In this document: positions 1 through 64,000 of the stretch, in pieces
How positions within the stretch are numbered: the first letter of the stretch is position 1
How the letters are laid out: each line of letters begins with the position of its first letter
Source of the DNA: an uncultured Methylophaga sp.
Lineage (GTDB): Bacteria > Pseudomonadota > Gammaproteobacteria > Nitrosococcales > Methylophagaceae
Assembly (NCBI RefSeq): GCF_947259025.1
Contig: NZ_CAMYKO010000004.1
Coordinates: forward strand, 248,001 to 312,000
Reading direction: 5' to 3'
DNA length: 64,000 bases
Program-made: the position numbers and the translations under genes
The notes under the pieces: generated by a model
Database searches by the model: none
Told to the model about the DNA's origin: nothing
Seen by the model: the letters and a program-made list of their open reading frames with translations, nothing else

Positions 1-969
1 GCTGCCGGCGTTGCCGTCACCACCATCATTGCTGATCAGAATATGCTGCGTTTGGATCGGCAGATCATCGAGATCGCCAAGGGCAACCACATCCAGCGTG
101 ACATCATCCAGCGTCATATTGCCGTTCACATTGATGGTATCGGAAACGCCGCTGCTATCCACTTCAAAAAGCAACGTTGAGCCGGAATTTGCAAGCAGAT
201 CAGCGGTATTAATACTATCAATCGAGTTACCCGGTGCCAGGGTGGCGCCACTCATCAGGGTTACTGACCCCAGCGTGCCACTACCTCCCAGCGTTGCGCC
301 GCTGTTAACGGTGGTGGCTGAGTTAGCGATAGAGCCATTCACTAACAAGGTGCCGTCATTGATGGTGGTATCCCCTCGATAGTCGTTATTCGCAGTTAGG
401 GTTAAAGTGCCACTGCCGTTTTTTATAAGCCCCAGTTTATTGTTGGCAATAGCATCACTTATTTGACCCGTCACTCTGGTATCGCCTGCACCGGTAAAAG
501 TCAGTTCACTCGCACTAAAACCTACATAAGCAAGCGTCGTTCCAATATCAAGCCCGCCGGTGCCGGCATCCCAAGTTAGGGATTGAAAGAACGCAATTTG
601 GTATAAATTGAGCGTTTGTCGCTGACCGGACTGGTTATTCACACCGGAATCCAGACCCAGCCCATTCGACCCCGACAACTCAAATGCTCCAGCGCCAGCA
701 TCAAAACTAAGATTGTTGATATTATTAAAACCGGCACTGTCCGTATCCGGATTAATGATTTCTCCTGCCCCCGTAAATACCAGATCATCTCCATCCACTG
801 GTACGGTGTCGGTATCCCAGTTGGCTGCCGTTGACCAGTTATTATCCGCCCCGCCGCTATCCCAGGTCACGGTATCGGCCTGAGCTGCCGAACATAACAA
901 TAAAGAAGTGGAGAAAACGGTTACGGATAAACGTTTCAGTTCGTTGTGAGGCGTTGATTTGGAGGACAT
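1..969 (-). CDS. autotransporter, N-terminal part (runs off left edge)
   Basis: The minus-strand frame opens at an ATG at 969 and stays open to base 1, so the C-terminal barrel lies outside the window. The translation starts with a signal peptide (MSSKSTPHNELKRL, then a hydrophobic stretch ending near AQA) followed by DTVTWDSGG and NNWSTAANWDT, an opening typical of type Va autotransporter passengers. A motif close to the autotransporter-associated beta-strand repeat is visible (NGSGTLTLTANNDYRGDTT, then GTLLVNGS), followed by Ser/Gly/Thr-rich beta-helix sequence. By family knowledge it is a secreted or surface-displayed beta-helical protein; the cargo function is unknown. A conserved palindrome lies about 70 bases upstream. 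Confidence 0.8.
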   Translation of the reverse strand, partial: MSSKSTPHNELKRLSVTVFSTSLLLCSAAQADTVTWDSGGADNNWSTAANWDTDTVPVDGDDLVFTGAGEIINPDTDSAGFNNINNLSFDAGAGAFELSGSNGLGLDSGVNNQSGQRQTLNLYQIAFFQSLTWDAGTGGLDIGTTLAYVGFSASELTFTGAGDTRVTGQISDAIANNKLGLIKNGSGTLTLTANNDYRGDTTINDGTLLVNGSIANSATTVNSGATLGGSGTLGSVTLMSGATLAPGNSIDSINTADLLANSGSTLLFEVDSSGVSDTINVNGNMTLDDVTLDVVALGDLDDLPIQTQHILISNDGGDGNAGS

Positions 970-1033
970 ACTGACAATAACCGTGCAAGAAAAAGCAATG
1001 GCTCATGATAGGCGGCCCCGTTGCGCTGTGATA

Positions 1034-1049
1034 GTCTCTGATCAGTGAC
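1034..1049. promoter_or_regulatory. palindromic site, copy 1 (degenerate)
   Basis: GTCTCTGATCAGTGAC is a 16-base dyad with one mismatched pair. It lies within a 28-base stretch (about 1028-1055) that matches the stretch before the intact luxR-type gene at all but one position. Its centre is 37.5 bases before the truncated luxR start at 1079, the same distance as in copy 2. It also lies between that fragment and the divergent autotransporter start at 969. Inference: an operator for the LuxR-type regulator that could control the autotransporter. Confidence 0.5.
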
Positions 1050-1078
1050 ACTTTTGCCCGCAATATCGCAGTAAGCTC

Positions 1079-1171
1079 ATGGAAGACTCTCAAAAACAGG
1101 CCATTCACCGGCTCTGGGATAAGATGACCGCCAAACTCATGCGGCCAGGCGGCATTAAGATGCCAGACTAG
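1079..1171 (+). pseudogene. 5' fragment of a luxR-type regulator gene
   Basis: ATG at 1079 opens a 30-codon frame ending at TAG 1169-1171. Its first 18 codons match those of the intact regulator at 3426 (MEDSQKQAIHRLWDKMTA against MEDFQKQAIHRLWDKMTA), with three nucleotide differences in about 55. Similarity stops at about 1134, where the sequence becomes autotransporter-barrel code on the other strand. It is a broken paralogue cut by a recombination or deletion, with no remaining DNA-binding domain. Confidence 0.75.
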
Positions 1172-1351
1172 TGATCGGTTTTCTGCGCTGTTTAAGAACT
1201 GCTCGAAACGCAGCCCTGTCCGTGACTGAGTTGACTCAAGCGACTCACTGGACACATCCAGATTGGCAGCACTGGCACCGGATTCGCTGAATGACTCGGG
1301 GTCACTACAGGCATAACCCAGCCCGATATCGGGCTCAGCATTATCATTTTC
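1136..1351 (-). pseudogene. autotransporter beta-barrel fragment
   Basis: On the minus strand, after an in-frame TAA at 1352-1354, the translation contains IGLGYACSDPESFSESGASA, then SRTGLRFEQFLNSAENRSLV and WHLNAAWPHEFG. This pattern (FSESGA, RTGLR, AWPHEFG) is typical of the PF03797-type autotransporter barrel. Both ends are lost: the 5' side is closed by the stop, and the 3' side joins the luxR fragment at about 1134-1136. It is probably the remains of a second autotransporter gene. The family assignment is by eye. Confidence 0.6.
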
Positions 1352-1469
1352 TTAAGTACAAAGCATAAGCGCATGAACCTATGCTTCTAAAACATCAATT
1401 GCTTGTTTGTCCGAGTAGTCGGGGGTATCGAATAAACATGCGATTTCAGTACACAACAAGGCTATTTTC

Positions 1470-3098
1470 TCAAGGGCAGCTGATATTGCCATTGGTTTCA
1501 ATTGAGCCTGTAATGGAGCCGCCGACAGGAATATAACAATTGACGAGGTTTGATGTATTACCTGTACCCGAGAGGTTATTGATCGTCACACCGCCAGTGA
1601 GCATGTATGTACGCAAAGTTGGGGCTGTGCCGCCTATGTTCAGGCTATTATTAGAAAAGTCGATATTAGCGTTATTACCGACAAAGGCTATGACATGAGC
1701 AGTTGAGCCATTGGCGATAATGTTCATAGTGTTATTGCGTATGCTGACATTGCCGCTATTCTCTACATGTAGAATACTGGCTGTACTGCTACTCACCTCG
1801 GTGGTGAGCATGTTGTTCAGAATCTTGACGTTGTCTTTGCCCTCGATTCTGGCGATTGTTGTTGACAATGAAGTTGTTATTTTGGCTTTCATACCGATAA
1901 GACTGCTGTTATCAGCCATATCAAAAAACCGGGCTGCGCCATAGCCACTGCCACTCATGCCTGCACCTGAGAGACTGGCTGATGGTGTGGTAATGTTGAC
2001 GGTTCTTCCTGAAGGGGTTTTGACCTTAAGGTTTGCAGCCCCCAGAATGTCTTGCCCTTGCTGTACTGTCGTGATGGTGTTTACCCCGGTGTAATCACCG
2101 TTCAGGATGACCGTCGTGTTTTCACCCGCGTTAGCAATAGCGGTACTAAAATTATTGCCATTAACGCTGTCATCAAACAGCACAATGCGTTTCCCATCGG
2201 CGGTTTCGCGAATCTTTTCTGGCGAGCCATAACTGCCTCCCTGGCTGACCACATCCACATCGCGGACAACAGGATCTGTCATCCGTTGCTCCATTGCTGT
2301 CAGTGCTCGACTTGGTTTGGCCTTTGTGTCACCCAATGGAATACTGAGTCGCAACATGGCAAAACGCTGACTGCCACGGGGATCATCATGCTGGTATTCC
2401 AGCCCCAGTGATAAACGCGAACCTCTCGACAAGAAAGGTAAAGCGTTGAATTTCATTTCCAGTCGAGCACGCGGTCCCTGGATGGTTTCTGCCCGGCTGT
2501 CGGTAAAGCGGTAGCCACCGGCATAGATACGTAATTGCTTATCGTCCTCGGGAGAAAATACGGGTATACGCCAACCGATTTCAGCGTCGTAACCGCTCAT
2601 GGAACGTTCTTCACCGGCACGATAGGTGATAGCTGTGCCGGAAAAATCGACCGTGTCTAAACTTTCTTCAAAGTGGCTGGTTTCCCCCACGGGAATATAG
2701 GCATTAGCACGCAAATCCCAGTCCATCGACAGGGCTTCGACACCTAAGGTCACTTGGTTGAAGAAATTGTCATACGGGCTTTTACGACGGTCAAAATAGC
2801 CATAGCCACCGAGGTTCCAGCCATTGTCCAGCATGTGCCGAAGACCCACACCGATGTTGCCTTCATAGCTGTCATCGTTATCCATTCGACCGCGCAAATT
2901 CGCAAACAGCAGGCTGTCGTTGTTTTGCCACAGCGGGATCAGTAAATCTGCTTCACCCAGGCTCCGTTCGTTACCGAGTTTACCTTCGAAGTCGATGCGT
3001 GAGTGCCACTTGTCAGTTGAAGGGGCGACTTCAGCTTGGGCAGTTGAAGTCGCTGTCAGGCTGGCCGTTAGCATGAGAGAGAGCAGTAATTTCTTCAT
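1470..3098 (-). CDS. inverse autotransporter (intimin/invasin-type barrel) with beta-helix passenger
   Basis: 542 residues. A signal peptide (1-22, ending AQA) is followed by an N-terminal barrel at about 25-255. Typical elements are NIGVGLRHMLDNGWNLGGYG, YFDRR, VTLGVEALSMDWDLRANAY, a GYDAEIGWRIPVF segment, and LGLEYQHDDPRG shortly before the end, as in the inverse autotransporter (type Ve) barrel. After a linker (about 256-310) the C-terminal half is Asn/Ser/Thr/Gly-rich with repeats such as VKILNNMLT, VSIRNNTMNI and IDFSNNSLNI, which read as right-handed beta-helix coils. The barrel is thus N-terminal and the passenger C-terminal, the reverse of the autotransporter at 1-969. The likely role is surface display or adhesion; the ligand is unknown. 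The leader is AT-rich with no clear Shine-Dalgarno sequence. Confidence 0.8.
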   Translation of the reverse strand: MKKLLLSLMLTASLTATSTAQAEVAPSTDKWHSRIDFEGKLGNERSLGEADLLIPLWQNNDSLLFANLRGRMDNDDSYEGNIGVGLRHMLDNGWNLGGYGYFDRRKSPYDNFFNQVTLGVEALSMDWDLRANAYIPVGETSHFEESLDTVDFSGTAITYRAGEERSMSGYDAEIGWRIPVFSPEDDKQLRIYAGGYRFTDSRAETIQGPRARLEMKFNALPFLSRGSRLSLGLEYQHDDPRGSQRFAMLRLSIPLGDTKAKPSRALTAMEQRMTDPVVRDVDVVSQGGSYGSPEKIRETADGKRIVLFDDSVNGNNFSTAIANAGENTTVILNGDYTGVNTITTVQQGQDILGAANLKVKTPSGRTVNITTPSASLSGAGMSGSGYGAARFFDMADNSSLIGMKAKITTSLSTTIARIEGKDNVKILNNMLTTEVSSSTASILHVENSGNVSIRNNTMNIIANGSTAHVIAFVGNNANIDFSNNSLNIGGTAPTLRTYMLTGGVTINNLSGTGNTSNLVNCYIPVGGSITGSIETNGNISCP

Positions 3099-3425
3099 TC
3101 TAGTTCTTTATTTTTAAATTTTCATTTCAATGATGGCCAGACAGGAACAGTTACTTAGCAAGAATTGCATCCATGCTCTTAGCAGTTCATCATCAATATA
3201 CAATGGAGAATATTTCCCCTTTTTCGATGACAATGCCTCCAGAGTTTTGTTACATCGAAGATATTTATATTGGGTTATGGTTAAGCTACAACAAACGCCT
3301 TAACGCCAAGGCTGAAATACTTTCGTTGTTAAAACGATTATTCACGACTGCATGTTAAGTAATGAGGCATCGTAGTGATAGTCACTGATCAGTGACACTT
3401 TTAATCATTCAGAACAGAAACACAC
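3099..3425. other. divergent intergenic region, AT-rich
   Basis: 327 bases between the inverse autotransporter (minus) and the luxR-type gene (plus). It is visibly richer in A and T than the flanking housekeeping DNA. The only clear signal is the perfect palindrome at 3381-3396. A 61-codon frame (3173-3358) has no recognisable content and is probably not coding. Confidence 0.5.
3381..3396. promoter_or_regulatory. palindromic site, copy 2 (perfect 16-bp dyad)
   Basis: GTCACTGATCAGTGAC is a perfect palindrome centred 37.5 bases before the luxR-type start codon at 3426, where it would overlap a promoter. The 28-base block containing it is nearly identical to that at about 1028-1055. Inference: an autoregulatory operator also facing the divergent surface-protein gene. 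Confidence 0.55.
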
Positions 3426-4211
3426 ATGGAAGATTTTCAAAAACAGGCCATTCACCGACTCTGGGATAAGATGACCGCCAGCAGTGCCTCCCGCTCACTA
3501 GAGATGCTGGATACCGTGTTGACCCAACTTGCTGATCTGGTGGATGCCCAGGAGGCTTACTGGATGGGCACCCTGCGTATTGATGCCATTGCCGACACGG
3601 ATCCGGTTTCCGGCTGGCGGGCCCGGCACAATTACTACTTACGCCATACGGCTGAAAGGGAAGCCAACCGCAAGGAACATTACCGCCGTCTTGAAAGCGG
3701 CCAGATTGATCCCAGTATTCTGGCCAATATTCAGCATGCCGGTCACTTCCGAATCAATATCAAGCATGAAATCGTGCCAGCGGCATGGTTTGAGTCAGAG
3801 TTTTATCAGACGCTGTTTGCGCCTTTTGAGATTCAGGATGTCATCTTTGTCGCCACCCCGGTCAGCCCCGATGTGGAATCCTGGATGGTATTTGAACGCT
3901 GCGGTAAAACCCAGCCTAACTTCGGCGAAAAAGATCGCCAGTTGCTTGATTACGCCGTACGCCCGACCCAATGGTTTCAAAAACAACTGACCCTGCATCA
4001 CGGTATTTATCTCGCCGAGGAAAAACTCACCGCCGCCGAGCGCCGGGTACTGAGCGGCCTGCTCACAGAGAAAACGGAAGACGAAATTGCTGCTGAAATG
4101 GGCTTGAGCCAAAGCACCGTACACACATACTGCGTACGCATCTGCCGCAAATTTGGCGTGCGTGGCCGCAATGGCCTGATTTCTCTGTGGCTGGGTGAAA
4201 ATCAGCAATAG
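3426..4211 (+). CDS. LuxR-type transcriptional regulator
   Basis: 261 residues. The C-terminal 60 residues form a LuxR/GerE helix-turn-helix: LTAAERRVLSGLLTEKTEDE leads to IAAEMGLSQSTVHTYCVRIC and RKFGVRGRNGLI. The N-terminal 190 residues are not a receiver domain and not an obvious autoinducer domain; a stretch around VIFVATPVSPDVESWMVFER could be GAF-like, but this is uncertain. There is no clear ribosome site before ATG 3426, but the paralogous fragment at 1079 starts at the same position, which supports the start. Position and the shared palindrome suggest that it controls the adjacent surface proteins. Confidence 0.8.
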   Translation: MEDFQKQAIHRLWDKMTASSASRSLEMLDTVLTQLADLVDAQEAYWMGTLRIDAIADTDPVSGWRARHNYYLRHTAEREANRKEHYRRLESGQIDPSILANIQHAGHFRINIKHEIVPAAWFESEFYQTLFAPFEIQDVIFVATPVSPDVESWMVFERCGKTQPNFGEKDRQLLDYAVRPTQWFQKQLTLHHGIYLAEEKLTAAERRVLSGLLTEKTEDEIAAEMGLSQSTVHTYCVRICRKFGVRGRNGLISLWLGENQQ

Positions 4212-4325
4212 ACCTTTTCAGCGCCCGGCATTGTTGTCGAACCACTGATTTGATGTCGCGGGTTCTCGTCGTTCCTGACACGGGAAACGGTGCTGAATTT
4301 CTATGGGGAGATGTTAAAGAAAAAA

Positions 4326-4402
4326 TGGCGGAGCGGACGGGACTCGAACCCGCGACCCCCGGCGTGACAGGCCGGTATTCTAACCAACTGAACTACCGCT
4401 CC
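4326..4402 (-). tRNA. tRNA-Asp (GTC)
   Basis: Read on the minus strand, a complete 77-base cloverleaf runs from GGAGCGG to CCGCTCC-G-CCA, with anticodon loop CTGTCAC (GTC), the T-arm GGGTTCGAGTCCC, and the CCA end encoded. It closely resembles enterobacterial tRNA-Asp. Its 3' end faces the accessory surface-protein block, the usual orientation if tRNA-targeted integration had occurred. Confidence 0.95.
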
Positions 4403-4514
4403 GCAGTTTTTCTTTGAACCGCCTTTGATAAGCCGGTTGCGAGAAGAAGCGTGCAAATATACAGCAAATTTTCAAAAGGTGTTAGTGTTTGCTGAAAATT
4501 TTTTTATTTGCGTT

Positions 4515-6266
4515 TCAATCCGGCTTTTTCCAGAACTGTTTTTTCGCCTGCTGCAGTTTTTCATAGCCCGCCAGCAGCGCATTGTGGCGCTCAAAGCCTT
4601 GCAAGCTCAGACCCGGTGTGTGCAGACCATCAAACACGACTTCTGCTTCCACGATATGGATGCATTGCGATACCAGTTCCTCACCAAACATCTGCGACAG
4701 CCCCTGCTGATAATCCTGGTACTGGCGGCTGTCATCCCACTTGATATCAAGCAACGCCCGCAGACAGCGGTAAAAACGTAGTTGCCCGGCATCACCCTGT
4801 CCCAGCGACAGGCACCAGTCGACCCATTCCAGCGCCTGCTCGTCCTGTAGCGCCAGGCACAGCATCAATTTGATTTCGCCCAGTCTGACACTGGCCCACA
4901 ATGTGCCCGGGTCCGGAGCCAAACCGATAAACTGGGCTACCGGCGCATGATCATTAAAGCCGCCCTCTTCCAGCGCCAGCAGCAATTCGCGCCAGCTGTC
5001 TTCATTGCCCTGCTTAAGTGACAGCAGCGCTTCACGGAACATCGCGCCTTCGTTGTTGTTTTCCCAGACCAACTCATCGACCGGATAAATATCCGACATG
5101 CCCGGCACCAGAATGCGGCAGGCATAGACATCGAGATGCTCGTAATCAGCGATATAGATATCAAAGCCCAGCTCATGAATAATGCCGGTCAACCAGGCAA
5201 ATTCATCGCGGGTGGAAGCGTCATGATCCCAGTCATTAAATGCAAAGTCGGGCGCTGCGCGGAAAAAGTCGAAGGAGATATAACCACTGGAATCAATAAA
5301 GTGCATTTCCAGATTCTGTGGTGAGGCCACCTCTTCCATATCAAAGGTCGGCGGGTGGAACACATCCAACTGATCCAGGCCGCGTCCCTGTAACAGTTCG
5401 GTGACCGTACGCTCCAGCGCCACTTCAAAGCTGGGGTGGGCGCCGAAAGAGGCGAACACCGAACCATCCTCGGGATTAATCAATGTGACATTCATCACCG
5501 GGAACTGCCCGCCCAACGAGGCATCGGCCACTTTCAGCTGATACCCATGCTGCTTGAGTTCATCCAGTGCTGCTTTGATTTTAGGAAAGCGGTCGATCAC
5601 CGACTGCGGCACCTCGGGCAGACAGATGCCTTCAGCGATAATGCGGTTTTTCACATAACGCTCAAACACTTCCGATAGGCCCTGTACCCGGGCTTCATGC
5701 TGGGTATTGCCGGCCGACATGCCATTGCTGACATAAATATTGCCGATGATATTCACCGGGAAATAGCGCGTCTCGTTATCCCTGACCCGGACATACGGCA
5801 GAGCGCAGATACCGCGCTCGGCATTGCCCGAGTTGGTATCAAACAGGTGCTCAGGGCTCAGCGCGCGCTCTGGATCAAAGTGATCCCACAGGCCTTCATC
5901 CAGCAAGCCTTCTGGCATTTCGCCATACTCAGACTTGAACCATTTTTCATCCGGGTAATGCACAAACTCAGCCTGGCTGTAATGCTCGCCCAGGTAAAAG
6001 TCAGCAAAGAAATAGTTACAGCTGAGACGTTCAAAATACTCGCCCAAAGCACTGGCCAGACAGGCCTTGGCCGTGCTGCCTTTACCGTTGGTGAACATCA
6101 GCGGGCAGGTCTTGTCGCGGATATGCACCGAATAAACATTGCTCACCGGATTGAGCCAGGACGCTTCCTCAACGTCAAAACCGAAGGCTTTGAGCTTGTT
6201 CTGCATGGTAGCGATACTGGTTTCCAGATCGCTGTCCTTGCCTTTGATAAAGGTTTTCTCTGTCAT
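4515..6266 (-). CDS. ycaO: YcaO protein (ribosomal S12 methylthiotransferase accessory factor type)
   Basis: 583 residues from ATG 6266 (MTEKTFIKGKDSDLE). It resembles E. coli YcaO throughout: EEASWLNPVSNVYSVHIRDK, LASALGEYFERLS, NIIGNIYVSNGMSAGNT, EARVQGLSEVFERYVKNRI, VALERTVTELLQGRGLDQLD and YACRILVPGMSDIYP. The YcaO fold activates amides with ATP; E. coli YcaO assists RimO in beta-methylthiolation of ribosomal protein S12. The C-terminal part (about 400-583) corresponds to the YcaO extension. An upstream in-frame ATG at 6320 was rejected because it lies in a terminator hairpin for the preceding gene; GGAAAA precedes the chosen start. No RiPP precursor or TfuA partner is seen nearby. Confidence 0.9.
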   Translation of the reverse strand: MTEKTFIKGKDSDLETSIATMQNKLKAFGFDVEEASWLNPVSNVYSVHIRDKTCPLMFTNGKGSTAKACLASALGEYFERLSCNYFFADFYLGEHYSQAEFVHYPDEKWFKSEYGEMPEGLLDEGLWDHFDPERALSPEHLFDTNSGNAERGICALPYVRVRDNETRYFPVNIIGNIYVSNGMSAGNTQHEARVQGLSEVFERYVKNRIIAEGICLPEVPQSVIDRFPKIKAALDELKQHGYQLKVADASLGGQFPVMNVTLINPEDGSVFASFGAHPSFEVALERTVTELLQGRGLDQLDVFHPPTFDMEEVASPQNLEMHFIDSSGYISFDFFRAAPDFAFNDWDHDASTRDEFAWLTGIIHELGFDIYIADYEHLDVYACRILVPGMSDIYPVDELVWENNNEGAMFREALLSLKQGNEDSWRELLLALEEGGFNDHAPVAQFIGLAPDPGTLWASVRLGEIKLMLCLALQDEQALEWVDWCLSLGQGDAGQLRFYRCLRALLDIKWDDSRQYQDYQQGLSQMFGEELVSQCIHIVEAEVVFDGLHTPGLSLQGFERHNALLAGYEKLQQAKKQFWKKPD

Positions 6267-6276
6267 ACCGTTTTCC

Positions 6277-6316
6277 AAAAAAGAACCCCCTGCCCGGCTG
6301 GCGGGCAGAGGGTTCA
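6277..6316 (-). terminator. intrinsic terminator after the pseudoazurin gene
   Basis: On the minus strand, GAACCCTCTGCCCG pairs with CGGGCAGGGGGTTC around a short loop and is followed by TTTTTT. It lies between the pseudoazurin stop (6337) and the ycaO start (6266), so it terminates the former and rules out the longer ycaO start. Confidence 0.85.
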
Positions 6317-6336
6317 TCAATCGTGATTACTAATAA

Positions 6337-7155
6337 TTACATCGCTTCAGCAGCGGCGATGGCTTTCCTTGCCAGTCGACCTTCCGCGCCTTTGGCATCA
6401 GCGGCCTTGATGGCATCCAGGTTCACCGGATCACCGACAATAATCGCACCGCCCATACCGGCGCCGATGTGCGGGGTGCATTTATAAACGTAAATGCCTT
6501 CCTGGCTGAAAGTGCGTTCATAGTTTTTGCCCAATTCTGAGTGCCAGGCTTCCGCGCCTTCCGGAATCAGGCCTTCAATTGACTGCGTGTCATGGGTCGG
6601 CATATTTTCCCAGGCGACGGTATCACCAGGCTGGATTTGAATCACCAGCGGGCTGTATTTCAGGCCCTGAGCGGTAACAATATGCATTTCACCACCGGTT
6701 GCGGCCTGCTTGGCTTCTTCTACTACCTGCTCCGCTTCCTGGGCAATATCTGCAGCGGCTGTTTCGGCATCTTCAGCCATACCGGCAGCGGCGCTTTCCG
6801 CTTCTGCCATCATATCGCCGGCTTTAGACTGCAATTCCTGCGTCGGTGTCGGCGTGGCCTCGACTTCGTCTTCCACCACGGTTTCCGGCACGGCTTCCTG
6901 AGAATCTTCCATATGCTCGGTCACGGTTTCATTGACGCCGCCGGCTTCATTCTGTGCCAGGGCTTCGGTACTTTCATCCTTGACCGCGGTTGAGGCGATT
7001 TCTGCTTCCTCCGTCATCGCTTCGGATTCTGGCGAGCTCACCTCACCATAGCGTTCCTGACTGTCATCTTTGAATACACTGGTTGATGCAAACACCACAA
7101 AAATGGCGACGATAGCCAGAATAACGGCAACCATTACTGCTTTGTTCTTATACAT
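6337..7155 (-). CDS. membrane-anchored pseudoazurin-type cupredoxin
   Basis: 272 residues. A membrane anchor at about 6-27 (VMVAVILAIVAIFVVFA) precedes a long acidic, Ala/Glu-rich linker (about 30-152, probably helical), then a cupredoxin domain (about 155-245). Type 1 copper ligands match pseudoazurin: H188 in PTHDTQS, then C226, H229 and M234 in CTPHIGAGM; the IPEGAEAW stretch is also typical. Soluble pseudoazurins are about 120-150 residues, so the anchor and linker are additions. By family knowledge it carries electrons in the periplasm, for example between quinone or methylotrophic dehydrogenases and terminal oxidases; the partner is not shown here. A strong AGGAGGG site precedes the ATG, and a terminator follows. 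Confidence 0.85.
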   Translation of the reverse strand: MYKNKAVMVAVILAIVAIFVVFASTSVFKDDSQERYGEVSSPESEAMTEEAEIASTAVKDESTEALAQNEAGGVNETVTEHMEDSQEAVPETVVEDEVEATPTPTQELQSKAGDMMAEAESAAAGMAEDAETAAADIAQEAEQVVEEAKQAATGGEMHIVTAQGLKYSPLVIQIQPGDTVAWENMPTHDTQSIEGLIPEGAEAWHSELGKNYERTFSQEGIYVYKCTPHIGAGMGGAIIVGDPVNLDAIKAADAKGAEGRLARKAIAAAEAM

Positions 7156-7445
7156 AATCCCTCCTGATTAAAAGAATCTGATTTAATCATAACATCTCTG
7201 TATGACTGCTCTGTGTCGACAAAATCAAAATTCCATGCGGTTTTCTGTCATAATAGCGCCCTGCTGCAAGGAAAGCACTCACCAGCGCGCCTTGCTTGAC
7301 TTCCCGGATCACCACCGCTGTCTCCAAATCACCGACAAGCCTGTTCCCAGAGTTGTTCCCTCTGCCCCCCTGAGGGTGGCGAACGCTCGGCTTATCGTTC
7401 TGAACATGGTGCTGATATGCCGGTTTTTATTTTTGAGTATTTTTT
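7156..7445. other. divergent intergenic region, pseudoazurin/rhlE
   Basis: 290 bases holding the two divergent promoters. I see no convincing operator, RNA or coding sequence. A short plus-strand frame at 7202-7459 has no recognisable features and runs into rhlE. Confidence 0.4.
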
Positions 7446-8732
7446 ATGACATTTTCTAATCTCGGCCTGTCCGATCCTATCCTGCAGGCTATTGCTGATC
7501 AGGGTTACAACCAGCCCTCTCCGATCCAGGCCAAGGCCATTCCGGCCATTCTTAAGGGCGGCGATGTGATGGCCGCGGCACAGACCGGCACCGGTAAAAC
7601 GGCCGGTTTCACGTTGCCAATTCTGCAGCGACTGTCGACCGGCAAACCGGCTTCTGCCAACCAGGCCCGGGCCCTGATCCTGGCACCGACCCGTGAACTG
7701 GCCGCGCAGGTGGCTGACAGCATCCAGACCTATGGTAAGCACCTGCCGCTACGATCGAGCGTGGTGTTCGGCGGCGTTAAAATCAACCCGCAAATGATGC
7801 GACTGCGTAAAGGCGCCGATATCCTGGTGGCGACTCCGGGCCGCTTGCTGGACTTGTATCAGCAAAATGCCATTCGCTTTGATCAACTGGAAGTGCTGGT
7901 TCTGGATGAAGCCGATCGCATGCTGGATATGGGCTTTATTCACGATATCCGCAAGATTATTAACTTATTACCCAAAAAACGGCAAAACCTGCTGTTTTCG
8001 GCGACGTTTTCCAAAGATATCCGCAACCTGGCCAAACAGCTGGTCAATAACCCGGTTGAGATTTCCGTTTCTCCCGCCAACAGCACGGCCACCTCGGTCA
8101 AACAATGGATTGTGCCGGTGGACAAAAAGCAGAAATCGGCGCTTTTGGGTCATCTCATCAATGACAGTAACTGGTTCCAGGTGTTGGTGTTTTCACGCAC
8201 TAAACATGGTGCCAACAAGCTGACCCGGCAATTGGAAAAAGTGGGTCTGCGCGCGGCTGCCATCCACGGTAATAAAAGCCAGGGCGCCCGCACACGGGCG
8301 CTGGCCGAATTCAAAAGCGGTGAGGTGCAGGTACTGGTCGCTACCGATATTGCCGCGCGTGGCCTGGATATCGATCAACTCCCTCATGTGATCAATGTCG
8401 ATTTGCCCAATGTGGCCGAAGATTATGTGCACCGGATTGGCCGCACCGGCCGCGCTGGTGCCAGCGGTGAAGCCGTGTCACTGGTTAGCGCCGATGAGAG
8501 CGATCAGCTGTTTGCCATTGAACGCCTGATTGGCAAAACCCTGCAGCGCGAGTTTATTGAAGGCTTTGAACCGGTGCATGATGTGCCAGCCTCCAGGCTC
8601 AGTCAGCCCAAGCATCCGCGTCACCGTCACAAGCCACGCGCCGGCCACCGTGACGGCCAGCGCAGTGAAACCGCACATAGCCAGAAACGTCGCCGTCAGC
8701 CACGCAAAGCGGCCGGCCGCGGTCGGGGCTGA
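7446..8732 (+). CDS. rhlE: DEAD-box RNA helicase RhlE
   Basis: 428 residues with the helicase motifs in order: Q motif ([28 protein letters not shown]), motif I AQTGTGKT, Ia [14 protein letters not shown] in [21 protein letters not shown] in LLFSATF, then [14 protein letters not shown] and [10 protein letters not shown]. The C-terminus (about 385-428) is a basic Arg/Lys/His tail, as in RhlE proteins that act on structured RNA and ribosome assembly. It stands alone on the plus strand and is convergent with the peroxiredoxin gene, 6 bases away. Confidence 0.92.
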
Positions 8733-8738
8733 TCCGAT

Positions 8739-9404
8739 TCAGTCCTGCCCAGGCTGCCGGGTGGTGCGCAGATAAGGTTTAATCGTCTTGAAGCCCGACG
8801 GGAACAGCTCGCGGGCTTGTTCATCGCTGACGCTGGGCACGATGATGACATCATCACCATTTTTCCAGTTGACCGGCGTCGCGACTTTGAACTCGCTGGT
8901 CAACTGAATCGAGTCCAGCACCCGCAGGATTTCATCAAAATTACGCCCCGTGGTCATCGGATAGGTGAGCATCATTTTGATGGTTTTATCCGGCGCGATA
9001 ATAAACACTGAACGCACCGTGGCGTTGTTGGCCGCGGTGCGGCCCTGGGCACCGCCCGGCTCTTCGGCGGGTAACATGTTGTAAAGCTTGGCCACCGCCA
9101 GATCCTGGTCGCCGATAATCGGGTAATTAACCTTATGGCCCTGGGTTTCCTCAATATCCTGCTGCCATAGCTGGTGATCGTCGGTGGAGTCGACGCTGAG
9201 ACCGATCAGCTTACAATTTCTTTTGGCAAATTCATCCGCCATTCCGGCCATGCAGCCCAGCTCGGTGGTACACACCGGTGTAAAGTCTTTGGGGTGGGAA
9301 AACAGCAAGGCCCAACTGTCGCCCAGCCATTGATGAAAATTGATCTCGCCCTGCGTGGTCTGGGCGTTGAAGTCCGGCGCGGTATCGTTAATTCTCAGTG
9401 ACAT
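8739..9404 (-). CDS. 1-Cys peroxiredoxin (Prx6 family)
   Basis: 221 residues, the length of Prx6-type enzymes. The peroxidatic cysteine is C45 in FSHPKDFTPVCTTELG. The C-terminal half has the Prx6 pattern (DKTIKMMLTYPMTTGRNFDE, then VATPVNWKNGDDVIIVPSVS). It reduces hydrogen peroxide, organic peroxides or peroxynitrite in the cytoplasm. The partner reductant is not encoded beside it. It is monocistronic, preceded by about 94 bases without genes. Confidence 0.9.
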   Translation of the reverse strand: MSLRINDTAPDFNAQTTQGEINFHQWLGDSWALLFSHPKDFTPVCTTELGCMAGMADEFAKRNCKLIGLSVDSTDDHQLWQQDIEETQGHKVNYPIIGDQDLAVAKLYNMLPAEEPGGAQGRTAANNATVRSVFIIAPDKTIKMMLTYPMTTGRNFDEILRVLDSIQLTSEFKVATPVNWKNGDDVIIVPSVSDEQARELFPSGFKTIKPYLRTTRQPGQD

Positions 9405-9498
9405 GATTGCCTCCCATGAATAACTGTTATTTCGCTGAAAAACTTCTTTTTATTTGTTCAGCATACTGCCAGCGCGCTATGGCTGACTACTGAAATGT

Positions 9499-9849
9499 TC
9501 AGTCTTTATTGACCTCACGCTTATCGATATACATCAGCACGATCTGGCGATCGGTGTAGATATCATTGCCGCTGTCTTTGCGGACCGTATCGTAAAAGGC
9601 CTTGAATTCAGGATCCCGCTGTTTCATGCCTTCCAGATCCTGCATCAGCACCTGGGCCTGAAATGCGGTTGGTGCGGTGTCAAAATGCCGGGAAGTGCAA
9701 AAAACAGCCACACTCTGTCCTGCCTGTTCTGCCCGGGTTTCACTTGATTCATCAAACAGGCACTCATGGTAATTGGCGTGCTCTTCGGCCTGCGCCGATG
9801 CCTGGAAAAGAATAAGCGCCAGTGGCGCCATACAAAGTTTCATATTCAT
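9499..9849 (-). CDS. small exported hypothetical protein
   Basis: 116 residues from ATG 9849, with an AGGGTGA ribosome site just before. It has a signal peptide (MNMKLCMAPLALILFQASAQA) and a small mature domain with two cysteines (HECLFDES and AVFCTSRHF), probably a disulfide in the periplasm. I do not recognise the family. It starts 13 bases after the stop of the signal-peptidase-like gene, so the two are likely co-transcribed. Confidence 0.65.
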   Translation of the reverse strand: MNMKLCMAPLALILFQASAQAEEHANYHECLFDESSETRAEQAGQSVAVFCTSRHFDTAPTAFQAQVLMQDLEGMKQRDPEFKAFYDTVRKDSGNDIYTDRQIVLMYIDKREVNKD

Positions 9850-9862
9850 AATTTCACCCTGT

Positions 9863-10708
9863 TTATTCACCCAGGCTATGACCGGTGACAAAGCTGAGCA
9901 GTTCCCGCCAGTTCAGCCTCTGCCGGTCGAGGTGAAACAGGACTTTACCCGCGATCTGCGCTGTGGGCAGGGTGCCCCAGAAACGGCTGTCACGACTGTT
10001 GTCACGGTTATCGGCGAGCACAAAAAAGCGGTTTTCAGGCACGCGCGAGGCGACTGCCCCCTCAGGAATTCGGGTTTTATTGCGCATGGCATCAAGATAG
10101 GGTTCCGACTGCCACTCGCCATTGATAAACAAGCCGCCCTGATGCACTGCGACCCGCTCACCGGGCAGCCCAACCACCCGCTGCAATACCGATTCGCCGG
10201 TTTCCGGATGGATAAACCAGATGACGTCACCACGCCCGATAAGCGCAGCAGAGGGCTGGCGCTCAAGCAACACCCAATCGTACTTTTTGATACTGCCACT
10301 CATCTGGTTCCCCGATACCTGCAGTGGCATCACGCCGGTCTTAACTACCAGCAGTGCCAGCCATATCGCGATAAGCAAGACAAAACTGATCCAGAACAGC
10401 AGATAGCCATACCAGTGCGGGGTCGTCGGCATCACCACCGGCCCTTCATCACGAGCGCGGTGCCAGCTAACCAGGGTAATGATGAGCAACACCAATAAGG
10501 ACAACAGCCCGGCTGATAGCAAAATGAGTCCGGACTGGGGAAAATGGCGGGGCAACAACAGCCAGGCGAAGCCCGGCAACAAGGTAAGCAGCAAACACCA
10601 GCGCGCTGCCGTCGTTCGCCCCAGGTAATACAAACCCAGGCCCGGTGTCAGCCAGTTGAGCCAGGCTGCCAGAGCTGCACTGTGATGTTTAATCTGCAAA
10701 GGCTGCAT
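9863..10708 (-). CDS. signal peptidase I-like membrane protein, catalytic dyad apparently lost
   Basis: 281 residues. About four hydrophobic segments in the first 125 residues are followed by an S26 domain: YDWVLLER, GRGDVIWF, VVGLPGERVAVHQGGLFING and the box-E motif LADNRDNSRDSRFWGTLP are clear. At the catalytic serine motif (usually GxSMxPT) the sequence is GNQMSGS, with Q135 in the serine position. At the general-base lysine (usually KRxVGLPGD) it is QRVVGLPGE, with Q176 instead of lysine. Both changes were checked in the codons (CAG and CAG). It is therefore probably not an active leader peptidase; a true LepB would be expected elsewhere. It forms a likely operon with the small exported protein that follows. 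Confidence 0.8.
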   Translation of the reverse strand: MQPLQIKHHSAALAAWLNWLTPGLGLYYLGRTTAARWCLLLTLLPGFAWLLLPRHFPQSGLILLSAGLLSLLVLLIITLVSWHRARDEGPVVMPTTPHWYGYLLFWISFVLLIAIWLALLVVKTGVMPLQVSGNQMSGSIKKYDWVLLERQPSAALIGRGDVIWFIHPETGESVLQRVVGLPGERVAVHQGGLFINGEWQSEPYLDAMRNKTRIPEGAVASRVPENRFFVLADNRDNSRDSRFWGTLPTAQIAGKVLFHLDRQRLNWRELLSFVTGHSLGE

Positions 10709-10751
10709 CCGCCATCCTCCTTGTGCCGCGAGTTCGTTGCCTGGCCCAAGC

Positions 10752-12014
10752 TTACCAGTACCAGAGCCAGGTCGCGACTACGCCACTGATACCGGCCAGC
10801 ACCAGCGGACCGGCGGCTTTCAGTCCCAGTGCGCGGCCACCGATTAAGCCACACATTATGCCCTTAACAATGCTGTTGGCGCAGGCGGCAATCACGCAGC
10901 CCATCACGAACAGGCGGGCGGACAACTGATCTTCCGCCATGCCCACCAGTGACAACATGATGGCATCGACATCTGCAATCCCCGACAGCGCCGCCAGTGT
11001 CATCAGCCCGGCTTCGCCGTAGGCATTTCTCAGCACCACACTGAGCAGCATCACCGCTGTCAGAATTGCGCCGAAAGTCAGTGCAGTTTTCAACTCGAGT
11101 GGATTTTGCAGAATAGAAGAGGCATCAGGCACCTTGCCGGCATTACCGCGGTGGAAAAACAGCAAAGGCGCATAAGTCAGCAGTGCCATCAACACCACCG
11201 GCGGCCAGAGTGAGGCCAGCATCGACGGCGCCAGAAGACCGACGATGATCAGCATGCGGATAAACATAGTGCCGCAGGCAATCAGAATGCCGCTGGCCGC
11301 CACAGACACCACGCCATGATTGTGGTGACCCAGCCGAGATAAATGCAAGGTTACTGCAGTCGATGATGCCAAACCGCCAAACAGACCGGTGAACAAGATG
11401 CCACGACGGGCACCGCCGATTTTGATAGCCACATAACCGGCAAAGGAGATCGCGGCAATCACCACCACCATCATCCAGATCCGGTACGGGTTGAGGGCTT
11501 CCCAGGGACCATAACCCTGATCCGGTAACACCGGCAGCATCACTACTGAAATCAGCAACAGCTTGATGCCGGCACGTAATTCTTCCACCTGCAGGCGGCT
11601 GACCAGGCCATGAAGTTGGGGTTTGTAACTGAGCAGCAACACCGCCACGACCGCGGTGGAAGAGGCAACCAGCACCTCGCCGCTGGTCGCCAGCGCGGCC
11701 AGTACAAATACCAGCAAGGCGGCCACCAGACTGGTAATGCCCCACTCGCCCTCCTGCTGCTGCTTGGCCAGAAAGATCATGCCCACGACTACCGCCAGCG
11801 CGGTAAACCCAAACCCCAGCACCAGCGCGCCGAACTGCTGGGCCAGCAAACCGAAACCACCGCCCAACAGCCCAATCAGACCGTAAGTGCGAACACCGGC
11901 GATGCGCTGGCCTTCCTGGCTGGCCCGCTCCTGCCAGCCACGTTCGACCCCGATCATCAAGCCGATGGCAAGCGCTACCAGAAGAAAGTACAGGCTTTCA
12001 ATTTCTGCTGTCAT
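10752..12014 (-). CDS. MgtC/SapB-DUF4010 membrane protein
   Basis: 420 residues and strongly hydrophobic, about 12 membrane segments. The N-terminus (FLLVALAIGLMIGVERGWQE, then GVRTYGLIGLLGG) matches the MgtC-like opening, and the rest resembles DUF4010 (GARRGILFTGLFGGLASSTA, LSGIADVDAIMLSLVGMA). Its function is unknown; related proteins are proposed transporters or stress membrane proteins. Its start overlaps the stop of the upstream BASS transporter gene by four bases (ATGA), indicating translational coupling. Confidence 0.8.
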   Translation of the reverse strand: MTAEIESLYFLLVALAIGLMIGVERGWQERASQEGQRIAGVRTYGLIGLLGGGFGLLAQQFGALVLGFGFTALAVVVGMIFLAKQQQEGEWGITSLVAALLVFVLAALATSGEVLVASSTAVVAVLLLSYKPQLHGLVSRLQVEELRAGIKLLLISVVMLPVLPDQGYGPWEALNPYRIWMMVVVIAAISFAGYVAIKIGGARRGILFTGLFGGLASSTAVTLHLSRLGHHNHGVVSVAASGILIACGTMFIRMLIIVGLLAPSMLASLWPPVVLMALLTYAPLLFFHRGNAGKVPDASSILQNPLELKTALTFGAILTAVMLLSVVLRNAYGEAGLMTLAALSGIADVDAIMLSLVGMAEDQLSARLFVMGCVIAACANSIVKGIMCGLIGGRALGLKAAGPLVLAGISGVVATWLWYW

Positions 12015-12928
12015 GGGCTGTCACTCCTGTCACGCCATTGCCAGAAAGCGGCAAACACAGCACCACTCATATTGTGCCAGATACTGAATAGAGCTCCGGG
12101 CAGCGCCGCCAGCGCGGTGAAATTTTTCAGCGCCAGTGCCACCGCGAGGCCGGAGTTCTGCATGCCCACTTCAATCGCCAGCGTCCGGCACACCACGCTG
12201 GAATAGCCCAGCGCGCGGGCAACCAGAAAACCCAGTGTCAGACCAGCCAGATTGTGCATCATCACCGCCGCCAGCAAGACCAGTGACAAACTACTCATTC
12301 GTGACTCATTGAGCGCCACGATAATGGCAATAATGGCGATGATCGCGACCATCGCCAGCAATGGGCACAGTGGCTGCAAAGGACGCACCAGTCGGGGTAA
12401 AAAGCGGTTCAAAGCCACACCGGCGGCTACCGGCAGGATCACCAGGGTCAGAATTGTCTGCAACATCGACCACACCGGCACCTCAATGGCCGCATCAATA
12501 TAAAGCCAGCTCAGCCACGGCGTCATGACCACCGCAAGCAGGGTTGATACCGCAGTCAGCGAAATCGATAAAGCCACATCGCCGCCGGCAAGATAGGTCA
12601 TCACATTGGATGCGGTGCCACCGGAACAGGCGCCGACCAGAATCAGGCCGGTCGCCAGCAAGGGATCCAGCGCCAGGGCCTGAGCAATCAGCCAGGCCAG
12701 CAGCGGCATCAGACCGAATTGCAGACACACGCCTAACACCACCAGCAAAGGCATGGTCAGCACCCGGCGGAAATCGGTCGCAGTCAGGGTCAGCCCCATG
12801 GCAAACATGATCACTGCCAAAAGCGGCAAAATAGCCGGCTTCAAAGGCAGCCACCACGACGGCTGCCACCAGGCCAGAAAGCTGAACATTACCGCCCACA
12901 GCGGGAATAAACGCGTGATGACTGTCAT
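12011..12928 (-). CDS. BASS-family (bile acid:sodium symporter-like) transporter
   Basis: 305 residues from ATG 12928 (MTVITRLFPLWAVMFSFLAW). A longer frame to 13075 was rejected because it would leave 4 bases to the divergent gene at 13080. About 9-10 membrane segments are visible, with family signatures AVIMFAMGLTLTATDFRRVL, LVGACSGGTASNVMTYLAGG and IEVGMQNSGLAVALALKNF. BASS proteins import organic anions with sodium; the substrate here is unknown. No good ribosome site is visible before this start, so a start at 12985 is possible. Confidence 0.8.
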   Translation of the reverse strand: MTVITRLFPLWAVMFSFLAWWQPSWWLPLKPAILPLLAVIMFAMGLTLTATDFRRVLTMPLLVVLGVCLQFGLMPLLAWLIAQALALDPLLATGLILVGACSGGTASNVMTYLAGGDVALSISLTAVSTLLAVVMTPWLSWLYIDAAIEVPVWSMLQTILTLVILPVAAGVALNRFLPRLVRPLQPLCPLLAMVAIIAIIAIIVALNESRMSSLSLVLLAAVMMHNLAGLTLGFLVARALGYSSVVCRTLAIEVGMQNSGLAVALALKNFTALAALPGALFSIWHNMSGAVFAAFWQWRDRSDSP

Positions 12929-13079
12929 TTGTAAAATAATGTAAACATGGTGATACAAGCCTTGCCAGCCGGGCTCAACTATCATTAAATTGCCAGTTCT
13001 GATGCGCTGCCGGCATGGTTGAGGAACTATTGCTGCGACTGACAACCCAAATATACCGAACTTTACGGACCGCAATCAC

Positions 13080-14150
13080 ATGGAATCTTCATCAATGCCC
13101 CCGCTGACGCGACTTTTTATATGGTCTTTTTTCTGCCTGCTGCCCCTTCACCTCAACGCCAATGATGCCACGCCGGTCTCCACCACTAAACCGACTCAAT
13201 CCACGATTGCGGAAACCCTGACTCTGTCAGGTTCGCTGACTGCTGAAAAAGAAGCGATGCTGTCACCCCGGGTCGACGGACTGGTGCAGCAAGTGCTGGT
13301 CGATGCCGGCAGTGAAGTGGAAAAAGGGGATCTTCTAGTGAAGCTGGATCCGGCCATTGCCAGCCAGCAATACGCCCAGACCCAGGCGGCCACGGCAGAA
13401 GCAGAGGCTGCCCGCAATGAAGCCCAGCGTCTGGTTGACGAAGCCCAGCGCCTGCGAGGCAAGAATTATATTTCAGCCAGTGAACTGGCCAACCGTGAAT
13501 CCAACCTGGCGCTGGCCGAAGCCTCACTGGTTGCGGCCCGTGCCACTCAGCGCACGGCGCTGGAACAGCTTCGACGCCACGAATTGCCGGCACCTTTTTC
13601 CGGCGTGATTAGTGCCAAGATGACTGAAGCCGGTGAATGGATAAACCGTGGCACCGCCGTATTGCAACTGGTTGCCACCGATAAAGTCCGGCTGGATGTC
13701 AAAGTACCGCAGGAACGTTTTTCATCAATCAAGAAAGACAGTCCGGTACAGGTCATCCCCGATGTCTATCCTGATCGGCGGCTGCCCGGGCAGATCAATG
13801 CCATCGTACCGGTCAGTGATCCTCAGGCTCGCGCCTTCCTGGTCAGGGTGGTTGTCGATGCGTCAGAAATCGACTTATTGCCGGGCACCTCAGCGACTGC
13901 GGTGATCGGCCTCAGTGACGGTGAAAGGCAGAAGCTTATCGTGCCGCGTGATGCTTTGTTGCTGCACCCGGATGGCGGCTACAGCGTGTTTGTAGTGGAA
14001 GAAGGCGTGGCAGAGCGACGCCAGGTGCAGATTGGTCAACAGGGCCAGGGCGGGGTTAGCATCCTCGATGGCATCGAAATCGACGATGAGGTGGTGATCC
14101 GCGGCAACGAAGTGCTTCGCGATCAGCAAAACGTCACTGTGACTAACTAA
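13080..14150 (+). CDS. RND efflux periplasmic adaptor (membrane fusion protein)
   Basis: 356 residues. A signal sequence (about 10-28) is followed by a biotinyl-lipoyl-like half (LSPRVDGLVQQVLVDAGSEV, then EKGDLLVKLDP), an alpha-helical hairpin (about 95-160), the second lipoyl half (LPAPFSGVISAKMTEAGEWI), then beta-barrel and membrane-proximal domains (LIVPRDALLLHPDGGYSVFV). This is the HlyD/AcrA-type adaptor that links an inner-membrane RND pump to an outer-membrane channel. The pump gene follows within 16 bases; no outer-membrane factor is present here. Confidence 0.9.
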   Translation: MESSSMPPLTRLFIWSFFCLLPLHLNANDATPVSTTKPTQSTIAETLTLSGSLTAEKEAMLSPRVDGLVQQVLVDAGSEVEKGDLLVKLDPAIASQQYAQTQAATAEAEAARNEAQRLVDEAQRLRGKNYISASELANRESNLALAEASLVAARATQRTALEQLRRHELPAPFSGVISAKMTEAGEWINRGTAVLQLVATDKVRLDVKVPQERFSSIKKDSPVQVIPDVYPDRRLPGQINAIVPVSDPQARAFLVRVVVDASEIDLLPGTSATAVIGLSDGERQKLIVPRDALLLHPDGGYSVFVVEEGVAERRQVQIGQQGQGGVSILDGIEIDDEVVIRGNEVLRDQQNVTVTN

Positions 14151-14166
14151 TAAGGTCTGTTTGCTC

Positions 14167-17100
14167 ATGCTTGAAGCCCCTATCAGAAACGGCAAACTGC
14201 TCACCGTCATCGTACTGATTATCGTGGTGCTGGGCATTGCTGCAGCGACTCGCATTCCGATTCAGATGATCCCCGATCTTGATGTGCGCACCATCAGCGT
14301 GGTGACCGGCTGGCCCGGTGCCACACCACAGGATGTGGAAAAGGAAATCCTGATCGAGCAGGAACGCTACCTGCGCAGCGTGCCCAATATGACCAGGATG
14401 GAGTCACTGGCCGATACCGGTCAGGCGGAAATCGAGATGGAGTTTCCCTTCGGTGTTGATATCAATGAAACCCTGATTGAAGTCTCCAATGCGCTCAGCC
14501 AGGTGCCGAGCTACCCGGAAAATGTCGATCAGCCGCGCATCCGCAGCAGTTCATTCTCTGAAAATGCTTTTATGTACTTTGCGGTCAAAACCCTGCCCGG
14601 TAATCCGCTTAATCTCGATATGGACATGGTCACCGACTATATCGATGACGACGTTCGCCCCCGCATGGAGAGGGTCAGCGGTGTCTCTGAAGTACAGCTG
14701 CGTGGTGGTGCCGAGCGTCAGATTCAGATTTATGTGGATCCGGCCAAACTGGCCCAGCGCGGCCTGACCCTCACCGAAGTCCGCGATGCTATACGTGAAC
14801 GAAACCAGGACACCTCTGCCGGCGATCTGGATGATGGCAAGCGTCGCTACTTCATCCGCACCACTGGCCGCTTCAAGGACCTCAAGGCGCTGGAAGAACT
14901 GACCCTGGCTCACCGCAACAATACCGATATCAAACTCAAGGATGTCGCCAGCGTCGAACTGGACCACTACGAAGTGCGTGGCGTATCCATTGTTAATAAC
15001 GAGGCTGCCCTGAGCATGGCGGTCAAGCGCGAGTCCGGCTCCAACGTGATCAATATCAAAGAGGATATGCTCAAGGTGGTGGAAGAGATCCGTCGTGATC
15101 AGCTTGAGCCTAACGGCATGACCATCGAACTGATTGGTGATGATGTGCGCTACGTGCAGGCCTCGGTAGATAAAGTAAGTACTAACTTGGCTTTAGGTGC
15201 TTTACTGGCAACCCTTATTCTGTTCCTGTTTTTACGCTCCGGCCGCGCTACCTTGATTGGTCTGATGGGTATGCCGGTCTGCACCATTGCCGCCTTCCTG
15301 GGCCTGCTGGCCTTTGACCGTACCCTCAATGTTATCTCGCTGGCCGGGGTGGCCTTTGCCATCGGCATGACGGTGGACAACACCATCGTGGTACTGGAAA
15401 GTATTGAACAATGCCGTCGTCGCGGGCTGGATCGAATTCAGGCAGCCATTACCGGCGTGCGGGAAGTCTGGACCGCAGTGCTGGCTTCCAGTATGACCAC
15501 CATTCTGGTGTTCGCGCCGGTGCTATTTGTACAGGAGGAAGCCGGTCAGCTTTATTCTGATATCGCTATCGCCATTTCCACGGCCATTCTCGCTTCCATG
15601 CTGTTCGCCGTAGGCGTGGTGCCAGCTGCCTGTGCCCGGGTGGGTTTTGGTGATGACCGCGATCACGGAGATGATCTGTCGCATCCGGGGCCTATCCTCC
15701 GCATGGTGGGCTGGCTGAACGGTGGTGCCCTGCGTCGCATGGGTTGTATCGTGCTGATCTTTGCCGGCACCATGGGCGCCGGGGTCTACCTGATGCCGCC
15801 GGCTGAATACCTGCCTGAAGGCGAAGAGCCCAAAGCCTTCAGTGTGATGACCGCGCCGCCAGGCTATAACCTGTCGGAAATGAACCGACTGGGTGATGAG
15901 ATTCGCGAACACCTGAAAACCGCCCTCAATGCTGATCCGGCCAAGTTCGACAATGGCGAACATGAACTGCCTTCACTCAAATACTACTATCAGCGTACTG
16001 CGCCGGGTGTGGTCTGGGTGCTGAGTGAACCGACCCGCAGTGAAGATATCGAAGCGATGATGAACGGCCTGACTGAGATGTTCGAACAGTATCCGGGCAT
16101 GCGTGGCTTCTCTCACCGTGGCTCCATTATTGCCAGTAACCAGGGCGGCACCCGTGCGGTCAACCTGGATATTGCCGGTCCCGACCAGGAAAGTCTGTAC
16201 AGCACCGCCGAATTTGCGCTGCGCCGGGCAGAAGCCCTATTCGGTGATCCGCAAATCGAATCAGAACCGTCAGCCCTGTCTCTGGATCAGCCTTTGATCG
16301 AAGTCCGGCCCAACTGGGATCGGCTGGCTGAAGTGAACATGACTGCCGATGACTTTGGTTATACCGTCGCTGCCCTCAGTGATGGTGCCTATGTCAGTGA
16401 GTTTTTCATGGATGATGACAAGGTCGATATGTTCATCTTCAGTAGCGCCGGCCAGAATCAGAAACTATCCGATTTGTCAGCCATGCCCATTATGACGCCA
16501 CAGGGCACGGTACTGCCATTGAGTGCGCTGGCTGATATTACCGAAACGGTCGACAGTGACCAGCTGCGCCGCGTTGATGGCCGTCGTACCGTGACCCTGT
16601 CTATTATCCCACCCCGGGAAATCGCCCTGGAAACAGCAGTGAACCAGGTCAGAACACAAATGCTGCCGGAGATGCAAGCTGCTGGTGAAGTCGGCAAAGG
16701 CGTCGCCATCAGTATTTCCGGTGCTGCCGATCAGCTTGATGCCACCCGTGATTCTTTATCCGGCAACCTGGTGATTGCTTTGATTCTGATCTACCTGCTG
16801 CTGGTCGCGATATTCAGTCACTGGTATTACCCCCTGCTGATCCTGGCCACCGTGCCACTCGGTATTGCCGGGGGTATCGTAGGTCTGGTTGCCATTAACA
16901 GTGCCGGGCCGCTGCTTAATGCCGTTGGGCTGCCGGCGATTATTCAGCCGTTTGACATGATCACCATGCTGGGCTTTGTGATTCTGCTGGGCACGGTCGT
17001 CAACAACCCGATCCTGATCGTGGAGCAGACCCGTAAAAACCTGATGGACAGTGCGGTCAGTATTCGTGATGCAGTCAATCAGGCCGTCGCGACCCGGCTT

Positions 17101-17316
17101 CGCCCCATCCTGATGTCGACCGCCACCACCGTGTTTGGCCTGGCACCGCTGGTGTTTATTCCCGGTGCCGGTACCGAGCTCTATCGCGGGGTGGGTATCG
17201 TGGTGCTGGTCGGTATTCTGTGTTCCATGATCGTGACCCTGACCTTCCTGCCCAGTCTGCTGATCACGGTGCTGTCATGGACACGAAACCGCCGCACGCA
17301 GACCGTTCAGGCCTGA
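14167..17316 (+). CDS. RND family efflux permease
   Basis: 1049 residues from ATG 14167 (MLEAPIRNGKLLTVIV); a TTG two codons earlier is an alternative. It has the full RND length and organisation: TM1, a large periplasmic loop (IPIQMIPDLDVRTISVVTGW, PGATPQDVE), the membrane bundle with LAGVAFAIGMTVDNTIVVLE, a second periplasmic loop, and the C-terminal bundle ending FLPSLLITVLSW. The pattern is HAE-1-like rather than heavy-metal type; the substrate is unknown. In TM4 the second aspartate of AcrB is Asn (VDNTIVV), a common variant in related exporters. The 3' end overlaps the convergent mgtC-like gene by 10 bases. Confidence 0.9.
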   Translation: MLEAPIRNGKLLTVIVLIIVVLGIAAATRIPIQMIPDLDVRTISVVTGWPGATPQDVEKEILIEQERYLRSVPNMTRMESLADTGQAEIEMEFPFGVDINETLIEVSNALSQVPSYPENVDQPRIRSSSFSENAFMYFAVKTLPGNPLNLDMDMVTDYIDDDVRPRMERVSGVSEVQLRGGAERQIQIYVDPAKLAQRGLTLTEVRDAIRERNQDTSAGDLDDGKRRYFIRTTGRFKDLKALEELTLAHRNNTDIKLKDVASVELDHYEVRGVSIVNNEAALSMAVKRESGSNVINIKEDMLKVVEEIRRDQLEPNGMTIELIGDDVRYVQASVDKVSTNLALGALLATLILFLFLRSGRATLIGLMGMPVCTIAAFLGLLAFDRTLNVISLAGVAFAIGMTVDNTIVVLESIEQCRRRGLDRIQAAITGVREVWTAVLASSMTTILVFAPVLFVQEEAGQLYSDIAIAISTAILASMLFAVGVVPAACARVGFGDDRDHGDDLSHPGPILRMVGWLNGGALRRMGCIVLIFAGTMGAGVYLMPPAEYLPEGEEPKAFSVMTAPPGYNLSEMNRLGDEIREHLKTALNADPAKFDNGEHELPSLKYYYQRTAPGVVWVLSEPTRSEDIEAMMNGLTEMFEQYPGMRGFSHRGSIIASNQGGTRAVNLDIAGPDQESLYSTAEFALRRAEALFGDPQIESEPSALSLDQPLIEVRPNWDRLAEVNMTADDFGYTVAALSDGAYVSEFFMDDDKVDMFIFSSAGQNQKLSDLSAMPIMTPQGTVLPLSALADITETVDSDQLRRVDGRRTVTLSIIPPREIALETAVNQVRTQMLPEMQAAGEVGKGVAISISGAADQLDATRDSLSGNLVIALILIYLLLVAIFSHWYYPLLILATVPLGIAGGIVGLVAINSAGPLLNAVGLPAIIQPFDMITMLGFVILLGTVVNNPILIVEQTRKNLMDSAVSIRDAVNQAVATRLRPILMSTATTVFGLAPLVFIPGAGTELYRGVGIVVLVGILCSMIVTLTFLPSLLITVLSWTRNRRTQTVQA

Positions 17317-17738
17317 TCTTCCTGCTTTTTGAGGAAGTTGCCGAACTGGAAAATTAAAAAACCGATAATCGACAGCACCAGTGCGATTTCATAACGGCTG
17401 TAGGCAACCGAGATACCAATCGCCCCGGTCAGCCAGATACCGGCGGCATTGGCGGTACCCATGGCGCGGCCCGAGTCTTTGACAATAGCGCCGCCGCCAA
17501 TAAAGCCCATGCCGGTGATGACGCCATACATGACCCGGGCTTCGGCATCGCTGCCCTCGTAAACGTCCATTGCAACCAGCATAAAGGCGCAACAGGCGAT
17601 CGATACCAAAGGATAGGTTCTGACCCCGGCACCGCGGGTCAAGTATTCACGGTTCAAGGCAATCGGCAGCGCCAGCACAAAGGCAATGCCTATCTGGTAT
17701 AAGTTGAACCAGACCAGCGAAAAATTAATATCCGGCAT
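17307..17738 (-). CDS. MgtC/SapB family membrane protein
   Basis: 143 residues with four membrane segments and the MgtC signatures ALPIALNREYLTRGAGVRTY, then VITGMGFIGGGAIVKDS and TANAAGIWLTGAIGISVA. MgtC proteins help survival at low magnesium or in hosts, and some inhibit the F-type ATPase; the role in a free-living bacterium is unclear. A strong GGAGGAGA site precedes the start. It lies 23 bases after the lipocalin gene and is probably co-transcribed with it. Confidence 0.85.
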   Translation of the reverse strand: MPDINFSLVWFNLYQIGIAFVLALPIALNREYLTRGAGVRTYPLVSIACCAFMLVAMDVYEGSDAEARVMYGVITGMGFIGGGAIVKDSGRAMGTANAAGIWLTGAIGISVAYSRYEIALVLSIIGFLIFQFGNFLKKQEDQA

Positions 17739-17761
17739 TCTGTCTCCTCCATGCAGCGAGA

Positions 17762-18277
17762 TTAATCATGATCGACAAAGATCAACTCATCCAGCTCAAA
17801 ACCCTTGTCCCGGGCCAGTTCGATAAAACGCTTTCTTACCTTGTCACTGACCTGCGGCTCGCGTGCCAGTAACCATAGATAATCACGGCTGGGGCCGGTG
17901 ACAAAGGCATACTGGTAATCCTCATCCAGTTCAAATACCACATAACTGGCATAAAATGGCCCGAAAAACGAGACTTTCAGATGCGCGCTGTTGTCCTCAC
18001 TGACCATAAAAGCTTTGCCTTGCGCCTGCTCCCACGCCCCCTCAGCCACGGAATAACCACGGTTAATCACGGTAATACCACCTTGTTCACGGGGTATATA
18101 CTCTGCCGTCACCCGACTCAGGCCACGTTCAAAACCATGATCGAGGCGCGCAATCTCATACCATTTACCCAGGTAACGTTCGAGTTCGAAGGGTTTGACC
18201 GGCTCAATTCCCTGCGGCAGGCCGGTACAGGCTGTCAGGAGAAGCAGAGCCAGGACCGGTAATAAAGTTCTCAACAT
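17762..18277 (-). CDS. blc: outer-membrane lipoprotein lipocalin (Blc type)
   Basis: 171 residues. The lipoprotein signal ends in the lipobox LLTAC (C17). The lipocalin motif is clear (LERYLGKWYEIARLDHGFER), followed by eight-strand barrel segments (AHLKVSFFGPFYASYVVFEL, YLWLLAREP). Blc proteins bind lysophospholipids or fatty acids at the outer membrane and are often stress-induced. The ribosome site is AGGTGA. Confidence 0.9.
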   Translation of the reverse strand: MLRTLLPVLALLLLTACTGLPQGIEPVKPFELERYLGKWYEIARLDHGFERGLSRVTAEYIPREQGGITVINRGYSVAEGAWEQAQGKAFMVSEDNSAHLKVSFFGPFYASYVVFELDEDYQYAFVTGPSRDYLWLLAREPQVSDKVRKRFIELARDKGFELDELIFVDHD

Positions 18278-18318
18278 ATTTCACCTGTTTTTGATTCGCG
18301 GCGAGGCAGAGTTCAGTT

Positions 18319-18576
18319 ATGAAACATCAGATCAAAGATGCTGATCGATCCCGCATTATCGAAATGGCCTGGGAGGATCGTACCCCTTTCGAGGCCATCA
18401 AAAGCTGTTACGGCCTGGCTGAAGCCGATGTTATCCGGCTGATGCGGCGCGAGCTCAAGGCCGGCAGTTTCCGTCTCTGGCGTGAACGGGTGTCAGGCCG
18501 TAAAAGCAAGCACCGCAAACTCCGTCATCCCTCAATTTCCCGGGGATACTGCCCCAGCCAGTACAAACACCGCTAA
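18319..18576 (+). CDS. DUF2805 / TIGR03643 family protein
   Basis: 85 residues: IIEMAWEDRTPFEAIKSCYG, then LAEADVIRLMRRELKAGSFR and LWRERVSGRKSKH. This matches the small DUF2805 family, which has a helix-turn-helix-like character and a basic C-terminus. No function is established to my knowledge. It is divergent from the lipocalin gene and ends 6 bases before the convergent MAPEG gene. Confidence 0.75.
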   Translation: MKHQIKDADRSRIIEMAWEDRTPFEAIKSCYGLAEADVIRLMRRELKAGSFRLWRERVSGRKSKHRKLRHPSISRGYCPSQYKHR

Positions 18577-18582
18577 ATCTGC

Positions 18583-18978
18583 CTAAAACGCAGTGACTGC
18601 CCTCAGGCCGATATAAAAACAACTCAGCCAGCCTAGCAGAAACACCAGCGAACGATAGCTGTGCATATCCAGCATGTAAAACACCGGATGAGCAATACGG
18701 CTCAGCAGAAACAAACCAGCCGCATAGCTGAATTCGGTCACATCGACGATGGAGACCTGGGCCAGAAAACACATCACCGCATAGAAAATCAACGCTTCCC
18801 AGGCGTTTTTCTGGGCGCCCAGAACCCTGGCCCCCAAACCGCTCATCTGCGATTGCTGCAGACGCGGGTGATGGTTATCAAAGCGGCCAAACTGACGGTA
18901 ACGCAAATAACCGCCTATCACTGCCAGGGTGATAGGGAATAGTGACACAATAAACAGGACTTCAAATAAAAACGGCAT
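18583..18978 (-). CDS. MAPEG family membrane protein
   Basis: 131 residues, four membrane segments, with the MAPEG pattern (RYRQFGRFDNHHPRLQQSQM, then GLGARVLGAQKNAWEALIFY and RIAHPVFYMLDMHSYRS). Eukaryotic MAPEG members act on eicosanoids and glutathione conjugates; bacterial roles are mostly unknown. It starts 2 bases after the stop of the alpha/beta hydrolase gene, so it is the last gene of the operon coming from fbp or DM13. Confidence 0.8.
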   Translation of the reverse strand: MPFLFEVLFIVSLFPITLAVIGGYLRYRQFGRFDNHHPRLQQSQMSGLGARVLGAQKNAWEALIFYAVMCFLAQVSIVDVTEFSYAAGLFLLSRIAHPVFYMLDMHSYRSLVFLLGWLSCFYIGLRAVTAF

Positions 18979-18980
18979 GA

Positions 18981-19991
18981 TTACCTCATGGGTTGCGTGG
19001 TCAGATGATCGAGCGCTTCCAGCAATGCGCGGTTAAATAATGCCGGCGACTGGATATGGGGTGAGTGTCCCAACTGCGGAAACAGGTGCAGGCGGGCATC
19101 AGGAATGCGGGCGACAGTCTCGGTCGCCAGTTGCGGGTAGTTGCCCAGTGTTTGCCTGATGCTATCGGTTGCAAAAGCTTTGCCCACCGCCGTATTGTCT
19201 TGTGCTCCGATTAACAACCAGGTCGGCACTGTTAGCTGCGGAAACTGGTGCACCACCGGTTGCGTCAGGATCATGTCGTAAATTTTTGCCGACAGCCAGG
19301 CGGATTGCTCACGATCTGCAGCAAACTGTCCGGCCAGCATGTCTACCCAGATATCGTACTCTTCACGCCATTCGCCAGCGTAGTAGGTGTTTTGCTGATA
19401 GCGTTTGATGCCCTCGGCATTGATATTAAGCTGTTGCTGATACCACTGATCAATCGGCAGATACGGCACGCCTTTTTGTAACCAGTCTTCCAGCCCGATC
19501 GGATTGACCAACATCAGCCCTGAAACCTGCTCCGGATAAAGCAGCGCATAACGGCTGGCCAGCATGCCCCCCATCGAGTGACCCATCAGCAATACCCGGC
19601 CCGGGTTCAGGCTGTTGATAAGCTGGCGGGTGTTGTCGGCCAGTTGATGAAAACTGAATTGATAATCCAGCGGCTTGGATGACTTGCAAAAGCCCACCTG
19701 ATCGACAGCAATCACCCGGTATCCGGCTTCGCTGAGCGCAGCAATCGCCGACTCCCAGGTCGCAGCGCAGAAATTCTTTCCGTGAAACAGCACAATGGTC
19801 TCGCCCCTGGCTTCTCCGCTGGGCGCGACATCCATATAAGCCATTTCCAGTTGTTGCTGTTGTGACGTCAGCGAAAAGCGTTCGACTGGATAGGGATAAT
19901 CAAAATTTTCCAGTCGAAAGCCGGTATCGGCCTGCCCTGTCATACTGAACAGCAACAGGCTTAACATCAGGATACGCTTGGCGTAGAACAT
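18981..19991 (-). CDS. exported alpha/beta hydrolase
   Basis: 336 residues. A signal peptide (about 1-22, ending GQA) is followed by an alpha/beta hydrolase fold: oxyanion region VLFHGKNFCAATW, nucleophile elbow GHSMGG (Ser), SGLMLVNPIGLEDW, and catalytic His in FPQLGHSPHIQSPALF. The substrate cannot be told. A very good ribosome site (AAGGAGGAAAG) precedes the start, 9 bases after the TupA-like gene. Confidence 0.85.
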   Translation of the reverse strand: MFYAKRILMLSLLLFSMTGQADTGFRLENFDYPYPVERFSLTSQQQQLEMAYMDVAPSGEARGETIVLFHGKNFCAATWESAIAALSEAGYRVIAVDQVGFCKSSKPLDYQFSFHQLADNTRQLINSLNPGRVLLMGHSMGGMLASRYALLYPEQVSGLMLVNPIGLEDWLQKGVPYLPIDQWYQQQLNINAEGIKRYQQNTYYAGEWREEYDIWVDMLAGQFAADREQSAWLSAKIYDMILTQPVVHQFPQLTVPTWLLIGAQDNTAVGKAFATDSIRQTLGNYPQLATETVARIPDARLHLFPQLGHSPHIQSPALFNRALLEALDHLTTQPMR

Positions 19992-20000
19992 CTTTCCTCC

Positions 20001-20819
20001 TTAATTATGCCTGGCAGCGGGCCACCAGAGCTGAGCCTCGTAGCCGCGCTGACGATACGCACTGACCCGGGCCTGAACCGGTGTGGATAAAAGATAATCG
20101 CGCAGCATCTCAGCGCCGGCTTTATTGATGCCTTGGACTTTGTCGGCGTTGACCAGGCTGATAGCCATCACCCGCTGCAGCAGCGGATCGGCTGACACCA
20201 GAATCTCCAGATCAGGCTGGTGTTGTTGGCTGAAACGTAAAAACGGGGTCGCTCCCCACAGCGTATAGGCCTGCCTCTTATCAGCCTGTTTCATCGCCTG
20301 ACCTTTGGCTACCGCCTCATCGATCAACCAGCCCTGTTTGTCGGGCTTGCCAGCCTTGAGCCATAACAACTCGAACAGATCTTTAACGCCCTTGATCTGG
20401 TTGAGCACAAAGGGCTGTTGTTGCTCAGCAATCCGCTGCAAGGCTAGAGAGGCATTTTTCATGCCCCGGATTCCGGCAGGATCGCTTTTGGGCCCGATAA
20501 TCACCTGCTGATTGGCAAACACCAGTTGTGGCCAACTCCCCAGCCGGGAAAGCACAAACGTCTGCATCGGGCTTTTGCCATAGTGGGCAATCAGCAGGTC
20601 AGCTTCACCCTGCCGCGCTTGCTCAAACACATCATTACCGCTGTAGAGTGATACCCGGTAACCGCTCCGGGCCTCAAAGTCGCTGATGAGCGTCTGCAGC
20701 AAGCCACTTTGATAAGGCGTGTTAACTACTGCCAGCCGCACCAGGCTGTTATCAGCCTGCGCCGTGACACTGCAGAGAATCAGCAGCAAGCTGAAAGCTG
20801 TCAGCCAGCGCCTGCTCAT
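20001..20819 (-). CDS. TupA-like periplasmic substrate-binding protein (orphan)
   Basis: 272 residues. A signal peptide (1-22, ending AQA) is followed by a type II binding-protein fold resembling tungstate/molybdate-type TupA: VRLAVVNTPYQSGLLQTLIS, EADLLIAHYGKSPMQ, NQQVIIGPKSDPAGIRG and ADKRQAYTLWGATPFLRF. No TupB permease or TupC ATPase gene is next to it, so ligand and use are unclear. The start overlaps the stop of the dienelactone hydrolase gene by four bases (ATGA). Confidence 0.75.
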   Translation of the reverse strand: MSRRWLTAFSLLLILCSVTAQADNSLVRLAVVNTPYQSGLLQTLISDFEARSGYRVSLYSGNDVFEQARQGEADLLIAHYGKSPMQTFVLSRLGSWPQLVFANQQVIIGPKSDPAGIRGMKNASLALQRIAEQQQPFVLNQIKGVKDLFELLWLKAGKPDKQGWLIDEAVAKGQAMKQADKRQAYTLWGATPFLRFSQQHQPDLEILVSADPLLQRVMAISLVNADKVQGINKAGAEMLRDYLLSTPVQARVSAYRQRGYEAQLWWPAARHN

Positions 20820-21559
20820 CGTAACTGGCTTTGCAGAAAGCCAAGCAGTCGCTGCCAGGATTTTTTATCTGCTTCAGGGTGATACTTGGGATTATCAAAC
20901 TTGGTAAAGGAGTGCTGAGCGCCGCCATAGCTGATCATTTCATTAGGAGCACCGTCTTGTTCCAGCGCCTGGCTTAAAGCAGCGAATTCAGCCATGGAAA
21001 TATTGGCATCTGCCGCGCCGTGCTGAACCAGAATGTCAGCTTTGACATTGCTGTAATCCTGTCCGGCCGGAGTGCCCAGCCCCCCATGAATGGCAACAAA
21101 ACCTTGCATGGGTGAACCGGCCCTCGCCATTTCCAGCACTGCGGTGCCGCCCAGGCAATAGCCAATCATAACGCTATTATCGGTATTGGCGCCCAATTCA
21201 GCAGCCTTTTGCAGCGCGGCATTGATCAATCCGCGCATGCGATTCCGGTCACGATACAGTTCACCGGTATGATGGCGCTTGTCAGCGACTTCCACCGGCC
21301 GGATACCGGCGCCATAGATATCGGCAACAAACACGCTGTAGCCTTGTTCTTTCAGCATCTCTGCACGGCGAAATTCATAGCCGGTGGGACCATCCCAGTC
21401 GTGAATCAGCATGACCAGCGGCGCTTTTTCACCGGCACTGAGGTAGAAACCCTCCAGCGCTTGTCCCTGGTAGCTGTAGCGCACGGTCTCTGCACTGACC
21501 GCGCTGGCTAACAGCCACAATGCCGCGACAAAACCTGTAGCGATAGTTTTCAGCATCAT
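20816..21559 (-). CDS. exported dienelactone hydrolase family protein
   Basis: 247 residues from ATG 21559 (AGGAGCGT just upstream; the longer frame to 21634 would run into the DM13 gene). A signal peptide (MMLKTIATGFVAALWLLASA) is followed by the DLH fold with the nucleophile Cys in MIGYCLGG, an acidic residue in QHGAADANISMAEF, and a His in GGAQHSFTKFDN. The family hydrolyses lactones and esters; the periplasmic location and the substrate are inferred or unknown. Confidence 0.85.
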   Translation of the reverse strand: MMLKTIATGFVAALWLLASAVSAETVRYSYQGQALEGFYLSAGEKAPLVMLIHDWDGPTGYEFRRAEMLKEQGYSVFVADIYGAGIRPVEVADKRHHTGELYRDRNRMRGLINAALQKAAELGANTDNSVMIGYCLGGTAVLEMARAGSPMQGFVAIHGGLGTPAGQDYSNVKADILVQHGAADANISMAEFAALSQALEQDGAPNEMISYGGAQHSFTKFDNPKYHPEADKKSWQRLLGFLQSQLR

Positions 21560-21588
21560 ACGCTCCTGTTTCAATGTACCGATGCAGT

Positions 21589-22056
21589 TTACTGGTATTT
21601 GGCTGCGCTGATAAACAGGCTGAATGATTCGCACCAGATAATCACACTGTTGTAGTCTTCCAAATCGACAGATGCCGCCAGCGGCAATACAAAATCTTTG
21701 AACCTGTTGACCTCTCCTACCTGACGCATCCGGTGTTGATGACTGAGAAAATCCGCCTTGGTCTCGACAAACTCGGGCGACAAGTACAAACGATAATCGG
21801 GTCCCGGCGCAATGCTGCCGGCAAAAGCAATCTGGCTGTCACTGAAATAAATGCTGCCTTCTGCAAAATGCAGTGGATCACTGCCTTCCAGTTCGCGACG
21901 GAACTGGCCGCTGAAACGCGCTTCGCTGGCCACCTTGTCAATCTGTTGCTGTGACTGCGCCGGCGGTTGGATCAGGATCGGTAATAGATAAATGCCGGCA
22001 GCAAACCCGAGTAAAAGAACCAGACCGTGTGAGACCACTAACAGCATTTTTTTCAT
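21589..22056 (-). CDS. membrane-anchored DM13 domain protein
   Basis: 155 residues. An N-terminal membrane anchor (about 5-28) precedes a single DM13 domain (about 45-155): FRRELEGSDPLHFAEGSIYF, DYRLYLSPEFVETK, and the closing YNSVIIWCESFSLFISAAKY with the conserved Cys. DM13 domains are proposed redox or copper-binding modules. The ribosome site is AGAGGA. It lies 30 bases after the DUF4124 gene and just before the DLH gene. Confidence 0.8.
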   Translation of the reverse strand: MKKMLLVVSHGLVLLLGFAAGIYLLPILIQPPAQSQQQIDKVASEARFSGQFRRELEGSDPLHFAEGSIYFSDSQIAFAGSIAPGPDYRLYLSPEFVETKADFLSHQHRMRQVGEVNRFKDFVLPLAASVDLEDYNSVIIWCESFSLFISAAKYQ

Positions 22057-22085
22057 GCGCTGGTTCCTCTGAGGAAAGACGGCTT

Positions 22086-22598
22086 TCAGGGATATAACTG
22101 TTCAAGGGCTTGCTGGTTTTTCTCTATCTGTTGCTGCAAAGATTGCATATTTTGCTGATGACGGGCATCCAGCTCATCCATTTTTTCAAACAGACCGTAT
22201 TCACGGGTGGCAACGCGCCCGTCACCGAAGTCATAGGTTCTGTCCTGCAGTTTTTGCATCTCCACCTGATGCTGCTGTTGCGCCTGGCGCATTTGCTGTT
22301 CCAGTTCGTCATTGCGTTGATTAAGCTGGCGGATTTCACTGATCCGCGACTCTTCTTCAAAAGTCGCTGTCAGCGATTGCTGGGCGCTGACGGCATCAGG
22401 ATCGGGCTGGCGAACTTCAATACGGATAGTTTGCGCCTGTTCAGAACAGGGCTGATCACTGAACTCGACAGCACCATTTTTTTCACATTTATAGACTTCA
22501 GCCGCCGACACTGACAGGCTCAGTAACAGCGAACACAGGGCGATAAAGCATCGCCAATCAAGTCTGCTGGTGATATTTGATAATACGGTCAACTTCAT
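22086..22598 (-). CDS. DUF4124 domain protein with coiled coil
   Basis: 170 residues. The signal peptide is around residues 13-33 ([14 protein letters not shown]), then a DUF4124 motif ([20 protein letters not shown], two cysteines), then a Gln/Glu-rich coiled coil (about 85-167). It is probably a small periplasmic protein of unknown function. The only in-frame start that keeps the signal peptide is ATG 22598, which makes it overlap the end of fbp by 41 bases in another frame. Confidence 0.75.
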
Positions 22599-23568
22599 TT
22601 TTCGATCCCAGGATCACCGGCACCCGCTGATGAATATCTTCAGGCTGCACTTCCATAATGCGCTGATAACCGGTGGTACTGAGTCCGCCGGCCTGTTCAA
22701 TAATAAAACTCATGGGACTGGCTTCATACATCAGCCGCAGGCGGCCACCCTGTTTCACCAACCGGCTGTCCATCGGGTACATAAACACGCCGCCGCGGGT
22801 CAAAATGCGGTAGATTTCGGCCACCATCGACGCATTCCAGCGCATATTGAAGTTCTTCTCGCGGCCGCCGTCCACGCCCTGAATACATTCATCGATATAG
22901 CGACGAACTGGCTCCTCCCAGAAACGGTGGTTGGAAACATTGATGGCGAACTCGGCGGTATCTTTAGGAATGCGCATATTGGGATGAGTGAGCATGAACT
23001 CGCCCACATCCCGGTCCAGGGTGAAGCCGTTGACGCCGCGGCCGGTAGTCATCACCAGCATGGTAGAAGGGCCGTAAATGCAAAAGCCGGCACAGACCTG
23101 TTCGGTGCCGGGCTGCATAAAATCCTTGAGCGACGGGTTTTTCGACGCTTCCGGGGCACGCAGGATGGAAAAAATCGTCCCCACCGAAAAGTTGATATCA
23201 ATATTGCCCGAGCCATCCAGCGGATCGAAACAAATCAGGTACTTGCCCTTGGGATAGCGCGCCGGGATCTGGATAATCTCTTCATTTTCCTCGGAGGCCA
23301 TCGCAGCCAGGTGACCGGTCCACTTAAGGTGCTCGATCATCACTTCGTTGCTGATAACATCAAGTTTTTTCTGGGTCTCGCCCTGTACGTTTTCCGAGTC
23401 GGCATATCCGCCCAGCCCGGATAAGCCGATGCGGCCAACCTGGTGAGAGATTTTTTTACAGGCGCTGACGATATCACTGAGCAGACCCGACAAGTCGCCG
23501 CTCGCACCGGGATTGGCACGCTGTTCTTCAACAATAAACTGGATAACGGATTTACCGCTGTCAGACAT
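22558..23568 (-). CDS. fbp: fructose-1,6-bisphosphatase, class I
   Basis: 336 residues from ATG 23568 ([16 protein letters not shown]), preceded by GAGAGGGAT. Class I signatures: ASEENEE, the metal site [35 protein letters not shown] and [20 protein letters not shown]. The enzyme hydrolyses fructose 1,6-bisphosphate to fructose 6-phosphate. In a methylotroph this serves gluconeogenesis and possibly regeneration of the formaldehyde acceptor in the ribulose monophosphate cycle; that link is inference. Confidence 0.95.
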
Positions 23569-23671
23569 GCGCCATCCCTCTCTTTTTTCTCCGACTTGCA
23601 TACGGTTTTATCACCGCTCTTTAACACAGAGATTAAACCAATTCGGCTGTTTTGCCAAAATCCTTTAAGCC

Positions 23672-23702
23672 AAAAAAAGCCCGCGTTGAAGCGGGCTTTT
23701 TT
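23672..23702. terminator. intrinsic terminator after fhcC
   Basis: AAAAAAAGCCCGC, loop GTTGAA, then GCGGGCTTTTTT: a strong hairpin with T-tracts readable on both strands. It lies between the fhcC stop (23726) and the fbp start (23568) and would end the fhc operon on the minus strand. Confidence 0.9.
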
Positions 23703-23725
23703 AGGCAATATCGAGCATCTGATGC

Positions 23726-24541
23726 TTAGATCTTAACCAGAATCTCACCCATGCCGATACCAGCCAGATCACCAGCATAGCGCTGGACCCGCGAGAACGG
23801 TTCCACCCGGGCAAACTCGCTGTCGAGCTTTTTGAATGAAGCAAACATCAACGGCAGAAAGGCTAAAGTGTGGGAGCCACAATCATTGAAGTTACCAGCC
23901 AGCCCGTGGGCCGGTGGCTGTTGCAACAACAATGTGCCACGCTTCATCGCATAGCCCAGGTGTTTACCGACCTGACCCAACACAGCAATCGTGCCCGACA
24001 CCATACGTGAACCACAGTAATCGCCAGCATCGCCCTCAATCAGGATCATGCCACGGCGCATATGATCGCCGGTACGGGCGCCGGTATTACCAGTGATAAT
24101 CACGGTGCCACCGGTCATACCGTTTTTATAGCCAATGCGGGCTGCGCCGACAAAGTCACCAGCATTGCCATCGACCTTGATCTCGCCGCCTTTCATTTCA
24201 CAGGCGGTATAGATATGGGTATTGCCATTAACGGTAATAGAGCCGCCGCTCATAAACTGGCCCAGATAAGCGCCGGCATCACCGTTGATTGTTATCGTCC
24301 CGGTGCTCATGCCATGACCGATGTGATCCAGTTTATCCGTGGCTTTTTCAAAACGGATTTCCGCCAGATCATCACCGCTGAGTTCAAATAACGCATCGAC
24401 GCGGACTTTCTGATTGCCGACCACCAGCGTTAAAGCCGCAATATCAGCCGCTGATTTGTCGCCCAGCTTATCGGCGGTTAGCGGTGAACAATCAACCCGC
24501 TGTGCAGGCGGATTTTTCAGGGTGAATGTAAATGCACTCAT
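23726..24541 (-). CDS. fhcC: formyltransferase/hydrolase complex, subunit C
   Basis: 271 residues of the FwdC/GltS-C-terminal type right-handed beta-helix, built of GxGxG-type repeats: MSTGTITINGDAGAYLGQFM, GGEIKVDGNAGDFVGAARIG, GGTVIITGNTGARTGDHMRR, GMILIEGDAGDYCGSRMV. By family knowledge it is a structural subunit of the Fhc complex, which takes the formyl group from H4MPT to formate during C1 oxidation. The four-base overlap with fhcD indicates coupling. Confidence 0.93.
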   Translation of the reverse strand: MSAFTFTLKNPPAQRVDCSPLTADKLGDKSAADIAALTLVVGNQKVRVDALFELSGDDLAEIRFEKATDKLDHIGHGMSTGTITINGDAGAYLGQFMSGGSITVNGNTHIYTACEMKGGEIKVDGNAGDFVGAARIGYKNGMTGGTVIITGNTGARTGDHMRRGMILIEGDAGDYCGSRMVSGTIAVLGQVGKHLGYAMKRGTLLLQQPPAHGLAGNFNDCGSHTLAFLPLMFASFKKLDSEFARVEPFSRVQRYAGDLAGIGMGEILVKI

Positions 24542-25443
24542 GCCATAATCTCCTGCAGATGGAAGTGGAACGGCCCCAGTTTGCCGCCGTAGTTACCAGC
24601 ACTGATACGCCGAATACCGTTTTCTGCGCCCAGTTCACAGGCCGCCTCGATACCGGCGCGCATGGCCTTGTTGATATCTTCTTCGGTCAGGCCGTCAATC
24701 ACGATTTCCATCACTGATTCGACTTCCGCTGACAATTCCGATTTGGTCTGCCCTTTTAATGTCGGGCAGAAGGCATCATTAGTGGAGGCATTCAAAGCTT
24801 TGTACTTTGAGCCGACTTTAGAGCCGGAACGCACCACCCCGCCCGGGAACGGCATAATCACATTGGGCAGTTTTTTCATCGCGGTAACTGCCGCTTCACA
24901 GGCAGCCAGCGCCTGTGGCTGCGACTCAGCCAGGATCAGAAAATTACCGCCACCGACTGCGGCGCGCATACCGGTATTTTCTTCAGTCAGAAATTCACCG
25001 TCCATCACCGGAATCCGCCAGTAGCGTTTACCGTCAATGACCTTGGAGATCTGATAACCGTCGCCGAAGAAGCGCAGGTTTTTACCCAAAGCGATTTCTT
25101 TACCTTCTTCATCCATCTCCAGGCCAGAGAATAAAGCAGACGTAGGAGAAGTAAGCACACACTGACCCGCACGGGTTTCAACCTGTTTCGCCAGCCCTTT
25201 GCCGCCCATGGCAAAGATCAGACAGGCCACACCGGGTCGACCATCCGGCGTTTCGCTGGGCTCAAGCGTACGTTCAATCGCTGCTTCACAACCGCAGGCA
25301 ATGACCGAAGTCGCAAAGCCGGTAAAGGCCTGGGCCGAGTTCATCGCCCATGTCAGGTTCTGCGCGGTGATAATGACGCGGGTACCGCGCATCGGAAACG
25401 CTTCAGCAAAGGTTTCGTCAATCGTGACACCGTTGATAATCAT
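24538..25443 (-). CDS. fhcD: formylmethanofuran:H4MPT formyltransferase, Fhc subunit D
   Basis: 301 residues, the length of Ftr-type enzymes, with typical motifs: MIINGVTIDETFAEAFPMRG, VIACGCEAAIERTLEPSETP, DGRPGVACLIFAMG and GGNFLILAESQPQALAACEA. It moves the formyl group between formyl-H4MPT and the methanofuran-type carrier in the cytoplasm. It overlaps both neighbours by four bases (fhcA stop and fhcC start), so the complex genes are translated together. Confidence 0.95.
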   Translation of the reverse strand: MIINGVTIDETFAEAFPMRGTRVIITAQNLTWAMNSAQAFTGFATSVIACGCEAAIERTLEPSETPDGRPGVACLIFAMGGKGLAKQVETRAGQCVLTSPTSALFSGLEMDEEGKEIALGKNLRFFGDGYQISKVIDGKRYWRIPVMDGEFLTEENTGMRAAVGGGNFLILAESQPQALAACEAAVTAMKKLPNVIMPFPGGVVRSGSKVGSKYKALNASTNDAFCPTLKGQTKSELSAEVESVMEIVIDGLTEEDINKAMRAGIEAACELGAENGIRRISAGNYGGKLGPFHFHLQEIMA

Positions 25444-27107
25444 AGTTTGCCTCCTTGTCTCAACGGCTGTACGGTCAGGCTGCCACGCCCGTCATCGACG
25501 ATCTCATCATCGCTGATCTTGAAGTTACCCATCTTCATGGTGTGGAACTCATCAAAGTAGGACTGCAATGGCTTTTCAATCGAGCCATCATATTCCGGTT
25601 TGACCACATGGGTCGTGCCCCAGGTGATTTTCACCAGTTCGCCTTTTCTGACTACCATCTGACCGTCTTTAAAGACATAATCCGGTTTGCTGAACATTTT
25701 TTCGCGATCAGCATCATCGGTGTAAACGGTAATGTCAGCTGCAGCACCTACGCCCAGATGACCGCGGTCAGCCAGACCCAGCAGTTTGGCAGCACCGGCA
25801 CGGGTCATAATCGCAATATCGTACAGCGAGTACTCGCGATCCAGTGAGGCCAGATGAGTGGCTTTCTGTGCTTCAGGATGCAGGGTGGACAGCATATCGT
25901 TACGGAAAGATTTATCCATCAGCAGCTTGATGAGATGCGGATAACTGGTAAATGGCGCACCGTTGGGGTGGTCGGTGGTCAAAAATATCCGCCAGGGATC
26001 ATCAACCATCAGGAAGGTTTCCAGGCCAATCATCCATTGCAGAGCATTCACAAAGCTTTGATCTTTGTATTTGAATGGCACCACGCCACAACCGGCATCA
26101 CACTCGATGTCCATACCGACCCACTTATTGGGGTGGGCATGCGGTGCACCGGCAAACTGGCGCATGGTATCACCGGAGGCGGTTACGGTCTGACCAAACA
26201 GGATCTGACCAACATCAACGGTAATATTTTTATTGCGGTTAATGGCCTCGGCAATTTCCGCGGCGCCGGAAGAAAACTTGAAATCCCCTTCAGTGCCATA
26301 GCTGTGGAACTGGATATGGGTCAGGTGCATGGGCAAACCTTCGATGCCCTGAATAGTATCCAGCGTGGTGTCCTTGTTACCCGGCACGCCCAGGTTACAG
26401 CCATGCACGTGCAGCGGATGCGGCACGCCCAGCTCAGTCACCGCGCGTGACAGTCTTTGCAGGATTTCCCTGGGCGAGACATTGTAAAAAGTATTTTTCT
26501 CGTCCAGATCCAGCTTGCGCTGGTTGAATTTAAAAGCGTTGATACCACCCGGGTTGACCACTTTCAGCCCCAGCGCCTGGGTATGGTTCAGTGTCCAGGC
26601 GACGTAGTTGTTAATGGCTTCCTGATCTTCATTGGCGGCCATCATTCTGAGCAGAAAATCATCACTGCCCAGCATCGCATAGCCGCCCTTGTCGATAATC
26701 GGGGTATCAGCCATTTCCATATGTGCCTGGCGGGCATTGACCGGCAACACAGCGGGTTCAAAACCGGCGGTGTAGCCCATTTCGGCATAGCGGTAGCCGG
26801 TGGTCAGGGTGCTCGGTGCAGCATGGCCACAGCCGCTGCGCATCAGCTCGGTGCGTTCCAGCAGCGCCTCGGCGTGATCTTCGGGCAGCATGGTACGGGC
26901 TATATTGACCTTGCCGCCACCGATATGGGTATGCATATCAATGGCGCCGGACATAATGATTTTGCCGCGCACATCGATTTCTTCATCAATTTTGCCGTCG
27001 GACGGGGCATCGACAATGCGGCCGTCACGAATGTAAATGTCGCGGACCACATCATTCTGCCCGTGTTCGGGATCAAAGACGCGGCCGCCGGTGAGTTTAG
27101 TCAGCAT
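25440..27107 (-). CDS. fhcA: formyltransferase/hydrolase complex, subunit A (amidohydrolase)
   Basis: 555 residues from ATG 27107 (MLTKLTGGRVFDPEHGQNDV; GGAG 7 bases upstream); the ten-codon longer frame lies in the fhcB end. It is FwdA-like and of the amidohydrolase superfamily: metal-binding HxH in SGAIDMHTHIGGGKVN, GVPHPLHVHGCNLG, MHLTHIQFHSYG and TTDHPNGAPF. It is the subunit expected to hydrolyse formylmethanofuran to formate and methanofuran. Confidence 0.94.
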   Translation of the reverse strand: MLTKLTGGRVFDPEHGQNDVVRDIYIRDGRIVDAPSDGKIDEEIDVRGKIIMSGAIDMHTHIGGGKVNIARTMLPEDHAEALLERTELMRSGCGHAAPSTLTTGYRYAEMGYTAGFEPAVLPVNARQAHMEMADTPIIDKGGYAMLGSDDFLLRMMAANEDQEAINNYVAWTLNHTQALGLKVVNPGGINAFKFNQRKLDLDEKNTFYNVSPREILQRLSRAVTELGVPHPLHVHGCNLGVPGNKDTTLDTIQGIEGLPMHLTHIQFHSYGTEGDFKFSSGAAEIAEAINRNKNITVDVGQILFGQTVTASGDTMRQFAGAPHAHPNKWVGMDIECDAGCGVVPFKYKDQSFVNALQWMIGLETFLMVDDPWRIFLTTDHPNGAPFTSYPHLIKLLMDKSFRNDMLSTLHPEAQKATHLASLDREYSLYDIAIMTRAGAAKLLGLADRGHLGVGAAADITVYTDDADREKMFSKPDYVFKDGQMVVRKGELVKITWGTTHVVKPEYDGSIEKPLQSYFDEFHTMKMGNFKISDDEIVDDGRGSLTVQPLRQGGKL

Positions 27108-27120
27108 GGGAAGTCTCCGT

Positions 27121-28395
27121 TTACAGCGCTTGTTCAACAGCAGTCAGCACGTCAAAAGTGCTGGGCAAGCCGCTGTCACGTAATTTTTTCAGGGGTAACG
27201 ATACCGCACTGTCGCAGCGGAAGGTGCGTCCGGCATGGTCAATACCCGGGACACCGACCGGGATAAAGACTTCCGGTTCCTCCTCGAAAGTCATGCCTGA
27301 GCGTCCCAGCACCACGGTGGTGGCATCAGTAACAGGCGGTGTGCCGGCGGTATTAAAACTCGATACCCACAGCAACAGATCGACCTCACCCTCATCCAGC
27401 ATACGCTGGCCACGGTTCAGGTAGGGATCGTAGTCCGGCATATTGCGGCTGAAACTGGTGCGCATCGGATATCCCGATTGCCAGGATGACACCGCATTAA
27501 CTGTGGTATCGCCCTCTTTACCACCGAGAGGCAGCCCATTACAGCGGGTGGTGTTATTGATTTCCTTAATCATGTCACACAGGGTCTGGATGGTGACCTC
27601 GGCATGATCGTGATTAAGCTGGCTGCCCGACCAGCTGATAACACCGTAACTGGCGCCTTTGAGTTTTTCAGCAATACCGGCGATATCGGCAGTCGCAATG
27701 CCGCCAACGCTCTCGGCCTGAACGTTTTTGCCATTGACCAAGGCGCGCAAAACCGCGACCACTTCCGGCAGATCATCCTCACTGCATTCCACCACTTCAG
27801 CGCGACGTCCGCCGGGTGAGGTAGAGGCCGTGCCTGATGGTGCTTTGCCCAGGTAAACAATCTCGCGGCTTTCAATTTCCTGGCCGAACATACTTTCTTT
27901 GGGCCAGACGACGCGTTCGAAAAAGCGCGGAAACGCCGATTCGATATCAGTCCCCACCACCAGCAGGAAATCAACGCGGTTTCGTACTTCGGTCAGAGTG
28001 GTGGTCATGTAGCCGGTATCCTGCAGCACCAGAATGTTTCTGAATGCGGCATCGGAAAACTGACTGTCCAGCGTGGCACGGCTGTGATCAGCCAGTGCCA
28101 TCGCAGCGCGGGCGCCGTTCAAGTCGGTTCCCATGCCACCAATCAACGGTTGCTTACTGTTGTTGAACAGACCGGCGATATGCCTGACCGCCTCATCCAG
28201 CGAGACCTCCTGCCCTTTGATTCGCGGTGAAAGATCCGTCAGCGGCGTTTCAAACCCGGGCCGGGTCACGCTGTCACCCTGTTCTTTCACCGTGACCGTA
28301 TTGCCCTCGACCTGCACCACCAGATCATCAGAAGCAATACCGCAGAAAGGACTGACAACATCGTGAAAGATGCCATCCTGTTGTTTGTCCGTCAT
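27121..28395 (-). CDS. fhcB: formyltransferase/hydrolase complex, subunit B
   Basis: 424 residues from ATG 28395 (MTDKQQDGIFHDVVSPFCGI; GAGGACA upstream). It is related to FwdB/FmdB of the molybdopterin oxidoreductase class: SPFCGIASDDLVVQVEGN, GGMGTDLNGARAAMALADH, GLPLGGKEGDTTVNAVSSWQ and SGYPMRTSFSRNMPDYDPY. Bacterial FhcB is known as a subunit without formate dehydrogenase activity; I did not check cofactor residues one by one. It is the first gene of the fhcB-A-D-C operon. Confidence 0.92.
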   Translation of the reverse strand: MTDKQQDGIFHDVVSPFCGIASDDLVVQVEGNTVTVKEQGDSVTRPGFETPLTDLSPRIKGQEVSLDEAVRHIAGLFNNSKQPLIGGMGTDLNGARAAMALADHSRATLDSQFSDAAFRNILVLQDTGYMTTTLTEVRNRVDFLLVVGTDIESAFPRFFERVVWPKESMFGQEIESREIVYLGKAPSGTASTSPGGRRAEVVECSEDDLPEVVAVLRALVNGKNVQAESVGGIATADIAGIAEKLKGASYGVISWSGSQLNHDHAEVTIQTLCDMIKEINNTTRCNGLPLGGKEGDTTVNAVSSWQSGYPMRTSFSRNMPDYDPYLNRGQRMLDEGEVDLLLWVSSFNTAGTPPVTDATTVVLGRSGMTFEEEPEVFIPVGVPGIDHAGRTFRCDSAVSLPLKKLRDSGLPSTFDVLTAVEQAL

Positions 28396-28488
28396 ATCGG
28401 TGTCCTCAATCAATTATTAAATCGTTAAACCGGGTGCGGCAGACCGCGGCTTACAGCAACCGCTTGACCTAGGCAGATAGCAAGCTTA

Positions 28489-29055
28489 TCAGCCACGCTT
28501 GGCTTTGAGCAGCAGCGAGTCAATATCGTTTTCACGCAATTGCTTCTGCAGTTTATCCGCCTGGTCACGGCCGGCAATCGGGCCGACTTGCACCCGATGC
28601 CAGGTTTCCTTGTTATCTATGGTAACGGTCTGAACTTTGGACTCAATACCCAATAAGGCTAACTTGGCACGAAAACCATCGGCATCGGCCAGCTTTTTAA
28701 ATGAACCGACCTGAATCATATAACTTTCAGCGGGCGCGGTTTTGGCCGGCGTTTCAGGCTGCTGAGCCGGTTCTGAAGGCGAGGCCACGACCGGTTGCTT
28801 GCCCTGATTTTTATTTTCCACCACGACTTCGGTTTCCGGCAGCAATGTGTAGAAATCGAAAGTCGGTTCCACACCTTTCGGCTCTACCTTCTTCTGCTGT
28901 TGTTTGGGCGTGCTTTCGCTGCTTTGATCCTCGGGCACATTATCTTTCAGGTGCAACAGGAACATGATGAAGGCGCCGACAGCAAAGCTCAGCAGCATCG
29001 GCCCCCATGGCAGGGAACGGTTGTCGTTGTTACGGGTATTTCTCTTGGCAGCCAC
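28489..29055 (-). CDS. SPOR domain protein (FtsN/DedD-like)
   Basis: 188 residues. A short basic N-terminus and one membrane segment (about 19-36) are followed by a Pro/Gln/Glu-rich linker and a C-terminal SPOR domain (about 108-188: SYMIQVGSFKKLADADGFRA, then KLALLGIESKVQTV and WHRVQVGPIAGRDQADKLQK). SPOR domains bind denuded peptidoglycan at the division septum. It lies 10 bases after argS, a common neighbour in proteobacteria. Confidence 0.85.
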   Translation of the reverse strand: MAAKRNTRNNDNRSLPWGPMLLSFAVGAFIMFLLHLKDNVPEDQSSESTPKQQQKKVEPKGVEPTFDFYTLLPETEVVVENKNQGKQPVVASPSEPAQQPETPAKTAPAESYMIQVGSFKKLADADGFRAKLALLGIESKVQTVTIDNKETWHRVQVGPIAGRDQADKLQKQLRENDIDSLLLKAKRG

Positions 29056-29065
29056 GGGCAGTCCC

Positions 29066-30823
29066 CTACATTGAATCCGGTGCAGATACGCCCATCACTG
29101 TCAGGGCGTTGGTAATGACCTGACGCACAGCGCTAATCAGGGTTAACCTTGCCTGGCACAATGCTTCATCATCCACAATGAACTGATGGGCATTGTAGTA
29201 AGTGTGGAAATCGCGGGCCAGATCGGTCAGGTAGTGCGCCAGCATGTGCGGTGTGTGGTTCAGTGCCGCATTTTCCAGTGCTTCCGGATAAGCCGCTAAA
29301 CGGGTTAGCAACGCTTCCTCATGCACTTCCGTGAGTTTGTCCAGGTTGGCTTCACCCACAGCCTGATCCCAGCTTTGACCGCGCTCTGCCAGCTGCCGGA
29401 ACACACTGCAGACCCGGGCATGCGCATACTGGACGTAATAAACCGGATTATCGTTACTCTGCGACTTGGCCAGCTCCAGATCGAAGTCCATGTGTTGATC
29501 GGCGCCGCGCATCACGTAGAAAAAGCGCGCCGCGTCTTTACCCACCTCATCACGCAGTTCACGCAGGGTGACAAACTCACCGCTACGGGTCGACATGCCT
29601 ACTTTTTCCGCACCGCGATAGAGCACGGCAAACTGCACCAGCAGCACTTTCAGCTGATCGACATTCTGCTGCATCGCCTGCACTGAGGCTTTAACCCGCG
29701 GAATGTAGCCGTGGTGATCAGCGCCCCAGATATCGATGATCTGGTCAAAACCGCGCTGATATTTATTCAGGTGATAGGCGATATCCGAGGCGAAATAGGT
29801 CTTCTGACCATTGTCGCGAACGACCACCCGGTCTTTTTCATCACCATAATCAGTGGACTTAAACCACCAGGCGCCCTTGTCCTGATAAAGCTGACCGGCG
29901 GCTTTGAGCTGTTCAATCGCTTTATCGACTTCACCGGATTCCACCAGCGAACGCTCGGAGAACCACTCGTCGTATTCACTGCCAAATTCAGCCAGATCCT
30001 GACGGATATCTGCAAGAATATGATTCAGCCCCTTATCGAATACCGTCCGGTAGTCAGCATCTCCCAGCAGTAACTTGGCTCGGCTGCCGAGAGCATCGAT
30101 ATGCAGTTCTTTATCGCCACCTTCGGGTTCATCAGCCGGTATCCCCTCAAATACGGCGGATGCCGGGTGACGGAATTGTTCGCCGAATGCCTGCTTTAAC
30201 TCTTCTGCAATATCGCGGACATAGTCACCCTGGTAGCCATTGCTGGGAAAAGTGAAGTGCTCACCGCAGGCCTGCAGGTAACGCAGCCAGACACTGGTGC
30301 CCAGAATATCCATCTGACGGCCGGCATCATTCACATAATATTCGCGGTGCACATCAAAACCGGCAGCCATCAGCAAGCTGCTCACTACCGAACCGTAGGC
30401 GGCACCGCGGCCATGACCGACGTGCAAAGGGCCGGTCGGGTTGGCAGAAACAAACTCTACCTGCACTTTTCTACCTTTCCCCACTTCACTACGGCCATAG
30501 GCTTCGCCTTGCAGCAGGATATCTTTGACCACTTGCTGGCTGGCTTCGGCAGTCAGGAAAAAGTTGATAAAACCGGGACCGGCAATCTCAACCTGGGTCA
30601 CAAATTCGGATTCGGGCAGGGCTTCAACGATCTCACTGGCAATCTGACGCGGATTCATACGTGCTGGTTTGGCCAGCATCATTGCAATATTACAGGCGAA
30701 ATCGCCGTGGTTTTTGTCTTTGGTGCGCTCGATCTGAATGGCTGGCAGATCGATATCAAGTTGATGTTGTTGGGTAAAAGTCGCTAAAGCCTGGCTGAGC
30801 AGGTTTTTCAGTTGATCTTTCAA
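29066..30823 (-). CDS. argS: arginyl-tRNA synthetase
   Basis: 585 residues, class I. The N-terminal add-on domain has [17 protein letters not shown], the HIGH motif is [16 protein letters not shown], and the KMSKS-like loop is [11 protein letters not shown]. The C-terminal anticodon-binding helices include [19 protein letters not shown] and [17 protein letters not shown]. It charges tRNA-Arg with arginine. Confidence 0.95.
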
Positions 30824-30907
30824 CGTATTAAAGCCCTGAATGCAAATTGGAATGTGTGGCGCATTTTAACCGATCATGGGCAGTGATAACATCCTTGTCT
30901 GCTGCTG

Positions 30908-33091
30908 TCAGAGCAGATCGATGGGATCAATATCCATTGACCAGCGCAGTTTCCGCGCCAGTTTATGGCGGCTGATGCTGTCCGTACATCGATCCAGAAG
31001 CTGATGCAGGGGTTTGCGCTCGGCACTGTTCAGCAGCAGCTGTGCCCGGTACCGTCCGCCTTTTTTCTCCATAATCGCCGGAACCGGCCCCATGACCATC
31101 ACAGTCTGCTGAGACTGACTGCCCAATATGCCTGCCACCTCTCCCAGAAAGTCCATGGCCAGACTGCGATCTTTGGCTTCTGCCCGAATCACCGCCCAGT
31201 GACTGGCTGGCGGCATGCCCATTTCAATACGTTCCTGCAACAGTTTATCTGCAGTCAGCGCGTAACCTTCACGGATAAGATTTCGCCAGAATGGATGTTG
31301 CGGCTGTTCACTCTGGATCAATACTTCGCCTTCTTTGGCACCGCGACCGGCACGTCCGGTGACCTGGGTAATCATTTGTGCCAGGTTTTCGGTTGCGCGG
31401 AAGTCGGCACTGTATAAACCCTGATCGGTATCCAGCACGCCGACTAGTGTCACATCATGAAAATCATGGCCCTTGGCCAGCATTTGCGTGCCCACCAGGA
31501 TCCGCGCCTGCCCCTGTCGGATTTCGCTGACCATTTTGTCAAAGGCATTAACCCGTTGGGTGCTGTCTCGGTCAACGCGGATCACCGGTGTATCGGGAAA
31601 CAGAGTCTGCAGATGCTGCTCAATTTTTTCGGTGCCGGCGCCGTAGCTTTTGAGCTGTTTCGACTCACACTCAGGACATTTATCAGGCAGTCGCTGGATA
31701 GACCCGCAATGATGACAAAACAGGATATGGCGTTGTTTATGCACCACCATGCGGGCATCACAATGGTTACACTGCGCCTGCCAGCCACAATCATGACACA
31801 TCAAAACCGGCGCATAGCCCCGACGGTTGATAAACAAAATGACCTGGTTGCCGGCTTCCAGATGCTGGTGCATTTTTTTCAATAACTGTTCGGTCAGACC
31901 ATGGTCAGGGTGTGCTCCCTGACTGTCTATCAAATGCACAGCGGGCAGACTGGCACCGGTGGCACGCTGTTGTAACTGCAGAAATCTGAAACGTTGTTGC
32001 TTTACCTGGTACAGACTTTCCAGCGATGGTGTGGCACTGCCCATCAGGACCGGCACCCCCATTTTCTGCGCCCTTATCAAAGCCACCTGACGGGCGTGAT
32101 AGCGCAGTCCATCCTGCTGTTTGTAGGAACTGTCGTGTTCTTCATCAATGATGATCAAGCCCGCTTCCGGCAACGGCGTAAACACAGCACTGCGGGTACC
32201 GATGATGATTCTGCCCAGCCCCTCTCTGGCCAGCAGCCAGCCCTGTTTTCTCTCGCCGTCGGAGATGGCTGAGTTCAATACCACGATGCTGGTATTCAGT
32301 CGCTGTTTAAAACGCTCCACAAACTGGCCGGTGAGACCGATCTCGGGAATCAGAATCAGCACCTGTCGCCCGGCAGCCAGCATTTTTTCACTTAATGCGA
32401 TATAGGCTTCGGTTTTACCGCTGCCGGTAATGCCTTCCAGCAGAAACGGTTGAAACTGCTCTCGGCTCTGCCAGACTTCGTCTACGACCTGTTGCTGTTC
32501 GCTATTCAGCGCACAAGGTAAATTCAGTTCTGTACGGGCAATGGGCAGCTTCGCCTGTGGTTTTTGTGTAATCCGCTGTTGTTGTTGCAAACTTTTCAGT
32601 GAAGTTGAGACATTACCCAGCTGGGCTTTTATCGCCGACTGACTGATGCCTTCCGGATAATCTTCCAGCAGACTTAAAATGGCCTGTTGTTTCTCGCCTG
32701 TTTTTTTATTATCGCTGTCTTCATTTTTGAACCACCAGGCTTCATGTTGCAGCTCAGATGAATCGCCTTTTCGCAGTCTCTTAGGCAGCACTGTCTGCAG
32801 GCATTCACCCAGGGGATGATGGTAATAGCGGCTGACCCAGAGCACAGTTTGCAATACTTCTTCAGGCAGCAGTGGCTGGGCATCGATAATCTCATCAATG
32901 CTTTTTAACTTGCTGCCTTCTTCATTGCTTTGGACATCACTGGCACGGATTACGATGGCAATGCAGCTTCTGCCGGCAAAATTAACTCTGACCCGCATAC
33001 CGCTCTGCCAGAAACTGGCCGGTTTATCGGTCAGATAGTCAAACAGCTGTCTGAGCGGAGTCGGGATCGCGAGATGAACGATGCTTGCCAT
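30908..33091 (-). CDS. priA: primosomal replication helicase PriA
   Basis: 727 residues. The N-terminal DNA-binding domain is followed by helicase motifs: Walker A LLEGITGSGKTEAY, DEEH box LIIIDEEHDSSYKQQDGLRY, MGSATPSLESL, zinc-binding cysteines (LMCHDCGWQAQCNHCDARM; LFCHHCGSIQRLPDKCPEC), and VGTQMLAKGHDF plus TQVTGRAGRG. PriA restarts collapsed replication forks by loading the replisome through the primosome. Confidence 0.95.
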   Translation of the reverse strand: MASIVHLAIPTPLRQLFDYLTDKPASFWQSGMRVRVNFAGRSCIAIVIRASDVQSNEEGSKLKSIDEIIDAQPLLPEEVLQTVLWVSRYYHHPLGECLQTVLPKRLRKGDSSELQHEAWWFKNEDSDNKKTGEKQQAILSLLEDYPEGISQSAIKAQLGNVSTSLKSLQQQQRITQKPQAKLPIARTELNLPCALNSEQQQVVDEVWQSREQFQPFLLEGITGSGKTEAYIALSEKMLAAGRQVLILIPEIGLTGQFVERFKQRLNTSIVVLNSAISDGERKQGWLLAREGLGRIIIGTRSAVFTPLPEAGLIIIDEEHDSSYKQQDGLRYHARQVALIRAQKMGVPVLMGSATPSLESLYQVKQQRFRFLQLQQRATGASLPAVHLIDSQGAHPDHGLTEQLLKKMHQHLEAGNQVILFINRRGYAPVLMCHDCGWQAQCNHCDARMVVHKQRHILFCHHCGSIQRLPDKCPECESKQLKSYGAGTEKIEQHLQTLFPDTPVIRVDRDSTQRVNAFDKMVSEIRQGQARILVGTQMLAKGHDFHDVTLVGVLDTDQGLYSADFRATENLAQMITQVTGRAGRGAKEGEVLIQSEQPQHPFWRNLIREGYALTADKLLQERIEMGMPPASHWAVIRAEAKDRSLAMDFLGEVAGILGSQSQQTVMVMGPVPAIMEKKGGRYRAQLLLNSAERKPLHQLLDRCTDSISRHKLARKLRWSMDIDPIDLL

Positions 33092-33092
33092 G

Positions 33093-33320
33093 AATTAATA
33101 ACTAAAAGAAAGATAAAAGAATATTTTTGATGATGTTAGTGTTTTATGCCTGTGGATTGTTGGACGGATTCAATTAAGGCATCGAATTCAGCATCTTATC
33201 CTGTAATGGCATTGTTGATAACTTTTTTGCTGCGGGGCGAATTAGCTGTGGACAAAATAGCGACTTATCCACAGGCAAAGTTATCCACAACTTGTGATCG
33301 ATCTTATTGGCGACTTATAC
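33093..33320. other. DnaA-box cluster with AT-rich flank (origin-like)
   Basis: The priA-folA intergenic region (289 bases) contains two perfect DnaA boxes TTATCCACA (33265-33273 and 33281-33289), an inverted near-box TGTGGACAA at 33247-33255 (TTGTCCACA on the minus strand), and a weaker inverted one at 33151-33159. An A/T-rich stretch (about 33093-33147) lies to the left, as an unwinding element would. Inference: a replication origin or a DnaA-controlled promoter. dnaA itself is not in the window. Confidence 0.5.
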
Positions 33321-33380
33321 AGGACTTATTGAGCATCACATTTAACGGTATCCTTAGGGTTTGACTGACAGGATTATTGA

Positions 33381-33875
33381 ATGAAAATCGCGATCATTGT
33401 TGCCATGGATCAGCAGGGACTGATAGGACGGGATAATGGACTGCCCTGGAGGATTTCCGCTGATTTACAGCATTTCCGCCGCACTACAATGGGCAAGCCT
33501 ATTGTGATGGGTAGAAGCACCCATGAGTCGATAGGCCGGCCGCTGCCGGGACGGCGGAATATCGTGATCACCAGTCAGCCTGATTATCAGGCTGCAGGCT
33601 GTGATGTCGTGCATACTGTTGATGAAGCACTGGATTTATGCCGTCAGCAGGAAGAAGTGATGATTATGGGTGGTGCCTCGCTGTATCAGCAGCTGTTGCC
33701 GCTGGCCGACACGCTTTATCTGACCCGCGTTCATGTCACGCTCAACGGTGATACCTGGTTTCCTGATTGGTCAGCAGCGGATTGGGAGCTCGTCAGCCGT
33801 GAAGATCATCAGGCTGACGATAAAAATGAATATGACTACAGTTTTATGCAGTATCAACGGCGGGCGAAGTCATAA
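33381..33875 (+). CDS. folA: dihydrofolate reductase
   Basis: 164 residues, typical length. Motifs: MKIAIIVAMDQQGLIGRDNG, LPWRISADLQHFRRTTMGKP, IVMGRSTHESIGRPLPGR, then EVMIMGGASLYQQLLPLADT. It reduces dihydrofolate to tetrahydrofolate with NADPH. The start is 92 bases after the second DnaA box. The 3' end overlaps the convergent small gene by 32 bases. Confidence 0.93.
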   Translation: MKIAIIVAMDQQGLIGRDNGLPWRISADLQHFRRTTMGKPIVMGRSTHESIGRPLPGRRNIVITSQPDYQAAGCDVVHTVDEALDLCRQQEEVMIMGGASLYQQLLPLADTLYLTRVHVTLNGDTWFPDWSAADWELVSREDHQADDKNEYDYSFMQYQRRAKS

Positions 33876-34095
33876 TCCGCAGCGCATGTTGCAGATGTTC
33901 AGCGGCTTCATAACCGAGATCCGTTAAATAGCCGCCATCTTCCTGACTGATCAGTCCTTTATCAAACAGGTTTCTTGCTGCGTCGACCAGGCCATCACGC
34001 GCATCGTGATGGATTTTAATGCCGGTCTGCGTACTGTCCAGCGGGAATTGCAGCAACACTTCCAGTTCATCGATCAGGTTTTGTTTGATGGTCAT
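33844..34095 (-). CDS. TIGR02647 family protein
   Basis: 83 residues from ATG 34095 (AGAGGTG upstream). The sequence LIDELEVLLQFPLDSTQTGI, KIHHDARDGLVDAARNLF and DKGLISQEDGGYLTDLGYEA follows the TIGR02647 pattern, a small predicted DNA-binding-like family of unknown role. It is convergent with folA. Confidence 0.75.
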   Translation of the reverse strand: MTIKQNLIDELEVLLQFPLDSTQTGIKIHHDARDGLVDAARNLFDKGLISQEDGGYLTDLGYEAAEHLQHALRIMTSPAVDTA

Positions 34096-34218
34096 CAGTG
34101 GCACCTCTTTGTGAGTTTGATGTCTCTGCCAACATAGCATACTCAGTGGCAGTAAAGCGGCCGTTTACATCTCGGCAAACGACTTGTAATCTTGAGATCT
34201 CAAGCAAGGAGGTTAATC

Positions 34219-34563
34219 ATGGCTGCACCGGTAATTTCAGACAACCCACTCTATCAATTACTACGCGAAGGCGAAGTGGACAGCTTCAATGCCAAGGTCG
34301 CTGCGGGTGAAACGGTCGATCTGACGGGGTGTGATTTCCGCCATTTAAACCTGCAGGGCTTGAATGCGCGTGGTCTGGATTTCAGTAACAGCTATTTCCG
34401 TCAGGCTGATTTGCGCGGCGTCGATTTCAGCCAGTGCATCAGCTTGGAAGGCGCCAGTATTCACGGTGCCAAGATTTCCGGCGTTTATTTTCCCAGTGAA
34501 CTTGGGGCTGAAGAAATCCGTTTATCACTGGAGCATGGCACACGGCTGAGATACCGCCGCTAA
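34219..34563 (+). CDS. pentapeptide-repeat protein
   Basis: 114 residues from ATG 34219, with a strong AAGGAGG ribosome site. A(D/N)LxX pentapeptide coils run over about 33-85: [36 protein letters not shown], then [16 protein letters not shown]. They form a short right-handed quadrilateral beta-helix. Such proteins can mimic DNA or act as scaffolds; the function is unknown here. The 3' end overlaps the convergent tatC by four bases. Confidence 0.8.
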
Positions 34564-35288
34564 GCTTCTTCTGTACGTCTTTTGGGTAACCAGCGGGCAC
34601 TGACCAGGCCCAGCTCGAATAACAGCCACACAGGCAATGCCAGTAAGGTCTGAGAGATGACATCCGGTGGGGTCAGCAGCATGCCAATCACAAAAGCGCC
34701 CACAATTACGTAGGGACGTTTCTCACGCAGGCTTTGCACCGTCGATGCCCCGCTCCAGACCAACAGGATAGTTGCGATAGGCACTTCAAAGGCGAGACCG
34801 AAAGCAAAAAACAGCTTCAGCACAAAGTCGAGGTAACTGCTGATATCGGTCATCACGGCCACGCCTTCCGGTGCAGCCTGGGTTAAAAAGCCGAATACCA
34901 GCGGGAACACCACGTAAAACGCGAACATCACCCCCAGGAAAAACAGCAGGGTGCTGGCAAACAACAACGGGAAAACCAGCTTGCGTTCATGATCATAAAG
35001 ACCGGGGGCGATAAAGGCCCACATCTGATAAAGCAAAAACGGCACTGCCAGCATAATCGCCGTGCTCAGTGTCAGTTTAAACGGGGTCAGAAACGGCGAT
35101 GCCACTTCAGTGGCAATCATTGAGCTGGTTTCGGGTAAATGTTTGAGCAGCGGATCAGAGAGAAACAGGTACAGATCATTGGCGAAGGGAAACAGACAGG
35201 CGGCAATCAGTAAGACTGCCAAAACTGCCCGCAACAAACGATCACGCAGTTCAACCAGGTGAGAAATCAGCGGTTGTTGTTCATCCAT
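34560..35288 (-). CDS. tatC: Sec-independent protein translocase TatC
   Basis: 242 residues from ATG 35288 ([20 protein letters not shown]), the standard TatC opening; the upstream ATG at 35333 lies inside tatB. Six membrane segments are visible, with [20 protein letters not shown] and VLTKP-region equivalents (FALVW-like [16 protein letters not shown]). TatC is the twin-arginine signal receptor. It overlaps the tatB stop by 8 bases. Confidence 0.94.
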
Positions 35289-35565
35289 CCCGATCTTTGT
35301 CCTGTGAGCGCTGTTCGTTTTTGTTGTCATCAACCCGGATTTCTTCGTTCATATCGGGCATATTGTCGGGCTTTCTCAGCGCATCCTGTAGTTCCTGCGC
35401 CCGTAACTCACGGTTGATTTCATTGCGGATAGATTGCACCGAAGCCTGGGCGCGGCCCAGCCACAAGCCCACAACACGAATCAGTTTGGGCAGCCGTTCG
35501 GGGCCGACCACCAGCAGTGCTACCACGGCGATCAGCAGGATTTCCCAGAAACCGATATCAAACAT
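35281..35565 (-). CDS. tatB: Sec-independent protein translocase TatB
   Basis: 94 residues. The N-terminal membrane helix [20 protein letters not shown] leads into the [10 protein letters not shown] hinge, an amphipathic helix and an acidic, charged tail. The FDIGFWE and GPERLP features distinguish TatB from TatA. It is a component of the Tat export receptor complex. Confidence 0.93.
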
Positions 35566-35583
35566 GACAGCGTTTCAGGCCGC

Positions 35584-35826
35584 TTAGCGGGATGTCTTGT
35601 CCTTGTCCTGCTGGCGGTGCTGGGTGTTGTCGGCCTCGTCATGCTCGATCACATCACTGTCGTTATCTTCAGCTGTATCCCGGCCTTCCTGCATGGAATC
35701 CTTGAAGTTCTTGATGGCACTGCCCAGGTCACCGCCCAGCGAGCGTATTTTCTTGGTGCCGAACAGCAACACAACAATCACCAGGATGATTAATAACTGC
35801 CAGATGCTGATGCCTCCGATACCCAT
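35584..35826 (-). CDS. tatA: Sec-independent protein translocase TatA
   Basis: 80 residues: [45 protein letters not shown], then an acidic tail. This is the canonical TatA membrane helix, FGTKK hinge and amphipathic helix; it forms the translocation pore. It follows hinT by 9 bases at the end of the his operon. Confidence 0.93.
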
Positions 35827-35835
35827 AATGCGCTC

Positions 35836-36174
35836 CTAATGAAAGCCCGGCAGTTTTTTACCGCCGAGTATGTGAATATGCAGATGATCGACTTCCTGAC
35901 CGCCGCCCGGCCCGGTGTTTATGATACTGCGAAAACCGTCTTCCAGCCCCTGCTGCCTGGCCAGTTTGGGCAAAGACAGCATCATGTGTGACAACAGTTC
36001 TGCGTGCGCCTGGGTGGCCTGATCCAGCCGGCTGATGTGGATTTTGGGGATCACCAAAAGATGGACATCGGCCTTGGGATTAATATCCTCAAACACATAG
36101 ATGTGTTCGTCTTCAAACACTTTGCTTGAGGGAATCTCTCCATCGACAATCTTGCAAAACAGGCAATCGCTCAT
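35836..36174 (-). CDS. hinT: HIT family purine nucleoside phosphoramidase
   Basis: 112 residues: [50 protein letters not shown]. The histidine triad is HLHIHI. HinT hydrolyses adenosine phosphoramidates. It overlaps the hisE stop by four bases. Confidence 0.93.
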
Positions 36175-36491
36175 TTTTTGCTCCTGCTGGCTTTTTCTTC
36201 ATGGCCGGACAGACCGAAACGCCGATCCAGTTCGTCCAGAACCAACTGCGGGTCTATCTCATTATGCGCCAGTAACACCAGACTATGAAACCACAGATCC
36301 GCGGTTTCGTAGATTATTTCATCCCGTTGACCGCCCTTACCGGCGATGACGGTTTCGGTGGCTTCCTCACCCAGCTTCTTCAGAATCTTGTCAGTGCCGC
36401 CGGCATAGAGGCTGGCCACATAGGAGCTGTCGGGATCAGCCTGTTTTCGCTCCTGAAGTACCGCATTAAGTTTTTGCAGAATATCGCTCAT
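36171..36491 (-). CDS. hisE: phosphoribosyl-ATP pyrophosphatase
   Basis: 106 residues from ATG 36491 ([20 protein letters not shown]); this start overlaps the hisI stop as ATGA, and the longer frame to 36539 is inside hisI. Motifs: [52 protein letters not shown]. It catalyses the second step of histidine synthesis. HisE and HisI are separate proteins here, not fused as in E. coli. Confidence 0.94.
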
Positions 36492-36871
36492 GAATAAATC
36501 TCGTCGGGGTTTTTCAGCACCGGTTCCACTGGTTGCCATTGCTCGTCTTCGAGACGGAAATAAAAACAGTGATGGCGACCGGTATGGCAGGCAATGCCGC
36601 CCTGCTGTACCACTTCCAGTAAGACCGCATCGTTATCGCAATCAATGCGGATCGATTTGATGATCTGCTGATGACCGGATTGTTCACCCTTGTGCCAGAG
36701 TTTCTGTCGTGAACGTGACCAGTAAACGGCATGGCCGGTTTCATTGGTGAGCTTTAAAGCTTCACGATTCATCCAGGCTAAAGTGAGTACTTGCTTTGTC
36801 TCAAACTCCTGAGTGATGACGGGAACCAGACCGTCTTCATTCCATTTCACCTGTTCCAGCCAATGGCTCAT
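36488..36871 (-). CDS. hisI: phosphoribosyl-AMP cyclohydrolase
   Basis: 127 residues: [59 protein letters not shown], and [12 protein letters not shown]. The Cys/His zinc ligands and the WHKGE motif are present. It catalyses the third step of histidine synthesis, and overlaps hisF by four bases. Confidence 0.94.
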
Positions 36872-37641
36872 AAGCGTACCTCAATACCTTGGCTGGCCAT
36901 TTGCTGTTTGGCTTCCCCTACCGTGTGCTCACCGAAGTGGAAAATACTGGCCGCCAGCACTGCATCGGCATGACCCTGTTTGATGCCATCGCTCAGATCC
37001 TGCAGTTTGCCGACACCGCCGGAGGCAATCACCGGTACATCCACTGCATCGCTGATGGCCCGGGTCAAATCCAGATCAAAACCCGACTTGGTACCGTCAC
37101 GGTCCATACTGGTCAGCAGAATTTCTCCAGCCCCGAGATCCACCATTTTTCTGGCCCACTCGACGGCATCAATACCGGTGGGTTGTCGGCCACCATGGGT
37201 AAAGATTTCCCATTTCAGCGGCTCACCCTCAGCCGAGACTTGCTTGGCATCGATAGCCACGACGATGCATTGCGAACCAAACCGTTCGGCGGCTTCACGC
37301 ACAAAGTCAGGATTTTTGACGGCAGCGGAATTGATACCGACTTTGTCGGCACCGGCATTAAGCATGCGGCGGATATCATCGACCGTGCGAATGCCACCAC
37401 CGACGGTCAGTGGAATAAACACCTGGCTGGCGACCGCTTCGACCACATGCAACATGGTGTCACGTTCGTGATGAGTCGCGGTAATGTCGAGGAAGGTAAT
37501 TTCGTCGGCACCTTGCTCGTCATAGCGCTTGGCGACTTCGATCGGGTCACCGGCATCACGGATATCGACAAACTGCACGCCTTTGACCACGCGGCCGGCA
37601 TCAACATCGAGACAGGGAATAATGCGCTTGGCGAGACCCAT
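36868..37641 (-). CDS. hisF: imidazole glycerol phosphate synthase, cyclase subunit
   Basis: 257 residues, a TIM barrel: [20 protein letters not shown] (catalytic Asp in CLDVD), [56 protein letters not shown] (second catalytic Asp), [13 protein letters not shown]. It works with HisH. Confidence 0.95.
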
Positions 37642-37647
37642 CAGTGA

Positions 37648-38397
37648 TTAAAACTCCAGCGGTGGATTCAGTTTATCGGCCAGTTCCTGAGCCTGTTTGA
37701 GTTCGATGCTGCCTTCATAAATGGCACGGCCCAGAATGGCACCGGTCACACCCTCGCCTTCGGCTTCACATAAAGCTTCGATATCATCATAGGTGCTGAC
37801 ACCGCCTGAGGCGATCACCGGGATTTGAATCGAGCTGGCGAGCTTGCGGGTCGACTCCAGGTTGACACCCTGCATCATGCCGTCACGGCTGATATCGGTG
37901 TAGATGATCGATTCCACCCCATCCTGTTCGAATTGCTGTGCAATATCAATAACGTCGTGGTTCGACAACTTGGACCAGCCATCTATCGCCACTTTGCCGT
38001 CTTTGGCATCCAGACCGATGATGATATGACCGGGAAATTCGGCGCAGACGTCACCGACAAAATGCGGGGCATTGATCGCTTTGGTACCCAGAATGACATA
38101 GCGTACGCCGGCATGCAGATAGGTTTCGATGGTTTCCTCATCACGGATACCGCCGCCTACCTGAATGTCGAGATCGGGAAAGCTTCTGCAGACTTCGTTA
38201 ATCACATCGGCATTGACCGGATTACCGGCAAAGGCACCGTCCAGGTCGACCATATGCAAACGTTTTGCCCCTGCTTCCACCCATTTGGCGGCCACTGCCA
38301 CCGGGTCTTCCGAAAACACGGTATTGTCTTCCATTCGCCCCTGACGCAAACGTACGCAGTGACCTTGTTTGAGATCAATGGCAGGGATTAACAACAT
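37648..38397 (-). CDS. hisA: phosphoribosylformimino-AICAR phosphate isomerase
   Basis: 249 residues, a TIM barrel: [20 protein letters not shown] (catalytic Asp in AIDL), [68 protein letters not shown]. It is the fourth histidine step, lying 6 bases before hisF. Confidence 0.95.
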
Positions 38398-38425
38398 AAA
38401 AATTTTCTCCGTTTTAGGGCTGGTA

Positions 38426-39070
38426 TTAGCTTTGCCCGTCCCAGTTTACAAAATTTTCCAGTAATTGCAGGCCGGCATGCTGACTTTTCTCCGGGTGGAA
38501 CTGGGCAGCAAATACGTTATCGCGGTAAATGGCCGCTGCAAAATCATCTGGATAGGGCGTGGTGCCCGCCACCACGGCCGGATCGGCCGGGCTGACAAAA
38601 TAACTGTGTACAAAGTAAAAGCGACTGTCCTGCTCAATGTTTTGCCACAGCGGGTGATCACAGGTCTGGTGAACCCGGTTCCAGCCCATGTGCGGGACTT
38701 TCAGCTTGTCACCATTATCGGCCACCGGCTTGTCAAAAAACTTCACTTCACCTGGAATCACGTCCAGGGCATCGACACCGTGATTTTCTTCGCTATGGCT
38801 GAGCAGGGCCTGCATGCCCAGACAAATACCCAGAAACGGCTTGCTACCGGCAGCCTCAATGACCACTTGATCCAGTTGCAGGCGCTTCAGTTCGGCAATG
38901 CAGTCGCGAATCGCACCGACACCGGGGAAGACCACATGGCTGGCTGACAAAATGGTGCCGGGGTCGGCACTGACAATTATCTCGGCCTGATCCGCGGAAA
39001 CGGCTTCCAGTGCCTTGGAGACAGAGCGGAGATTGCCCATGCCATAGTCGATCACTGCTACGCGACGCAT
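38426..39070 (-). CDS. hisH: imidazole glycerol phosphate synthase, glutaminase subunit
   Basis: 214 residues, class I glutaminase: [28 protein letters not shown], nucleophile C83 in [12 protein letters not shown], and the His-Glu pair in [17 protein letters not shown]. It supplies ammonia to HisF. Confidence 0.95.
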
Positions 39071-39113
39071 GTTAAACCTGTTAGCTAATAATTGAGTTCA
39101 GTGAGGGATCGGC

Positions 39114-39707
39114 TTACAAGGCCCCTTTGGTGGAAGGCAACTGCTCCAGCGCCCGCTGGTCCAGGGCTACCGCCATACGTAATGCACGACCGAAAGCCTT
39201 GAAGATGGTCTCGGCAATGTGGTGGGCGTTGCGGCCCTTGAGATTGTCAATATGCAGGGTCAGGCCGGCATGATTAACCAGGCCCTGGAAAAACTCGTAA
39301 AACAGATCGACATCAAACTCACCGATCTTGTCACGGGTAAAGGTCACGCCGAATTCCAGCCCCGGACGCCCGGACAGATCCAGCACTACCCGAGACAAAG
39401 CTTCATCCAACGGCACATAGGCGTGTCCGTAACGCACCACGCCTTTCTTGTCGCCCAGCGCTTTTTTCAGCGCCTGACCGATAGTGATACCCACGTCCTC
39501 AACGGTGTGGTGGGCATCAATGTGCAGGTCGCCGTTGGCTTTGACGGTGAGATCAAACAGACCGTGACGGGCGATCTGATCCATCATGTGATCGAGAAAG
39601 GGCACACCGGTCTCGGCTTCAAACCGGCCACTACCATCCAGATTGAGGGCAACTTCGATTTGAGTTTCCAGCGTGTTTCGCGCAATTGTCGCGCTACGAG
39701 CGGTCAT
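39114..39707 (-). CDS. hisB: imidazoleglycerol-phosphate dehydratase
   Basis: 197 residues, the monofunctional form (no histidinol phosphatase domain). Motifs: [33 protein letters not shown]-like [59 protein letters not shown]. The paired His residues bind manganese. It is the first gene of the hisBHAFIE-hinT-tatABC run; AGGACTTGAA precedes the start. Confidence 0.95.
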
Positions 39708-39803
39708 TTCAAGTCCTGCTTTTAATTTTAAAAGGAGATAATAACTGTTTCAGACAAGGGTTTGAAGGGTTATTATACCCTGCAAGCGTAATAAGGAATT
39801 GCT

Positions 39804-40553
39804 ATGTCTCAATTGAACAACGTGACGCCTTTATTCAGAGACCTCGCCAAAGTTGAGCATGATCATCAGATCGCCTGTCAGGAATGTGCCCTTTACCGCC
39901 TGTGTCTGCCACTGGGGTTGCACAACAATGACCTGGCCAAACTCGATAGTATTATTGAACGCAGCAAAAGTCTTACACGTGGTCAATCGCTGTTCAGCGC
40001 CGAGACACCGTTCAAGTCAGTGTTCGTGGTGCGCTCCGGCTGCTTCAAAACCACGGTGGATGCCGTTGATGGCCGCGAACAGGTGACCGGTTTTTACTTC
40101 CCCGGTGAATTTATTGGCATGGATGCCATTTATCAGCAGGCTTACCAGTCTTCAGCCAAAGCGCTGGAAACCAGCACCGTTTGCGAGCTTCCCTACGACA
40201 AGCTGCAGCAGTTCAGTACTACCATTCCGCAGTTACAGACTCAGATGCTGAATCGTCTGAGTAAAGAGTTATCGGGCGATAAAAACCTGATGTTTCTGCT
40301 GGGTAAGAAAACCGCAGAAGAAAAGCTGGCGACGTTTCTGTTATCACTGTCACGCCGTTTCCAGGAGCGCGGTTTTTCAGCGCGGGATTTTCAGCTGAGT
40401 ATGTCGCGCGGAGATATTGCCAATCATCTGGGGCTGGCGATTGAGACTGTCAGCCGTCTGTTCAGCCGTTTTCAGGATGAAGGTCTTATCCGTATTCATA
40501 ATAAAGCGCTGACTCTGCTGGATATCGACAAGCTCAAACAACTCTGCGGTTGA
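39804..40553 (+). CDS. fnr: FNR/ANR-type oxygen-sensing regulator
   Basis: 249 residues. The iron-sulfur ligands align with E. coli FNR: C25, C28 and C34 (CQECALYRLC), plus C127 in ETSTVCELP. The cyclic-nucleotide-binding-like beta-roll (TGFYFPGEFIGMDAIY) is followed by the Crp-type helix-turn-helix (SRGDIANHLGLAIETVSRLF, SRFQDEG), whose recognition helix keeps the E-xxS-R pattern of FNR. It should activate anaerobic or low-oxygen genes at TTGAT-N4-ATCAA sites; such a site lies just downstream, before ompW. Confidence 0.93.
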   Translation: MSQLNNVTPLFRDLAKVEHDHQIACQECALYRLCLPLGLHNNDLAKLDSIIERSKSLTRGQSLFSAETPFKSVFVVRSGCFKTTVDAVDGREQVTGFYFPGEFIGMDAIYQQAYQSSAKALETSTVCELPYDKLQQFSTTIPQLQTQMLNRLSKELSGDKNLMFLLGKKTAEEKLATFLLSLSRRFQERGFSARDFQLSMSRGDIANHLGLAIETVSRLFSRFQDEGLIRIHNKALTLLDIDKLKQLCG

Positions 40554-40575
40554 TTCACGCAACGCTGACTTTTTA

Positions 40576-40589
40576 TTGATCCAGGTCAA
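40576..40589. promoter_or_regulatory. FNR box upstream of ompW
   Basis: TTGATCCAGGTCAA matches the FNR consensus TTGATNNNNATCAA with one mismatch. A -10-like CAATAT at 40614-40619 places the centre of the box about 42-43 bases before the likely transcription start, the class II activator position. A small hairpin GGACA/TGTCC (40633-40647) lies in the leader. Confidence 0.7.
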
Positions 40590-40661
40590 TGCGCCTTGTT
40601 GCGCCCTCCCCGACAATATACCCATGTTTAACGGACAGGGTTTGTCCAGAGGAGCGATAAA

Positions 40662-41348
40662 GTGAAAAAAACCGTTTTTGCCGCAGTAATGATGACCGCG
40701 CTGGGCCTGGGCGCCGCGGCACCGGTCATGGCCTATGAAGCCGGTGACTGGCTGATTCGAGGCCGTGTTATCCATATCAATCCCAATGATGACAGTGGCC
40801 AGCTTTATGCCGATGTCGGTGGTGGCTATTTTGCCGCCGGTGAAGGCGTCAAGGTCGATACTGACACCGTGCCGGAAATTGATATCACCTACATGCTCAC
40901 TCGTCACTGGGGTCTGGAATTAATTCTGGGCTATTCCGAGCATACTGTTGCCGGAGAAAAAAACTGGTCGGCTTTGGGGGATGTGATCGATACCAAGGTT
41001 CTGCCTCCCACGCTGACATTGCAGTATCACTTTTTGCCTGATGCCAGTGTGCGTCCCTATGTCGGTGTCGGCATCAACTACACGCATTTCTTTGATGAAG
41101 AAGTGGCGGGTGTAATTGATACTGCCGGTTCTGACGTGGAACTGGATGACTCCTGGGGTCTGGCTGCTCAAGCCGGGGTCGATATTGCTATCAACCAGGA
41201 CTGGTTTGTGAATATGGACGTCAAATATATCGATATCGACACTGAAGCCCATTTCGACAATATTGCCGGCGGTGCTTACCAACGTGCCCGTATCAACGCT
41301 GATATTGATCCCTTTGTCTGGGGGATAGGTATCGGTCGCCGTTTCTGA
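40662..41348 (+). CDS. ompW: OmpW family outer-membrane protein
   Basis: 228 residues from a GTG start with GAGGAGCG upstream. The signal peptide ends VMA. The OmpW pattern is clear: GDWLIRGRVIHINPNDDSGQ, EIDITYMLTRHWGLELILGY, TLTLQYHFLPDASVRPYVGV, GINYTHFF, and C-terminal DPFVWGIGIGRRF with the terminal Phe for barrel insertion. It forms an eight-strand barrel for small hydrophobic molecules. Likely FNR-activated; it ends in a terminator. Confidence 0.93.
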   Translation: MKKTVFAAVMMTALGLGAAAPVMAYEAGDWLIRGRVIHINPNDDSGQLYADVGGGYFAAGEGVKVDTDTVPEIDITYMLTRHWGLELILGYSEHTVAGEKNWSALGDVIDTKVLPPTLTLQYHFLPDASVRPYVGVGINYTHFFDEEVAGVIDTAGSDVELDDSWGLAAQAGVDIAINQDWFVNMDVKYIDIDTEAHFDNIAGGAYQRARINADIDPFVWGIGIGRRF

Positions 41349-41400
41349 TTCGAGACTGGTCCTCTCGTTTAGCACCACGTTAGTCCTCGTAGTGCCCTTA

Positions 41401-41426
41401 AGCCCTCCCAGTGAGGGCTTTTTTTT
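41401..41426. terminator. intrinsic terminator after ompW
   Basis: AGCCCTC, loop CCAGT, GAGGGCT, followed by T's to 41426. It terminates ompW; its T-tract touches the end of the convergent murJ. Confidence 0.85.
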
Positions 41427-42966
41427 ATCGGCTCAACGGTCTGATAAGCTGTCTGAGCCTGATTCCCAGCACCATTAGCAATACAAAATAAACGACCGCA
41501 GCACCACCAATAAGACCAAATAATTGCCCCGCGCGCTGCCAGGCTGTCCACTCGCTCCAGGCTGAGGCCTGCGGTGTTAACCACACCAACAGGGCCAGCA
41601 TCACAGCATTGGCCAACAGCAGTTTGAGTCCGAGCACCGCCCAGCCGGCGTTAGGCGAATAGACACCGCGTTTTCTCAGGCCGATATAGAGCAGGCAGGC
41701 ATTGAGCGCAGCTGACAGGCCAGTGGCCAGTGCCAGACCCACATGGGCCAGATACATCATCAGGATCACATTCAGCACCATATTGGTGACCATGGCGATA
41801 ATGCCGATTTTGACCGGGGTTTTGGTGTCCTGGCGGGCGAAATAGCCCGGCGCCAATACCTTGATAAAAATAAAGGGTAACAGGCCCAGACCATAGGCCA
41901 TCAGGCTCAAAGAGGCCATGTAGGCATCATCACTGGCGAACTCGCCATACTGGAACAGAGTGATCAACAAGGGCTGGGCCAGCGTTATCAGCCCTACCGC
42001 AGCCGGTGTGCCAATAATAAAGACCCAGCGCAAAGCCCAGTCGATAGTGTCTGAAAAGCCCTCTGCTGACTGACTGGCATGCTTTTTCGACAGGCTGGGC
42101 AGGATGACTGTGGACAGGGCAATACCGAATACCCCCAGTGGAAACTCGACCAGGCGGTCAGAGTAATACAGCCAGGATATACTGCCGGTGACCAAGAAGG
42201 AGGCCAACAGCGTATCCAGCAGCAGGTTGATCTGTGACACTGACACCCCGAACATGGCCGGAATCATCAGTCGGGTAATTTTTCTCACGCCCTCACTGCG
42301 CCAGCCCCAGCGCGGTCTTGGCAGCTTGTTGATTCGCCACAGAAACGGCAGTTGAAACAACAGCTGCACCACCCCGCCTATAAACACGCCCCAGGCCAAA
42401 GCCTTGACCGGTTCATCCAGTTGCGGTGACAACCAGATAGCAGCCCCGATCAAAGATAAATTCAGAAATACCGGGGTAAAGGCCGGTACCGCAAAGCGGC
42501 CGAAGCTGTTGAGGATGGCACCGGCCAGAGCGGTTAGCGAGATAAACATTAAATAAGGAAAGGTGATAAACAGCAGTTCACCGGCTAGTTCCAGCTTGAA
42601 GGGATCACTGATAAACCCCGGTGCGAAAATCATGATAATGACCGGCGCGGCCAGCATGCCGACAGCGGTAATCAGCATCAGAATGAAGGCCAGAGTACCG
42701 CTGGTACGGGCAATCAGTTCTCTCAGCGGCTCCTCGCCGCGTTCTCGGAATTCGGCCAGCACCGGAATGAAGGCCTGGGAAAAAGCGCCCTCGGCAAACA
42801 AGCGACGTAGAAAGTTGGGGATTTTAAAAGCAACGAAAAAAACGTCGGCGCCCAGACCGGCGCCAAACAAACGGGCGATCACAATATCCCGCAGAAAACC
42901 CAGGATCCGTGACAGGAAGGTCATTACACTGACAACTGCGGTAGACTGAAACAGCTTTTCGCTCAT
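41425..42966 (-). CDS. murJ: lipid II flippase MurJ
   Basis: 513 residues, about 14 membrane segments, MOP superfamily. Signatures: TFLSRILGFLRDIVIARLFG, AGLGADVFFVAFKIPNFLRR, LFAEGAFSQAFIPVLAEF, LASFLVTGSISWLYYSDRLV, EFPLGVFGIALSTVILPSLS. It moves lipid II across the inner membrane for peptidoglycan synthesis. Confidence 0.95.
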   Translation of the reverse strand: MSEKLFQSTAVVSVMTFLSRILGFLRDIVIARLFGAGLGADVFFVAFKIPNFLRRLFAEGAFSQAFIPVLAEFRERGEEPLRELIARTSGTLAFILMLITAVGMLAAPVIIMIFAPGFISDPFKLELAGELLFITFPYLMFISLTALAGAILNSFGRFAVPAFTPVFLNLSLIGAAIWLSPQLDEPVKALAWGVFIGGVVQLLFQLPFLWRINKLPRPRWGWRSEGVRKITRLMIPAMFGVSVSQINLLLDTLLASFLVTGSISWLYYSDRLVEFPLGVFGIALSTVILPSLSKKHASQSAEGFSDTIDWALRWVFIIGTPAAVGLITLAQPLLITLFQYGEFASDDAYMASLSLMAYGLGLLPFIFIKVLAPGYFARQDTKTPVKIGIIAMVTNMVLNVILMMYLAHVGLALATGLSAALNACLLYIGLRKRGVYSPNAGWAVLGLKLLLANAVMLALLVWLTPQASAWSEWTAWQRAGQLFGLIGGAAVVYFVLLMVLGIRLRQLIRPLSR

Positions 42967-43013
42967 TGAAAACTCGCGGCTTGCTCACGCGCTGATAATC
43001 GGGACCAGACACA

Positions 43014-43652
43014 GTGGCATTATTCAAAAGCTTTAATTCTAAGGGTTTTTTACTGTTATATCTTGTTGTCTTTGCGGCAATGCTGCTGGTGTGGTTGTCG
43101 AGACAGGAAAGTGCGGGTGAAGACAAGCGGCAGATTCCCGCCTCCCTGCAGGCTGAAATTGTGTCGCCAGCCGGTGATATCCCACAGTTTCTGCTGCAGT
43201 CGACGGCTAGGCAAAAATTAACGGAACAATCGCTGCGCGGTAAATGGACTTTTATCTACTTCACGCACCCACATTGCCTGCCCTACTGTGAGCCAGTCCT
43301 GGAAGTGCTGGAAAACCTGCAAACATTGCTCGCCAATGATGAACAGCAGTTTGTGGTGATTAATTTTGACAGTGAGCGCAGTGGAGAACTTTCATCCTTG
43401 CTGGCTTCACGCGAGATGAGTCTGCCGGTGTTCAGTGGCGAACAATCCATGCTGGAAATGTTGGCCGGGGCTTTTGAGTTTCTCTACTTGCGTGAAGAAA
43501 TTGGCGACATCGCACAGATAGAACAACAGCACAGCTTATTTCTGACCGATCCCAAAGGGCGTCTCTACGCCCGCTTTGAACCGCCATTCAGCTCACTGTC
43601 GATACAGCAGCAGTTTTTTGCCCTGCGCAACTTTTATGCGCGCAGTGAATAA
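43014..43652 (+). CDS. SCO1/SenC-like thiol/copper protein
   Basis: 212 residues from a GTG start. One N-terminal membrane anchor (about 11-28) precedes a thioredoxin-like domain. The SCO copper-binding residues are present: CxxxC at C88 and C92 (THPHCLPYCEPV) and H173 in QQHSLFLTDPKGRLYARFEP. By family knowledge it acts in cytochrome oxidase CuA assembly or periplasmic redox. No oxidase gene is next to it. It is divergent from murJ and overlaps the convergent oxyR end by 19 bases. Confidence 0.8.
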   Translation: MALFKSFNSKGFLLLYLVVFAAMLLVWLSRQESAGEDKRQIPASLQAEIVSPAGDIPQFLLQSTARQKLTEQSLRGKWTFIYFTHPHCLPYCEPVLEVLENLQTLLANDEQQFVVINFDSERSGELSSLLASREMSLPVFSGEQSMLEMLAGAFEFLYLREEIGDIAQIEQQHSLFLTDPKGRLYARFEPPFSSLSIQQQFFALRNFYARSE

Positions 43653-44560
43653 TCGGTATCTTCCAGTGCGTCAGACACCGTCTGCGCCAGTTGTTCCAGG
43701 GTCTGGGTGCGGCGGAAGCTGGGACGCCAGACCAGGCCGATTTCACGGGTGGCCTGATCATCTTTGTTTTCCAGCGGTACCAGGCTGATATCAGAATGGC
43801 TGACCATATCAGAGTTGATCGCCATATCAGGTATCAGAGTAATGCCCAGGCCACTCGCCACCATTTCAATCAAAGTATAAAGGCTGGTGGCCTGAACACT
43901 CCGGCGCTGCGCCGATGCCGGCAACTGGCAGGCGCTGAGCGCGTGTTCACGCATGCAATGCCCTTCTGCCAGCAGTAACAACTCATTGGTGGGCAGCTCA
44001 GACGCTTTCAGTACCCGCTTCAGTGATAAGCGATGCTGCTTTGGTACAGCGACCCAGAACGGCTCACGCGCAAAAATACGGTGTGTCAGACCGCGGATAT
44101 TAAAAGGAAAGGCCAGTACCGCGACATCAATACTGCCGGCTTCCAGCTTATCCAGCAGCCTTTCCGACTGGTCTTCAATCAGAACAATTTCCAGGTCGGG
44201 CAGTTGCTGGCGAACAGTGGGTAGTACCTTGGGTAATAGAAATGGGCTGATGGTTGGAATGATGCCAACCTGTATGCGGCCTGAAAGCGGGTTTCTCTCA
44301 GACTGCGCCAGATCAACGAGGTCCTCACTTAGCGACAGGATCTGCAATGCGCGACCTGCTATTTCCTCGCCGATGGCCGTGGGTAACACTTTACGATTGG
44401 TCCGCTCTAGCAGGGAGACTTCGAGTAACTCCTCTAAATCCTGAATACCGGCACTTAAAGTTGACTGGGTAACAAAACATTTCTCTGCTGCGTGACCAAA
44501 ATGTTTTTCATCGACCACGGCCGTGAGGTACTGCAATTGTCGCAAAGTGGGGAGTCTCAT
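43634..44560 (-). CDS. oxyR: peroxide-sensing regulator OxyR
   Basis: 308 residues, LysR family. The N-terminal helix-turn-helix (LRQLQYLTAVVDEKHFGHAA, FVTQSTLSAGIQDLEE) is followed by an effector domain with the OxyR redox cysteines C202 and C211 (GHCMREHALSAC), nine residues apart as in E. coli C199/C208. It activates peroxide defence genes when oxidised. It is divergent from the rubredoxin gene. Confidence 0.93.
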   Translation of the reverse strand: MRLPTLRQLQYLTAVVDEKHFGHAAEKCFVTQSTLSAGIQDLEELLEVSLLERTNRKVLPTAIGEEIAGRALQILSLSEDLVDLAQSERNPLSGRIQVGIIPTISPFLLPKVLPTVRQQLPDLEIVLIEDQSERLLDKLEAGSIDVAVLAFPFNIRGLTHRIFAREPFWVAVPKQHRLSLKRVLKASELPTNELLLLAEGHCMREHALSACQLPASAQRRSVQATSLYTLIEMVASGLGITLIPDMAINSDMVSHSDISLVPLENKDDQATREIGLVWRPSFRRTQTLEQLAQTVSDALEDTDYSLRA

Positions 44561-44780
44561 AATCGGATTTTCCGCTTAAAAGTCATTAATTAATCAGTAT
44601 AGTTGAATTTTAAAATTATTGCTGTTTCTGCAGCAGTATGTTTTAAAACAATATTAAATCTGTCTGACCAGCAAAGCTGCAGATAGTTTTCCTGTGACTG
44701 CGCTCAAACGTTAGCAGCCCATATTTGTTAGAATCGCTTTGACTCGGGGTAATTCAAACAATGATTTAGGAGAACAAAAA
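44561..44780. other. oxyR-rubredoxin intergenic region
   Basis: 220 bases, AT-rich near oxyR. ATAG half-sites occur at about 44598 and 44683, but no convincing full OxyR site was found by eye. It holds both divergent promoters. Confidence 0.35.
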
Positions 44781-44945
44781 ATGAAACAATGGCAGTGCAT
44801 CGTCTGTGGATTCATCTATGATGAAGCAGAAGGTTTGCCTGAAGAAGGCATCGAGCCAGGCACCAAGTGGGAAGATATTCCGGATGACTGGGAATGCCCT
44901 GAATGTGGTGTTGGCAAAGAAGATTTTGAAATGATCGAAATCTGA
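44781..44945 (+). CDS. rubredoxin
   Basis: 54 residues from ATG 44781 (AGGAGAAC upstream; the longer frame from 44739 contains this ribosome site). The two iron-binding CxxCG motifs are [10 protein letters not shown] and [12 protein letters not shown], with the usual 30-odd residue spacing and the [10 protein letters not shown] signature. It is a single-iron electron carrier; partner unknown. A terminator follows directly. Confidence 0.95.
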
Positions 44946-44960
44946 TCATTCCATTACAAT

Positions 44961-45002
44961 AACAGCCAGTTTTGCGGTTCACGTTAAGCTGGCTGTTTTT
45001 TA
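44961..45002 (+). terminator. intrinsic terminator after rubredoxin
   Basis: AACAGCCAG (44961-44969) pairs with CTGGCTGTT (44989-44997) and is followed by T's. It lies 16 bases after the rubredoxin stop and just before recF, so recF needs its own promoter or read-through. Confidence 0.8.
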
Positions 45003-45021
45003 TACTGAGAAAGTAAACCCT

Positions 45022-46137
45022 GTGCTGGCGCAAATTAGAACTCTTTCTTTTCGAAATATCAAGCAGGCAGATATCACCCCGGCACAGGGCATCAATCTTA
45101 TTATTGGTGAAAACGGCTCCGGCAAAACCAGCCTGCTGGAAGCGATCTACATGCTTGCCATGGGACGCTCTTTTCGATCCCGGTCACTAAAGAATGTCGT
45201 CAACCATGATGAGCAACGGCTGACTGTGTTTGCCAGGTCGCTCGATCAAACCCCTATCGGTTTACAATACGATCTTGCTACCGGGTTACAGATTCGCCTC
45301 AATAATGCGCCACTCAAACGTCTCTCAGATCTTGCTACACATCTGCCACTTCAGTTTATCCCTGCTAACTGTCACCAGTTTTTTGAGCTTGGTCCCAAAT
45401 ACCGAAGACGGATGGTGGACTGGGGTGTGTTTCACGTGGAACATCAATTCAATTTCCACTGGCAGTCATACAAAAAAGCCCTGCAACAACGAAATGCAGC
45501 GATAAAAAAACTGAAGCCAATTAAGGAAATTCAACTCTGGGATAAGTATCTCGTCGAGCATGGTCTGGTTATCAACGCTATGCGTGAACGCTATCTTCAG
45601 ACCTTACTGGAATACTTTCTTCCCCTCTTCCATCAACTTTGTCCTGAGCTGAATGACTATCAATTTAATCTACGCTATCTTCGGGGGTGGAATAAAGATA
45701 GTGATTTTGCGACTTATCTCATAGCGCATATAGAGCGCGATCGTGCTCTTGGCTACACCCGTTCAGGGGCCCATGCAGCTGACTGGTCGCTTAGAGTTAA
45801 TGGCGCCGACCCCTATGAAATGCTTTCAAGAGGTCAGCAAAAACTGTTTTTCCTGGCACTGAGTATGGCGCAGATTTTGATCCTGGCAGAGAAAAAACAA
45901 CTCACCTCAACCGTATTATTGATTGATGATTTAAGCTCAGAGCTGGATTGGCACCATCAAAATACAGTGATTAATACACTGCGGTCGTTACCAGTCCAAT
46001 GCTTTATCAGCAGCACTAACGAAGAGCTAACAGGGCTGATTGATCAGAAAAAAGAGAAAATGTTCCACGTGAAACACGGCGTCATTTTTGATAGAGAGGG
46101 TGATGCTATCAACGGGGACTCAGACATAGTAGAATAA
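45022..46137 (+). CDS. recF: DNA replication and repair protein RecF
   Basis: 371 residues from a GTG start. SMC-like ATPase: Walker A at about 29-36 (IIGENGSGKTSLLEA), signature MLSRGQQKLFFLALSMAQ, Walker B VLLIDDLSSELD. RecF loads RecA at gaps with RecOR. The coding sequence contains two ParB-type parS sites (45428-45443 and 46061-46076). The usual neighbours dnaA and dnaN are absent; gyrB follows after 39 bases. Confidence 0.94.
   Translation: MLAQIRTLSFRNIKQADITPAQGINLIIGENGSGKTSLLEAIYMLAMGRSFRSRSLKNVVNHDEQRLTVFARSLDQTPIGLQYDLATGLQIRLNNAPLKRLSDLATHLPLQFIPANCHQFFELGPKYRRRMVDWGVFHVEHQFNFHWQSYKKALQQRNAAIKKLKPIKEIQLWDKYLVEHGLVINAMRERYLQTLLEYFLPLFHQLCPELNDYQFNLRYLRGWNKDSDFATYLIAHIERDRALGYTRSGAHAADWSLRVNGADPYEMLSRGQQKLFFLALSMAQILILAEKKQLTSTVLLIDDLSSELDWHHQNTVINTLRSLPVQCFISSTNEELTGLIDQKKEKMFHVKHGVIFDREGDAINGDSDIVE
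45428..45443. promoter_or_regulatory. parS site 1 (within recF)
   Basis: TGTTTCACGTGGAACA matches the chromosomal ParB-binding consensus TGTTNCACGTGNAACA in full. It encodes FHVEH in recF. It is the exact reverse complement of site 2. Confidence 0.85.
46061..46076. promoter_or_regulatory. parS site 2 (within recF)
   Basis: TGTTCCACGTGAAACA matches the same consensus in full and is the reverse complement of site 1, 633 bases away. It encodes FHVKH near the RecF C-terminus. parS sites are usually clustered close to oriC. Confidence 0.85.
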
Positions 46138-46140
46138 TAG

Positions 46141-48591
<2,451 letters not shown>

Positions 48592-48611
48592 TTTTGCTGC
48601 CTCCCGGCAAC

Positions 48612-48651
48612 AAGGCCATCCAGCCCTCCCCGCGGTTGGATGGCCTTTTTT
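48612..48651 (+). terminator. intrinsic terminator after gyrB
   Basis: AAGGCCATCCA pairs with TGGATGGCCTT around a 14-base loop, followed by TTTT. It lies about 20 bases after the gyrB stop. Confidence 0.85.
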
Positions 48652-48802
48652 GTATGCGAGGTTTGCTTAGCAAAGGCCGCTGTCAGGCCCTGAAAGCTCG
48701 CTGAACGCATTAAAGTGTTTTTGTGAAAGATTGTCTAGGATAGACGGTAAAAACGCCTCAGGCGCTTTCCAGGGCTTTCAGATGAAGACAAACGGCTAAA
48801 AA

Positions 48803-48829
48803 TAAAAAAGGCCCGTGGCGGGCCTTTTT
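48803..48829. terminator. intrinsic terminator after ndh
   Basis: AAAAAAGGCCCG, loop TGG, CGGGCCTTTTT. On the minus strand it lies about 20 bases after the ndh stop (48849). The roughly 150 bases between it and the gyrB terminator contain nothing I recognise. Confidence 0.85.
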
Positions 48830-48848
48830 CGTTCGTGGAGAACTGAAA

Positions 48849-50162
48849 TTAGTGCAGCTTGATTTTGGGATGCACACTGCGGCGGAACAAATGTGATAAA
48901 GACAGCATGACCACTCGGAATGGGCCGAACAAAGCAACCTGGTGCATTTTGTACAATGACAGGTACATCATTCTGGCCATAAAACCTTCAATCAGCATGC
49001 TGCCGCGGCTGAGGTTGCCCATCAGGTTGCCGACCGTGCTATAGCGGCCCAAAGAGACCAGTGAGCCATAGTCGTGGTATTCGTATTCGGGAATCACTTT
49101 ATCGTTGAGACGATGGATTAAAGATTTGGCGACCAGCGAGGCCATCTGGTGGGCCGCCTGTGCCCGCGGTGGCACGTTTTCATCATGGCCCTGCCATTTG
49201 CAGGCACAGCAGTCGCCGATAGCGTAGATATCATCATCCATGGTGGTCTGCAGGGTCTGGCGTACTACCAGTTGATTCATCCAGTTGGTTTCAAGGCCAT
49301 CAATGTCTTTGAGGAACTCCGGTGCTTTGATACCTGCTGCCCAGACTTTGATGGCAGCCGGCACGACTTTGCCACTTTCGGTCTTGATTTCGGCTTCATT
49401 GACTTCAACCACACGCTCGCCGGTCATGACATTGACGCCGAGATTCTTCAACTCACTGAGGGTAGCGTCAGAAATATTTTCCGGCAGACCGGGCAGAATG
49501 CGATCTGCCGCTTCAATAATGCTGATGTGCACGTCTTGGGGATTCACTTCATCCAGGCCATAAGCGGTCAGCAGGTGCGAAACTTCGTGCAACTGGGCGC
49601 TGAGCTCAATACCGGTTGCGCCAGCACCAACAATAGCAATGTTGAGCTGACCTTCATGCAGCGGTTTACCCTGGGTGTGGGCACGCAGATAAGCCTGCAG
49701 CAGTTTGTTCTGGAAGGTTTCAGCCTGTTTGGTTGTGTCGAGGAAAAGACAGTGTTCACGCACGCCCTTGATACCGAAATCATGGCTGATACTGCCAACC
49801 GAGACCACCAGATAGTCATAATCAAAACTGCGGCGGGGAATGATTTCAACGCCTTCCTGATTTAATGTGGGCGCAACGGAGATTTGCTTTTTCTCGCGAT
49901 CCAGTCCATCCATGCGGCCCAGACGGAAGCGGAAACCGCTGCAGTTAGCCTGACCCAGGTATTCGATTTCGTCTTCATGCGAATCCAGCGTCCCAGCCGC
50001 CACTTCGTGTAACAGGGGCTTCCAGATATGGGTGTGAGTGCTGTCGACCAGGGTGACTTCAGCTTTTCCTTTCTTACCCAGTTTTTTGCCGAGTTTAGTG
50101 ACCAGTTCCAGGCCCCCTGCACCGCCGCCAACCACGACAATTTTGGGAATATTATTAGACAT
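48849..50162 (-). CDS. ndh: type II NADH dehydrogenase
   Basis: 437 residues. Two Rossmann nucleotide-binding motifs: KIVVVGGGAGGLELVTKLGK for FAD and LNIAIVGAGATGIELSAQLH for NADH. The later FAD motif is TTMDDDIYAIGDCCACKW, and a C-terminal amphipathic membrane-binding region includes FMARMMYLSLYKMHQVALFG. It oxidises NADH and reduces quinone without pumping protons. Confidence 0.94.
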   Translation of the reverse strand: MSNNIPKIVVVGGGAGGLELVTKLGKKLGKKGKAEVTLVDSTHTHIWKPLLHEVAAGTLDSHEDEIEYLGQANCSGFRFRLGRMDGLDREKKQISVAPTLNQEGVEIIPRRSFDYDYLVVSVGSISHDFGIKGVREHCLFLDTTKQAETFQNKLLQAYLRAHTQGKPLHEGQLNIAIVGAGATGIELSAQLHEVSHLLTAYGLDEVNPQDVHISIIEAADRILPGLPENISDATLSELKNLGVNVMTGERVVEVNEAEIKTESGKVVPAAIKVWAAGIKAPEFLKDIDGLETNWMNQLVVRQTLQTTMDDDIYAIGDCCACKWQGHDENVPPRAQAAHQMASLVAKSLIHRLNDKVIPEYEYHDYGSLVSLGRYSTVGNLMGNLSRGSMLIEGFMARMMYLSLYKMHQVALFGPFRVVMLSLSHLFRRSVHPKIKLH

Positions 50163-50394
50163 TCGCTATGGCTCCAATCCGACGCTGAACTTGAGGGCCA
50201 CTGTGAATGATGCTGGCAGTTTGCGAGTGCTCGTGAGCAACAAACGAAGCAGGCAAATGCAGAAAAGGCGCAGCGGGCCCGTCAATTTAAAGCTGTGATT
50301 TTAACGTAAAAAACCCTACAAAAACTATCTTATTTTTACTATATATGCCGAGTCTGGCAAAATTTATGGTCTTAACCACTGCTAGAGACTCATT

Positions 50395-50952
50395 ATGCAA
50401 GCAAGGCCTGAAAAGCCTCGTCTGGCCTGGGCTGTGACCGGCTCCGGACACTACCTGGAAGAATGTCTGGAAATCGTGCGTGAACTGGATGATGTGGATC
50501 TTTTCTACAGCCGCGCAGGTGAGGAAGTCGTCAGGATGTATGGTCACGATCCCAAGTCGCTGGTGCCGGAAGGCCGCGTTTATCGCGACCGGTCGGCCAG
50601 TTCGCCACCTGTGGGCCTGTTCTATCGCGGTGATTACCATACCCTGGTGGTCGCCCCGGCGACCTCGAATACCGTTGCTAAAATGGTGCTGGGCCTGTCA
50701 GACACGCTGGTGACCAATATTTACGCTCAGGCGGGTAAATGTCGGGTACCGAGCATTGTACTGGCCTGTGATGCGATACCTGAGGTCGATACCCCTGCCC
50801 CCGATCGCATGGTGCGGCTGTGGCCGCGTAAGGTTGACCTGGAGCATACAGAGCGTCTTAAAACTTATGAAGCCACCACCGTGGTGGAGTCAGCCGAACA
50901 ACTCGCTGCGGCGCTGAAACAACGTTTAACCGAGGTAGAACAAGCCGGCTGA
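50395..50952 (+). CDS. DmrB/AfpA-like flavoprotein (HFCD family)
   Basis: 185 residues: AWAVTGSGHYLEECLEIVRE, VDLFYSRAGEEVVRMYGHD, TLVVAPATSNTVAKMVLGLS, DTLVTNIYAQAGKCRVPSIV. The TGSGH and PATSNTVAK elements mark the homo-oligomeric flavin-containing Cys decarboxylase fold; the match is to archaeoflavoprotein or dihydromethanopterin reductase (acceptor) types. A role in the last reduction of H4MPT synthesis is inferred from neighbours. The TGA stop overlaps the next ATG by one base (TGATG). Confidence 0.8.
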   Translation: MQARPEKPRLAWAVTGSGHYLEECLEIVRELDDVDLFYSRAGEEVVRMYGHDPKSLVPEGRVYRDRSASSPPVGLFYRGDYHTLVVAPATSNTVAKMVLGLSDTLVTNIYAQAGKCRVPSIVLACDAIPEVDTPAPDRMVRLWPRKVDLEHTERLKTYEATTVVESAEQLAAALKQRLTEVEQAG

Positions 50953-52466
50953 TGGCGGACAAGATTCTGTTTCTGACCGGCAAGCTGGCAGAGCCCAGTG
51001 TGCAGAAGGTGTTACAGGAAATGGCGCCGCTGCCGTTTGAATTCCGGGTGCACCAATTGGGTTTATCGGTTGCTGCGCTGATGACCGATAAAATGATAGC
51101 CCGTCGCCTCAAACCGGAGGACTATCAAGACTGTGATCAAATCATTGTGCCCGGCCGTTGCCGTGGCGACCTGGACTCATTGAGCGAGGAGCTGGGGATT
51201 AAGGTCATCCGCGGCCCGGAAGAAATCAAGGATCTGCCCATGCATTTCGGTAAAGCCCGTAAACAACCCGATCTGAGCCAATACCGGGTCAATATTTTTG
51301 CCGAGATTGTCGATGCGCCCGAGCGCGATATCGACAGTCTGGTCGAGCGGGCTTTGTATTACCGCGACAATGGCGCCGATGTGATTGATATCGGCTGCTT
51401 GCCGCAGGAACCGTTTCCGCTGATGGAGGAAGCGATACAAGCCCTGCATGAGGTTGGTTTAAAAGTAAGTGTGGACTCACTTTCAATCCCAGACTTGCAA
51501 CGTGCTGCCCAAGCAGGTGCCGATTATTTGTTGAGCCTGACGGAAGAAACCATCGATCTGACTAAAGAGACGGATGCCGTGCCCATCCTGGTACCGGCAG
51601 AACCGGGCTCACTGGCCTCGCTGGAGCGGGCGATGGAGGCCATGGATAAAATCGGCAAACCCTGGATTGCCGATCCGATCCTGGATCCGATTCACTTTGG
51701 TCTAACCGCTTCCATCGTGCGCTATCACGAGCTACGGCGAAAATACCCTGAAGCGCCGATGATGATGGGCATCGGCAATCTGACCGAACTCACCGATGCC
51801 GACACCAGCGGCATCAATGCCATGCTGTTTGGCATTATCTCGGAACTGAATATTGATTGTGTACTGGCGACGGAAGTCAGTCCGCATGCCCGTCGCGCCA
51901 TACGCGAGGCCGATGTCGCCAGGCGCATGATGTATGCGGCCAAAGAGGACAACAGCTTGCCACGGGATTTAACGGGTGATTTGTTGGTCGCCCACGAAAG
52001 GCGGCCATTTACCGATACCGCCGATGAAATTCGTGAGCTGGCGAAAAGCATTAAAGATCCCAACTACCGGATCAAAGTGGCCCGCGAGGGAATATTTATG
52101 TTCAACCGCGACGGCTTAATGCTGGATAATGATCCCTTCGAGTTTTATCCGCAATTGCAGGTCAAGGATGATCCCGGTCATGCTTTTTATCTGGGCGTTG
52201 AACTGGCGCGGGCAGAAGTGGCCTGGCAACTGGGTAAACGCTACACCCAGGATGAAGATCTGAACTGGGGCTGTGCCGTTGAGCAGGAAGAAGAGGACCT
52301 GACTAGGCAAAAAGCGGAAGGCACCACGATGAAAAAAGGCCGCAAAGATCATGCCTGTGGCACAGCCGATAAACCGTCACTGAAAGCCTCTCGCGCCAAC
52401 ACCAAAACCAAGTCGAAAACAAAAAAGGAGCGCCCCTGTGGCACGGCTGACAAGTCGGATACATGA
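50952..52466 (+). CDS. dihydropteroate synthase-like protein (DUF6513 type)
   Basis: 504 residues. An N-terminal domain (1-115, MADKILFLTGKLAEPSVQKV) is followed by a pterin-binding TIM barrel: NIFAEIVDAPERDIDSLVER, GADVIDIGCLPQEPF, GLKVSVDSLSIPDLQRAAQA and WIADPILDPIHFGL. It is of the kind found in methanogens and in H4MPT-using methylotrophs, probably acting in H4MPT synthesis. The last 50 residues are Lys-rich with a repeated CGTADK, and they overlap the next gene by 29 bases. Confidence 0.82.
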   Translation: MADKILFLTGKLAEPSVQKVLQEMAPLPFEFRVHQLGLSVAALMTDKMIARRLKPEDYQDCDQIIVPGRCRGDLDSLSEELGIKVIRGPEEIKDLPMHFGKARKQPDLSQYRVNIFAEIVDAPERDIDSLVERALYYRDNGADVIDIGCLPQEPFPLMEEAIQALHEVGLKVSVDSLSIPDLQRAAQAGADYLLSLTEETIDLTKETDAVPILVPAEPGSLASLERAMEAMDKIGKPWIADPILDPIHFGLTASIVRYHELRRKYPEAPMMMGIGNLTELTDADTSGINAMLFGIISELNIDCVLATEVSPHARRAIREADVARRMMYAAKEDNSLPRDLTGDLLVAHERRPFTDTADEIRELAKSIKDPNYRIKVAREGIFMFNRDGLMLDNDPFEFYPQLQVKDDPGHAFYLGVELARAEVAWQLGKRYTQDEDLNWGCAVEQEEEDLTRQKAEGTTMKKGRKDHACGTADKPSLKASRANTKTKSKTKKERPCGTADKSDT

Positions 52467-53022
52467 AGTCATCGTGACAACGATGGATGAGGCGGGCAGA
52501 CCGCACTCGGCGCCGATGGGTATCAGTGAAGTGAATGGTTACTTTCTCATAAAGCCCTTCAAACCGTCATCGACCTATGACAATCTAAAGCGTCACCCGC
52601 AGTGCACGATTAATTACCTGGATGATGTCCGGGTCTTCGCCGGCGCCCTCACCGGCCATCGCCAGTGGCCTACCCTGCCCTGTCGCCGAATTGAAGGTGT
52701 GTACCTGGAGCAGGCGCTGGCGCATACCGAATTGGAAATCACCCGTTTCGACGATGATGATCCGCGCAGCTGTTTTTACGGGCAGGTGGTGGAAGAAGTC
52801 ACCCATGCTCCTTTCCGTGGTTTTAATCGGGCCCAGAGCGCGGTGATTGAAGCGGCGATCCTGGTTAGCCGTCTGGGTATGTTGCCGCAAGATAAAATCC
52901 GCGATGAACTCCGCTATCTGCAAATCGGTATCGATAAAACGGCCGGGGATAGAGAACTGGAAGCCTGGGGCTGGCTGATGGATAAGATCAAACAAGCCGA
53001 TATTGAGATCGATAATGAGTAA
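52438..53022 (+). CDS. DUF447 family protein (FMN-binding split barrel)
   Basis: 194 residues from a GTG start with AAGGAG upstream. The sequence IHEVIVTTMDEAGRPHSAPM, GISEVNGYFLIKPFKPSSTY and DNLKRHPQCTINYLDD fits DUF447, a flavin-reductase-like split barrel shared by methanogens and H4MPT methylotrophs. Function unknown; position suggests C1-cofactor synthesis. It overlaps both neighbours. Confidence 0.8.
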   Translation: MARLTSRIHEVIVTTMDEAGRPHSAPMGISEVNGYFLIKPFKPSSTYDNLKRHPQCTINYLDDVRVFAGALTGHRQWPTLPCRRIEGVYLEQALAHTELEITRFDDDDPRSCFYGQVVEEVTHAPFRGFNRAQSAVIEAAILVSRLGMLPQDKIRDELRYLQIGIDKTAGDRELEAWGWLMDKIKQADIEIDNE

Positions 53023-53710
53023 ATGGCTGGCGAGCGTACAGTCGCTCAGAGAAGCACAAACCTTGGCAGATTGTCTGCCCGATATCCTGGATCTGAAAAA
53101 TCCCGCTGCTGGCGCGCTGGGTGCCCTGCCGCTGGACACAGTCAGTGACATTGTAAACTGGGCCTCCGGGCGTTGCTTGGTCAGTGCCACGGTCGGCGAC
53201 TTACCGATGCAGGCGGGCATCATTGCCGATGCTGTACAGCGGATGGCGGCTTGTGGGGTCGATTATGTCAAAGTTGGCCTGTTTGCTGAGCCGGGTTTAG
53301 CGGCCTGTATCGACCTGATGCAGCCGACACTGCAAGCACTGAATAAACCGGTGATTGCCGTGTTATTTGCCGATCAGATCCACGATATCTCGCTGATTGA
53401 TGCTATCCAGCAGGCGGGCTTTGCCGGCGTGATGCTCGATACTGCGAGCAAGAATGGCCAGGGTTTGCTGGATCACTGGACGGCGGTTGAGCTGGGAGAT
53501 TTTGTCAATGCCAGCAGGCAACACGGCTTGTTATGTGGCCTGGCTGGAGCGTTAAAGCTTCAAGATATCGACAGGCTGGAACCGCTGGGCGCTGATTACC
53601 TGGGCTTTCGCAGTGCTTTGTGTGACAAACAGCTGCGAACCAGCACGCTGAACCCGCAGCGGGCCGTGGCAGTCCGTGAGCGCCTTCAGCAGTTTGGCCT
53701 GGCCAGTTAG
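53015..53710 (+). CDS. mfnB: (5-formylfuran-3-yl)methyl phosphate synthase (MfnB type)
   Basis: 231 residues from ATG 53015, overlapping the DUF447 stop by 8 bases. MfnB signatures are visible: DILDLKNPAAGALGALPLDT with K28 at the Schiff-base lysine position, CGVDYVKVGLF, GFAGVMLDTASKNGQGLLD with a second active-site lysine, and GALKLQDIDRLEPLGADYLG. It makes the furan precursor of methanofuran from two glyceraldehyde 3-phosphates, the carrier needed by the Fhc complex encoded 25 kb away. Confidence 0.88.
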   Translation: MSKWLASVQSLREAQTLADCLPDILDLKNPAAGALGALPLDTVSDIVNWASGRCLVSATVGDLPMQAGIIADAVQRMAACGVDYVKVGLFAEPGLAACIDLMQPTLQALNKPVIAVLFADQIHDISLIDAIQQAGFAGVMLDTASKNGQGLLDHWTAVELGDFVNASRQHGLLCGLAGALKLQDIDRLEPLGADYLGFRSALCDKQLRTSTLNPQRAVAVRERLQQFGLAS

Positions 53711-53723
53711 AGCCACTATAGGC

Positions 53724-53987
53724 TCAGGCCTTTTCCACGGTGTAACCCACCAGCTTGGTTACCAGTGGCCGAACCAGCATCACGCAGATAAATGCTGAGG
53801 GCATGGCGATTTGATAGGCCTGTACTGTGGCCAACAGATAACCATCACCAAACCCCTGATTGACCGCCGTAATAATCAGACACATCAGCACAGCCATAAT
53901 CGCTGACATAAAAAAGGCGAAAACCACCGGTGTCAGACTGACCGGTAGTTTTCGGCGTTTTGTATGTGGTTGTTTCGCTTTACTCAT
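53724..53987 (-). CDS. DUF2798 membrane protein
   Basis: 87 residues from ATG 53987 (AAGGAAAAACAA upstream). A basic start is followed by two membrane segments: VVFAFFMSAIMAVLMCLIIT and YQIAMPSAFICVMLVRPLVT. This is the DUF2798 pattern; function unknown. It is divergent from the LysR gene at 54113. Confidence 0.75.
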   Translation of the reverse strand: MSKAKQPHTKRRKLPVSLTPVVFAFFMSAIMAVLMCLIITAVNQGFGDGYLLATVQAYQIAMPSAFICVMLVRPLVTKLVGYTVEKA

Positions 53988-54112
53988 TTGTTTTTCCTTG
54001 AACATCATGGGGGCTAGTTTAAGCGGCCGGTAGCGAGCGAACTAGAGGATTCGTCCTATAAAGACTGTTAAGTTAAACTTAATAAACTTTACATAATTGG
54101 ATTGTTTTGACG

Positions 54113-55030
54113 ATGGATAATCTGCGCGGTGTCGAAAATTTTGTTAGGACAGTCGAGCTTGGCAGTATCGCTGCAGCGGCAAGAGCGCTCAGCATTAGCC
54201 CAGCTGCCGCCAGTCAGAATATCGCTCGTCTGGAAGCGGCACTGGGCACTCGCCTATTAACCCGCACGACCCGCAGGTTGGCATTGACCGATGCCGGTGA
54301 GATTTATTTTCAGCGGGTAAAAGGGTTGTTACAGGAGCTGGAACTGGCTGAGCAAGCGGTTTCAGCGCTTCAGGGAGAAGTCGGAGGCAAGCTGAAAGTA
54401 GCCTGCTCGGCGGCTTTTGCCCGTCATGTGCTGGCACCGTTGATACCGGGTTTCCAAAAGGCTTATCCACAGATTAGTCTGGAAGTAGTGGCAACGGATC
54501 GGCGGATTGATCATATCCAGGAAGGCGTCGACATCAGTATCCGTATTCGACAGCAGCTTGAGGATGGGGTTATTGCTCGTCGACTCGCCACGGTGCCGCT
54601 GTTATTCTGTGCAGCACCCACTTATCTGGAACAAGCCGGCTGTCCGGACTCACCCCAGGCTCTATTGCAGCATGACTGTCTGATGTTCCGGATCCCGGTA
54701 GATGGCAAGATTTTCCCCTGGGCATTTATTCGTGACGGGCAGCGTTATCAACCGCAAGTCAAGGCGACGATGATCAGCGATGATATTGATATGCTGGCGA
54801 GAATAGCCATGGCAGGAGGCGGCATTACACGGCTGGCCGCCTTTGTGGCGCAACCCTATATCGATAATGGTCAATTAATTCCACTGTTCAACCAGGAGCA
54901 TGGTCCAGAGGTTGAAGTGGAAGCCGAGCCGCTGGAGTTCTTTTTCTGCATGACAGATCGCTATGCCAAAACTCCCAAGGTGACGGCTTTGTTCGATTAC
55001 CTGTCGCAGCAACTGCCGGCTGAATGGTAG
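54113..55030 (+). CDS. LysR family transcriptional regulator
   Basis: 305 residues from ATG 54113 (MDNLRGVENFVRTVELGSIA). The helix-turn-helix SIAAAARALSISPAAASQNI, then ARLEAALGTRLLTRTTRRLA, precedes a CrgA-like effector domain. The target is unknown; the divergent DUF2798 gene is the natural candidate. Confidence 0.88.
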   Translation: MDNLRGVENFVRTVELGSIAAAARALSISPAAASQNIARLEAALGTRLLTRTTRRLALTDAGEIYFQRVKGLLQELELAEQAVSALQGEVGGKLKVACSAAFARHVLAPLIPGFQKAYPQISLEVVATDRRIDHIQEGVDISIRIRQQLEDGVIARRLATVPLLFCAAPTYLEQAGCPDSPQALLQHDCLMFRIPVDGKIFPWAFIRDGQRYQPQVKATMISDDIDMLARIAMAGGGITRLAAFVAQPYIDNGQLIPLFNQEHGPEVEVEAEPLEFFFCMTDRYAKTPKVTALFDYLSQQLPAEW

Positions 55031-55076
55031 AAAACGAACACTCAGGGCCTGCCTGCCCTGTCTGTCCGCAGATTGA

Positions 55077-57356
55077 TCAGGCCGCGGCATCCTGCCTGAG
55101 TTGACGGGCGGCATCTACCATAGCCTTCAGAGCCGGTTTCACTTCGGCCCACTGACGGGTTTTGAGACCACAGTCCGGATTGACCCAGAGTCTTTCCGGC
55201 GGAATCCGCTGCGCCGCCATTTCCATCAGCTTCTGCATTTCTGCGATGCTGGGGATATTGGGGCTGTGAATATCATAGACGCCGGGGCCGATTTCATTGG
55301 GGTAGTCAAAGGCGTTAAACACATCCAATAGCTCCATATCCGAGCGTGAGGTTTCGATGGTGATCACATCGGCATCCATCGCTGCAATCGCCTCGATAAT
55401 GTCATTGAACTCCGAATAACACATATGCGTGTGGATCTGGGTCTCATCCTTGACTCCGTTCGCGGTGATGCGGAAACAGTTGACCGCCCAGTCCAGGTAG
55501 TGCTGCCAGTCCTGCTGCCTTAAAGGCAGCCCTTCTCGCAATGCAGCTTCATCAATCTGGATAATGCCGACACCGGCTTTTTCCAGATCCAGCACTTCGT
55601 CACGAATGGCCAGCGCCAGTTGCAGACAGGTCTGGCTGCGCGGCTGATCATCGCGAACAAAAGACCAGTTGAGCATGGTCACCGGCCCGGTCAGCATGCC
55701 TTTCACGGGTTTATCGGTCAGCGACTGAGCGTAGTTGATCCAGTCCAGTGTCATGGCTTTGGGCCGATCGATATCACCAAAAATAATCGGCGGTTTTACG
55801 CAGCGCGAGCCGTAGGACTGTACCCAGCCAAAGCGGGTGAACGCATAGCCTTCCAGTTGTTCACCGAAGTATTCGACCATATCATTACGCTCGGCTTCAC
55901 CATGCACCAGCACGTCCAGTCCCAGTGTTTCCTGTTCTTTGATCGCATACTGGATTTGCTCCTGCATAGCTTTCCGGTAACTGACCAGGTCCAGCTCACC
56001 TTTGCGATACAGCAGGCGGCTTTGGCGAATGGCGGTTGTCTGCGGGAACGAGCCAATCGTCGTGGTTGGGAATAATGGCAGTGGGAAACGCTGTTGCTGG
56101 GCGTCAATACGCTGCGAATAAGGATTTTGCCGCTGGCTCATGCTGTCAGTTACTGCCGCCAGTCGCTGTTGCACACTGGCTTTGTGTACTTTGACCGAAT
56201 CCTGGCGCGATGTGATGGCTTGCCGGTTGGCTGTCAGATCGGCCTGGATACTGTCACGGCCATGATTGAGGGCATCAGCTAATAAAGCCAGTTCCTGCAG
56301 CTTTTGTACAGCAAATGCCAGCCAGTTAGTGATATCGCTATCCAAGCCACTTTCCTGCTCCAGATCCACAGGTACATGCAATAGCGAACAGGATGGGGCG
56401 AGCCATAGCCGATCCTGCAGGCGCCGATGTATGGGCTCAAGCCAGTTCAGCAGCTTGCTCAGATCGGCTTTCCAGATATTTCGGCCATCAATCACACCCA
56501 GAGAGAGTATTTTATGCGGGGGTAACCAGTCTATGACCTTGATGACCTCATCCAACGCTTTGACAGCATCAATATGCAGGCCAGCAGTGGGTAGTTCACA
56601 GGCCAGGTTGAGGTTTTCACGCAAGGGACCGAAATAGGTGGTCAGCAACAGTTTGACCGGTGTTTTATGCAGGGCGAAATAGGCCTGGCTCAGCGCATGT
56701 TGCCAGTGTTGATCCAGCTCGGTGGCCAGAATCGGTTCATCAATCTGCACCCATTCGGCACCGGCCTCTGCCAGCGCGATCAGACACTGCTCATAGACCG
56801 GCAACAGGGCGTCGAGCAAATCCAGTTTATTGCTCTCGTCCTTGCTTTTACCCAGCCACAGATAACTGACCGGACCCAGTAACACCGGCTTGGCCTGATG
56901 GCCCTGGCTGACGGCCTCGCGATACTGCGAAAGCAGACGTTCAGCATTCAGTTCAAACTGGGTGTCAGTATCAAATTCGGGGACCAGGTAATGATAGTTG
57001 GTATCAAACCATTTGGTCATCTCAGCCGCCGCAATCGGGGTCTGCTGCAAAGTTTTGGACGACTGACCGCGGGCTGCCTGGAAATACCGATCAGTCTCGG
57101 CCAGTCGTTTATCCGTGCGTTTCGGCAGATTGCCGACCAGCAGGCTGGTGTCGAGCACATGATCATAGAAGGAAAAGTCTCCTACCGGCTGCCAGTCCAG
57201 CTGACTTTGTTGATGCCAGTGTTGGCGTCGCAGTTCAGCGGCTTGTTGTTCCAGCTCATTCAGCGCGCTGTCGCCACGCCAGTAGTTTTCCAATGCAAAT
57301 TTGAGTTCGCGGCGTTGTCCGATACGCGGAAAGCCGAGGTTGTGTGTGGTTACCAT
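55077..57356 (-). CDS. metE: cobalamin-independent methionine synthase
   Basis: 759 residues, full MetE length. The N-terminal barrel has [20 protein letters not shown]; the catalytic C-terminal barrel has [55 protein letters not shown], zinc-site [20 protein letters not shown] and [20 protein letters not shown]. It transfers methyl from methyl-tetrahydrofolate to homocysteine. Divergent from metR with 99 bases between. Confidence 0.96.
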
Positions 57357-57455
57357 GATTTTTCCTTATCTGTCAGAACGTGGCGGCCATTGTAATGAGC
57401 TCAACTGATAAGTAATAATGATATTTTTTAACAAAACTATAAGTGAACCTCATAC

Positions 57456-58352
57456 ATGATTGAGCGTAATCATCTCAGGATCATCCAGGCACTGGCCGAG
57501 CATGGCAGTCTGACCGCGGCCGCCAATGCCCTGTTTGTAACCCAGCCCGCTCTGTCGCATCAGATTCGTTACCTGGAACAGAAGCTCGAGGTCAGTTTAT
57601 GGCAGCGTCAGGGCCGAAAGCTGCGTCTGACCCAGGCGGGGCAGTTATTGCTGCGACTGGCCCGGCAGGTGCTGCCGGTGATCGAACAGACGGAAAACAC
57701 CCTCAGAGCCTATGCCGACGGCAAGCAGGGGATCCTGAGGCTCGGAGTTGAATGTCACCCCTGCTATGAATGGCTGAAGGGCATTCTGGCCGAGTATCTG
57801 CAGATCATGCCCAGGATGGATGTCGATATTGTGCATAAATTCCAGTTTTCCGGCCTGGAGGGCTTACTCAACCATCACATTGACTTGCTGGTGACACCGG
57901 ACAAGGTTAATCAGACCGGACTGAACTATTCGCCGCTGTTTGATTATGAGTTGGTATTGCTGGTTGATAAGCAGCATCAGTTGGGAGAAAAACGCCTAGT
58001 GGAAGCTGATGCATTATCAGGTGAGTTATTACTTACTTTCCCTGTAGCCCATGAAAGGCTGGATATCTATACCCAGTTCCTGATGCCCGCCGGGATCAGC
58101 CCCAGGCATAAGGCGATGGAGTCGCTCGAGATCATGATCCAGATGGTCGCGCTGGGACGTGGCGTCACCGTGTTACCTGACTGGCTGGCACGAAACTACA
58201 CGCAAAACCTGCCGGTGACCATAGTGAAACTGGGTAAAAAGGGAGTCAGAAAAACCCTGTTTGCCGCAATGCGTGATGGTGAAAAGGACACGCCCTATAT
58301 GCAGCAGTTTGTTGAACTGGGACAGCAGCGCGGTATCAATCAGAACAGCTAG
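57456..58352 (+). CDS. metR: LysR family regulator MetR
   Basis: 298 residues. N-terminal helix-turn-helix: MIERNHLRIIQALAEHGSLT, AAANALFVTQPALSHQIRYL, EQKLEVSLWQRQGRKLRLT. The effector domain resembles MetR (GVECHPCYEWLKGILAEY). Its divergence from metE supports the name; by family knowledge homocysteine is the co-effector. No clear MetR box was found by eye in the 99-base gap. Confidence 0.9.
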   Translation: MIERNHLRIIQALAEHGSLTAAANALFVTQPALSHQIRYLEQKLEVSLWQRQGRKLRLTQAGQLLLRLARQVLPVIEQTENTLRAYADGKQGILRLGVECHPCYEWLKGILAEYLQIMPRMDVDIVHKFQFSGLEGLLNHHIDLLVTPDKVNQTGLNYSPLFDYELVLLVDKQHQLGEKRLVEADALSGELLLTFPVAHERLDIYTQFLMPAGISPRHKAMESLEIMIQMVALGRGVTVLPDWLARNYTQNLPVTIVKLGKKGVRKTLFAAMRDGEKDTPYMQQFVELGQQRGINQNS

Positions 58353-59147
58353 TCAGGCTTCCAGCACCCGGAACAGCATTTCGCGAATCGTCTGCGGTTC
58401 GAAGGGTTTATCCAGAATCGCTGATACCCCGGCCTGTTGCACATTGCCCAGCCGGGTCTGGTTGTTTTCAGTGGTGGCCATCAGGATGGGTAAGACGACA
58501 TCCCCCAGCTGCTTGCGGATGTAGCGGGTCAGTTCATGCCCATCCATTTCCGGCATATTTAAATCGGTTACCACCAGGTCATATCGTTGCTGGGATAACA
58601 GCTTGACCGCCTCACGGCCGTTTTCTGCCAGATCAATCTGGCTGATTCCCATGCTGCCCAAAACCCGTGATAGATGATTACGTGAGGTAAAGCTGTCATC
58701 CACCAGCAGGATATTGAGCTCGCTGACATCATAGCTCTCTAATTCAATCTCGGCCGGATCAATCACATCCAGCGTTGCGCGGATCGCGCGTTGCAGATCC
58801 TCATGATTGAAAGGTTTGGGCAGAATCGCCATCACGCCGGCCTGGCGTATGGGCTCCAGCGCATCCTGTCCGGTCTCGCTGGAGATCAGCATAAAGGCGA
58901 TATCACTATCGGTCTCAGCCTGCTGTGCCTCAGAAATCAGTTGATCGGCCGACATATCCGGCAAATACATGCTGGTGATCACCAAGTCGGGCGGATACTT
59001 GGCGATTTGCGCCAGGGCCTCTTTGCCGCTGCGGGCGCTATCAATCTGACGCACATCAGCCTGTTGTAAATGGCGCATGATCAGCTTCAGCTGCATCGCA
59101 GAGGGTTCAATCAGCAGGATGGATAAGTCAGCAGCAGTTAAGGGCAT
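58353..59147 (-). CDS. double receiver-domain protein, first receiver degenerate
   Basis: 264 residues with two CheY-like domains and no output domain. Receiver 2 (about 144-264) is intact: D150/D151, phosphoacceptor D195 in VVTDLNMPEMDG, T225/T226, K247. Receiver 1 (about 8-130) lacks the acidic pair (LLIEPSAM) and has S59 where the phosphoacceptor Asp should be (LVITSMYLPDM), though it keeps K111. No histidine kinase is adjacent. Inference: receiver 1 may be a structural or regulatory module. Confidence 0.85.
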   Translation of the reverse strand: MPLTAADLSILLIEPSAMQLKLIMRHLQQADVRQIDSARSGKEALAQIAKYPPDLVITSMYLPDMSADQLISEAQQAETDSDIAFMLISSETGQDALEPIRQAGVMAILPKPFNHEDLQRAIRATLDVIDPAEIELESYDVSELNILLVDDSFTSRNHLSRVLGSMGISQIDLAENGREAVKLLSQQRYDLVVTDLNMPEMDGHELTRYIRKQLGDVVLPILMATTENNQTRLGNVQQAGVSAILDKPFEPQTIREMLFRVLEA

Positions 59148-59156
59148 GGTGGTATC

Positions 59157-59711
59157 TCAGGCACGGACCAGGCTGGTTTCAACCTGGTCGCGGGTGGATT
59201 TATCGCTAAGCAGTTCGATTATGGTCAGGGCAAAATCCATAGCGGTGCCGGGGCCACGCGATGTCAGGATTTTGCCATCAATGACTATCGGGTCGTCGCA
59301 GATATCGATATCAGGCCATTTCTGTGGGTCCAGAGCGCCCGGGTAGCTGGTGGCACGCTTGCCGTCCAGTACGCCGCTACTAGCCAGCACCATGGGCGCC
59401 GCACAGATAGCCGCCAGGTACTTGTCAGCCTGTTGCTGGCGATTAATTAAAGCATGAATGCGCTCATCGGCATCCAGTTTGTTGGTGCCCGGCTGACCGC
59501 CGGGCATTAACAACATATCGAAGTCCTGTTCCAGCACCTCATCCAACAGGCTATCAGCGACCAGCTTCACCTGACGGCTTGCCGTCAAGCTGTGTTGTTG
59601 ATTGAGGTTGGCCGTGGTCACGCTGATACCGGCGCGACGCAGCAGGTCAATCAGGGTGACGGCTTCCAGTTCTTCAAAACCGTCTGCAAGCGGAATCAAA
59701 ACACTGGCCAT
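59157..59711 (-). CDS. yajL: DJ-1/ThiJ family protein (YajL-like)
   Basis: 184 residues: MASVLIPLADGFEELEAVTL, DMLLMPGGQPGTNKL, the reactive cysteine C103 in AAICAAPMVLA, ILTSRGPGTAMDFALTIIEL. The length and the E-xx-E near the N-terminus fit YajL/DJ-1, an oxidative-stress chaperone or deglycase (activity debated). AGGAGCG lies before the start. Confidence 0.88.
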   Translation of the reverse strand: MASVLIPLADGFEELEAVTLIDLLRRAGISVTTANLNQQHSLTASRQVKLVADSLLDEVLEQDFDMLLMPGGQPGTNKLDADERIHALINRQQQADKYLAAICAAPMVLASSGVLDGKRATSYPGALDPQKWPDIDICDDPIVIDGKILTSRGPGTAMDFALTIIELLSDKSTRDQVETSLVRA

Positions 59712-59724
59712 GGTGCGCTCCTGC

Positions 59725-61077
59725 TTAGCGTTTGAGAATATTCATGCCTTTGAGCAGGTTCAGCGCCTGAGACAGTACGTAGTCTCTGACTTCCAGTGGT
59801 TGTTTTTTGGCCTCTGACTCTGCTTCTTCAGACGCACTGTCAGCATCATCCTGCCCGGTTGGAGCGGCATCATCCGCGGCATTGTCTTCCTCTTCGCCAT
59901 TTTCCAGGTGACGGGTCAGATCACGCTCACGCAGCGGCGTGAATTCACTCTCCTGAATTTCGGCGATATGAATACCATTAATTTCGATATCAGGCACAAT
60001 ACCCTCGGCCTGGATCGAGCGGCCTGACGGCGTGTAATAACGCGCGGTGGTCATTTTGACCGCAGTTTCGTTGGTCAATGGCATCACGGTTTGCACCGAG
60101 CCCTTACCAAAGGTTTTGCTGCCCAGCACGATACCGCGTTTCTGATCCTGGATAGCACCGGCCACGATTTCCGAAGCTGAGGCTGAACCGCCATTAACCA
60201 GCACGATTAAAGGCGCGCCTTTGAGCAGATCATCGGGCGTGGCGTGGAATTTCTGGTCGGAGTCGGCAATACGACCATCGGTGTAAACAATCATGCCTTT
60301 TTCGATAAAGGCATCAGAGACATCGACAGCGGCTTCCAGCACCCCGCCCGGATTGTTACGCAGGTCGAGTACCAGCCCGTTCAGCATGCCGTCGCTGTCC
60401 TGCTTCAGTTCAGTGATAGCCTCACGCAGGCTGGCGCCGGTGCGTGACTGGAAAGTGGAAATACGAATATAGCCGTAGCCGGGTTCCAGCATTTCATGTC
60501 TGACGCTTTTCACCTTGATAACATCACGGGTTAATTCGACTTTAAGTGGCTTGTCCTCCCCTTCCCGGATGATAGTGAGTAGTAACTTCGAACCGGGTTC
60601 ACCACGCATGATGTCAACCGCATCATTGAGTGTCATGCCTTTGACCGGTGTGTCGTCGAGACGAATGATCAGGTCACCGGCCTGGATGCCGGCTTCCGCA
60701 GCGGGGGTGTCATCAATGGGGGCGACCACTTTGACAAAACCGTCTTCCATGCTGACTTCGATACCGAGACCGCCGAATTCGCCTGAGGTGCCTTCACGCA
60801 GTTGCTGGAAGTCTTCCAGATCCAAGTAGGTGGAATGGGGATCCAGCCCTGACAACATGCCACGGATGGCATTTTCCAGCAGCTTTTTGTCTTCTACCGG
60901 TTCCACATAACTACTTTTGATACGGCCGAAGATTTCGGAGAAAGTGCGTAAATCTTCCAGTGGTAGATCGGGTTTGACGGCTTCCCGCTCGGCAAAGACC
61001 ATCTGGCCGAACACCAGACTGGCACCGAGAATGACACCGCTGGTTATCAGTCCGAAATCACGTTTAAACAAGCGCAT
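59725..61077 (-). CDS. ctpA: C-terminal processing protease (S41 family, CtpA)
   Basis: 450 residues. A membrane anchor or signal (about 8-30) is followed by the S41 N-region (GMLSGLDPHSTYLDLEDFQQ), a PDZ domain (about 90-165) and the protease core: VLDLRNNPGGVLEAAVDVSD, the catalytic Ser in VNGGSASASEIVAGAIQ and Lys in GSKTFGKGSVQTVMPL. The acidic C-terminal tail is low complexity. It lies in a run with envC and gpmI, a conserved proteobacterial arrangement. Confidence 0.93.
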   Translation of the reverse strand: MRLFKRDFGLITSGVILGASLVFGQMVFAEREAVKPDLPLEDLRTFSEIFGRIKSSYVEPVEDKKLLENAIRGMLSGLDPHSTYLDLEDFQQLREGTSGEFGGLGIEVSMEDGFVKVVAPIDDTPAAEAGIQAGDLIIRLDDTPVKGMTLNDAVDIMRGEPGSKLLLTIIREGEDKPLKVELTRDVIKVKSVRHEMLEPGYGYIRISTFQSRTGASLREAITELKQDSDGMLNGLVLDLRNNPGGVLEAAVDVSDAFIEKGMIVYTDGRIADSDQKFHATPDDLLKGAPLIVLVNGGSASASEIVAGAIQDQKRGIVLGSKTFGKGSVQTVMPLTNETAVKMTTARYYTPSGRSIQAEGIVPDIEINGIHIAEIQESEFTPLRERDLTRHLENGEEEDNAADDAAPTGQDDADSASEEAESEAKKQPLEVRDYVLSQALNLLKGMNILKR

Positions 61078-61108
61078 AAAAATTCCTTCGTGTTTGGCAC
61101 CGTCTCGC

Positions 61109-62296
61109 CTAACCCCGATTCACCAGCCACTTGATAGGGTTGGTGGGAGCGCCACGGTGACGAATTTCAAAATATAGTCCGGTCAGACCGCGAATTCCCT
61201 GCTCGCCGGACTGGGCAATCACTTCTCCTGCCTGAACCGTTTCACCGGCAGATTTCAGCAGCGTTTCATTGTTGCCATACAAAGTCATGTACTGCTCACC
61301 ATGATCAATGATGACCAGCAGACCAAAGCCCCGCAGCCAGTCAGCAAACACCACCCGCCCTGCGGCTGTGGCTCTCACATCATGGCCGGTGGGCGAGTCG
61401 ATGACAATGCCTTGCCACTTGAGTTTACCAAGATTTCGCGGGCTGCCATAGCGTGCCAGCAGTTTTCCACTGAGCGGCCAGTCGAGCTTACCTGTCAGAC
61501 GTGAAAAAGGTGTGTTTGGTTTCAACGGCACTGATTTAGGGGTGACCGTTTGCTTTTGCTGCTGCTTCGTTTCGGCCATGGCCTGCTGTTCGCGCTCGCG
61601 GGCCAACTTGTCGAGCAAAGACTGCAGATTTTGTTCTTCCTCTCTAAGTGCGCTAAGCCGGGCATCCTGCCCAGAGATCTGTTTATCGAGGGCCGCCAGT
61701 GTGTGCTGACGTTTCTCGGTTTCCTGTTGCAAAGCTTGCTGTTTTTCCAGTTGCCGGGCTTTATCCGCTTCCAGTGACTGCTGAGCCAGTAATAGCGCTT
61801 TTTGCTCCTCATTAAGCTCGCTTAACAACTGGTTAATGGTTTCCAATTGATTTTTGCGAGCCTGGTGAAAGTAACGGAAATAGGTACTGCCGCGACTCAG
61901 AGTCGCGATATCCTGTTGATTGAGCAGCATTTCCAGATAACTGGGCTCGGCGTTGATAAATGCGGCACGCATCTGCGCATAGAGCGCATCCAGTTGCTGT
62001 TGCTGCTCTTCCTCCTTGATACCGGCCTGTTCTCGCAATTGCTGCAGGGACGCGTTTTTCTCATTGATTTGCTGTTGCAGTGCGCGCAGTTCACGGTTGA
62101 GTTCGGAGACTTTGCGGCTCTGGGCTTTCAGCCGCGCGTACATCTCTTCGCGGCTGGCCTTTTTCTGCGACAGATCGTCACTGAGCGTATCGATTTCCTG
62201 CTTTACGGATTCCAGCCGCTGTGCTGAATCTTCGTCTGCACGAACGGCAGACATCAGCAACAACAGCAAAACAAAAGCGAGACGCAGCAACATCAT
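61109..62296 (-). CDS. envC: murein hydrolase activator EnvC
   Basis: 395 residues from ATG 62296, right after the gpmI stop; TTG 62299 or ATG 62293 are alternatives. The signal peptide ends VRA. A long coiled coil (about 22-235) is followed by a C-terminal LytM/M23 domain (about 265-395: GIVIDSPTGHDVRATAAGRV, IIDHGEQYMTLYGNNETLLK). The zinc site looks incomplete (LYGNN where HxH is expected), as in non-enzymatic EnvC, which activates amidases at the septum. Confidence 0.9.
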   Translation of the reverse strand: MMLLRLAFVLLLLLMSAVRADEDSAQRLESVKQEIDTLSDDLSQKKASREEMYARLKAQSRKVSELNRELRALQQQINEKNASLQQLREQAGIKEEEQQQQLDALYAQMRAAFINAEPSYLEMLLNQQDIATLSRGSTYFRYFHQARKNQLETINQLLSELNEEQKALLLAQQSLEADKARQLEKQQALQQETEKRQHTLAALDKQISGQDARLSALREEEQNLQSLLDKLAREREQQAMAETKQQQKQTVTPKSVPLKPNTPFSRLTGKLDWPLSGKLLARYGSPRNLGKLKWQGIVIDSPTGHDVRATAAGRVVFADWLRGFGLLVIIDHGEQYMTLYGNNETLLKSAGETVQAGEVIAQSGEQGIRGLTGLYFEIRHRGAPTNPIKWLVNRG

Positions 62297-62299
62297 CAA

Positions 62300-63835
62300 T
62301 CAGTTTTTGGCTTCAATCAGCAGGTGTTTGCTCATTTCAGCCGGGATAGGCAGCTCCAGCAGGCTCAGCATAGTCGGGGCGATATCCGACAGGGTGCCAT
62401 GCTCATGGCAGACAGCGTCACGACCGGCGAATAACAGCGGCACCACGTTATTAGTATGGGCAGTATGCGCCTGACCGGTTTGGTGATTGACCATGCGCTC
62501 GGCATTACCATGATCGGCGGTGACGATCATTTCGCCGCCCACCTGCTCTAAAGCATTCCAGACCTGGCCCAAGCAACTATCCAGGGTTTCCACGGCTTTA
62601 ACAGCTGCATCAAAGTTGCCGGTGTGACCGACCATATCAGCGTTGGCGAAGTTACAGATAATGACATCGTATTTGTCAGAACGGATTGCTTCAGCCAGTT
62701 TATCAGCCACTTCCGGCGCACTCATCTCGGGCTGCTGATCGTAGGTCTCGACTTTGGGTGATGGGATCAGAATGCGATCCTCGCCTTCAAACGGGGTATC
62801 CAGGCCGCCATTAAAGAAAAAGGTCACATGCGCATATTTTTCGGTCTCAGCGATGCGCAATTGTTTCAGGCCCAACGAAGACAGGTAGTCGCCCAGAATG
62901 TTATTCATCTTTTCGTTGGGAAAAGCAATGGGCGCGGTGTAATCCTTTTTGTACTCAGTGAGCGTCACGTAATCAGCGAGTGCAATCTCACGTGGTTTTT
63001 CAAAGCCATCAAAATCTGGCTGGATAAAGCATTCAGTCAGCTCACGGGCACGATCTGAGCGGAAGTTCATAAACACGATGCTGTCGCCATCTTCGATGCG
63101 CACCGGTTCACCGATGCTGGTGGCTTTGACGAATTCATCGGTTTCCTCACGGGCGTAGGCATTATTCAGCGCCTCGCTGGCCGAGTCAGCATGAAACGCA
63201 CCTTCGCCCTCTGCGACCAGGCGGTAGGCCGCTTCTACGCGGTTCCAGCGCTTGTCGCGATCCATGGCATAAAAACGACCGATGATGCTGGCGAAGCGGC
63301 CTTTGCCCAGTGAAGTAAAGACGGCTTCCAGCTTATCAATCCCGGCCTGGGCACTTTGTGGTGGGGTATCGCGGCCATCGAGGAAGGCATGCACAAAGAT
63401 CTTGTTTGCACCCCGCTCTGCAGCCAGCTTGACCATGGCATGGATATGTTCTTCATGACTGTGGACGCCGCCATCTGAGAGCAGGCCGAAGATATGCACG
63501 GCTTTATCGTTTTCAACCGCTTTATCTACCGCCGAAGTCAGCGTTTTATTATCAAAGAAACTGCCCTCTTCAATAGATTTACTGATGCGGGTAAATTCCT
63601 GGTAAACCACCCGGCCGGCACCGAGGTTGAGGTGGCCGACTTCGGAGTTGCCCATTTGATCGCCGGGCAGGCCTACCCCCTGGCCGGAAGCGTGAATCAG
63701 TGTATGCGGGTATTGTTGCCAGAGTTTGTCCCAGACAGGGGTGTGGGCGGCGTGAATAGCATTATTATCAGGATCGTCACTGTATCCCCAGCCGTCCATG
63801 ATAATCAGCGCCAGTGGTCGGTGTTTGAGCGTCAT
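62300..63835 (-). CDS. gpmI: 2,3-bisphosphoglycerate-independent phosphoglycerate mutase
   Basis: 511 residues, alkaline phosphatase superfamily. The catalytic Ser is S64 in [20 protein letters not shown]. Metal-site motifs are [37 protein letters not shown] and [14 protein letters not shown]. It interconverts 3- and 2-phosphoglycerate. It is the first gene of the gpmI-envC-ctpA run. Confidence 0.95.
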
Positions 63836-63923
63836 TAAAAAGTCCTTAAAGCTAGTCGTGGTCGGGCTCTCTTGTCGCTGACCGGTGTCATTTATATTAA
63901 TCAGCTTATTAGCCGTGTATTAT

Positions 63924-64000
63924 ATGGGCTTTTGTGATGAAATACAGTCGCCGCTACTGGCTGAGCCTCTGGCCAATCCGGCCGTAAAGCCTCAGCCTGA
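63924..64000 (+). CDS. possible start of an open-ended reading frame
   Basis: ATG 63924 opens a frame that stays open to the window end, beginning MGFCDEIQSPLLAEPLANPA. There is no visible ribosome site and only 25 codons are seen, so it may be chance. It would be divergent from gpmI. Confidence 0.2.
   Translation, partial: MGFCDEIQSPLLAEPLANPAVKPQP

Follow-up and report, generated by a model that had tools for sequence, protein, structure and literature searches.

This Methylophaga species very probably has its chromosomal replication origin (oriC) in the non-coding gap that separates priA from folA, as does, judging by the conservation of the gap, the family to which the species belongs. 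The window, that is, the whole stretch of 64,000 nucleotides that was analysed, corresponds to positions 248001-312000 of contig C4 in the genome referred to here as G000, which comprises 2.70 Mb in 8 contigs. The earlier note on this DNA had put forward a candidate origin between the two genes, and the proposal is well supported by the conservation of an array of DnaA boxes in the gap and by a switch of GC skew in the region; in the related genomes G006 and G009 the switch lies no more than 2 kb from the array. The module would be an ordinary, continuous oriC of the DnaA-box type, at an address that was not found described in print.

An oriC often adjoins dnaA, the gene of the initiator protein. 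An address at priA would give an origin for a whole family in which looking beside dnaA or mnmG fails. According to the part of PMC4285127 that is available, the dnaA cluster was long taken as the marker of oriC, with exceptions in many bacteria, including Escherichia coli; DoriC 10, in the part of its description at hand, chose a gidA-side site for some Gammaproteobacteria (PMC6323995). A term search of the gammaBOriS paper gave no match for Methylophaga or priA (PMC7174414). Among the matches listed in a literature search, none of the titles and abstract openings dealt with a chromosomal origin of Methylophaga or with a priA-adjacent oriC, and a prior prediction in DoriC or in a subscription paper is possible.

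The DnaA-box array and its A/T-rich flank

A pair of perfect DnaA boxes whose starts are 16 bp apart, an inverted near-consensus third box, a weaker fourth box and an A/T-rich stretch had been described within the 289-base gap, and all of them are present (Table 1). They correspond to boxes 4 and 5, to box 3, to box 2 and to positions 33093-33140, which are 83% A/T. A further inverted site, box 1, was absent from the box list of the earlier note. A one-mismatch or perfect box stands at the place of box 1 in 9 of the other 16 genus loci and in 4 of 5 further family loci, and the position of box 3 reads as a perfect box in 12 of the 17 genus loci. A scan for promoters and terminators gave a result at chance level.

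Table 1. Features of the candidate origin and of the loci compared with it. Positions are those of the window, except in the last rows, where they are positions in the named locus.
Feature	Position	Strand	Remark
priA, replication restart helicase PriA	30908-33091	-	NCBIfam NF004067 and TIGR00595, above cut-off
Entire candidate oriC module	33091-33323		DUE and box array
Candidate DNA unwinding element (DUE), A/T-rich	33091-33140	none	abuts priA start
priA-folA gap	33092-33380		289 bp, non-coding
DnaA box 1, CAATCCACA	33151-33159	-	weak in window (2 mismatches)
DnaA box 2, TTATCAACA	33213-33221	-	1 mismatch; position conserved among relatives
DnaA box 3, TTGTCCACA	33247-33255	-	1 mismatch
DnaA box 4, TTATCCACA	33265-33273	+	perfect
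DnaA box 5, TTATCCACA	33281-33289	+	perfect; 16 bp after box 4, start to start
Right flank, partly conserved	33290-33323		basis: alignment of 16 genus gaps and consensus of 46 arrays
Weak sixth box-like direct site, TTATACAGG	33315-33323	+	2 mismatches
folA, dihydrofolate reductase, right neighbour	33381-33875	+	NCBIfam NF008037, above cut-off
recF	45022-46137	+	TIGR00611 and NF011501, above cut-off; split from dnaA-dnaN
parS site, exact	45428-45443		inside recF
parS site, exact	46061-46076		inside recF
gyrB	46171-48591		beside recF
dnaA-dnaN candidate-origin clusters, other family	L175 1493; L178 1439; L182 11962		
Paired modules	L060 (1494, 3942); L061 (4898, 7514); L068 (1765, 4224); L071 (3117, 5704)		
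Paired modules on one contig	L074 2160 and L083 7572		

Stability within the gap, taken in windows of 50 bp, is lowest in the one that starts at 33091 (82% AT). Only two windows in the 64 kb fall below it, and the lowest of all, starting at 33090, is the same stretch. This low-stability segment sits just outside the box cluster, on the side of the inverted boxes, its melting being a prediction. From this arrangement we infer that DnaA binding, melting, helicase loading and initiation occur at the priA-folA gap. DnaA-ATP would load on the inverted boxes 1-3 and on the direct boxes 4-5, giving two half-arrays that would face opposite ways, as do boxes R1 and R4 of E. coli. The DnaA filament would melt the A/T-rich stretch beside the start of priA, and DnaB helicases loaded at the melted stretch would set off bidirectional replication.

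The oriC of E. coli K-12, located between mnmG and mioC (NC_000913) and 232 bp long as annotated, likewise does not lie beside dnaA. There too, an A/T-rich segment adjoins a first inverted perfect box (R1) and a direct perfect box (R4) stands at the far end, whereas the neighbouring genes, mnmG and mioC, are different, as are the number and the spacing of the boxes. The E. coli origin also contains many GATC sites (judged by eye, uncounted) and E. coli possesses SeqA, whereas the Methylophaga gap holds only two GATC sites and a SeqA profile search gave no match in five of five genus genomes, with a positive E. coli control. With no SeqA match in these genomes and only two GATC sites in the gap, sequestration of the E. 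coli SeqA type is not expected.

Conservation of the module at priA

The array lies upstream of priA in all 17 genus loci in which the 5' end of priA is in view, that of the window included; an eighteenth locus (G018) was left out, its priA being a fragment at a contig end. Throughout the genus the boxes follow the pattern minus, minus, plus, plus with start offsets of 34, 18 and 16 bp, and 116-122 bp separate box 2 from the start of priA in 16 of the 17 loci. For the seventeenth, G022, the offset was taken from a later piece of a broken priA frame. The priA of G022 (C1:1438928-1441106, L032) was matched as three consecutive pieces, which suggests frameshifts or sequencing errors. The distance to folA is variable and amounts to about 1.8 kb in G006. 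Since the distance to priA is nearly constant and that to folA is not, the module travels with the priA end.

Within the family, the exact three-box spacing was found in 44 of 57 genomes (28 of the 36 of good quality), with one exact copy per positive genome except in five that have two. A priA match was obtained in 6 of the 13 genomes without the exact spacing and its 5' end was visible in 5, and the array is present in each of these 5, with offsets of 33-34, 18 and 16 bp and one box spelled outside the search pattern.

In public genomes, the exact three-box spacing occurs in 46 stretches, of which 38 are located at priA/folA, 7 at mnmG or mnmE, and one (L049, 263 bp) could not be placed. Among the 38, which include 23 from Methylophaga records, L070 shows folA only and L074 is an argS-side copy. 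Six of the seven others are upstream of mnmG (L048, L058, L085, L086, L091, L092) and one is beside mnmE (L063). The naming of mnmG and mnmE relies on NCBIfam for six of the seven, five of them above the curated cut-off and one, the truncated frame of L086, below it; L058 was named by its N-terminus only. Denitrificimonas caeni is among the seven. The mnmG-side arrays of D. caeni and of gammaproteobacterial MAGs share the order and spacing of the three boxes (minus, 9 bp, plus, 7 bp, plus) and likewise have a left flank rich in A/T and, upstream, an inverted site that resembles a box. They differ in being upstream of mnmG rather than priA and in their flanking consensus. Their address is a classical one, that of the E. 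coli oriC.

Sites resembling the IHF motif lie between boxes 1 and 2 in 30 of 46 family arrays, compared with a mean of 11.75 in mononucleotide shuffles, the arrays being related to one another. No IHF-like site was detected between boxes 1 and 2 in the window, and these sites are given no weight here.

GC skew and other possible addresses

The GC skew, corrected for coding strand, was fitted with a model of a single break in bins of 500 bp, 1 kb and 2 kb. In the 552 kb covered of contig C4 of G000, 1-kb bins gave a breakpoint support of 281-296 kb with the array at 281.2 kb, 15 kb from the best breakpoint. With 500-bp bins the support is 278.5-296.5 kb and includes the array; 2-kb bins give 286-296 kb, which leaves the array just outside, at a loss of 2.8 log units. 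The raw skew minimum, at C4:290472 (window position 42472), is displaced rightward from the array by 9 kb. Thus, the skew of G000 alone places the origin at about 281-296 kb and not at dnaA, and does not separate the array from the recF side. The relatives give a narrower placement. In G006, a single contig, the breakpoint is at 304 kb (support 303-305 kb) and the array at 305.7 kb; in G009 the breakpoint is at 1986 kb (support 1986-1987 kb) and the array at 1988.0 kb, both with 1-kb bins. With 2-kb bins, the array's own bin is the best breakpoint in both genomes. With 500-bp bins, the array of G009 loses 3.15 units, though only about 2 kb separate it from the optimum. In 20 samples of 6 kb from G006, 8 of the 11 at 0.54-1.90 Mb had positive skew, and of the 9 that run from 2.06 Mb across the end of the sequence to position 1, 7 had negative skew. 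For G022, whose array is at 1438.7 kb, the raw curve over 160 kb has its minimum beside recF at 1426.2 kb, a distance of 12.5 kb. As a separate observation on strand composition, the AT skew is unusually high (0.24-0.29) at positions 10001-13000 of the window, where two long frames lie on the minus strand.

The earlier note had stated that, if its proposal was correct, oriC is not next to dnaA in this organism, and had named a skew minimum elsewhere, for example at dnaA, as the finding that would speak against its proposal. The skew analysis brought no such refutation and strongly excludes dnaA as the switch point: with 1-kb bins the log-likelihood loss in G000 is 1.1 at the array, 85.7 at dnaA and 113.8 for a model with no break, and the loss at dnaA is 41.2 log units in G006 and 90.1 in G009. 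The dnaA gene is at C4:139533 and dnaN at C4:140956, about 141 kb from the array, in the order mnmE-yidC-yidD-rnpA-rpmH-dnaA-dnaN and without recF-gyrB (dnaA was named by Pfam, the other genes by reading of the sequence). Across seven members of the genus, this one included, the contigs that hold both place dnaA about 103-217 kb from the array. Within 2 kb of dnaA there is no box cluster in G000, G006 or G009, only 3, 0 and 2 scattered one-mismatch boxes, respectively. On the skew and the absence of a box cluster together, dnaA was rejected as the origin. The mnmG gene (C4:208603-210444), 71 kb from the array, was likewise rejected: it is outside the skew support, and none of the contig's eight top-scoring box positions belongs to a cluster at mnmG.

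The parS sites some 12 kb away had been cited as an independent sign of a nearby origin, and exact copies do occur 12-13 kb from the array (Table 1). In G006 and G009, recF-gyrB with a parS site is found 14-17 kb beyond the array. Exact parS sites lie less than 20 kb from the array in G000, G006, G009 and G022, and G006 has an additional exact copy 55 kb away on the opposite side. A dif-like site, expected roughly opposite an origin, is 1.68 Mb from the array in G006 (54% of the 3.135-Mb genome) and 1.52 Mb in G022 (49% of 3.107 Mb). The sole dif-like match of G014 is 828 kb from the array (25% of about 3.3 Mb, in 3 contigs), which speaks against the placement, that of G000 is on a different contig, C5, and no dif-like site was found in G009 within three mismatches. 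Among the matches listed, the first 100 of 240, the KOPS-like motif GGGNAGGG on C4 is on the minus strand at 12 of 20 sites to the left of the array, as expected, and at 11 of 16 sites to the right too; it is on the minus strand at 15 of 15 sites on C1 and on the plus strand at 31 of 36 on C2. In the absence of a switch among the 36 sites on C4, KOPS polarity neither supports nor places the origin.

An OxyR-like gene and recF are separated by 461 bp of A/T-rich DNA (44561-45021). This gap includes the 80-bp stretch of lowest stability in the 64 kb, starting at 44577, and is without a box of one mismatch or fewer. Placing the origin in or next to recF-gyrB, 11-15 kb rightward of the array, and treating the priA array as a secondary DnaA site would accommodate this stretch, the raw skew minimum of G000 and a support interval that extends to 296 kb, the two parS sites inside recF and the raw minimum at recF in G022. 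We nevertheless consider such a placement very unlikely, given that no box with one mismatch or fewer occurs anywhere in 43652-46889 and that the 1-kb-bin support in G006 and G009 excludes recF, which is at 319.6 and 2003.7 kb, respectively; even the 2-kb-bin support of G006, which extends to 315 kb, stops short of it. Moreover, tatC and neighbouring long frames at 34.5-39.7 kb are on the minus strand and may lower the local skew. Less likely still is that, instead of an origin, the array forms a promoter of priA regulated by DnaA, or a site at priA that titrates DnaA. Such a role would agree with an array that abuts the start of priA at a nearly constant distance throughout the genus. It fits poorly with the occurrence of the identical three-box spacing at mnmG or mnmE, and not priA, in seven other records, with the unwinding-prone stretch attached to the array, with the coincident skew switch in two relatives and with the absence of a second cluster of comparable score from the stretches covered.

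The remaining alternative is that the boxes have clustered by chance. Boxes with one mismatch or fewer are not enriched across the window, which has 50, with an average of 43.8 in shuffled sequence. Scored over 300 bp, the array reaches 8, the highest value in the 552 kb of C4 covered, where the next separate cluster scores 5, and the array is the top-scoring box cluster in four genomes over the stretches covered (552 kb in G000, 360 kb in G006, 360 kb in G009 with 40 kb masked, and 160 kb in G022). Twelve Markov contigs of equal length gave top scores of 4, 4, 4, 4, 4, 4, 5, 5, 5, 6, 6 and 9, so one of the twelve outscored the array. Since a random contig can reach 9, clustering by itself is merely suggestive, and it is conservation and skew that decide. 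Order, orientation and spacing are conserved at 22 of 22 priA 5' ends inspected in the family (17 genus loci and the 5 from family genomes without the exact spacing), down to 52% PriA identity within the genus. On these comparisons, a chance origin of the cluster is already refuted by conservation, and its probability is negligible. An oriC in the priA-folA gap is thus the reading that we retain.

Probable change of address and paired modules

In another family of the same order, which appears to be Nitrosococcaceae, no array was found at priA in six loci. Dense, opposed half-arrays of DnaA boxes lie instead between dnaA and dnaN in three genomes of that family (G023, G027, G028), of each of which 32-80 kb was covered. 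These clusters resemble the priA module in having opposed half-arrays within a gap, and differ in their spacing, their place beside dnaA and the lack of a priA array; they are candidate origins by their boxes only. A box cluster at dnaA-dnaN in a second family suggests that the address of the origin has probably changed within the order. With a probable dnaA-side and a priA-side origin inside one order, both the change of oriC address and the need for a nearby dnaA become testable.

Other orders of the class have a different, partly degenerate DnaA cluster upstream of priA in four of six loci (present in G029, G032, G036 and G037, loci L039, L041, L044 and L045; absent from G031 and G034). Its layout is typically plus, minus, minus in steps of 14 and 12 bp, with another box about 180 bp off. 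The 12/14-bp core has five matches in 369 genomes of the class; one of these is the array at priA in G036, and the other four show no priA match in their loci of roughly 3 kb. On the short contigs available the skew has no switch: it rises on both sides in G029, has mainly one-sided coverage in G037 and is nearly flat in G032, while the contig of G036, at 3.9 kb, was outside the comparison. As no skew switch accompanies them, these clusters are not claimed as origins.

A second array is located between argS and priA in 5 of the 57 family genomes, in the same orientation as the first and about 2.5 kb from it (Table 1). The window genome has no second array, and its argS-priA gap of 84 bp contains no box. 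Bipartite origins, as defined in the available parts of PMC4285127 and PMC4403523, usually have dnaA as the spacer according to the former. The five genomes recall those of Bacillus subtilis and Helicobacter pylori in that box clusters flank a spacer; they differ in that the spacer is priA and each side carries a complete module with its own A/T-rich block. The window genome has a single copy. Natural paired arrays of this kind can be put to the test, and a defined piece of 230 bp may be of use for building replicating plasmids in Methylophaga.

The two copies within one genome are 60-69% identical, whereas in the two closest pairs of genomes corresponding copies share 73-94% identity. Identity being lower within than between genomes, the duplication predates the split in those pairs, both copies having been kept. 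In L061, the argS-side copy matches the folA-side copies of other genomes (70-73%) no less closely than their argS-side copies (58-71%), and the five pairs may or may not stem from a single duplication. It is conceivable, though in our view less likely than not, that in this family the origin left the dnaA cluster for priA and that some members of one of its genera carry paired, diverged oriC modules with priA as the spacer, forming a bipartite or dual origin of which both parts were kept over a long divergence.
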